Assembly (NCBI GenBank): GCA_019455325.1
Contig: JACFMQ010000023.1
Location: forward strand, 1-35,927
Source: Rhodocyclaceae bacterium
Lineage (GTDB): Bacteria; Pseudomonadota; Gammaproteobacteria; Burkholderiales; Rhodocyclaceae
Length of the DNA: 35,927 bases
Direction of reading: 5' to 3'
How positions within the stretch are numbered: the stretch's first letter is position 1; every line of letters begins with the position of its first letter. Shown here piece by piece: positions 1 through 35,927 of this stretch. Both the position numbers and the translations under genes were made by a program. Below the pieces are notes generated by a model. It was given only the letters and a program-made list of their open reading frames with translations. It ran no database searches and had not been told where the DNA came from.

Positions 1-264
1 GATGTCGCCGAGGCGCAGCTCGAAACCTGCCGCGGCAACACCGGCCGCCTGCAGGAGTCGATCAACGTCCAGAATGACGCCATCCGCCTGCTGGCCGCCG
101 AGGCCAGGGCCGCGCACCGCGACGTGGAGGCCGCGCGCCGTGAAGCCGAGCGCCAGGCCGCGCTCCACGAGCGGCGGGCCGACGAGCTGCGCCAATGGCA
201 GCGCCGCGCCGGCGAGGACGATTGCGCGGCCGCGCGCCGGCTGCTCGCCGAGGTGCCGCGATGA
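1..264 (+). CDS. Rz-like inner-membrane spanin, 3' part only
   Basis: Frame 1 is open from the window edge to TGA 262-264, giving 87 residues of the C-terminal part. The visible part is a highly charged, Ala/Glu/Arg-rich coiled coil with one early Cys. This is the usual periplasmic domain of Rz-type i-spanins, which bridge to an outer-membrane lipoprotein and fuse the membranes at the last step of lysis. The N-terminal membrane anchor lies outside the window. The stop overlaps the ATG of the next gene, which encodes a small lipoprotein, so the pair has the Rz/Rz1 layout. The assignment rests on this pairing and on composition, not on a diagnostic motif. Confidence 0.65.
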   Translation, partial: DVAEAQLETCRGNTGRLQESINVQNDAIRLLAAEARAAHRDVEAARREAERQAALHERRADELRQWQRRAGEDDCAAARRLLAEVPR

Positions 265-563
265 TCCGCTGGCTCGCCCTTGTCGCCGCCACGCTGGCGC
301 TCGCAGCCTGCGGCACGCCGGCCGTCGTTACGCAGCGCGTGGAGATCCCGATTCCGGTGCGGCCGATCACCGCCGCCGAACTGCCGGCGCCGCCGGCCGA
401 CGAATTCGCCGCTGCCTCGCCGGCCGATCCGCTCGACGCGCAGGTGCGCGCGCTGCTGCTCGACCGCGAGACGACTGCCGCCTACGTGATCCGCCTGCGC
501 GCCCTCGTCGGCGCGTGCGTCGGGCCGGCGTCGCCGGCGCCGAGGTTGCCGACGGTGGAGTGA
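261..563 (+). CDS. Rz1-like outer-membrane spanin lipoprotein
   Basis: This 100-aa protein starts at ATG 261, overlapping the preceding TGA (ATGA). It begins with a short hydrophobic signal sequence ending in the lipobox LAAC, with Cys at residue 17, so it should be lipidated and sent to the outer membrane. The mature part is rich in Pro and Ala, as in Rz1-type o-spanins. The family works with the i-spanin encoded just upstream to disrupt the outer membrane after holin and endolysin have acted. Unlike lambda Rz1, it follows the Rz gene rather than being nested in it. No plus-strand gene follows for about 950 bp, consistent with the end of a late lysis operon. Confidence 0.7.
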   Translation: MIRWLALVAATLALAACGTPAVVTQRVEIPIPVRPITAAELPAPPADEFAAASPADPLDAQVRALLLDRETTAAYVIRLRALVGACVGPASPAPRLPTVE

Positions 564-575
564 CGCGGTCGGAAA

Positions 576-604
576 TCCACAGAAACCGGGGAAAAACCTG
601 TGGA
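576..604 (+). other. Inverted repeat after the lysis genes
   Basis: TCCACAG at 576-582 and CTGTGGA at 598-604 form a perfect 7-bp dyad around a 15-nt loop, between two converging transcription units. No T-tract follows, so a classical terminator is not supported. The arms also resemble half of a DnaA box (ATCCACA). The rest of 564-697 shows nothing else. Confidence 0.3.
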
Positions 605-697
605 CAAACGGCAGCTTTCCCGGCTGGGCGCCGGATTGCGCGGCTGCTCAATTTTTCGGCGATATGGCGACGCGCGGCGGGGTTAGCGCCGTCCGCC

Positions 698-1072
698 TCA
701 CTCTTTCAGCCCCGGCAGCGGGTAAGGGCTGGCCAGGAATGAAACGCCGTTGTTCTGCTGCCTGACGTGGAAGACGATGAAGCCGGCGGTATCGTTCCGG
801 CTGGCGATGAAGGGGGGCATCCAGAACACTTCGATATCGCCATCGCCCTCCCATCCCTGGGCGCGGAATTTTTCTGCGATCTGCTGCAGGATGCCTTCAG
901 CCCCTTCGTGCGGGAGCTCTGGCCGCGCCGGCCGCATGAATTCGAAGCGATCAATGTGCTCGAAAGTGTAGTAGTGCCAGCCCGACAGAGGCGACTGATC
1001 GGGCCAGAACTGTGGCCAATCGTCCTGTTCCAGACGGTATGCGGGTCGGTCTTCACGCACGGCATGCGTCAT
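698..1072 (-). CDS. Hypothetical protein co-transcribed with the phage repressor
   Basis: This 124-aa protein has its start codon overlapping the repressor stop codon on the minus strand (ATGA at 1069-1072), so the two are almost certainly one lysogeny transcript. It is acidic and aromatic-rich (Trp, Tyr and Phe clusters in the first half) and has no signal peptide, membrane segment or recognisable catalytic motif. In particular there is no HExxH, so it is not an ImmA-type protease. Its position suggests a role in immunity or another lysogeny-expressed trait, but this is inference. I do not recognise the family. Confidence 0.7.
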   Translation of the reverse strand: MTHAVREDRPAYRLEQDDWPQFWPDQSPLSGWHYYTFEHIDRFEFMRPARPELPHEGAEGILQQIAEKFRAQGWEGDGDIEVFWMPPFIASRNDTAGFIVFHVRQQNNGVSFLASPYPLPGLKE

Positions 1073-1410
1073 GGTTCCCCCTCCATCGCTTGAATAAAGT
1101 CGAGCAAGGCGCGCCGCTTGCGGCCGGACAGCGCGGCCAGCGCGTCCTGCATCTGCTGTTCGTCCGGGTACGGCAGGTGATCGACTTCCGGCAGCATCAC
1201 TCCCTCCGGGGCTTCAGCCCTGGCGATGATTTCGCTGGGACGAACACCGATAGCGGAGGCGATCAACCCCAATGCGGCAAGGCTGGGAGATGCCTTTCCT
1301 CCCTTGTATTTACTCAGTGACGCTGTCGACAGTCCTGAGCGCTTGGCGACTGCCGCTGCACTGAGCTTTCGCTCGCGCAACATGCTCGCCAGTGCTCTTC
1401 CAATATCCAT
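1069..1410 (-). CDS. XRE-family phage repressor (CI-like, without a protease domain)
   Basis: This 113-aa DNA-binding protein has a helix-turn-helix in its first 65 residues (AAVAKRSGLSTASLSKYKGG, a typical XRE recognition unit). It is divergent from a Cro-like gene across a dyad-rich control region. I chose ATG 1410, where the HTH domain begins; the frame is open to an ATG at 1479, but that start would lie inside the operator. The C-terminal half is short and helical and carries no S24 autoprotease domain, so RecA-driven self-cleavage is not expected. Known family role: maintenance of lysogeny by repressing early genes. The mode of induction here is unknown. Confidence 0.8.
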   Translation of the reverse strand: MDIGRALASMLRERKLSAAAVAKRSGLSTASLSKYKGGKASPSLAALGLIASAIGVRPSEIIARAEAPEGVMLPEVDHLPYPDEQQMQDALAALSGRKRRALLDFIQAMEGEP

Positions 1411-1426
1411 ATCAGCGATGTTACCC

Positions 1427-1442
1427 ACCGAGAAATTTCGGT
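1427..1442. promoter_or_regulatory. Candidate operator dyad near the repressor start
   Basis: ACCGA and TCGGT arms flank an AT-rich centre containing GAAATTTC, just upstream of the repressor ATG. The GAAATTT core recurs in both arms of the larger dyad at 1459-1512. This fits repressor or Cro binding and autoregulation; binding itself is inferred. Confidence 0.4.
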
Positions 1443-1450
1443 GATGGTCG

Positions 1451-1479
1451 TTGACAAAAAATTTCCTCACATTCAACAT
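1451..1479 (+). promoter_or_regulatory. Candidate promoter of the Cro-like gene
   Basis: A perfect -35 hexamer TTGACA at 1451-1456 is followed after 17 nt by a weak -10, CAACAT at 1474-1479. Transcription would start near 1486 and read a short leader into the Cro-like gene. The -10 lies inside the left arm of the operator dyad, so repressor binding would block it. Confidence 0.4.
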
Positions 1480-1512
1480 TCACCCGTAGAAAAGTTGAAT
1501 GCTAGGAAATTT
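1459..1512. promoter_or_regulatory. Large operator-like inverted repeat of the immunity switch
   Basis: The 19-nt arms at 1459-1477 and 1494-1512 are inverted copies with two mismatches, separated by 16 nt. They lie between the divergent repressor and Cro-like genes and cover the predicted -10 and leader. The right arm also contains the AGGA ribosome site of the Cro-like gene. The layout fits paired operators for the two XRE proteins. Confidence 0.55.
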
Positions 1513-1514
1513 TC

Positions 1515-1715
1515 ATGTCGCAACTGAAGCAACTCCGGATTCAGCGTGGATTGAAGGCCCGCGCAGTGGCGGCGCAAGCGCAGATCTCGCCTGGGTATCT
1601 GTCACGCCTGGAGCGTGGCCAGGTCGGCATGAGTGTCGATACGGCGCGGCGGCTGGCCGCGGTTCTGAGCGTCGAGCCGGCCGATCTGATGTTTCCCGAA
1701 CGCATGGCTTCATGA
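1515..1715 (+). CDS. Cro-like XRE DNA-binding protein
   Basis: This 66-aa protein is essentially one helix-turn-helix domain (ARAVAAQAQISPGYLSRLERG at about 17-37). It starts at ATG 1515 with AGGA seven bases upstream. It is the first plus-strand gene facing the minus-strand repressor across the operator region, the classic Cro position. Known role of such proteins: shutting off repressor synthesis and committing to early transcription. Although short, the domain is complete. It could alternatively be a generic small XRE regulator, but the divergent pairing favours Cro. Confidence 0.75.
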   Translation: MSQLKQLRIQRGLKARAVAAQAQISPGYLSRLERGQVGMSVDTARRLAAVLSVEPADLMFPERMAS

Positions 1716-1849
1716 CCGAAAGGTTCGGCCCTTCCCCGGGTGCGAAGCGGAGAAGGGCACTGGTCGGAGGCCGACCTACTGCTCATCGCAAGCGCAGTAT
1801 GGCGTTCGGCCTCCCGGATGAATAGTTGATTTGGGGGAGGCGTTCACAC

Positions 1850-2317
1850 GTGGACGTTCATGATGCCGCCTATCGGGTGGCGCACGATTTCGAGCCGGAC
1901 GGCGCAGTGGGCCTCGCCCGGGAAATGGGCGTCACGCCCGGCACCTTCCTCAACCAGCTCAATCCCAACATCGAGAACACGGGCGTGTCGCTCGGCCGCG
2001 CGGTGGCGATGACGCTCGCCGCCGGCGACTTCCGCATCCTCCACGCCTTCGCCAACACCTGCCGGCACTTCGCCATTCCGCAGCCGGCACACCCGCACGT
2101 TTCCGACCAGGCGCTGCTCGACCTGTTGCTGAAGCGCGATGCCGAGATGGGCGATTTCGCCGAGGCGGTGGCCAAGTCGCTGGAAAAAGGCGGCGTGACG
2201 GCCGCGGAGTTCGCCTGGATCGAGCGCGAGGGCTACGAAGCCGCCGCCGCGATCCTGGAACTGGTGGCCCGCCTGCGCTGGATGGCCGGGGCCTCGAAGG
2301 GCGGGCGCCATGGTTAA
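1850..2317 (+). CDS. Phage regulatory protein CII (CP76) family
   Basis: This 155-aa protein resembles the phage CII/CP76 regulator family: a conserved N-terminal stretch (DAAYRVAHDFEPDGAVGLA, MGVTPGTFLNQLNP) and a helical DNA-binding core. These proteins act in the early lysis-lysogeny decision of P2-like and related phages. I chose GTG 1850 because GGGGGAGG lies nine bases upstream; an in-frame TTG at 1826 has no such site. The gene follows the Cro-like gene after 134 bp without another ORF and overlaps the next small gene by 8 bp, so it probably opens the early operon. Confidence 0.7.
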   Translation: MDVHDAAYRVAHDFEPDGAVGLAREMGVTPGTFLNQLNPNIENTGVSLGRAVAMTLAAGDFRILHAFANTCRHFAIPQPAHPHVSDQALLDLLLKRDAEMGDFAEAVAKSLEKGGVTAAEFAWIEREGYEAAAAILELVARLRWMAGASKGGRHG

Positions 2318-2504
2318 GGCGGCGCCGTTCGATCCGGCCGCGCTGACGCTGCGGGACAACCTGCCCGCGGGCGCCGTCGTTTCGCTCGCCGGTCTGCCGT
2401 TTGCCGGCTCCTTCGCTTCGATGTTCCGCGACGAGCTGGCGGCCTATGGCTTCGGCCGCGCCGTCCCGCTGGAGTTGCGCGATGGATCGACGCCGCTGGA
2501 CTGA
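2310..2504 (+). CDS. Small hypothetical phage protein
   Basis: This 64-aa ORF starts at ATG 2310, inside the last codons of the CII-type gene, and ends shortly before a second possible start at 2482. It has a mildly hydrophobic centre (AVVSLAGLPFAGSFASMF), too polar for a confident membrane helix. No family is recognised. Overlap with its neighbour and operon position are the main support. From 2482 another frame begins with a convincing hydrophobic helix (ALLAVVGFLGVCAAL), but it runs deep into the recombinase gene and is not called. Confidence 0.5.
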   Translation: MVKAAPFDPAALTLRDNLPAGAVVSLAGLPFAGSFASMFRDELAAYGFGRAVPLELRDGSTPLD

Positions 2505-2590
2505 TTGGCCGCTGGCGCTGCTGGCGGTCGTGGGTTTCTTGGGCGTGTGCGCAGCCCTCGATGCGCGCGACGGTTTGACAGGAGAGAGAG

Positions 2591-3268
2591 ATGGGAAACC
2601 GGGCTTTGACATACGAGGAGGAGGCGCAATTCCGGCGCTTCTTCAAGACGCGCGGGGATTGGGAGGCGAAGCGCGATTGGGCGGTGATGCGGGCGCTCTT
2701 GACAACGGGCATGCGCATCCAGGAGTTCCTTTCGCTGACCCTGGGCGAGGCGGCGACGGCGTTCCGGGAGGGCTATCTGTTCGTGCCGGCGAGCCGCCGC
2801 AAGGGGGAGTTCTGCGACCTGACGGTGCACCTGGTCGGCGAGGCGGCGCAGGCCTTCCATGACCTGATTGCGCTGCGCCGGGTGGGCAATCCCTTGGCCG
2901 GCGACGAGGCGCCGCTGGTGGCGGGCCGGTTCGACAAGGCGCTGACGGTGCGCGCGTTCCAGTTGGCGCTGAAGAAGTGGGCGCGCGCGGCCGGCGTCGA
3001 TGAGGAGGTGAGCCCGCACTGGTTCCGCCACGCCTTCGCGGTGACAGTGGTCGAGTCCTCGACCTCGGAGAACCCGATCTTCATGCTGGCTCGCATGTCC
3101 CGCCTGCTGGGGCACCGCGACGCGCGCAGTTGCATGCGCTACCTGACGATGAGCCGCAGGAGCGCCACCGGCGGCGCCGCCGAGCTGGTTGCCGCCGCCT
3201 TTCCGGCGCGCGGGGTGCGGATGACGCCGGCGCGCGTGCGTCGGGCGTTCGAGCGGAGGGCGGCGTGA
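2591..3268 (+). CDS. Tyrosine recombinase, catalytic domain only
   Basis: This 225-aa protein shows the tyrosine recombinase active site in order: Arg42 (GMRIQEF), a beta-hairpin Lys near SRRKGE, His143-x-x-Arg146 (HWFRHAF), His in LLGHRD and Tyr184 (CMRYL). The N-terminal core-binding (SAM-like) domain of normal integrases is absent; the catalytic fold begins almost at residue 1. Start ATG 2591 follows AGGAG at a 6-nt spacing. It sits among small early genes, not at a phage end, so it may not be the integrase. Possible roles are resolving replication products or regulated inversion; both are inference. It is one of three recombinases in the prophage. Confidence 0.75.
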   Translation: MGNRALTYEEEAQFRRFFKTRGDWEAKRDWAVMRALLTTGMRIQEFLSLTLGEAATAFREGYLFVPASRRKGEFCDLTVHLVGEAAQAFHDLIALRRVGNPLAGDEAPLVAGRFDKALTVRAFQLALKKWARAAGVDEEVSPHWFRHAFAVTVVESSTSENPIFMLARMSRLLGHRDARSCMRYLTMSRRSATGGAAELVAAAFPARGVRMTPARVRRAFERRAA

Positions 3269-3717
3269 TGTCCGAAGCCATTCAAGCCCGCCTCCCCTCC
3301 CGCCCGGCGGCGCGCGCCGGCCGCCTGATCGTCGAGATCAATGCCGAGGATTTCGACAAGCTCAACGCCTTCTGGGACTCCGATCTCTACGAGCAGGCGA
3401 AGGCCGCGCGGGAGGCTCGTCTCGATGAATGCCTGTCGTCGGCCGAGGTCGCGTTGAACCAGGCGCTGCGCGAAAGCGGCTCCGGCGCCAAGGTGCTCGC
3501 CAACGTGCTGGCCAGTCTCTACAACGGCTACCGCGTGAAGTTCGACGTCTCCGACCTGCTCCTCCTCGATGCGGCCAACTTCGAGCACGCCATCAACTGC
3601 ATGCGCCTCAGCTTCGAGACGCGCAGCGAGCCGCACACCTGGTTCCAGAACGGCGGCGAACTCTTCGAGCGGATGATCAAGGCGTGGGGATTCGAGAAGA
3701 AAGGCGGCCGGAAATGA
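3268..3717 (+). CDS. Hypothetical phage protein (DUF7673-like)
   Basis: This 149-aa protein starts at ATG 3268, overlapping the recombinase stop. The C-terminal half (ASLYNGYRVKFDVSDLLLLD, then FQNGGELFERM) resembles the DUF7673 pattern of a small phage and plasmid family of unknown function. The N-terminal half is charged. The assignment is from memory of the motif and was not searched. The gene ends in another ATGA overlap with the next one, so it is translated as part of the early operon. Confidence 0.6.
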   Translation: MSEAIQARLPSRPAARAGRLIVEINAEDFDKLNAFWDSDLYEQAKAAREARLDECLSSAEVALNQALRESGSGAKVLANVLASLYNGYRVKFDVSDLLLLDAANFEHAINCMRLSFETRSEPHTWFQNGGELFERMIKAWGFEKKGGRK

Positions 3718-3917
3718 GCGCCGCGTACACCGTCCGCCAAATTCAGGTGCGCCAGGTCGTTGCCGACCTGGTCGCGCTGGGCGACGCGCTGAAAGCCGAG
3801 GAGAGCCGTCTGTGGATCAATGCGGCGCGCGGCGCGGCGCTGCTCGAAAGCCTGCGCCTGGGCCTCTCGGAGATCGAGCCGTTTTCCTTCGATGCGAAGA
3901 GGTCCGGTCATGTGTAG
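3714..3917 (+). CDS. Small hypothetical phage protein
   Basis: This 67-aa ORF starts at ATG 3714 by ATGA overlap with the previous gene and overlaps the next gene by 8 bp. It is predicted to be mostly alpha-helical and has no signal peptide, Cys motif or known domain. Coupled translation is the main evidence that it is real. Confidence 0.6.
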   Translation: MSAAYTVRQIQVRQVVADLVALGDALKAEESRLWINAARGAALLESLRLGLSEIEPFSFDAKRSGHV

Positions 3918-4317
3918 GCGCCCGGTGACCCGGCGCCAGATCCGCGCCTGGCTGGCGCCGATGCGGGCGTGCTTCGCGCAGATGCGCTCCGGCGAGGTGG
4001 ATGCGATCCGCGGCTACGCGGTGACACGCCTGCACCACAAGGACGACTACGCGCGCATCGATTTCTGCATCGCCGGCTTCCGCGCGCTGATCGACCGGCT
4101 GCTGCCGGGCTTCGACTGCGCGTCGCTCGAACGCCTGGAGCGCCGGCTGGCCGCCGGTGCGCCGCTGACGGTGGCGGAGGTCGATGCCGGCTTCGCCTGC
4201 CTCGCGGCGGCCGAGGATGCGCTGACGGGCATCGACCGCGCGCGGCTGAAGGGGGCGGTGCTGATCGAGCAGATCAGCATCGAGCTGGACGCCTTGAGGC
4301 TGAAGGAGGCGGCGTGA
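3910..4317 (+). CDS. Hypothetical phage protein
   Basis: This 135-aa protein is helical, with few low-complexity stretches. Start ATG 3910 overlaps the preceding gene by 8 bp, and its TGA overlaps the GTG start of the next (GTGA). The N-terminus is basic (MCRRPVTRRQIRAWLAPMR), which could mean nucleic-acid contact, but no fold is recognised. The operon position among small early genes suggests takeover or regulatory functions. Confidence 0.6.
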   Translation: MCRRPVTRRQIRAWLAPMRACFAQMRSGEVDAIRGYAVTRLHHKDDYARIDFCIAGFRALIDRLLPGFDCASLERLERRLAAGAPLTVAEVDAGFACLAAAEDALTGIDRARLKGAVLIEQISIELDALRLKEAA

Positions 4318-4556
4318 GCGCGGCGATCAAGAGGTTCATCTGCCCGGATTGCTACGCCCGGCATGACGACGAATACGAGGCGCGGGAGTGCTGCCGGATC
4401 GGGGTTGTCTGGGAATGCTCCACCTGCGGCGCGGAGTACGACGACGAAGCCAGAGCCGACGAATGCTGCGCGGTCGACTCCGACGGCGAACCGCTGCCGT
4501 ACCGGCCGACGGCGGCCGAGCTGGAGGCCGCCGGGCAGATGCGCCTCCTCTTGTAG
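4314..4556 (+). CDS. Cys-rich zinc-ribbon-like small phage protein
   Basis: This 80-aa protein starts at GTG 4314 by GTGA overlap. It carries two similar Cys clusters (CPDC then ECC, CSTCG then ECC) separated by acidic spacers (DDEYEARE, YDDEARADE). This internally repeated layout suggests two zinc-binding modules. Family unknown; it could be a small regulatory or adaptor protein. It is the last small gene before the DGR cassette. Confidence 0.65.
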   Translation: MSAAIKRFICPDCYARHDDEYEARECCRIGVVWECSTCGAEYDDEARADECCAVDSDGEPLPYRPTAAELEAAGQMRLLL

Positions 4557-4634
4557 AGGGATCACAACGTGGATCGGAATCATCTCGTCGATGGCCTTCC
4601 ATCGGCACTTTTTCACTCGCGGAAAGGAGTCCTC

Positions 4635-5423
4635 ATGGACCAAGCCCCGAACCCTGTCGCCGGCCAGCCGGCGCCGAGCGGCGACGCTGCCACGGCGGCG
4701 GCCGACTGTTTCATCACCGTTCCCGACGTCACCCTGCCCGGCGGCATCGTCGTGCCGAGCTTCCGCGTTGGGCAGTTCGCCTGCAGCAAGGGGGATGACG
4801 GCCGCCTGGCCGTGACCGCCACCGGCGTGCCGTGGGTCAACATCAACTACCACGAGGCGCGCGCCGCCTGCGCGGCGGCCGGCTATGCGCAGGTCACTGA
4901 GCGCCAGTGGCTGGCCGTCGCCATCGACGCCGCGCGGCAGGACTGCAACTGGACGGGCGGCCGGGTCGGCGCCGGCAAGCTGTTCCGCGGCCTGCGCAAG
5001 GGCAGCGTGAGCGGCCCGCAGCCGGGCGACTACACCCCCGCGGACGAGAAAGAACGCCGCTGGCTGACGCTCTCGAACGGCGAGCGCATCTGCGACCTCA
5101 ACGGCAACGTCTGGCAGTGGGTCTTCGACGACCTGCAGGGCGACGAGAACGGCCTGACGACCATCATCGAGGCCGATTCGCCGAGCCTGACCGCGACCCC
5201 CTACCCGAGCATGAAGAAGGGGATGGGCTGGCGGCCGGAGGAGCGGTGTGACTGGTCCGGCTATGCGCTCTTCCGGGGCGGCTGCTGGCTCTCGGGGCGG
5301 TGTGCCGGCGCGTTCTACCTCGTCGGCGGCTGGCCCGACCTCCGCTACGACCTCGTCGCCGTCCGCTGCACCCAACCCATCGGGGTCTCTGATCCCCGGT
5401 CCCTGGTCGCGGCGCAGCCGTGA
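4635..5423 (+). CDS. DGR variable protein 1 (C-type lectin/FGE-sulfatase fold)
   Basis: This 262-aa target protein starts at ATG 4635 with AAGGAG five bases upstream. The fold is the formylglycine-generating-enzyme-like C-type lectin type: landmarks are PWVNINYHEA, LSNGERICDLNGNVWQW and a final RGGCW...VAVRC. VR1 covers residues about 207-245, the ligand-binding face in this family. Of the varied codons, Y, L, L, R, Y and L now replace TR-encoded residues that are mostly Asn, Tyr and Ile. No signal peptide or membrane segment is seen. After the VR an 18-residue tail runs through the downstream hairpin to its stop. It is a tandem paralogue of the next gene but lacks that protein's N-terminal module. 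Confidence 0.92.
   Translation: MDQAPNPVAGQPAPSGDAATAAADCFITVPDVTLPGGIVVPSFRVGQFACSKGDDGRLAVTATGVPWVNINYHEARAACAAAGYAQVTERQWLAVAIDAARQDCNWTGGRVGAGKLFRGLRKGSVSGPQPGDYTPADEKERRWLTLSNGERICDLNGNVWQWVFDDLQGDENGLTTIIEADSPSLTATPYPSMKKGMGWRPEERCDWSGYALFRGGCWLSGRCAGAFYLVGGWPDLRYDLVAVRCTQPIGVSDPRSLVAAQP
5254..5368 (+). repeat. DGR variable repeat VR1
   Basis: These 115 bp align without gaps to the TR at 7278-7392. Of 21 TR adenines, 16 differ here; unchanged As correspond to TR 7287, 7341, 7362, 7371 and 7374. Of 94 non-A positions only two differ (TR C7302 is G, TR T7313 is C). The last 15 bases, free of A, are identical and are the likely IMH. Confidence 0.95.
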
Positions 5424-5425
5424 CC
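5405..5425 (+). other. Hairpin downstream of VR1
   Basis: GGTC-G-CGGC pairs with GCCG-T-GACC as a 9-bp stem (one G-T wobble) around a 3-nt loop, 37 nt after VR1. It spans the stop codon of variable protein 1. A matching hairpin follows VR2. In the Bordetella phage DGR a comparable DNA hairpin or cruciform near VR promotes retrohoming. Confidence 0.7.
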
Positions 5426-5442
5426 GCCACAGGAGCGAAACC

Positions 5443-6354
5443 ATGAACATGCGAGAACAGGGCCTCATCGAGAAATTCCACGTCCGCCGCGCCGACGGCC
5501 GCGACGCCCCCGGCGAAAAGCACCACGGCGCCGAATACTTCGTCCTGGACATGACCGACGACCCGCACGCCATTCCGGCGCTGCTCGGCTACGCCGGCTC
5601 GTGCGGGCGCGACTATCCGCTGCTCGCCGCCGACCTGCGCGCGCGCGTCGCCGGCATGGTCACCGCCGCCAGCGAGTTCGTGACGATCCCGGAAACCACG
5701 CTGCCGGATGGCACCGTCGTCCCGGCGTTCCTCGCCGGAAAGTACCTGGCCTCGCGCGGCCCGGGCGACATCCCGCTGTCCGTCGCCGACGCGGCACCGT
5801 GGGTCAACATCAGCTACCACGAAGCGTGCGAGGCCGCGGCGCGCGCCGGCCTCGACATGCAGCGCGAGACGCAGGCACTGGCGATCGCCTGGGACGTCAG
5901 CCAGCAGCCCGAGAACTGGAGCGGCGGCGCCGTCGGCGAGGGCGTGCTGCGCATGGGGCTGCACAAGGGCACCGTGCACGCAGCGCAGCCGGGCAGCTAC
6001 GAGTCGCCGGACCCCGAGGAAAACCGCTGGTTCGTCCTCTCGAACGGCGAGCGCATCTGCGATGTGGCCGGCAACGCCTTCTCGTGGATCCACGACGACG
6101 TGCAGGGTGACGAGAACGGCTTGGTCGCCAAGGGCATCGCCGCCAACTCGATCTCGCTGACGACCGCGCCCTACGGCATCTGCGAGAAGGGCATGGGCTG
6201 GCGGCCGGACGGTGCACGCAACTGGTCCGGCCGTGCGCTCGTCCGGGGCGGCTGCTGGCACTCGGAGCGGCTTGCCGGCGCGTTCAACCTCGACTTCGAC
6301 TGGCCCGGCCGCCGCTGCGACATCGTCGCCGTCCGCTGCACCAAGAGTCTCTGA
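5443..6354 (+). CDS. DGR variable protein 2 (N-terminal phage module plus C-type lectin/FGE fold)
   Basis: This 303-aa protein starts at ATG 5443 with AGGAG seven bases upstream. Residues 1-75 form an extra module (KFHVRRADGRDAPGEKHHG, EYFVLDMTDDPHAI) that recurs, as far as I recall, at the start of other phage proteins; its function is unknown. From about residue 80 it parallels variable protein 1: PWVNISYHEA, LSNGERICDVAGNAFSW and a terminal RGGCW...VAVRC. VR2 covers residues about 261-299, ending five residues before the stop. There is no signal peptide. Variable residues include R, V, H, L, F, G, R and I at TR Asn, Tyr or Ile codons. It is likely a binding or display protein rather than an enzyme. 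Confidence 0.92.
   Translation: MNMREQGLIEKFHVRRADGRDAPGEKHHGAEYFVLDMTDDPHAIPALLGYAGSCGRDYPLLAADLRARVAGMVTAASEFVTIPETTLPDGTVVPAFLAGKYLASRGPGDIPLSVADAAPWVNISYHEACEAAARAGLDMQRETQALAIAWDVSQQPENWSGGAVGEGVLRMGLHKGTVHAAQPGSYESPDPEENRWFVLSNGERICDVAGNAFSWIHDDVQGDENGLVAKGIAANSISLTTAPYGICEKGMGWRPDGARNWSGRALVRGGCWHSERLAGAFNLDFDWPGRRCDIVAVRCTKSL
6224..6338 (+). repeat. DGR variable repeat VR2
   Basis: These 115 bp align without gaps to the TR. Thirteen of 21 TR adenines are changed; the unchanged ones correspond to TR 7314, 7320, 7340, 7341, 7347, 7353, 7374 and 7376. The only non-A differences are the same two found in VR1 (TR 7302 and 7313). Changes include A to C, G and T, as expected of error-prone copying at A. 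Confidence 0.95.
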
Positions 6355-6364
6355 TCCCTGGTCC

Positions 6365-6390
6365 CGGGTCGCGGCGCCAGCCGTGACCCG
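6365..6390 (+). other. Hairpin downstream of VR2
   Basis: An 11-bp stem (CGGGTC-G-CGGC with GCCG-T-GACCCG, one G-T wobble) closes a GCCA tetraloop, 27 nt after VR2 and just past the stop codon of variable protein 2. It is the longer counterpart of the hairpin after VR1 and shares its core sequence. It could also act in mRNA stability. Confidence 0.75.
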
Positions 6391-6405
6391 CCCACCGAGA
6401 ACGAC

Positions 6406-7254
6406 ATGAGCCACCACCAGACCCCCACCACCGAAGAGCAGACCGACCTCGCGATCAAAAGCTATCGCGGGATCGAACTCGGCCTCGGCCAGGCCGACCC
6501 GGTCGCCGCCATCGCCGCCAAGCTCGAAGCCGCGCACCCCGGACACCTGATCCTCGTGCAGGCCGGCAAGTTCCTGCACGGGTACGACCGGACGGCCTAC
6601 GCCCTCGCCACGCTCAAGGGCTACAAGCTCAAGCTGCTCGGCCCCGCCGAGGCGCCGCACCTGCGCATCGGGTTCCCGGCCGGCAACTTCAAGCGCCGGC
6701 TCTGGTCGATGGTCGCCGACTTCGGCATCCCCTATGCCGTCGCCCTCGGCACGCAGGCCGCCGGCCACACCGTCTACGTCTCCAGCCAGCCGACCGGCAA
6801 CGGCCAGGTGCTCGCCGCGGTCAGCGAGGAGATCGTCGCGCAGGTGATCGAGGATCTGCGCCAGCGCGGCGAGGTGAACAAGGCCGCCGCGCGCGAGCTG
6901 CTCACCCATCCGGACACCGCCGGCTTCAAGCTCAAGAGCCAGGCGCAGGAACTCGACCTGCAGTTGCTGCAGGACATCGTCAAGATGCCGCGCGAGCTGC
7001 GCACGACCTACGGCGAGACCCTGCGCGCGTGCATGGCACGCATCGTCCGCAGCGTCATGGCCTACGGCCTGGCAGAGAACAAGCCGGCGCTGCTGTGCGA
7101 CCTCTCCGCCGACATCGACTGCCTCAAGCACTACCTCGCCCAGGCCCCGCGGCTGAGCCGGCTCAAGCTCGCCTTCGAGCATCGCGCCGGCTCAGCCGTC
7201 GAGCTTGGCCGACTCGCGGGCGGCCTGCTGCGCGCCCATCGGGAGGCGCCATGA
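6406..7254 (+). CDS. DGR accessory protein: MutS-like domain fused to Avd-like helical domain
   Basis: This 282-aa protein lies between the variable genes and the TR, the normal place for a DGR accessory gene. Residues about 44-115 read like the N-terminal mismatch-recognition domain of MutS: HPGHLILVQAGKFLHGYDRT matches the MutS GDFYE...DA segment, and the following FGIPYAVALGT matches its VA..EQ end. Residues about 165-275 are a helical segment (LDLQLLQDIVKMPRELRTTY) resembling Avd, the four-helix-bundle protein that binds the RT and TR RNA. MutS-like (MSL) accessory proteins are known from DGR surveys. It carries no ATPase part of MutS. The Avd half is recognised from pattern only. The gene ends in ATGA overlapping a frame that runs through the TR. 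Confidence 0.75.
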   Translation: MSHHQTPTTEEQTDLAIKSYRGIELGLGQADPVAAIAAKLEAAHPGHLILVQAGKFLHGYDRTAYALATLKGYKLKLLGPAEAPHLRIGFPAGNFKRRLWSMVADFGIPYAVALGTQAAGHTVYVSSQPTGNGQVLAAVSEEIVAQVIEDLRQRGEVNKAAARELLTHPDTAGFKLKSQAQELDLQLLQDIVKMPRELRTTYGETLRACMARIVRSVMAYGLAENKPALLCDLSADIDCLKHYLAQAPRLSRLKLAFEHRAGSAVELGRLAGGLLRAHREAP

Positions 7255-7277
7255 TCGACGGGCGGAATCCTCTGAAA

Positions 7278-7392
7278 GGTCCGGCAATGCGCTCATCCGG
7301 GCCGGCTACTGGTACTCGGAGCGGAATGCCGGCGCGTTCAACCTCGACAACGACTGGCCCGACAACCGCTACGACAACGTCGCCGTCCGCTG
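7278..7392 (+). repeat. DGR template repeat (TR)
   Basis: This 115-bp repeat is gap-free to both VRs, with 21 adenines and AAC/AAT-rich codons in the VR reading frame (GNAL, YWYSERNAGAF, DNDWPDNRYDN). AAC codons are favoured in DGR templates because mutation at the two As reaches many residues without creating stops. The A-free stretch 7378-7392 is the IMH-like end; the base after it is A here but C in both VRs. The region 7255-7511 contains no other gene and is expected to be transcribed as TR RNA. Confidence 0.95.
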
Positions 7393-7414
7393 ACCCAAGG
7401 ACACAGCACCCAGG

Positions 7415-7431
7415 CGCCGGCACCGCCGGCG
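7415..7431 (+). other. Hairpin 3' of the TR
   Basis: CGCCGGC and GCCGGCG form a perfect 7-bp stem with a 3-nt loop, 23 nt after the TR. No T-run follows, so it is more likely a structural element of TR RNA, where the RT or the Avd-like protein may dock, than a terminator. Confidence 0.45.
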
Positions 7432-7511
7432 AAGGGACACTTCTTGGTCGAGGATTTCGCGGGGAGGACTCCCCGAAAGTACGGCAGCTCGCCCAACCGG
7501 GAACCGCCGCG

Positions 7512-8348
7512 GTGGCTACGGCTGCCGCGGCGGGACGCGGCCGAAAGTCCGTCACGAGACCGATACTGCGGTGGCATGGCGGAAAGTGGAAGCTCGCCGA
7601 CTGGATCATCGCCAATCTGCCGCCGCACCGCGTCTATGTTGAGCCATTCGGCGGCGCCGCCAGCGTGCTACTCAAAAAGCCACGCAGCTACGCCGAGGTA
7701 TACAACGACCTCGATGGCGAGGTCGTCAACCTCTTCCGAGTGGTCCGAGACCACGGCGAGGAGCTGCGTCGAGCCTTGGAGTTGACGCCGTTCGCGCGCG
7801 ACGAATTTGCCGAGAGCTACCGCAAAGCGAAGGATCCGCTTGAGCAGGCACGGCGCACCGTCGCGCGCGCCTTCATGGGGTTCGGCTCGAACGCGCATAA
7901 CAAAGCGACCGGCTTCCGGGCGAACAGCAACCGCAGTGGCACAACGCCGGCGCGTGACTGGCGCAACTACCCCGATGCCCTCGGCGCAATCATCGACCGC
8001 CTGCAGGGTGTCGTCATCGAGAATCGCGATGCCATCGACGTGGTGCAGGCGCACGACGGCGATGAAACCGTCCATTACGTCGATCCACCCTACGTTTCGG
8101 CAACGCGCGGCAAGGGCGGCGACTACCGGCACGAAATGACGGATGCTGACCACGAGCAGCTCGCGTTGGCGCTCCACGCCCTGCGCGGCGCGGTTGTTCT
8201 CAGTGGCTACCGGAGCGCGCTCTACGACGACCTCTACAGCAACTGGCGGCGCATCGAGCGGCACGCTCATGCAGACGGTGCCCGCAGCCGCATCGAGTGC
8301 CTTTGGCTGTCGCCAAGCTGCCCGGCGCGAGGATTGTTCGATGCCTGA
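7512..8348 (+). CDS. DNA adenine methylase (Dam family), inside the DGR
   Basis: This protein of about 278 aa is a D12-class N6-adenine methyltransferase. The AdoMet-binding start ILRWHGGKWKLADWI, then VEPFGGAAS, VYNDLDGEVVNLFR and the catalytic DPPY at about 191-194 are all present. The start is uncertain: the same frame is open from ATG 7251, through the TR. I chose GTG 7512, close to the family's normal N-terminus and preceded by GGGAA. The family methylates adenine (GATC in Dam itself), often to evade host restriction. Eight bases overlap the RT gene. It is paralogous to the methylase at 12467. Confidence 0.85.
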   Translation: MATAAAAGRGRKSVTRPILRWHGGKWKLADWIIANLPPHRVYVEPFGGAASVLLKKPRSYAEVYNDLDGEVVNLFRVVRDHGEELRRALELTPFARDEFAESYRKAKDPLEQARRTVARAFMGFGSNAHNKATGFRANSNRSGTTPARDWRNYPDALGAIIDRLQGVVIENRDAIDVVQAHDGDETVHYVDPPYVSATRGKGGDYRHEMTDADHEQLALALHALRGAVVLSGYRSALYDDLYSNWRRIERHAHADGARSRIECLWLSPSCPARGLFDA

Positions 8349-9327
8349 CTTCCACAGGATCACCACCCTGACCAACCTCCACACCTGCTGGCACTACGCC
8401 AGCCAGGCCAAGGGCCACCAACCGCGCGTGCAGCGTTTCGACGCCGACGCCCTGAGCTACCTCGTCACCATCCAGCAGCGCCTGCGCGACCGCATCTACG
8501 CCTTCGGCCCCTACCGCAGCTTCACCCTGCGCGAGAAGAAATTCCGCCACGTGGTCGACGCGCCGATGAAGGATCGCGTCGTGCACTGGATGATCTACCG
8601 GCACCTGCTGCCGATCTGGATGCCTCGATTCATCCACGACACCTACGGCAACCTGCCGGGGCGCGGATCGCACGCCGCCGTCCGCCGGCTCGCCGAGTTC
8701 GTTCGCCGGCCGGCGAACACCTGGGTGCTGCAGCTCGACATCTCGAAATACTTCCACGCCGCGCCGCACGACAAGATCAAGGACTGCGCGCTGCGCCACG
8801 TCGGCGACGAAGACCTCCGCCGGCTGATCGTCAGGCTGATCGACTCCTACCGCACCGACGCCCGCTACGACGACCTGTTCCCCGCCGACAGCGCCTACCG
8901 CCGCACCGCGGCGAAGGGCATGCCGATCGGCAACCAGCCCAGCCAGCTCTTCGCGAACCTCTGCCTCGACGAGTTCGACCACTGGATGAAGGAAGTTCTG
9001 CGCGTGCGCTGCTACATCCGCTATGTCGATGACCTGGTCGTGCTCGGCGGCAGCGCCGAAGAGCTACGCGCGCTGGCCGCGCAGATCGTCGAGCGCCTGG
9101 CCGCCGACGGCCTGACCATCCACCCGCGCAAGGTGCGGATCGCACCGACGCGCGCCGGCGTGCCGTTCCTCGGCTACGTCGTCTGGCCCGGCCACGTCTC
9201 GGCCGGGCGATACCTGCGCCGGCGCTACCACTACCGGCTGCGCGAGCACGAGCGCGACGGCCGCGATCGAACCGAGGCGCTGCACTCCTACCGCGCGGCG
9301 CTGGCCCACACCGGCCCCACCCGATGA
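8341..9327 (+). CDS. DGR reverse transcriptase
   Basis: This 328-aa RT starts at ATG 8341, inside the last codons of the Dam gene. The palm motifs are intact: LQLDISKYF (first catalytic Asp at 133), IGNQPSQ at 196-202 in place of the QGxxxSP of group II and retron RTs, and YVDD at 228-231. The [LIV]GxxxSQ form of motif 4 is diagnostic of DGR RTs and is linked to low fidelity at template adenines. Motif HVVDAPMKDRVVHW and the C-terminal basic thumb are also typical. There is no maturase or endonuclease domain. It acts on TR RNA with the accessory protein upstream. Confidence 0.95.
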   Translation: MPDFHRITTLTNLHTCWHYASQAKGHQPRVQRFDADALSYLVTIQQRLRDRIYAFGPYRSFTLREKKFRHVVDAPMKDRVVHWMIYRHLLPIWMPRFIHDTYGNLPGRGSHAAVRRLAEFVRRPANTWVLQLDISKYFHAAPHDKIKDCALRHVGDEDLRRLIVRLIDSYRTDARYDDLFPADSAYRRTAAKGMPIGNQPSQLFANLCLDEFDHWMKEVLRVRCYIRYVDDLVVLGGSAEELRALAAQIVERLAADGLTIHPRKVRIAPTRAGVPFLGYVVWPGHVSAGRYLRRRYHYRLREHERDGRDRTEALHSYRAALAHTGPTR

Positions 9328-9548
9328 CCAGGAGATTCCAGGAAATGGACCTGCCACACGATTTCGCACGTTGCCCGGGCGGCAACTGCCCGAGCCGCAG
9401 CCGGTGCCTGCGCTACACCCGCCGCGACACCGCCGGCGCGACGGCGCCATGGGCGGCGATGGACATGCGCCGCGAGGCGGGCGCGAGCGCGTGCGATCAG
9501 TTCTTGCCGGCGGCGCCGGTTTCGACTTTCCGAGGGAGCGAAGCATGA
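9324..9548 (+). CDS. Cys-rich small phage protein
   Basis: This 74-aa ORF starts at ATG 9324, overlapping the RT stop, and ends overlapping the next start. It carries a CPGGNCPSRSRCLRYTRRDT motif (three closely spaced Cys followed by basic residues) and a later Cys. I recall similar short Cys/Arg proteins in other prophages. A metal-binding fold is likely; the function is unknown. Confidence 0.6.
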   Translation: MTRRFQEMDLPHDFARCPGGNCPSRSRCLRYTRRDTAGATAPWAAMDMRREAGASACDQFLPAAPVSTFRGSEA

Positions 9549-10042
9549 AGATGGCGAAAGCAAGCCAGGCCGACCTGGACATGGCCAACGAACTCGCCTG
9601 GCTTCTGGAGGCGCTGGAGAAGCGCTGCCTTCCCGAGGTGCTGAGCGAACAGTTCGGTGACGATGAGTTCGACATCGACAACCCCGAGCACGTGCGCGAG
9701 GCCATGGGCCTGATCCTGCGCACGTTGAGAAAAGGGTCGCTCTTCCGCGTCACGTTCGGAATGCTGGTGCTGCTCGATTCGGACAACGAGATTGTCGACC
9801 CGGACGCGCGGACGCTGGAAGTGCATCCGAAGTTCGAGCGTTGCGAGCAGGCGCGGCAGCATCTCGAAGCCGTCGTGCGCCGCCTCGTCGACATCATGGA
9901 GCGGAGCGACCTGGATAAGAGCGTCTCTGCAGGCCACCCGCTGCCTACCCTGAAGGAATGGAACGAAGCGATGCACGAGGCCCGCGCGGTGCTGCTCGGA
10001 AAGACGGGCGAGCCGATGTTCCTCGGGGAGTTCCGTCCGTGA
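9545..10042 (+). CDS. Hypothetical phage protein
   Basis: This 165-aa soluble, acidic, largely helical protein starts at ATG 9545 by ATGA overlap, and its TGA overlaps the GTG of the cytosine methyltransferase. There is a short hydrophobic strand region (LFRVTFGMLVLLDS) but no membrane segment or catalytic motif. Family not recognised. Its place between the RT and the methyltransferase suggests the same early transcript. Confidence 0.6.
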   Translation: MKMAKASQADLDMANELAWLLEALEKRCLPEVLSEQFGDDEFDIDNPEHVREAMGLILRTLRKGSLFRVTFGMLVLLDSDNEIVDPDARTLEVHPKFERCEQARQHLEAVVRRLVDIMERSDLDKSVSAGHPLPTLKEWNEAMHEARAVLLGKTGEPMFLGEFRP

Positions 10043-11847
10043 CCACCCGCGACCGCTTCACCGCCGCCCCCGTCGACGTCCGCGAGATCCGCCACTTCCA
10101 CCTCTTCGGCGCCATCGGCGGCGGCGCGAGCGGCTTCAACCGCGGCAAGGCGCGCGTCGGCAACATGGTCGGCAAGTTCCGCTGCATCGGCAGCGTCGAT
10201 GTCGACGCCGCGGCGAACCGCGACTTCCTCCGTCTGGTCGGCGTGCCGGCGACGACGCTCGACCTCTTCGACCGCGAGCAGTACATCGCCTTCAACGGCC
10301 GTGAGCCGCCGGACGGCTGGCGCCCGGCGACCCCGGCCGACATCCGCCGCGCCGCCGGCGGCGAATTCCCGCACATCGTATTCCTCTCGGCGCCGTGCAA
10401 GGGGTTCTCCGGCCTGCTGCCCGAGGGCAAGAGCAAGACCGCCAAGTACCAGGCGCTGAACCGCCTCACGCTGCGCGGCGTCTGGCTGATGCTCGAAGCC
10501 TTCAAGGACGAGCCGCCCGAGCTGGTCGTCTTCGAGAACGTGCCGCGCATCGCCACGCGCGGCCGGCACCTGCTCGACCAGATCGTCGGCCTGCTGCGCG
10601 CCTACGGCTACGCCGTCGCCGAGACGACGCACGACTGCGGCGAGCTCGGCGCGCTGGCACAGTCGCGCAAGCGGTTCCTGCTGGTCGCGCGGCACATCGC
10701 CAAGGTGCCGCCCTTCCTCTACGAACCGGGGAAGAAGCGGCTGCAGGCGGTCGGCACCGTGCTCGATCGGATGCCGCTGCCCGGCGATCCGGCCGGCGGC
10801 CCGATGCACCGCATCCCGCAGTTGCAGTGGAAAACGTGGGTGCGGCTCGCCTTCGTCGAGGCCGGGAGCGACTGGCGTAGCCTGAACCGGCTGGCGGTCA
10901 AGGATGGGTTCCTGCGGGACTTCCTGATCGTGCCGGAAATGTTCCGCGGCGCGCTCGGCGTGCGCCGATGGGACGAATCGACAGGCGCGGTCGCCGGCGA
11001 AACGCTGCCGATGAACGGCGCCTTCTCGATCGCCGACCCGCGCCCACCATCCGGCGCGCTGGAATACTCGCAGTACGGGGTGATGCGCATGACCGACACG
11101 GCGGGCGCCGTGATCAACGTCAAGTCGCCGGGGCAAGGGACGTACAGCGTAGCGGACCCGCGCACCGGCGTGAAGCACAACAACTGCTTCCGCGTGGTGC
11201 GCTTCGACCAGACGGCCGGTACGGTCACTGGCGGCACCGGGCCGAGCGCCGGCGGCCAAGGCATCGCAGATCCGCGGCCTCCGCATGGTCCGCTGTTCAG
11301 CAAGTACGCTGTCACGCCATGGGCTGCCCGTACCGGCACCGTCATCGGCGGCGACGACTCCGGCGCCTACGCTGTGGCGGACCCCCGCCCCAACGGCGTC
11401 CCGCAGCAGGGCGACCACTACCTGACCGGCGGCCACTACGGCGTCGTCGGCTGGGAGGACACCAGCGGCGCCGTCTCCTCGGCCGCCTGCCACGACAACG
11501 GCCGCTGGTCCGTCGCCGACCCGCGCATGCCGGAGGCGACCGACAAGCTCGTCGCCGTCATCCGCGCCCTCGACGGCACCTGGCACCGCCCGTTCACGAC
11601 CCTCGAACTCGCCGCCCTGCAGTCGCTCGTCGAGCCGGAAGAGCAGCTCGAACTGGACGGCCTTTCGGACAGTGCCTGGCGCGAGCGCATCGGCAACGCC
11701 GTCCCGCCGGCGGCCGCCGAAGCCATCGCCGGCGTGATGGGCACCACGCTCCTGCTCGCTTGGTCCGGCGAGACCTTCCTGCTGTCGTCCACGCCGATCT
11801 GGGTACGGCCGGTGGCGGTGGCGCTGTCGGTGGGAGGGGCAAAATGA
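10039..11847 (+). CDS. DNA cytosine C5-methyltransferase with internal repeats
   Basis: This 602-aa Dcm/HhaI-type methylase starts at GTG 10039 by GTGA overlap. Motifs in order: an AdoMet loop at HLFGAIGGGASGF, the catalytic SAPC with Cys120 (motif IV), FENV at about 165-168 (motif VI), QSRKRF (motif VIII) and the C-terminal IGNAVPP (motif X). Between motifs VIII and X, about residues 310-495, lies an insert of five imperfect repeats of 37-47 residues, each ending in [IV]ADPR, in the place of the target-recognition domain. Phage methylases of this class protect DNA against restriction. It is longer than the usual 350-450 aa because of the repeats. Confidence 0.9.
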   Translation: MTTRDRFTAAPVDVREIRHFHLFGAIGGGASGFNRGKARVGNMVGKFRCIGSVDVDAAANRDFLRLVGVPATTLDLFDREQYIAFNGREPPDGWRPATPADIRRAAGGEFPHIVFLSAPCKGFSGLLPEGKSKTAKYQALNRLTLRGVWLMLEAFKDEPPELVVFENVPRIATRGRHLLDQIVGLLRAYGYAVAETTHDCGELGALAQSRKRFLLVARHIAKVPPFLYEPGKKRLQAVGTVLDRMPLPGDPAGGPMHRIPQLQWKTWVRLAFVEAGSDWRSLNRLAVKDGFLRDFLIVPEMFRGALGVRRWDESTGAVAGETLPMNGAFSIADPRPPSGALEYSQYGVMRMTDTAGAVINVKSPGQGTYSVADPRTGVKHNNCFRVVRFDQTAGTVTGGTGPSAGGQGIADPRPPHGPLFSKYAVTPWAARTGTVIGGDDSGAYAVADPRPNGVPQQGDHYLTGGHYGVVGWEDTSGAVSSAACHDNGRWSVADPRMPEATDKLVAVIRALDGTWHRPFTTLELAALQSLVEPEEQLELDGLSDSAWRERIGNAVPPAAAEAIAGVMGTTLLLAWSGETFLLSSTPIWVRPVAVALSVGGAK

Positions 11848-12470
11848 AAGAGTTTCCGATCTTGTTCAGTGCGCCGATGGTGCGCGCGATCCTCAACAGT
11901 CAGAAGACGCAGACGCGGCGGGTAGTGAAGCCGAAGCGCGGGGGGCGCATCACAGGTGTAGCCGGGCCTGGGATGGCGATGGAATACATCGGCATCGACA
12001 ACGACGGACGCGCGTGCTTTGAGACGCTGCAATGCCCCTATGGACAGCCCGGTGGCCGGCTGTGGGTGCGGGAAACGTGGCAGCACTCGAACTTTCCTCT
12101 CGGCCCTTACGATGACCGCTGCGACATCTTCTACCGCGCCGACTACCTGGACGATCCGCACGGCCCGGACGGCGAGCTATCGCCTGAAGGGAAGTACCGT
12201 ACCTGGCGCCCCAGCATCCACATGCCGAGGGCGGCCAGCCGCATCCTGCTGGAGATCACCGCCGTTCGCGTTGAGCAGCTACTGGACATCACGACGGTTG
12301 ACGCGATAGCTGAAGGCGTGATGGAAACAGCTCCATATCTTAAAGGCTGCCCGGCATGCAGCGAATACAGGTACGCATACGAAGACCTGTGGAAATCCAC
12401 CTACGGCCCCGGCTCATGGGACGCGAATCCGTGGGTCTGGGTCGTCGAATTCAAGCGGGAGCAACCATGA
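11844..12470 (+). CDS. ASCH/PUA-like phage protein
   Basis: This 208-aa protein starts at ATG 11844 by ATGA overlap. It has the familiar phage pattern: FSAPMVRAILNSQKTQTRR at the start, then GGRLWVRETW, WRPSIHMPRAASRILLEI and a final WVWVVEFKR. These fit an ASCH/PUA-like nucleic-acid-binding fold; the family is widespread in prophages and often mislabelled a morphogenetic protein. Its true substrate is unknown, and RNA or modified-DNA binding is inferred from the fold. It sits between two methyltransferase genes with overlaps on both sides. Confidence 0.7.
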   Translation: MKEFPILFSAPMVRAILNSQKTQTRRVVKPKRGGRITGVAGPGMAMEYIGIDNDGRACFETLQCPYGQPGGRLWVRETWQHSNFPLGPYDDRCDIFYRADYLDDPHGPDGELSPEGKYRTWRPSIHMPRAASRILLEITAVRVEQLLDITTVDAIAEGVMETAPYLKGCPACSEYRYAYEDLWKSTYGPGSWDANPWVWVVEFKREQP

Positions 12471-13330
12471 CCCCCACCACCCCCGTCATCCGCTACCACG
12501 GCGGCAAGTTCCGCCTGGCGCCGTGGGTCATGCGCCACTTCCCGCCGCACCGCATCTACGTCGAGCCGTTCGGCGGCGCCGCCGGCGTGCTGATCCAGAA
12601 GCCGCGCGCCTTCTCCGAGGTCTACAACGACCTCGACGACGAGATGACGAACCTCTTTCGCGTCATGCAGGACCCCGACCAGCGCGGCCGTCTCGTCGAG
12701 CTGCTTGTCTTCACCCCCTACGCCCGCGCCGAGTTCGAGCGGGCATGGGAGCCGGCCGAAGAGCCGGTCGAGCGCGCCCGCCGCCTGGTCATCCGCGCCC
12801 AGATGGGCTTTGGTTCGGCCGGCGCCACCAAGGGCACCACCGGATTCCGGATTGACGCCAAGCGGGAATACGAGACCGCGCAGCACTCCTGGGCGAAATA
12901 TCCGGACAACCTGGCCGCCGTCGGCCGGCGCCTCGCCGGCGTGCTGATCGAGAACTGCCCGGCGATCAAGATCCTGCGCAACCACGACACGCCGGACACC
13001 CTCTTCTACGTCGACCCGCCCTACGTGCACGAGACGCGCGTCCGCATCACCAGCAAGGACTCGCCGCGCGGCTATCGGCACGAGATGGACCTCGACGACC
13101 ACGCCGCGCTGCTGGCGGCGCTGCAGGCCGTGCAGGGCATGGTCGTCCTTTCCGGCTACCCGCACCCGCTCTACGACGACGCGCTGCGCGGATGGGCGCG
13201 CCGCACCACCAAGGCGAGGATTAGTGGCGCCAAAGGGACCACGCTGCGCGACGAGGTTCTCTGGCTCAACCCGGCCTGCTGCGCCGCGCTGCAGGGCGGC
13301 GGGCTGTTTTCGATCACGGAACCGACATGA
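12467..13330 (+). CDS. DNA adenine methylase (Dam family), second copy
   Basis: This 287-aa N6-adenine methyltransferase starts at ATG 12467 by ATGA overlap. Motifs: VIRYHGGKFRLAPW, VEPFGGAAG, VYNDLDDEMTNLFR and catalytic DPPY at 183-186. It is clearly paralogous to the methylase at 7512; the same blocks appear in the same order, but this copy carries a longer loop after DPPY (VHETRVRITSKD) and a different C-terminus. A different target sequence is possible. Together with the C5-methylase it suggests strong anti-restriction modification of phage DNA. Confidence 0.9.
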   Translation: MTPTTPVIRYHGGKFRLAPWVMRHFPPHRIYVEPFGGAAGVLIQKPRAFSEVYNDLDDEMTNLFRVMQDPDQRGRLVELLVFTPYARAEFERAWEPAEEPVERARRLVIRAQMGFGSAGATKGTTGFRIDAKREYETAQHSWAKYPDNLAAVGRRLAGVLIENCPAIKILRNHDTPDTLFYVDPPYVHETRVRITSKDSPRGYRHEMDLDDHAALLAALQAVQGMVVLSGYPHPLYDDALRGWARRTTKARISGAKGTTLRDEVLWLNPACCAALQGGGLFSITEPT

Positions 13331-13695
13331 CCCCACCCCTTCTCCGCCTCCCCCTCGAAACGCTGCTCGGTTTTTCCCATGATGGCCGAGCGTTCCGTTC
13401 CTTCGACCATCTGATCTTCGCGGGCGCCGGCTCGCTGTTGCTGGCGCCGGCGTGGTCCGTCTCGGGCGATCTGCGCCAGGTGGTCGATGGCTGCCCAGTC
13501 CCGTGGGAGGAGGTGTTCGACGTGCTCGACGCGCCGCCGCACGGCGTCGAGGTGCTCGCCCAAGAAGTGCCGGCGGCGCTGCGCGCGCTGGCAGCCGATG
13601 GGTGGCAGGCGCAGGTTTTCAGGATGTCGCGTCGGCAGCGATCGACGCGGCGCTTCGTTCACCAGTCGGGCATTCGGTACGCCGACCTTCGTTGA
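13327..13695 (+). CDS. Hypothetical phage protein
   Basis: This 122-aa ORF starts at ATG 13327 by ATGA overlap with the methylase and stops just before the primase start. The C-terminal third is basic (FRMSRRQRSTRRFVHQSG). No domain is recognised. Coupling to its neighbours supports it. A long opposing ORF here looks like a shadow. Confidence 0.5.
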   Translation: MTPPLLRLPLETLLGFSHDGRAFRSFDHLIFAGAGSLLLAPAWSVSGDLRQVVDGCPVPWEEVFDVLDAPPHGVEVLAQEVPAALRALAADGWQAQVFRMSRRQRSTRRFVHQSGIRYADLR

Positions 13696-13701
13696 TATCT
13701 C

Positions 13702-16488
13702 ATGAGCTTCGATAACCGCATCTTCGGCGAGGTGAAAAGGGACTGCTCCCTCGTCGATTACATCAAGGCACGCACCGGCGGGGAGTCGGTGAAGTCGGGC
13801 GCAACGACCTTCATCAACCCGGCGCCCTGCTGCACGCACAACGACTGCTTTTCCATCGGCAAGAACGACGAGACGTGGAAGTGCTATAGCTGCGGCGAGC
13901 CGCAGGGGTTGAAGGCGGGTGACGTCTTTCACTTCGCAGAGAAGGTGCTGGGCATGGGCCGCGCGGAGGCGCTACGCGACATCGCTGACTTCGCCGGTGT
14001 GCGCTTGCCGGAGCGCCCCCCTCCCGCCGGCACCCCCGAACCCCGGCGCGAGAAAAGTCACGCGGAGTACATCGCCGAACGTTGCTTGGCGGATACGAAG
14101 CGGGCGGTGGATTGGCTGGTGGAGGAGCGCGGTATCGATCCGGAGGTAGCGCAGAAAGCGGCGCTGAAGAAGGCGCTGGGTTTCAACGACTGGACGAGTT
14201 CAAAAATCGCCGCCGGCGAGAAAATGCACGGCGGGCCGGCGGCGGCCTTCATCGTGCGCTCGCTGAACCCCGGGCATGTGATGGCCGTCGACCTGCGCTA
14301 CCTGGACCCAGAACTGAACGGCGGGGTGAAGACCTCGACGCAGGGCGAGAAGTACGGCTACGGCTGGACGAGCGACGTCAAGCGGCTGCTTTCGGCGGAG
14401 ACGGTCTATTTCTGCGAGGGGGCAGTCGACGCGCTGTCGGTGGAGTCGGCGCACATGCCGGGCCGCACGGCGGCGTTCGCGATCCGCGGCACCGGGAACG
14501 TGTCGAACGTCGCCCTGGACTGGATGCGCGGCCGGCTGGCGGTGATCGTGGTCGACAACGACAAGCCCGGTGCCGACGGCTACTGCGCCGGACTGAAGGC
14601 CGGCTGGGCGCTGCACGAGCGGCTGACGCGCATGGACATTTCGGCGATGCTGGTCGATATCGCCGAGTGGGGCGACATCGAGGACGTGAACCATTTCCTG
14701 AAGACGCACGGCCCGGAAGAACTGCGCCGCGCGCTGTGGAAGCTGGAGCAGTGGGCCATTCAAGGCCATTGGGGCAAAGGTCGCGACAACGACCTGCTGG
14801 AAAGCCATGAGGGCAAGCGTCGGATCTACCTGCCCTTTCACCATGACGCACTTTACTGGCGCTACCGCGTGCGGCCGGACTTCACGAGCTACGTCGACAA
14901 GGTGGAATCTTCCGACGATTCGGAAAACCAGGCGCCGAAGATTTCGCTGCGCGAGCTGGCCGGCTTCCGTGTCGCGGCGATCTCGCGTGTCTCGATCCAG
15001 GGAGCGATCTCGACGACAACGGGCGACCCGGACACGATGCCGAAGACGCTGTTCTCCGTCTCGGTGCAGACGACGCGCCACGGCGCAAAGCTGATTCGCA
15101 AGGTGGTCGACGACGAGCGGCTGCACAACATCGACGTCTGGAAGCGATTCGGGCCGGTGTGGGATCAGTCGAAATTCCTCCGTCTGGTCAATATCTGGGA
15201 GAACGCCGCCCACATCGGCGCGCGGCAGGCGGCGAACTTCGTCGGGCTGTGCTGGCGCGAGGGCCGCCTGGCGGTGAACGAGGGGCCGGACTGCTATTTC
15301 CAGAACCCGGAGCAGCAGTGCCCGTACCACGCGATGACCTTCCCGTCGGGCAGCCGCGGCGACGCCCGCCGGGTGATCGAGGCCTTTTCGACCACCTTCG
15401 GCAAGAGCGCGGCGGCGATCCTGCTGACGTGGAGCCTAGGCGGACACCTCAAGGTCATCCTCGGCTTCTGGCCGCACCTGATGCTGCAGGCCCGCAAGGG
15501 CATGGGCAAGTCGACGCTGGTCAAGCGCCTGGAACGGGCGATCGCCTTCACGATGTTTTCCGGGCAGAGCCTGCAGACCGAGTTCCGGCTGCTGACCAGC
15601 GTGTCGCACACCTCGCACCCGGTCGGCTGGGAGGAGCTTTCCGCCCGCCGGCAGGACGTGATCGACAAGGCGGTATCGATCCTGCAGGAGAACTACCAGT
15701 TCACGCTGAACCGACGGGGAAGCGAGATGCTGGAGTTCCTGCTGTCGGCGCCGGTGCTGCTCGCCGGCGAGGATGTGCCGGTCAACAGCCTGATCGGCAA
15801 GATCGTGCGCGCATCGCTCCGGGTGAAGGGGCCGCTGGTCCCGGAAGACGTGCCGCGCTTCCCGGTGCGGCAATGGCTGGAATTCCTGGCCGACCTGTCG
15901 CCTGCCCAGGTGCGCGGGGTGTTCGAGGAGTGCAAGCAGGTCTGCATGAAGCTGTCCCGCGCCGCCGGCGAGGACGACGGCGCGAACCGCATGGCGACGA
16001 ACTACGCGGCCCTGATGACGGCCTGGCGTCTGCTGTGCGAGTTCGCCGGACTGGACGCGAAGGCCGGCACCTTCCTCAATGACCTGATCGCCGAAATGAA
16101 CAGCCACATCGGCGAGACCAGCGCCGACCGTCAGCCGTGGGTGTGGATCATGGAGAAGATCGCCGGCGAGCTGGCGCACGGCCACTACGAGGGGCCGTGG
16201 AAGATCGACACCTACGGCCGCGGCGCTGACGGCGAGGAGGAATGCCTGTTCATCCGCACCAGCGACGTCATGCACCACCTGAGCCGCACGACGGCGCTGC
16301 GCGAGTTCTGGAACGGGCTGCCGGTGAAGAGCGATCGCGTGTTCAAGCAACAGATGGAAGAGGCCGGCGTGATCATCGGCGAAGCCGAGAAGACGGTCGG
16401 CGCCCGGCGCTACTCGCGCATGGCCGTCGTGAGCCTGGCCAGGCTGGAAGCGTTCGGGGTCGATGTGCATCGGCCGGATGGCGGGTAG
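13702..16488 (+). CDS. Phage primase-helicase (CHC2-like zinc finger, Toprim, ATPase)
   Basis: This 928-aa protein starts at ATG 13702. The zinc finger has C43, C44, H46 and C49 with C61-x-x-C64. The Toprim domain follows, with its catalytic Glu in FCEGAVDALS (about 239) and the DxD-type acid cluster in VVDNDKPGADG (about 285). A P-loop in QARKGMGKSTLV (about 596-607) starts the C-terminal ATPase. It would synthesise primers and unwind DNA at the phage replication fork, like P4 alpha-type or gp4-type proteins. The downstream AT-rich region could be its origin. The helicase half is recognised mainly by the P-loop. Confidence 0.85.
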   Translation: MSFDNRIFGEVKRDCSLVDYIKARTGGESVKSGATTFINPAPCCTHNDCFSIGKNDETWKCYSCGEPQGLKAGDVFHFAEKVLGMGRAEALRDIADFAGVRLPERPPPAGTPEPRREKSHAEYIAERCLADTKRAVDWLVEERGIDPEVAQKAALKKALGFNDWTSSKIAAGEKMHGGPAAAFIVRSLNPGHVMAVDLRYLDPELNGGVKTSTQGEKYGYGWTSDVKRLLSAETVYFCEGAVDALSVESAHMPGRTAAFAIRGTGNVSNVALDWMRGRLAVIVVDNDKPGADGYCAGLKAGWALHERLTRMDISAMLVDIAEWGDIEDVNHFLKTHGPEELRRALWKLEQWAIQGHWGKGRDNDLLESHEGKRRIYLPFHHDALYWRYRVRPDFTSYVDKVESSDDSENQAPKISLRELAGFRVAAISRVSIQGAISTTTGDPDTMPKTLFSVSVQTTRHGAKLIRKVVDDERLHNIDVWKRFGPVWDQSKFLRLVNIWENAAHIGARQAANFVGLCWREGRLAVNEGPDCYFQNPEQQCPYHAMTFPSGSRGDARRVIEAFSTTFGKSAAAILLTWSLGGHLKVILGFWPHLMLQARKGMGKSTLVKRLERAIAFTMFSGQSLQTEFRLLTSVSHTSHPVGWEELSARRQDVIDKAVSILQENYQFTLNRRGSEMLEFLLSAPVLLAGEDVPVNSLIGKIVRASLRVKGPLVPEDVPRFPVRQWLEFLADLSPAQVRGVFEECKQVCMKLSRAAGEDDGANRMATNYAALMTAWRLLCEFAGLDAKAGTFLNDLIAEMNSHIGETSADRQPWVWIMEKIAGELAHGHYEGPWKIDTYGRGADGEEECLFIRTSDVMHHLSRTTALREFWNGLPVKSDRVFKQQMEEAGVIIGEAEKTVGARRYSRMAVVSLARLEAFGVDVHRPDGG

Positions 16489-16720
16489 GAAGATGGCACC
16501 CCCTCCCCTGGCACGGCACTGCCGAAAGTGCGAAGAACCCCTTGCATGGGATGCGAAGCGAGACTGCTGGAAGCCCTGCCGAAACGGGTGTTCACAAGTG
16601 ACGGCTGCGATCCCTGGCGATGCAGAACTCGTTCTGACCTGCGGGCATGACGCCGACGGACGGCTCGTCAGAGGCTGTGCGATCCGGCGTGCCGTGCGGT
16701 ACGACGAGGCGGCGGAATAG
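16478..16720 (+). CDS. Small Cys-rich zinc-finger-like protein
   Basis: This protein of about 80 aa begins inside the primase end. The start is uncertain among ATG 16463, 16478 and 16493; none has a well-spaced ribosome site, so coupling to primase translation is likely. The N-terminal part has a C-x2-C...C-x3-C array (HCRKCEEPLAWDAKRDCWKPC), then a further Cys pair. It is probably a metal-binding accessory protein; function unknown. Confidence 0.5.
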   Translation: MAGRKMAPPPLARHCRKCEEPLAWDAKRDCWKPCRNGCSQVTAAIPGDAELVLTCGHDADGRLVRGCAIRRAVRYDEAAE

Positions 16721-17084
16721 ACGCCATGACATGCAGCAACACGCCACACGCGACGATCGCCTCCCGCCCGATGTCCAACCCTTCGACCAAGGGCTTCGGC
16801 CGCTTCTGCCGCCTCTCCCCGTACCCCTCACGAGTAAAAATTGGCCGACGCCTCGGCATCGAGAGGGGGGCGGCCAGGGTCGTCAATTTTTTTTGCGCCG
16901 GCGGCGCGCGGCCAAAGGTTTGCGGGCGGTGTCCACGGAACCGGTGGATTGGCGGGGCTTCTCAGCCTAAGTCATTGATCGTTGAGCAGTATCACCCCAT
17001 CAATCGGCGCTTGTTTTCCATCGATTTGTCTCCAAAATCCACCATTTCGCCACTTTCTTCCATCGCGCCGCTTTCGCCGCACCA

Positions 17085-17138
17085 GCCCCCTTCTTTCTCT
17101 CTTTCTCTTTGTAAACAAGAAGAAGAGAGAGAAGAGAG
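17085..17138 (+). repeat. Polypyrimidine/polypurine inverted tract
   Basis: A 26-nt pure pyrimidine run (17085-17110) is followed by GTAAAC and a 22-nt pure purine run (17117-17138). The arms are imperfect inverted copies (TCTCTC/GAGAGA, TTGT/ACAA), so a long imperfect hairpin can form in single strands. No T-tract follows. Confidence 0.6.
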
Positions 17139-17159
17139 CCCCACATCGAGAGGAAGGGG

Positions 17160-17303
17160 TGATCCATCATTTCGGCCCGCTGCCTATTTTTTCATCCATC
17201 AATTCGACTTCGCATTTCGCGCAACCGATGGATTGTGGTGGAATGAAAACCCTTGTGGCACAAGGATTTCCGGCGTGATCCATCAATATCCACCAATCCA
17301 TCA
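17160..17303 (+). repeat. Iteron-like ATCCATCA repeats
   Basis: ATCCATCA occurs near 17162, 17194, 17278 and 17296, twice as TGATCCATCA (17160 and 17276) and twice followed by AT. An inverted relative (GATGGATTG) lies near 17227 and a partial copy (CCATCAAT) near 16997. They lie just upstream of the recombinase start at 17340. Candidate binding sites for a replication initiator, or integrase arm sites. Confidence 0.45.
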
Positions 17304-17339
17304 CCGTTCTCCCTGCTCCCCCCTTGAGAGGACCATCCA

Positions 17340-18356
17340 GTGAGCTTCCCCGTTCTCGTCGAGGACTTCCTCTCGTTCATGCACCACAACCGCGGCCGGT
17401 CGGAACGGCTGGCGGTGGTGTATCGGCTGGCGCTGTCCCGCCTGGGCGAGTTCATGGCGGATCTCGGGCGCGACCCGATGACGGCGACGCATGAGGATCT
17501 GGTGGCCTTCACCGGCCCGTGGCTGTTCCGCAAGGGATTGGTCGACCCGGTTTCCCGTAGAACGCACGTCTCCGCGGTGCGCGGCTTCTTCAAGTGGGCG
17601 ACCTGGCGCGGCCACGTGCGCGACAACGCCGCCGCCGGCGTGCCGCAGCCGAAGGTGGGCCGGAAAATTCCCCGCATGATGACGCTGGCCGACCTCGAAA
17701 AGATCATGTGGCAGCCGGATTTCGGCACGCTCGCCGGCGTGCGCGACGCAGCGATGATCGCTGTGCTTGGCGGCTGCGGCCTGCGCGCCTCTGGGCTCGC
17801 AGGACTGAACGAGTCGAACCTGGTGCGCGACGTGATCGACGCCCAGCCGCGCCTGTTCGTGAAGGTTCTGGAGAAAGGCGGCCGCGAACGAGTGGTGCCG
17901 GTGCCCCAGCAGGCCGAGCTGCTGATCCGCCTCTACCTCGACCACCCCGACCTGGCAGCCGTCGACCGGCTGCTGCCGGATGGCGACAAGGTGCTCTTCG
18001 TCTCGCTGATGCGCCGCGACATCCCGTTGTGCGACTACCGGGGCGAGAAGCGGCGCTTCCGGCGCGAGCAGGTGCATGCGCTCGTGCGCCGCCACGGCAC
18101 GCGCGCCGGTGTCGATCCGTCGCTGCTCCACCCGCATGCGATGCGACACCTGTTCGGCACCGAGCTGGCCGAAGACGACGTGCCGACCGTCACCGCGCAG
18201 AACCTGCTCGGCCACGCCGACCCGAAGTCGACCGAGGTCTATCAGCACCTGGCCCGCCGAAAGTTGATGCGCGTGGCCGACAAATCCAACCCGCTGGCGA
18301 AGATCAAGACGCCGGTGACCGCTCTGCTGAACCAGATCAAGAGACCAGCGCCGTGA
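17340..18356 (+). CDS. Tyrosine recombinase/integrase (XerC/D-like)
   Basis: This 338-aa protein starts at GTG 17340 with GAGAGG nine bases upstream. An N-terminal core-binding domain (about 1-105) is followed by the catalytic domain: Arg149 (GLRASGL), Lys in LEKGGRERVVPVP, His266-x-x-Arg269 (HAMRHLF), His in LLGHADPKST and Tyr301 (EVYQHL). All pentad residues are present. It is full length, unlike the short recombinase at 2591. The repeats upstream could be its arm sites, but the attachment junction lies next to the serine recombinase instead, so this enzyme may act as a resolvase. Confidence 0.88.
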   Translation: MSFPVLVEDFLSFMHHNRGRSERLAVVYRLALSRLGEFMADLGRDPMTATHEDLVAFTGPWLFRKGLVDPVSRRTHVSAVRGFFKWATWRGHVRDNAAAGVPQPKVGRKIPRMMTLADLEKIMWQPDFGTLAGVRDAAMIAVLGGCGLRASGLAGLNESNLVRDVIDAQPRLFVKVLEKGGRERVVPVPQQAELLIRLYLDHPDLAAVDRLLPDGDKVLFVSLMRRDIPLCDYRGEKRRFRREQVHALVRRHGTRAGVDPSLLHPHAMRHLFGTELAEDDVPTVTAQNLLGHADPKSTEVYQHLARRKLMRVADKSNPLAKIKTPVTALLNQIKRPAP

Positions 18357-18406
18357 CGCTCGCCTCCCTCGATGCCCTGCCCAGGCGCGTTTTCTCGCCG
18401 AATTGC

Positions 18407-18426
18407 CGCACGCAAAACAGCGTGCG
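18407..18426 (+). terminator. Hairpin after the tyrosine recombinase
   Basis: CGCACGC and GCGTGCG form a perfect 7-bp stem with a 6-nt A-rich loop, 50 nt after the recombinase stop. The U-tract is missing (TCTCCC follows), so termination is only a possibility. The remainder of 18357-18582 shows no gene. Confidence 0.35.
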
Positions 18427-18582
18427 TCTCCCTGCGGCGCCTGGAGAGTCATTGGAAATAGGAAGAATTGCGGCGATGTTGCGCGGCCTCAACTCGTCTA
18501 TAAGACGCTGCCAGTGTCGTTTCGCCTTCTGCCAGAAAGCGAAGTCATTGAACGTGGTTGAGCGGTGTTCGGGGGGTGTCAG

Positions 18583-19080
18583 ATGAGCGAAAGACGAAGT
18601 GGCGCGGCGGGAATCGCACAGGGCGAGCTGTTCGGCGAGGGGGTGGGGGCTCGGCAGGAAGGGTCGCCCCCCCCTCCCATGGGGGGGGAGTACCTGGAGA
18701 ATTCCACCCCGCCGAACTTTTCAAAAACTGCGCCGGCCGAAAAAAAACGGCGCGACCCCCGTTTCGACGAGCTGGAGCGCATTGGCCTGCCGGCCGCGTG
18801 GTTGCGAGTCGCCGAGCGGATCGGATTCGATGCGTGGCTGGAGGTCTGGCGGATGTTGTCCGAGGACGAGCGGATTCGCCACGACGGCGGCGCGCGCATG
18901 CCGAAGCTGCGCTGCTACTCGGCCTATGTCCGGTATCAGCGCAATCGGTACATCGTCTCGCTGGCGCAGCACGGCATTCCCATTCGGATGATCCAGGAGT
19001 TCGTGTGGAATGGCTTTCGTGAACGGCTGGACTTCACTCACGTCGGAAAAATTGCGAAAAGGGCTACAGTACGAAAATGA
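18583..19080 (+). CDS. Hypothetical protein coupled to the serine recombinase, with C8/G8 tracts
   Basis: This 165-aa protein starts at ATG 18583, and its stop overlaps the recombinase start (ATGA). Residues about 28-33 are encoded by eight C, TCCCAT and eight G (18667-18688), which can slip during replication or fold back. Residues 60-150 are helical and basic (RCYSAYVRYQRNRYIVSLAQ, GIPIRMIQEFVW), suggestive of a helix-turn-helix. Its position directly before the integrase makes a DNA-binding helper or directionality factor possible, but nothing in the sequence proves it. Family not recognised. Confidence 0.6.
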   Translation: MSERRSGAAGIAQGELFGEGVGARQEGSPPPPMGGEYLENSTPPNFSKTAPAEKKRRDPRFDELERIGLPAAWLRVAERIGFDAWLEVWRMLSEDERIRHDGGARMPKLRCYSAYVRYQRNRYIVSLAQHGIPIRMIQEFVWNGFRERLDFTHVGKIAKRATVRK

Positions 19081-20621
19081 AGGCGAGAGAGAAGACGGCG
19101 GTCATTTATGCTCGTGTGAGCACGGCACGGCAGGCGGACGACGGGCTGCCGGTGGATAGCCAGATCGATCAATGCCGGGCGAAGGCGGTGGCGCTGCAGG
19201 CGCGCGTCGTGGAGGTGTTCCGGGATGACGGGATTTCCGGGCGAACCAGCAACCGCCCCGGATTCCAGGCCGCCCTGGATTTCTGTGACGACCACCCCGT
19301 GGATTACTTCGTGTGCTGGTCATCCAGCCGCTTCGCGCGCAATCACATCGATGCGGCGCTGAACAAGCGCATCCTCGAAAAATCGGGAAGCAAGCTGGTC
19401 TTCGTCTCGCAGGATTTCGGTGAGTCGGACGAGGCCTGGATGATCGAGAGCATCGTCGCGATCATGGACGAGCAGTATTCCCGCGCGATCGCCAAGGACA
19501 CGCGCCGCTCGATGGCGAAAAACGCCGCCGACGGCTTCTGGAACGGCGGCAATCTGCCGTTCGGCTACCAGGCGGTATCGATGGGCAAGCGCCGCCGGCT
19601 CGCGCCGGTGGAGGACGAGGCGCTGGTGGTGCGCACGATCTTCCGCTGGACGATCGAAGGCGCTGGTCAGAAGGAAATCGCGATGCGGTTGAACGACACC
19701 GGCGTCAGCCGACGCGGCAAGCGTTGGAACAAGGCGGCCGTGGCCTCGGTGCTACGCTCGCGCGCGGTGCTCGGGCAGATCGTGTTCAACGACCGTGGCC
19801 GGAATATCGTCACCCAGGCACACGAGGCGATCATCAGCGAGGAGGTGTGGGCGATGGCACAGGACAAGAAGGAACAGCGCGTGCCGCGCAACGTCGGCGG
19901 CCGTCCGCGCAGCGAGGCGGCATTCTCCGGGCTGCTGGTCTGTGGCAAATGTGGCGAGGCGATGTATACGGAAACCGCGACGGGGCGCGGAGGCGTGCGC
20001 TACCACTACTACAACTGCCGGTCCTTCCTGAAGGGAATGGGGTGCGAGAGCCGACGTCTCCCGGTCGAGAAGTTGGACGCTCACCTCCTCGAAGAGATCG
20101 CCGAGAAAATTTTTACCGCCGACAACATCGCAGGCATTCTGCTCGACATCAAGCGGCAATCCGGAGAATGGGCGTGCGATAAGCAATTACGGATCGACGG
20201 CATGGCGAAGGAACTATCGGACGTCGATCGCCGCCTGCGCAAAATGTACGAGTCAGTCGAGGCCGGCGTCGGGCTCAACCTGGCCGACGTGGCGCCGCGG
20301 CTGCGGGAGCTTCGGGCAAGGTCGGAAGCCCTGAAAATAGAAATCGAGAGACTCGATGCTGACCCCGGTCCGCAGATCGTTCTTCGACCAGATGAAACGA
20401 CGACGGCTGCAAGAATATTCCGCGATATCTTGGTTTCCGCAGAAAACACGTCAAAAGTGCGTGAATTCCTCGGCCATGTGGTCAGCCGAATCGTTATTGG
20501 AGATGGGAAAGCAATGCTGGAGTATCTACCGGAGCGCATTGTGAATGCTCGGATGAGCGATTCGCAATGCGTGGTAAGGTGGCTCCCCGACCTGGGCTCG
20601 AACCAGGGACCTACGGATTAA
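19077..20621 (+). CDS. Large serine recombinase (site-specific integrase)
   Basis: This 514-aa protein starts at ATG 19077, overlapping the preceding stop. The resolvase-type catalytic domain is at about 6-150 with nucleophile Ser15 (YARVSTARQ); a recombinase DNA-binding domain follows (NLPFGYQAV); then a zinc ribbon (CGKCGEAMYTE...YNC...GC, about 290-330); and a C-terminal coiled coil. Layout and length are those of phage serine integrases. The last 13 residues (WLPDLGSNQGPTD) are translated from the 3' half of the tRNA-Asn gene on the other strand. Located at the phage edge, this is the best candidate for the active integrase. A separate directionality factor would be needed for excision. 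Confidence 0.92.
   Translation: MKAREKTAVIYARVSTARQADDGLPVDSQIDQCRAKAVALQARVVEVFRDDGISGRTSNRPGFQAALDFCDDHPVDYFVCWSSSRFARNHIDAALNKRILEKSGSKLVFVSQDFGESDEAWMIESIVAIMDEQYSRAIAKDTRRSMAKNAADGFWNGGNLPFGYQAVSMGKRRRLAPVEDEALVVRTIFRWTIEGAGQKEIAMRLNDTGVSRRGKRWNKAAVASVLRSRAVLGQIVFNDRGRNIVTQAHEAIISEEVWAMAQDKKEQRVPRNVGGRPRSEAAFSGLLVCGKCGEAMYTETATGRGGVRYHYYNCRSFLKGMGCESRRLPVEKLDAHLLEEIAEKIFTADNIAGILLDIKRQSGEWACDKQLRIDGMAKELSDVDRRLRKMYESVEAGVGLNLADVAPRLRELRARSEALKIEIERLDADPGPQIVLRPDETTTAARIFRDILVSAENTSKVREFLGHVVSRIVIGDGKAMLEYLPERIVNARMSDSQCVVRWLPDLGSNQGPTD
20580..20621. other. Probable right attachment junction in the tRNA-Asn 3' end
   Basis: Phage coding sequence (the serine recombinase) ends inside the tRNA-Asn 3' part, and only host genes lie beyond. 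The crossover core should lie at or near this overlap, with its partner copy at the left prophage end outside the window. The exact core cannot be set from one end. Confidence 0.6.
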
Positions 20622-20655
20622 CAGTCCGGCGCTCTACCGACTGAGCTATCGGGGA
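20580..20655 (-). tRNA. tRNA-Asn (anticodon GTT)
   Basis: This 76-nt minus-strand gene has CCA encoded at its 3' end (20580-20582). The acceptor arms TCCCCGA and TCGGGGA pair over 7 bp with discriminator G. The anticodon loop CTGTTAA gives GTT, and the T-arm has GGTTCGAGCC. It is complete and should be functional despite hosting the prophage, because the 3' end is restored by the integrated sequence. Confidence 0.95.
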
Positions 20656-20668
20656 ACAGGAAGCGCGC

Positions 20669-20697
20669 ATATTAGACACATGCCGAGCATCCGTCAA
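20669..20697 (-). promoter_or_regulatory. Sigma70 promoter of tRNA-Asn
   Basis: On the minus strand TTGACG (20692-20697) and TAATAT (20669-20674) are separated by exactly 17 nt, with the tRNA 5' end 13 nt downstream of the -10. This is a strong housekeeping promoter. The -35 also lies in a small dyad (CGTCAA/TTGACG). Confidence 0.8.
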
Positions 20698-20797
20698 CTT
20701 TTTTGACGAGAAACAGGCGAAAATCCCGCCCCCGGAAAACCGCCCCGGAACTTTTCCGCCTTTTGATCCGCCTCACAGCTTACGCGGCCCCCTTGGC

Positions 20798-20803
20798 TAT
20801 AAT
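20798..20803 (+). promoter_or_regulatory. Candidate -10 of moaA
   Basis: A perfect TATAAT lies 46 nt before the moaA start codon. No good -35 is seen at 17 nt, so the promoter may depend on an activator or be weak. Confidence 0.4.
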
Positions 20804-20849
20804 CGCCGCACCGGCCAGTACCGAAACCGCCACCCCGAGCCTCGCATCC

Positions 20850-21920
20850 ATGCGCAACGAATCCCTGAATCCGGAAGTGCTCCCGCCCGCCGCCGCGGGG
20901 CCGACCACGACGCGGGCGAGTTCGCGCCACGCCGCCGGCACGCTGATCGACAAGTACGGGCGGCACATCACCTACATCCGCCTGTCGATCACCGACCGCT
21001 GCGATTTCCGCTGCACCTACTGCATGGCCGAGGAGATGACCTTCCTGCCGCGCGACCAGGTGCTGTCGCTGGAGGAATGCCTGCGCGTCGTGCGCACCTT
21101 CGTCGGCCTCGGCGTGACCAAGGTGCGCATCACCGGCGGCGAGCCGCTGGTGCGCAAGAACGTGCTCTGGCTGCTGGAACGCATCGCCGCGCTCGACGGA
21201 CTGAAGGATCTGGTGCTGACGACCAACGGCTCGCAGCTCGATCGCTACGCCGCCGATCTGAAGCAGGCCGGCGTCAAGCGCATCAACGTCAGCCTGGACA
21301 CCCTCAGGCCCGAGCGCTTCAAGGCGATCACCCGCATCGGCGACCTCGACAAGGTGCTGCGCGGCATCGACGCCGCCGGCGCCGCCGGCTTCACGCGCAC
21401 CAAGCTGAACACGGTGATGATGCGCGGCGTGAACGACGACGAGTTCGTCGATCTCGTCCGCTACGCCATGGCGCACGACCTGAACGTGTCGTTCATCGAG
21501 GAGATGCCGCTCGGCGACGTCGGCCACGGCCGCAGCAACACCTATTACTCCACCGACGAGGGCCTCGCCCTGCTCTCGCCGCATTTCGGCCTGGTGCCGA
21601 CGGTCGAGAACACCGGCGGGCCGGCGCGCTACTGGCGCATCCCCGGCAGCGAGACGCGCGTCGGCTTCATCTCGCCGCACAGCCACAACTTCTGCGACAG
21701 CTGCAACCGGGTGCGCGTCACCGCCCAGGGCGAACTCTATCCCTGCCTCGGACAGAACGACGCGATGAGCCTGATGCCGCTGCTGCGGGAAGGCGACGAC
21801 GACGCGCCGCTGCGCGCGGCGATCGTGCGCGCGATGGGCATCAAGCCGAAGGAGCACAACTTCACGGAACAACTGGACGCGCCGCGGGTGGTCCGCTTCA
21901 TGTCGATGACCGGCGGCTGA
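20850..21920 (+). CDS. moaA: GTP 3',8-cyclase MoaA
   Basis: This 356-aa radical SAM enzyme makes the first molybdenum cofactor intermediate, converting GTP to 3',8-cyclo-GTP, in the cytoplasm. The N-terminal cluster motif is CDFRCTYC in DRCDFRCTYCMAE, the AdoMet motif is ITGGEPL, and the C-terminal cluster binds through FCDSCNRVRV...YPC. The protein ends in the conserved Gly-Gly (SMTGG) needed for catalysis. I chose ATG 20850; the frame is open further upstream, but that part crosses the TATAAT box. It is the first host gene after the prophage. Other moa genes are not in the window. Confidence 0.95.
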   Translation: MRNESLNPEVLPPAAAGPTTTRASSRHAAGTLIDKYGRHITYIRLSITDRCDFRCTYCMAEEMTFLPRDQVLSLEECLRVVRTFVGLGVTKVRITGGEPLVRKNVLWLLERIAALDGLKDLVLTTNGSQLDRYAADLKQAGVKRINVSLDTLRPERFKAITRIGDLDKVLRGIDAAGAAGFTRTKLNTVMMRGVNDDEFVDLVRYAMAHDLNVSFIEEMPLGDVGHGRSNTYYSTDEGLALLSPHFGLVPTVENTGGPARYWRIPGSETRVGFISPHSHNFCDSCNRVRVTAQGELYPCLGQNDAMSLMPLLREGDDDAPLRAAIVRAMGIKPKEHNFTEQLDAPRVVRFMSMTGG

Positions 21921-21941
21921 GCGCCGCCGCGCGGACGGCTG

Positions 21942-23024
<1,083 letters not shown>

Positions 23025-23122
23025 CGAGGCCCCCCCTCCCCAAATCGTCCTTGCCAACCCGGCCCCGCCCGCGCGGACGGGGCCGACCGGAATTGCCTCC
23101 CGCCGCCCGCTGCCGCCGGAAC

Positions 23123-24967
<1,845 letters not shown>

Positions 24968-24981
24968 GGAGGGAAACCTAA

Positions 24982-24996
24982 GCCTTTGAAAAAGGC
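24982..24996 (-). promoter_or_regulatory. Leader hairpin of typA
   Basis: GCCTTT and AAAGGC form a perfect 6-bp stem with a 3-nt loop in the short 5' leader, just before the ribosome-binding region. It could modulate translation; this is not demonstrable from sequence. Confidence 0.3.
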
Positions 24997-25000
24997 GGTA

Positions 25001-25009
25001 ATTCTAGCA
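25001..25009 (-). promoter_or_regulatory. Extended -10 promoter of typA
   Basis: On the minus strand TGC-TAGAAT forms an extended -10 about 35 nt before the typA start. The -35 region is poor (AAAAAC), as is common with extended -10 promoters. Confidence 0.45.
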
Positions 25010-25024
25010 CAGGCGGGGGCTCTG

Positions 25025-25041
25025 TTTTTGCACTGCAAAAA
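25025..25041. other. AT-rich perfect dyad between ygiQ and typA
   Basis: TTTTTGCA and TGCAAAAA form 8-bp arms around a single C. It lies downstream of the YgiQ-type gene (minus strand) and overlaps the expected -35 region of typA, so it may be an operator or may help end upstream transcription. Confidence 0.35.
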
Positions 25042-25113
25042 CTATTTTCGGCGCTCGGGCGCAGGCCGTGCGCCGCCGTCGGACGCACGCGCCCGGCCGG
25101 CCGGCGAAGACGC

Positions 25114-27429
<2,316 letters not shown>

Positions 27430-27533
27430 CGCAGGGGGTGATCCGGAAAAATGCGCGGCGGGCGCCGAAAGGCGCACGCAAAGGCGCGACATTGTATCCG
27501 ACCGCGCCGGCCGGCGGCGATTCCCGCGCCGGC

Positions 27534-28232
27534 TCAGCCGGAAACGCGTTCCAGCCGGTAGCCGTGCCCGTAGACGGTGGTCAGTTGCCAGCCGCTCGTC
27601 GGTTCCAGCCCGAGCTTGCGGCGCAGGCGGCTGACGTGCGTGTCCACGGTGCGCGTATCGATGTCCACGCCGACCTCCCAGACCCGTTCGAGCAGGGTCT
27701 GCCGGTTGAACAGCGTGCCCAGGTTGCGCAGGAGCAGCAGCGCGAGGTCGAACTCCTTGCCGGTGAGCGCCACCGGCCGGCGGTCGACGAAGGCGGCGCG
27801 CGCCGCCGGATCGAGCGAGATGTTGCCGATCGTCACCGGCGCCGGGTCCGGCGCCGAGGCGCCGAGCACCGACTTGCGGCGGATCAGCGCCTCGATGCGC
27901 GCCGCCAGCTCGACGTAGCGGATCGGCTTGCAGACGTAGTCGTCGGCGCCGAGGCGGAGCATGGCGGCGACGTCGCTCTCGGCGACGCGGGCGGTGACGA
28001 AGATCACCGGCAGCGACCAGCCGAAGCGCTTGCGCACCCAGCCGAGCAGTTCGTCGCCGGAGCCGTCGGGCAGGATCCAGTCCATCAGCAGCAGGTCGAA
28101 GGACTGCGCCTCCAGCCCTTCACGGAAGGACTGGGCGTTGGGAAAGACGACGCCGTCGTGGCCAAGCTCCTCGATCATCGTCTGGAGCAGCATGGCCTGG
28201 CTGCGGGAATCCTCAAGTATCGCAAATCGCAT
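27534..28232 (-). CDS. OmpR/PhoB-type response regulator
   Basis: This 232-aa two-domain regulator has a receiver domain (1-120) with acidic pocket E7-D8, phospho-acceptor Asp51 ([12 protein letters not shown]), Thr in FVTAR and Lys in CKPIR. The winged-helix DNA-binding domain (about 130-230) carries [13 protein letters not shown] and [15 protein letters not shown]. It lies 54 nt downstream of the receiver-GGDEF gene on the same strand, so the two may share a transcript and a histidine kinase located elsewhere. No kinase gene is in the window. Target promoters are unknown. Confidence 0.92.
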
Positions 28233-28286
28233 GGGGCGGATTATTTCACGATTTCACCGGCGGCGGGCAGCGGGCGGGATATCGGG

Positions 28287-29927
28287 TCAGGCCGTCTCCG
28301 CCGCGGCGCACTGCTTCTCGCAGGCGCAGACCACCCGGTTGCGCCCCCGGCGCTTGGCTTCGAGCAGCGCCCGGTCGGCGGCCTCGGTGAGTTCGCCGGC
28401 GGTCGGGCAGTGCAGCGTACACGCCACGCCGGCGCTGAAGGCGGCGAACAGCGTGCCCTCGTTGTGCGCGTGCGGCAGCGTCGAGAAATCGCGGCGGATG
28501 CGCTCGATCACCGCCCGCACGCGGTCCGGCGGCGCGTCCGGCAGCGCCAGGATGAATTCCTCGCCGCCGTAGCGGCCGATCATGTCGGTGGCGCGCAGCC
28601 GCCCCTTGAGCAGCCAGGCGAGGTTGCGGATCACCTGGTCGCCGACCGGATGGCCGTAGGTGTCGTTGACCGACTTGAAATGGTCGATGTCGATCATCGC
28701 CACGCACAGGCTGCCGTGCGCCGGCAGCGAGTCCACCATCGCCTTCAGCCGCGCCTTCGACGCGGTGTGGTTGAGCAGCCCGGTCAGGCCGTCGGTGCGC
28801 GTCGAGCGCAGCGCCTCGCGGTAGCGCTCGATCTTGGTGCGCACCACCGCCGCCAGCACCACCGGGTTGAAGGGCTTGGTCAGGAACTGGTCGCCGCCCA
28901 GGCGCAGCGCCTCGACCTGCATGCCGATGTCCGACTCGGAGGACAGATAGACGATGGGCAGCGCCTGATAGCCGGACACCTGGCGCAGCACGCGCGTCGC
29001 CTCGACGCCGTTGAAGCGCGGCATGTACATGTCCATCAGCACCAGATCCGGCCGGTAGTTGCCGACGGCGTCGAGCAGCGTGCCCGGATCGGCGACGACG
29101 ATGCTGTCGATGCCGTGCTCGGCCAGCGTGCGCTGGATGACGACGGCGGCGACGCGCGAATCCTCGACGATCAGCACGCGGTATTTCTCCTGCTCGCGCG
29201 TCTGCACCAGGTCGAGGATGCGCGTCAGCACCGACGAACTGCCCTCCTCGCGCGGCACGGTGATGTCGATGCCGGCGCGCATGAGCAGGACGACCGACTC
29301 CATCGCCCGCTCGGCGCCGAGGTAGAACAACTGGCTGGCCGGCACCGCGGCGCGCACCGCGGCGATGCGTTCGAACTGCACCGGCTGCGCCGGCGCCGCG
29401 TCGCCGACGAAGAGCACGGCCAGCGGCTGCTCGGCCTCGGGCAGGACCTCGTCCCAGCCGTAGCGCTGCGGCTGGAAGCCGAAATGCCGAAGTTGCTCGA
29501 CGAGGCCGCCGGTCATCTCGCAGCCGTCGGCGGCGACCACCCAGACCCGGCGCGGCCGCACCCATTCCGGGTCGATCACCGATGACGGCAGATCCTCGCT
29601 GCGCCGCTCGCCGACCGGCTGCCGGGCGAGGGCGATGGCGCCGGAGAGCGCATCCACCTGGCGCTGCAGCGCGGCGATCTCCTGCGCCGCCAGCGGGTGG
29701 CTCTCGGGGTCGCCGAAGCGGGCCAGCGCGGCGTTCTCCAGCCCCTCCGAAATGCGCAGCAGACCGGGCAGGCGCAGGTGGCCGAGCTGCTCGGCGAGGC
29801 TGTTCAGGGCCACCGAGAATTCCACGAACTGCTCGAAGCTCCCCTGGGAGACGTAATCCCGCCAGCGGGCGTCGAACGCGCCGAGGCGCTCGTCAAGACG
29901 ATGCAAGGTAGTCTGCGACACGATCAC
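28287..29927 (-). CDS. Diguanylate cyclase with receiver domain
   Basis: This 546-aa protein has a helical N-terminus (about 1-110) with an Hpt-like appearance but no obvious phospho-His, then a degenerate receiver-like segment (about 130-235), then a complete receiver domain (about 245-365: VLIVEDSR, phospho-Asp in LVLMDMYMPRFNG, Lys in TKPFN), and a GGDEF domain (about 380-535) with GRYGGEEFIL and an intact RxxD site (RATD). This resembles PleD-like regulators: phosphorylation of the receiver would activate cyclic di-GMP synthesis. It is the second cyclase in the window. It is probably an operon with the response regulator downstream. Confidence 0.9.
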   Translation of the reverse strand: MIVSQTTLHRLDERLGAFDARWRDYVSQGSFEQFVEFSVALNSLAEQLGHLRLPGLLRISEGLENAALARFGDPESHPLAAQEIAALQRQVDALSGAIALARQPVGERRSEDLPSSVIDPEWVRPRRVWVVAADGCEMTGGLVEQLRHFGFQPQRYGWDEVLPEAEQPLAVLFVGDAAPAQPVQFERIAAVRAAVPASQLFYLGAERAMESVVLLMRAGIDITVPREEGSSSVLTRILDLVQTREQEKYRVLIVEDSRVAAVVIQRTLAEHGIDSIVVADPGTLLDAVGNYRPDLVLMDMYMPRFNGVEATRVLRQVSGYQALPIVYLSSESDIGMQVEALRLGGDQFLTKPFNPVVLAAVVRTKIERYREALRSTRTDGLTGLLNHTASKARLKAMVDSLPAHGSLCVAMIDIDHFKSVNDTYGHPVGDQVIRNLAWLLKGRLRATDMIGRYGGEEFILALPDAPPDRVRAVIERIRRDFSTLPHAHNEGTLFAAFSAGVACTLHCPTAGELTEAADRALLEAKRRGRNRVVCACEKQCAAAETA

Positions 29928-30001
29928 CGGGCCGAAAGCATAGAGGTCGCATTATGCTCCAAAGGTAGCGCCGGCGAACGCTGCCATGCACAAACCGGGG
30001 C

Positions 30002-32494
30002 TCAGTCGCCCGCCCGCAGCGCCTGCAGCGGCGAGGCGTCGAGCAGGCGCCGGACGGCCAGCCAGCCGGCCGTCGCCACCAGCAGCGCGCCGCCGAGCGC
30101 CGCCGCCGGGAAGGGCCAGAGGCTGGTCGCCACCTCGAAGTCGAAGGCCTTCGCCGCCAGCACGCGGCCGACGACGGCGGCGCCGACGGCGGCGATCGTC
30201 CCGGCCAGCGCGCCGACCGCCGCGAACTCGGCGAGCAGCGCCCGGCGCAACTGCTCGCGGCGGGCGCCGAGCGAGCGCATCACCGCCAGCTCGTAGCGCC
30301 GCTCGGCGAAGGCCGAGCCGAGCGCCGCATAGAGCACGACCAGCCCGGCGGCGAGCGTGAACAGGAAGATGAACTGCACCGCCTTCGCCACCTGGTCGAG
30401 CACCGACTGCAACTGGCGGACGATGGCGGCGACGTCGATCACCGTCACGTTCGGGAATTCGCCGATCAGCCCGTCGATCAGTCCGGCGCGCTCCGGCGGC
30501 AGGTGGAAGCTGGTGATGTAGCTCGCCGGGTAGGGTTCGAGCACGCCCGGCGGCGTCAGCACGAAGAAATTGACGCGCATCGAATCCCAGTCGAGCTTGC
30601 GCAGCCCGACCACCTCGACCGTCACCGGCTCGCCGGCGATGGTGAACTGCAGGCGGTCGCCGACGGCGATGCCGAGCGTCTTCGCCAGCCCCTCCTCGAC
30701 CGACGCGCCCCGCGGATCGTCGGCCGCGAACCAGTGCCCGGCCGTTACCGTGTTGCCCGGCGGCAGGTCGGCGCGCCACGAGAGGTTGAACTCGCGCTCG
30801 ACCAGCCGCTGGGCGCGGTCGTCCGCGTAATCGGCGGCGTGCGTCGGCTGCTCGTTGTGCGCGGTCAGCCGGCCGCGCACCATCGGCGCGAGTTCGGCGT
30901 CGATGCCGGCGGCGCGCAGGTGGCGCTCGACCGCCGCCTTCTGCTCGGGCTGGATGTTGATCAGGAAGCGGTTCGGCGCGTCCGCCGGCATGGCCTTGCG
31001 CCAGGCGTCGAGCAGGTCGCCGCGCGTGGCGGTGAGCAGCAGCAGCGCCATCAGGCCGACGGCCAGCGCGACGATCTGGACGACGCTGCCGAGCGCGCGC
31101 CGCTCCAGGTTGGCCAGCCCGTAGCGCCAGCCGAAGCCGGCCGCCGCGTGCGCGCCGCCGCGCAGGCCGGCGGCCAGCCGGATCGCCAGCCGCGCGACCA
31201 GCGCGAAGACGAGGAGCGCGCCGAGGAAGCCGCCGACCACCCAGGCGCCGAGCACCGCCTCGCCGGCCACCCAGAACATGGCGCCGGCGAGCGCCGAGAG
31301 GCCAAGCAGGTAGCCGCCGACCAGGGCGCCGGCCGGCGGCCCGAACTCGCGGCGCAGCACGCGCACCGTCGGCACCTGGCGCAGTTGCAGCAGGGGCGGC
31401 ACGGCAAAGCCGAAGAGCAGCAGCAGGCCGACCGCCATCCCCTGCCCGGCCGGCAGCCAGGACGGCGGCGGCAGCGGCGTCGCCAGCAGTTCGGCGAGCC
31501 AGGCGTGCAGCGCGAAATGGCCGAGGTAGCCGAGCAGGCAGCCGACCGCCGAGGCGACGAGGCCGAGCAGCGCGAACTGCGCGAGGTAGGCGGCAAGCAG
31601 GAAGCCCTGCGTCGCGCCGAGGCAACGCATCACCGCGCAGGGGTCGAGGTGGCGCTGGCTGTAGCGGCGCGCGGCGAGCGCCACGGCGACGGCGGCGAGC
31701 ACCACGGTGAGCAGCGCCGAGAGGCCGAGGAAGCGCTGCGCCCGTTCGAGCGCGGTGCGGATCTCCGGCCGGCCGGTGCGCGCGTCCTCGATATGCTGGC
31801 CGCGGCCGAGGCGGTCTTCCGCCCAGTTCTGGAAGTCGCGCACCGCCTTCGCCTCGCCGGCGACGAGCAGGCGGTAGGCGACGCGGCTGCCGACCTGGAC
31901 CAGGCCGGTGGCCTCCAGGTCGTCGAGGTTCATCATCAGGCGCGGCGCGACGCTGAAGAAATTGACGCCGCGGTCCGGCTCCAGCGTCAGCACGCCGCCG
32001 ACGGTCAACCGCGTGCGGCCGACGGCGAGCGCGTCGCCGACCTTCAAGGCCAGCGCGGAGGCCAGCCGTTCGTCCACCCACACCGCGCCGGCCGGCGGAA
32101 TCCCCGGCGCCGGCGCGTCCGGCGAATTCACCGCCGGCGCCAGCCGCAGGCCGCCGCGCAGCGGATAGCCGGGGGCCACCGCCTTCACCTCGGAGAGCTG
32201 CGCCCGTCCGTCGTGCAGCACCATGCTCGGGAAGGCGCGCGTCTCGGACAGCGCCAGCCCGCGCCGCGCCGCCTCGTCGCGCATCGCCGCCGGCCACGGC
32301 TGGTCGGCGGTGAGTAGCAGATCGGCGCCGAGCAGTTGATGCGCCTCGCGTTCGAGGGCCTGGCGCACGCGGTCGGCGAAGAAGCCGACGGCCGAGAGCG
32401 CGGCGACGGCGACGACCATCGCCGCCACCAGCAGGCGCAGCTCGCCGGCGCGCAGGTCGCGGCGCAGCAGGCGGAGGGGGAAGGAGAGGTTCAC
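30002..32494 (-). CDS. ABC transporter permease, FtsX/MacB-like (YbbP type)
   Basis: This protein of about 830 aa has ten or so membrane segments in two FtsX-type modules: one helix near the N-terminus, a large periplasmic domain, then helices around 260-330, 345-470 and 690-820. It resembles the YbbP-type permeases, which with a YbbA/LolD-class ATPase form export or release machines without a substrate-specific channel. No ATPase gene is adjacent; a fragment of one lies at 34005-34076. Start GTG 32494 has TAGGTG eight bases upstream; GTG 32503 is the alternative. The product ends in QALRAGD, a typical family end. Confidence 0.85.
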   Translation of the reverse strand: MNLSFPLRLLRRDLRAGELRLLVAAMVVAVAALSAVGFFADRVRQALEREAHQLLGADLLLTADQPWPAAMRDEAARRGLALSETRAFPSMVLHDGRAQLSEVKAVAPGYPLRGGLRLAPAVNSPDAPAPGIPPAGAVWVDERLASALALKVGDALAVGRTRLTVGGVLTLEPDRGVNFFSVAPRLMMNLDDLEATGLVQVGSRVAYRLLVAGEAKAVRDFQNWAEDRLGRGQHIEDARTGRPEIRTALERAQRFLGLSALLTVVLAAVAVALAARRYSQRHLDPCAVMRCLGATQGFLLAAYLAQFALLGLVASAVGCLLGYLGHFALHAWLAELLATPLPPPSWLPAGQGMAVGLLLLFGFAVPPLLQLRQVPTVRVLRREFGPPAGALVGGYLLGLSALAGAMFWVAGEAVLGAWVVGGFLGALLVFALVARLAIRLAAGLRGGAHAAAGFGWRYGLANLERRALGSVVQIVALAVGLMALLLLTATRGDLLDAWRKAMPADAPNRFLINIQPEQKAAVERHLRAAGIDAELAPMVRGRLTAHNEQPTHAADYADDRAQRLVEREFNLSWRADLPPGNTVTAGHWFAADDPRGASVEEGLAKTLGIAVGDRLQFTIAGEPVTVEVVGLRKLDWDSMRVNFFVLTPPGVLEPYPASYITSFHLPPERAGLIDGLIGEFPNVTVIDVAAIVRQLQSVLDQVAKAVQFIFLFTLAAGLVVLYAALGSAFAERRYELAVMRSLGARREQLRRALLAEFAAVGALAGTIAAVGAAVVGRVLAAKAFDFEVATSLWPFPAAALGGALLVATAGWLAVRRLLDASPLQALRAGD

Positions 32495-32505
32495 GATGAA
32501 CACCT

Positions 32506-32601
32506 ACCGCAGAGGCGCAGAGACGCAGAGAATTCGCAGAGAAAACAGGGATTCCCTCGCATCGCTTCGCCTTTCTTTGCGTCCCTCTGCGCCTCTGCGG
32601 T
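32506..32601. repeat. REP-like intergenic inverted repeat
   Basis: Perfect 17-nt arms (32506-32522 and 32585-32601, containing GCAGAGGCGCAGAG) flank 62 nt that pair imperfectly further in (ACGCA...GCGT). It fills the gap between the permease and radA. Repeats built from GCAGAG/CTCTGC words are, from memory, dispersed in many Gram-negative genomes. It could act as a transcript-end structure. Confidence 0.7.
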
Positions 32602-32612
32602 GGACGTTGATT

Positions 32613-33974
32613 TCATTCCAGCCCACGAATCCTCTCCACCGCTTCCTCGACGCGCGACACGGCGACCGTTTCCAGCCCGGCGATCGGTTGCCGCGGCCGG
32701 TTGGCCTCGGGGATCAGCGCGCGCGTGAAGCCGAGCTTGGCCGCTTCCTTCAGCCGTTCCTGGCCGCGCGGCGCCGGCCGGATCTCGCCGGCCAGGCCGA
32801 CCTCGCCGAAGACGATCAGCTTCTCCGGCAGCGGCCGGTTCTTCAAGGACGAGATGATCGCCATCAGCACCGCCAGATCGGCCGCCGGCTCGCTGATGCG
32901 CACGCCGCCGACGGCGTTCACGAACACGTCCTGGTCGAAGCAGACGATGCCGGCATGGCGGTGCAGCACGGCCAGCAGCATGGCCAGCCGCTGCGCCTCC
33001 AGACCGACGGTCAGCCGGCGCGGGTTGCCGTGCGCCTGGTCGACCAGCGCCTGCACCTCGACCAGCAGCGGCCGCGTGCCTTCCTGCGCAACCAGCACGC
33101 AGGAGCCGGGCACCGCCTGCCCGTGCTGCGACAGGAACAGCGCCGACGGATTGCTGACGCCCTTCAGCCCGCGGTCGGTCATGGCGAAGACGCCAAGCTC
33201 GTTCACCGCGCCGAAGCGGTTCTTGCAGGCGCGGATCAGGCGGAAGCTGGAATGCGTGTCGCCCTCGAAGTAGAGCACGGTGTCGACGATGTGTTCGAGC
33301 ACGCGCGGCCCGGCCAGCGCGCCCTCCTTGGTGACGTGGCCGACGAGGACGATGGCGATGCCCGCCGTTTTCGCCAGCCGCGTGAGCTGCGCCGCGCACT
33401 CGCGCACCTGCGCCACCGAGCCCGGCGCCGACGCGAGCTGGTCCGACCACAGCGTCTGGATCGAATCGATCACCGCCACGCGCGGCCTCTCGGCCTGCAG
33501 CACGGCGAGGATCTTCTCCAGGTTGATCTCGGCCAGCAACTGCAGCCGGCGCGCGTCGAGCGCCAAGCGCCGCGCGCGCAGCGCCACCTGCTCGCCCGAC
33601 TCCTCGCCGCTGACGTAGAGCACCGGCTGCGCCGCGGAGAGCGACGACAGCGCCTGCAGCAGCAGCGTGCTCTTGCCGATGCCGGGATCGCCGCCGATGA
33701 GCACGACGCCGCCGGCGACCAGGCCGCCGCCGAGCGCGCGGTCGAACTCGCCGATGCCGGTGGCGATGCGCTCGGCCTCGCGCGCCTCGATGTCGGCCAG
33801 GTTCTGCAGCTTCGCCGGCGGCGCCAGCGACTGGAAGCGGGCGGCCGGCGAAGCCTTCTCCTCGACGGTTTCGACCAGCGCGTTCCACGCGTTGCAGGCC
33901 GGGCACTGGCCCTGCCACTTGGGCTGCGCGGCGCCGCATTCGCTGCAGGTGTAGACGGTTTTCGACTTGCTCAT
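32613..33974 (-). CDS. radA: DNA repair protein RadA
   Basis: This 453-aa protein promotes branch migration during recombinational repair. An N-terminal C4 zinc finger (CSECGAAQPKWQGQCPAC) is followed by the RecA-like ATPase with Walker A GGDPGIGKSTLLLQ, the RadA-specific KNRFGAVNELG motif and a C-terminal Lon-protease-like domain (LTVGLEAQRLAML onward). ATG 33974 is the start because the zinc finger follows at once; the open frame upstream is a remnant of another gene. Full length for the family. It is transcribed toward the permease with the REP-like repeat between. Confidence 0.95.
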   Translation of the reverse strand: MSKSKTVYTCSECGAAQPKWQGQCPACNAWNALVETVEEKASPAARFQSLAPPAKLQNLADIEAREAERIATGIGEFDRALGGGLVAGGVVLIGGDPGIGKSTLLLQALSSLSAAQPVLYVSGEESGEQVALRARRLALDARRLQLLAEINLEKILAVLQAERPRVAVIDSIQTLWSDQLASAPGSVAQVRECAAQLTRLAKTAGIAIVLVGHVTKEGALAGPRVLEHIVDTVLYFEGDTHSSFRLIRACKNRFGAVNELGVFAMTDRGLKGVSNPSALFLSQHGQAVPGSCVLVAQEGTRPLLVEVQALVDQAHGNPRRLTVGLEAQRLAMLLAVLHRHAGIVCFDQDVFVNAVGGVRISEPAADLAVLMAIISSLKNRPLPEKLIVFGEVGLAGEIRPAPRGQERLKEAAKLGFTRALIPEANRPRQPIAGLETVAVSRVEEAVERIRGLE

Positions 33975-34004
33975 GATCCGCGCAGGATACAACAGGCGGG
34001 CAAC

Positions 34005-34076
34005 GGCGACGCCGCGGCCGGCGAAGCGGTAACGGCCCGAGGTCGGCCGGTCGAGGCAGCCGAGCAGGTGCATCAG
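34005..34076 (-). pseudogene. Remnant of an ABC transporter ATPase (MacB/LolD type)
   Basis: In the frame upstream of radA the minus strand encodes LMHLLGCLDRPTSGRY and a few more residues, which matches the stretch just after Walker A in MacB/LolD-type ATPases (usually LMN.LGCLDRPTSG.Y). Only about 24-30 residues remain, with the P-loop itself scrambled (GKWGDMSP). The rest of the gene is missing, so it is a fragment. Confidence 0.7.
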
Positions 34077-34142
34077 CGGCGACATGTCGCCCCACTTTCC
34101 GTAGTGCGTCGTGCCTGCCGTCAACATGGTATCCTGCAAAAA

Positions 34143-34150
34143 GATATATC
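34143..34150. promoter_or_regulatory. Small palindrome upstream of the VapB-like gene
   Basis: GATATATC is a perfect 8-bp palindrome 17 nt before the antitoxin ATG and could be part of an autoregulatory operator or an AT-rich -10 region. No convincing -35 is seen. Confidence 0.25.
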
Positions 34151-34166
34151 ACCTGTGAGGCACGCC

Positions 34167-34409
34167 ATGCATACCGCGAAGATTTTCTGGTCAGGCCGCT
34201 CGCAAGCGGTGCGTCTGCCGAAGGATTTCCGTTTTTCCACCGACGAAGTGCGCATCCGGAAATATGGCGATGCCGTCATCCTCGAACCCATCGTCACCGA
34301 CTGGGCCTGGCTGGATGCCGTCCAGGGGCCGGTGGACGAAGATTTTGCGCAAGCCGCCGAGCAGGAGCCACCCGAGCAGGAGCGTCCGGAACTGGATTTT
34401 TTCCGATGA
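34167..34409 (+). CDS. vapB: VapB-like antitoxin (AbrB/SpoVT fold)
   Basis: This 80-aa protein has an N-terminal swapped-hairpin DNA-binding domain: AKIFWSGRSQAVRLPKDFRF and VRIRKYGDAVILEP are the classic VapB pattern. The acidic C-terminal tail (about 55-80, rich in Glu and Pro) would wrap the toxin. ATG 34167 has GAGG six bases upstream. It overlaps the toxin gene by ATGA, so production is coupled. Role: neutralises VapC and represses the operon. Confidence 0.9.
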   Translation: MHTAKIFWSGRSQAVRLPKDFRFSTDEVRIRKYGDAVILEPIVTDWAWLDAVQGPVDEDFAQAAEQEPPEQERPELDFFR

Positions 34410-34798
34410 AATACCTGCTCGACACCAACGCCCTCATTGCCATCATGAAAGGGAACGCCGGCATGCTCGAACGCTTGCACCAGCATCAGCCGGGCGACTT
34501 CGGCATGCCCTCGGTGGTGGCGCATGAGCTTTATTTCGGCGCCTACCGCAGCCAGCGCGCGAAAGAGAATCTGCGCCGCGTCGAGGCCTTGCGCTTCGAA
34601 CTGCTCGACTTCGAGCGAAAGGATGCCCGTTGCGCCGGACAACTGCGTGCCGTGCTTGCGGCCCAGGGCGCGCCCATCGGCCCCTATGACATTCTGATCG
34701 CCGGCCAGGCCTGGGCACGCGGGCTGACCCTGATCAGCCGGAACGTGCGCGAATTCCAGCGGATCAACCAGATTTCGGTGGAAAACTGGGAGACGTGA
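34406..34798 (+). CDS. vapC: VapC-like PIN-domain toxin
   Basis: This 130-aa endoribonuclease of the PIN fold has conserved acidic residues: Asp6 in YLLDTNALIAI, Glu in VVAHELYFGA and Asp in PYDILIAGQA, followed by LTLISRNVREFQRI. VapC toxins cut initiator tRNA or rRNA when the antitoxin is lost. Length and motifs are intact, so it is likely functional. It follows vapB by ATGA overlap. The 167 bp after it contain no gene except the upstream control region of the next module. Confidence 0.9.
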   Translation: MKYLLDTNALIAIMKGNAGMLERLHQHQPGDFGMPSVVAHELYFGAYRSQRAKENLRRVEALRFELLDFERKDARCAGQLRAVLAAQGAPIGPYDILIAGQAWARGLTLISRNVREFQRINQISVENWET

Positions 34799-34906
34799 GG
34801 CCACGATGCGCAGGGAAAACGATGGAAAATCCGGAAAGCAGCAAAGAGCGCCTCCCCACACGTCGATCCTTCATGACGCGACATCGCTCATGTTCGATTG
34901 CCTGAA

Positions 34907-34923
34907 TACGCGCATTGCGCGTA
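34907..34923. promoter_or_regulatory. Perfect dyad upstream of the second antitoxin
   Basis: TACGCGCA and TGCGCGTA are 8-bp perfect inverted arms around one base, 43 nt before the antitoxin start. Placement and symmetry fit an operator for autoregulation by the antitoxin. Confidence 0.5.
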
Positions 34924-34965
34924 CCGCGCCACAATGCGCTGCAAATGCAACGCAAGGACCCTGAA

Positions 34966-35226
34966 ATGAAAACCGCATCCTTTCCTTCCCTGCGGGTCGA
35001 TCCGCAATTGCGCCAGGACACGGAAAGCGTGCTGAACGACGGTGAAAGCCTGTCGCAGTTCATCGAAAATGCCGTGCGCGACCAGGTGGCGCTGCGCAAG
35101 GCCAATGCCGAATTTCTGGCGCGCGCGCTCGCTTCCCGCGACAAGGCCCGCCAGAGCGGCCGTTACATCGATGCCGGCGAGGTGCTGGACAAACTGCGCA
35201 ATCACCGTCAAGCCGCCAAGGCATGA
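34966..35226 (+). CDS. Antitoxin of YlcI/YnfO or ParD type
   Basis: This 86-aa protein shows FPSLRVDPQLRQ and LNDGESLSQFIENAVRDQV, a ribbon-helix-helix pattern as in YlcI/YnfO and ParD-like antitoxins. A charged C-terminal helix would bind the toxin. Start ATG 34966 has AAGGA eight bases upstream. It overlaps the ParE-like gene by ATGA. The antitoxin itself looks intact although its partner is broken. Confidence 0.75.
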   Translation: MKTASFPSLRVDPQLRQDTESVLNDGESLSQFIENAVRDQVALRKANAEFLARALASRDKARQSGRYIDAGEVLDKLRNHRQAAKA

Positions 35227-35552
35227 GCCCATCCACCGGCCAGTTCACCGTCCGCTTCACCGAGGAAGCCGAAGCGGATCTGCTGCGGCTCTACGACTAT
35301 CTGATCGAACGCGATCCGGGAGGCGACCCTCACCTAGCCGGGCGCGCGCTGGAAGGCATTGCCCAAGGCACCGAAATGCTCCGGCGCTTCCCCTATAGCT
35401 GCCGCAAGGCCGTGCCGGACACCCCTTACCTGCGGGAACTCGTCATCCCCTTCGGCGCATCGGCTACGTCGCCCTGTTCGAGATCGAACCGGGCGACATC
35501 GTCACCGTGCTGGCGGTGCGCCATCAAAGAGAGTCTGATTACCATTGAGTAG
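35223..35552 (+). pseudogene. ParE/RelE-like toxin, frameshifted
   Basis: The first 77 residues are a normal ParE-type toxin (FTVRFTEEAEADLLRLYDYL, ending PYLRELVIPFG). After that the frame gives unrelated Ser/Arg-rich residues. In the next frame the expected end continues at once (RIGYVALFEIEPGDIVTVLA, then VRHQRESDYH, stop at 35546-35548). A one-base loss near 35457 explains this. The toxin is thus inactivated, unless the base loss is a sequencing error. Confidence 0.85.
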
Positions 35553-35572
35553 CGAGGTGGGCGCCCCGCCAT

Positions 35573-35605
35573 CGCGGATGCAGTCGAAGTTCCGCTGCAT
35601 CCGCG
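35573..35605. terminator. Perfect hairpin after the TA module
   Basis: CGCGGATGCAG and CTGCATCCGCG are perfect 11-bp arms around an 11-nt loop, between the converging toxin gene and receptor remnants. There is no T-tract on either side, so it may act as a bidirectional, Rho-type or processing end. Confidence 0.4.
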
Positions 35606-35621
35606 AGGCGGAAACGTGGAT

Positions 35622-35690
35622 TCAGAGCGGGTACTTCAGCGTGGCCATCAACTTCCGTGGCGCACCATATGAAGTCGGACGATCCATGGC
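35622..35690 (-). pseudogene. C-terminal remnant of a TonB-dependent receptor (first copy)
   Basis: On the minus strand the frame ending at 35622-35624 reads DRPTSYGAPRKLMATLKYPL and a stop, the typical last beta-strand of a TonB-dependent receptor. Upstream it is unrelated sequence and lies in a different frame from the adjacent receptor end, so it is a fragment. Confidence 0.65.
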
Positions 35691-35700
35691 ACCGCTGCGC

Positions 35701-35927
35701 TCAGAACTGGTAGCGCAGCGTGGCTTGCAGATTGCGCTGCGCGCCATAGACGTGGGCGGTGGGCACAGTGCGGCAGGTCTTGTCGAACACGTTGTTCAAA
35801 TTGACCGAAAGATGCCAGTGGTCGTCGAAACGGTACTGCGCCAGCAGGCTGGCCACGGCATAGCTTTTTTGGGGTTCATCGCGCTTTACCGGGGAAGGCA
35901 GCCTTGATCTTCAGGAAGAAATAGGGA
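35701..35927 (-). pseudogene. C-terminal part of a TonB-dependent siderophore receptor (second copy)
   Basis: The minus strand reads SYAVASLLAQYRF, LSVNLNNVFDK and VYGAQRNLQATLRYQF with stop at 35701-35703, the end of an outer-membrane siderophore receptor barrel. Going upstream, a TGA appears in this frame near 35890, while another frame continues as FFLKIKAAFPGKAR into the window edge. A frameshift or insertion end must lie near 35870-35885. The remaining gene is outside the window. Confidence 0.65.

Follow-up and report, generated by a model that had tools for sequence, protein, structure and literature searches.

A prophage diversity-generating retroelement with a MutS-like/Avd accessory protein and an open reading frame through its template repeat

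The window analysed here is a 35,927 nucleotide stretch of a Rhodocyclaceae contig that holds a diversity-generating retroelement (DGR), in which one template repeat (TR) lies downstream of two genes with variable regions (VRs). The question raised by this locus is whether it is a plain two-target DGR that is actively diversifying, or whether the sequences around the TR call for a fuller account.

Parts of the cassette

4635..5423, + strand: target gene T1, 262 aa, FGE/C-type-lectin-like (Pfam FGE-sulfatase; phrog_2889, phrog_9572)
5254-5368, + strand: VR1, changed from TR at 16/21 A sites and 2/94 other sites
5443..6354, + strand: target gene T2, 303 aa, short phage domain and FGE/C-type-lectin-like domain (phrog_9572; AlphaFold model, Foldseek)
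6224-6338, + strand: VR2, changed from TR at 13/21 A sites and 2/94 other sites
6406..7254, + strand: accessory protein, MutS domain I-like (about residues 29-125) and Avd (about residues 141-280) (profiles, model, Foldseek)
7251..8348, + strand: leader ORF; its ATG overlaps the avd stop (ATGA), and it spans TR and structured RNA before entering a D12 N6-adenine DNA methyltransferase (translation; D12 domain at residues 108-336; start of one methyltransferase relative compared)
7278-7392, + strand: TR, 21 A and 94 non-A positions
7393..7541, + strand: conserved structured RNA, 149 nt, directly 3' of TR (covariation; model R1, 134 bits; single-sequence fold)
8341..9327, + strand: reverse transcriptase, RT (PF00078, E 7.8e-23; phrog_1423, E 9.5e-93)

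The TR aligned to VR1 and to VR2 without gaps over 115 nt, confirming the claim of a preliminary description that one TR serves two adjacent variable genes, and all of its coordinates and counts were reproduced. A direct comparison of VR1 with VR2 shows differences at 16 of the 21 A sites and none at the 94 other sites, with independent A-site patterns, as had been proposed; over the 115 nt upstream of the two, ungapped comparison gives 57% identity. Alignment of TRs and VRs across relatives, which had been suggested as a check, covered 59 loci (window included) with 80 VRs, of which 65 had no non-A difference, 12 had one and three had two. The change in the VRs is A-specific far beyond chance and the DGR is real. 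Two or more VRs were present in 24 of the 55 VR-bearing loci, window included, a lower bound because the loci are short, and more than one target is also reported for 271 of 948 DGRs at large in the part of that study consulted (PMC6642488). Two targets per TR are therefore ordinary, in this lineage and among DGRs generally, and not notable in themselves.

The assignment of both targets as C-type-lectin/FGE-like held, with T1 matching Pfam FGE-sulfatase at 23.2 bits (E 6.3e-5), narrowly below the cut-off of 23.3. T2 had no Pfam match; Foldseek with its AlphaFold model, in which pLDDT is low across the VR, retrieved FGE and the DGR variable protein TaqVP (5vf4) at a TM of only about 0.4. T1 and T2 are 51% identical in A6. 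The RT is an RVT_1 domain of the DGR type in an uninterrupted frame; it has its own ATG, which lies upstream of the methyltransferase stop and overlaps it, and a tblastn search with it matched 142 phage records, BPP-1 brt included. The full set of parts was found, in agreement with the description of a complete DGR. That description had also called the locus a prophage; no phage structural genes were found among the ORFs scanned on the contig, which seems to hold only part of the prophage. A host-type moaA-like gene lies at 20703-21920. The earlier reading had overlooked the identical non-A bases in both VRs, the MutS-like/Avd fusion and the methyltransferase between TR and RT, as well as the structured RNA, the coding frame through the TR and two further VRs on a second contig (C3).

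Non-A differences common to all variable regions

7302, + strand: TR base C; G in all four VRs of the genome and in the TRs of 15/15 relatives
7313, + strand: TR base T; C in all four VRs of the genome
5493..5504, + strand: 12-nt microhomology in T2, left side of the C3 junction
9255..9266, + strand: the same 12 nt in RT, right side of the C3 junction

Contig C3 of the same genome carries a second prophage with two more VRs that has lost its TR and most of its RT; neither a TR nor the RNA was found on C3. Both non-A differences (7302 C>G and 7313 T>C) are identical in VR1, VR2 and the two C3 VRs. RT errors were rejected as their source because the same two bases occur in all four VRs. Since the differences are common to all VRs, and since G stands at 7302 in the TRs of all 15 relatives, the TR apparently changed after the last rewriting; the two differences are probably changes in the TR, with no VR rewritten since, an argument for dormancy that concerns one genome and two substitutions. 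Among the 55 VR-bearing loci, only in the window do all VRs share two non-A differences. Six other loci have one such difference common to all their VRs, and five of these six have a single VR.

The twin prophage raises the possibility that the window DGR rewrote its targets in trans. One of its VRs, C3a, matches VR1 and VR2 at all 94 non-A sites and departs from them at 13 and 15 of the 21 A sites, respectively; its 115-nt upstream flank is only 56% and 45% identical to theirs. One TR sequence has written at least three different VRs, those of T1, T2 and a second-prophage target. The absence of a detectable TR or RNA on C3 favors rewriting in trans, as does the divergence of the surroundings: flanking stretches of the C3 prophage match the window at 81-86% identity, and among relatives, three pairs whose RTs are 80-82% identical have 2, 5 and 7 differences at non-A TR sites. 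On the other hand, C3a may have been written by the former TR of C3 itself, or the cores may have been shared by recombination, for window and C3 prophage have in common an identical tract of 735 nt, within which VR1 is unchanged and which shows exchange or recent common origin. We regard rewriting in trans as a serious possibility, somewhat short of an even chance. With its targets kept and its TR and most of its RT lost, the twin offers a natural case for one phage's retroelement diversifying another's genes.

It is rather unlikely that the cassette is simply a decaying relic, with a drifted TR, a gene inserted between RNA and RT, and a twin whose core is lost. The two private TR substitutions fit such decay, as do three loci (C3, L022 and L068) that keep their targets but only the tail of the RT. 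However, the window retains an intact, conserved RT, accessory protein and RNA, and the insertion of a gene has not kept other members from rewriting (see below). Still less probable is a plain two-target DGR, actively diversifying and otherwise unremarkable. Every part is present and the counts are right, but VR1 and VR2 share their two non-A differences with two further VRs, a pattern unique to the window among the 55 VR-bearing loci, and VR1 did not change within the 735-nt tract; the leader frame and the fusion described below refute this reading as a complete explanation. Thus the parts, the two targets and the independent A-site patterns of the preliminary description stood, while the shared non-A differences argue against recent activity in this lineage.

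A MutS-like/Avd accessory protein

The bAvd profile matched 15 of 15 accessory proteins, with the window protein scoring 19.6 bits against a Pfam cut-off of 40, and phrog_3206 Avd matched it at E 9.9e-6. Pfam MutS_I gave weak hits in seven of the 15 (best E 0.023), and a profile of the accessory proteins matched host MutS at E 5e-5, a value for a single search target. With a structure model of mean pLDDT 70.8, Foldseek retrieved MutS chains at probability 1.00 (best 1nne, E 5.9e-4) and the DGR ribonucleoprotein chain 8ub7_E, which we take to be Avd, at a TMt of 0.81. Both an Avd helical-bundle domain and a MutS domain I fold are therefore present in this protein. Phe-X-Glu is the motif of the MutS mismatch-recognition domain I; here GDFYELF of host MutS aligned with GKFLHGY, in which the Phe is retained and the Glu is replaced by His, and these residues, F56 and H58, are invariant in 24 sequences. 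The fusion couples a mismatch-binding fold to a mutagenic machine.

A tblastn search of the phage collection with the MutS-Avd protein gave zero matches, and a sequence search of solved structures returned nothing relevant. Wu et al. (2018, NAR) reportedly named new DGR accessory genes, possibly one of them MutS-like, and for this reason we do not claim the fusion as unpublished. Literature searches on MutS with Avd or DGRs listed nothing resembling a description of such a fusion, and avd, accessory, methyltransferase and MutS were all absent in a term search of the portion of Roux 2021 covered (PMC8144416).

A structured RNA 3' of the template repeat

In the 149-nt RNA, 18 of 33 base pairs showed changes on both sides, and the covariation score was 0.362, compared with 0.188+-0.010 in shuffled and at most 0.105 in slid alignments. 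The single-sequence fold had a z of -2.9, with one of 200 shuffles equally good. The RNA was present at 68 of 68 RT loci, one of them truncated by a contig end. Rfam gave two matches, both far under their cut-offs. A scan of 399 genomes of the order with model R1 produced four weak matches beyond the own genome, at short loci without an RT match. The BPP-1 DGR (L053) gave nothing with R1 at E <=10, a search that distant homology to the BPP-1 spacer RNA could escape.

A leader frame through the template repeat and RNA

The phase of the TR in the leader frame differs from its phase in the target genes, as judged from the T1 and leader coordinates. The leader frame was open in 24/24 loci of a first set (window included), where the other two frames held 53 and 38 stops. 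In a second set, which overlaps the first (68 loci found, 67 scored, 59 non-redundant), it was open in 59/59 with 0 stops; the other frames held 141 and 97 stops and were open in one locus each, and dinucleotide shuffles predicted 9.5 of 59 leader frames open. ATGA occurs at the avd stop in 52 of the 59 and is missing in seven, one of them off contig. The frame runs into the RT in 48 loci, in the same phase in all 48, although the distance from RNA start to RT residue 4 takes seven values from 152 to 173 nt; the remaining 11 have an insert. Between TR end and RT residue 6, 22 of these 48 have no ATG, GTG or TTG and 36 have no ATG. In-phase pairs make up 91% of the aligned base pairs across the 59 loci, and the rest may reflect compensating or misplaced gaps.

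Selection on the peptide itself was not seen. Across 29 independent pairs, synonymous ratios were 1.06 (0.91-1.23) for the leader frame and 1.14 and 0.97 for the others, so that an excess in all pairs (1.16 versus 1.00 and 1.03) was not confirmed. Because of this null result we claim the leader as a kept frame and not as a functional peptide, and the peptide may have no function. The same result would fit an untranslated TR, with a frame open merely through GC-richness and structure and an RT that starts at an internal or non-AUG codon; an RT frame open through the TR also occurs in BPP-1, phiARM81mr and Faecalibacterium phage Lagaffe, yet there an ATG lies just before the RT. We consider this improbable indeed, given the 59 open frames, the stops in the other two frames, the constant phase over seven lengths, the 22 loci lacking a start codon downstream of the TR, and the inserts, which also sit in the leader frame.

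Genes inserted between RNA and RT

In the window the frame from the avd-stop ATG leads into the methyltransferase and the RT relies on its own ATG, whereas in insert-free relatives the RT frame itself is open through the TR. An in-frame GTG at 7512 means that the methyltransferase could also start there. In nine of the 11 insert loci the leader frame stops 0-3 nt beyond the RT start, and in the window 7 nt beyond it; the frame continues through the RT in L080 and stops inside it in L137. An ATG, GTG or TTG occurs within 40 codons after the leader in six of 10 insert proteins.

Four of the 10 insert proteins scanned are N6-adenine or N6/N4-type methyltransferases of three families (D12 in the window and L089, N6_N4 in L093, Dam in L128), three are PAPS reductases and three have no assigned type. 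The methyltransferase was ruled out as a fixed DGR part, as 48 of the 59 loci have no insert. Further methyltransferases lie near the window cassette, at 9958-11847 and 12356-13330. In the insert-bearing loci L075, L080, L081, L087, L089, L093, L106, L127, L128 and L137 the VRs show at most one non-A difference; an insert is thus no barrier to rewriting. L058, which is reversed, has a TR-like repeat downstream of the RT. A role of the fused adenine methyltransferase in adenine mutagenesis or in the choice of targets is very unlikely, since the frequency of adenine-type enzymes among the inserts is offset by the PAPS reductases, the unassigned proteins, the many insert-free loci and the methyltransferases elsewhere near the cassette.

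A proposed mechanism

We infer that a ribosome reaching the end of avd re-initiates at the overlapping ATG, so that TR and RNA are translated into a leader of about 95 residues that is joined to the RT or to an inserted protein. The same transcript would become a template once RT and Avd bind at the RNA, and ribosome passage would compete with template use, making RT production and TR use alternative fates of one RNA. In the window the leader frame would feed the adenine DNA methyltransferase, with the RT restarting at its own ATG, and in this genome probably no VR has been rewritten since the TR gained its two substitutions. This overall explanation, a BPP-1-kind DGR with a MutS-Avd fusion, a covarying RNA, a translated TR leader, competition between template and translation, and a probably dormant copy, appears likely to us. 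A more specific form is offered tentatively, and we lean against it as it stands: one transcript would serve both as mRNA for the RT (or a fused DNA-modifying protein) and as mutagenic template, binding of RT and MutS-Avd to the RNA would halt the ribosome in a self-limiting switch, and the slot behind the RNA would accept genes, leader-fused and often encoding DNA methyltransferases. With template, structured RNA and coding sequence in one stretch that is open in all 59 non-redundant loci, the way in which DGRs balance RT production against TR use could be tested with simple reporters.

Comparison with known systems

The window DGR is prophage-borne and of the BPP-1 kind; the records of its phage DGR lineage are named as beta- and gammaproteobacteria and viral contigs. 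The Bordetella phage BPP-1 DGR shares the order target, Avd, TR, spacer RNA and RT and the A-specific change, and its spacer RNA is described, in the part of the source covered, as recruiting the RT-Avd complex (PMC12875486). Unlike the window, BPP-1 has one annotated VR, a plain Avd and a brt with its own ATG, and its RT is 30.4% identical. For the Pseudoalteromonas phages ACA1 and ACA2, the authors report in the section consulted that translation of the TR adds an N-terminal extension to the RT (PMC10612066), so that a translated TR has itself been reported before. These phages are alike in the ATG overlapping the avd stop and in the RT frame open through the TR, but have a separate avd gene of usual size and an RT 29.5% identical to that of the window; RNA structure, inserts and a MutS-like domain go unmentioned in the same section. 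The DiGReF group 3 DGRs are presented, in the portion of that paper seen, as a layout of annotated parts, without a translation test, a conserved RNA or fused inserts (PMC3521204). Gut-phage DGRs also have one TR and two targets of C-type-lectin type; their targets are of different topology, whereas T1 and T2 of the window are related to each other.

Two targets and one template

The template repeat (TR, 7278-7392) and its two variable repeats, VR1 (5254-5368, in target gene T1) and VR2 (6224-6338, in T2), were confirmed with the positions and counts given in the preliminary description. Between VR1 and VR2, 16 of the 21 A sites are different and all 94 other sites agree; the 115 nt upstream of each are 57% identical in an ungapped comparison. 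A-only differences between repeats with diverged flanks are the signature of A-specific mutagenic retrohoming, and the earlier proposal that each target was mutated independently agrees with these counts. Both targets are FGE/C-type-lectin-like. The diversity-generating retroelement (DGR) is real and its two-target layout is ordinary; the DGR variant to which it belongs, one whose template is probably translated, has been little described.

T2 residues 5-73 have further matches at L031:11209-11415, about 3 kb downstream of the RT in that related locus, and in short phage proteins with identities near 50%. Ten proteins encoded upstream of targets in L033, L024, L031, L026 and L034 were scanned; six were recombination, single-strand-binding, nucleotide-metabolism or methyltransferase proteins, four were of unknown type and none was a tail protein, which suggests that the target genes may be other than tail fibres. 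In L111 one VR has the TR sequence throughout, the 28 A sites included, and is either an unmutated copy or a second TR.

Accessory protein, neighbouring genes and relatives

6406-7254, accessory protein with a MutS domain I-like part and Avd
8341-9327, reverse transcriptase (RT)
9958-11847, C5-cytosine DNA methyltransferase, downstream of the RT
12356-13330, second D12 DNA methyltransferase, downstream of the RT
17340-18356, tyrosine-type phage integrase
19077-20621, integrase/DNA-invertase-like recombinase
20703-21920, moaA-like radical SAM gene

The Avd match covers the C-terminal part of the accessory protein, and Pfam MutS domain I gave weak matches in 7 of 15 accessory sequences. In a Foldseek search with the AlphaFold model (mean pLDDT 70.8), MutS chains ranked best, with the DGR ribonucleoprotein chains 8ub7_E and 8ub8_C, which we take to be Avd, and S23-family bundles ranking lower; the domain split near residue 130 was taken from secondary structure, the Foldseek output being without ranges. 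In an alignment to MutS of the host, the accessory protein retains the Phe of the MutS Phe-X-Glu motif and has His in place of the Glu; this Phe and His are invariant in 24 sequences.

Both recombinase genes lie at the prophage end, adjoining the moaA-like gene. The host genome also encodes a second reverse transcriptase (G000:C31:284531-285325; 502-residue open frame) with 34% identity to the DGR RT.

Scans with the accessory protein gave 16 viral loci and 12 genome loci (named Aromatoleum, Thauera, Pseudothauera, Duganella, Gallionella, Solimicrobium, Paracandidimonas and others), and an RT-alignment scan gave 68 viral loci, the sets overlapping. Among 297 genomes of the host's family, full-length accessory matches occurred in the host and two others, and the Avd part alone matched in two more.

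A structured RNA and a reading frame through the template

Directly 3' of the TR lies a conserved stretch (7393-7541 in the window). Fifteen viral relatives have a TR, and 14 of these have the stretch as well; the sequence of the fifteenth, L009, ends at the TR. In 23 aligned sequences it forms 33 pairs, 97.6% of them standard and 18 with changes on both sides, and its covariation score is 0.362 against 0.188±0.010 when shuffled and at most 0.105 when slid. The RNA model (R1) located the RNA upstream of the RT in 68/68 RT loci, one being truncated by a contig end.

In relatives lacking an insert between RNA and RT, the RT frame extends upstream without a stop, across RNA and TR, to an ATG overlapping the avd stop. 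This leader frame was open in 24/24 loci of a first set, where the other two frames held 53 and 38 stops and none was open. In a second set (59 non-redundant loci from 67 scored) it was open in all 59, against 9.5 expected from shuffles; the other frames held 141 and 97 stops and were open in one locus each. Of the 59, 52 have ATGA where avd stops, and the TR is read in a frame different from that of the targets. RT phase is constant in 48/48 insert-free loci across seven different lengths. From the TR end to RT residue 6, no ATG, GTG or TTG occurs in 22 of these 48 loci and no ATG in 36. No synonymous excess was found in the leader among 29 independent pairs, which counts against a functional peptide.

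Inserts between RNA and RT

An insert is present in 11 loci of the second set; in the window a D12 N6-adenine methyltransferase gene lies between TR and RT. The scan covered ten insert proteins, that of the window among them.

Table. Insert proteins by type and locus
D12 methyltransferase: window, L089
N6_N4 methyltransferase: L093
Dam: L128
PAPS reductase: L078, L087, L127
Unknown type: L075, L081, L106

In 9 of the 11 insert loci the leader frame ends 0-3 nt beyond where the RT starts, and in the window 7 nt beyond; it continues through the RT in L080 and stops inside it in L137. Within 40 codons after the leader, four of ten inserts (window, L075, L089, L127) have no ATG, GTG or TTG, and the other six have at least one. 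The window has a GTG at 7512, within the RNA. In a methyltransferase relative in L013 the Met lies four residues ahead of the position aligned to window base 7563; the window has no start codon there.

A twin prophage and remnant loci

Two more VRs, C3a and C3b, lie on another contig of the same genome (C3), in a second prophage whose T1 copy has 735 nt identical to the window, VR1 included. After this copy, T2 at about codon 21 is joined to RT at about codon 309 through 12 nt of microhomology; TR, RNA, accessory gene and most of the RT were not found in this prophage. C3a differs from VR1 and VR2 at 0/94 non-A sites, with flanks 56% and 45% identical. By these sequence counts one TR sequence wrote VR1, VR2 and C3a, the last possibly in trans.

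All four VRs of the genome carry the same two bases where the present TR differs (7302 and 7313), which points to probable dormancy of this DGR. Across 59 loci, window included and 55 with a VR, non-A differences numbered zero in 65 of 80 VRs, one in 12 and two in three; among those 55, only in the window do a locus's VRs share two. Six other loci share one, five of them with a single VR.

Three loci with FGE-type targets retain only about the last 20-67 RT codons (L068:12210-12284, L022:6156-6356 and C3), the remnant starting near-identically in C3 and L068 (about codon 304-309). In L069 and L070 a target is present and no RT match was found within 10 kb downstream.

Comparison with other DGRs

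The idea of a translated TR is already published (ACA1 and ACA2; PMC10612066), and a listing in DiGReF (2012; PMC3521204) includes TRs overlapping annotated RT ORFs. In the literature searched, mostly at the depth of titles and passages, we found no description of comparative support across a lineage, of a conserved RNA within the translated stretch or of leader-fused inserts. The annotation of Aeromonas phage phiWae15 has a separate ORF (L149:2220-2495) across TR and spacer, ending just before the RT; the corresponding stretch of phiARM81mr is annotated as part of the RT.

The comparison took in 12 phage loci from other lineages, two of them of BPP-1 type with the same layout. Five have the RT frame open through the TR: BPP-1, BbrP_003, ARM81mr, ACA1 and Lagaffe. 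An ATG stands between TR and RT in all of these except ACA1. R1 gave no match to BPP-1 at E 10 or below, and its best E among five other DGR loci was 2.2. In BPP-1 the spacer RNA, described in PMC12875486 as recruiting RT-Avd, occupies the same position as the lineage RNA, 3' of the TR.
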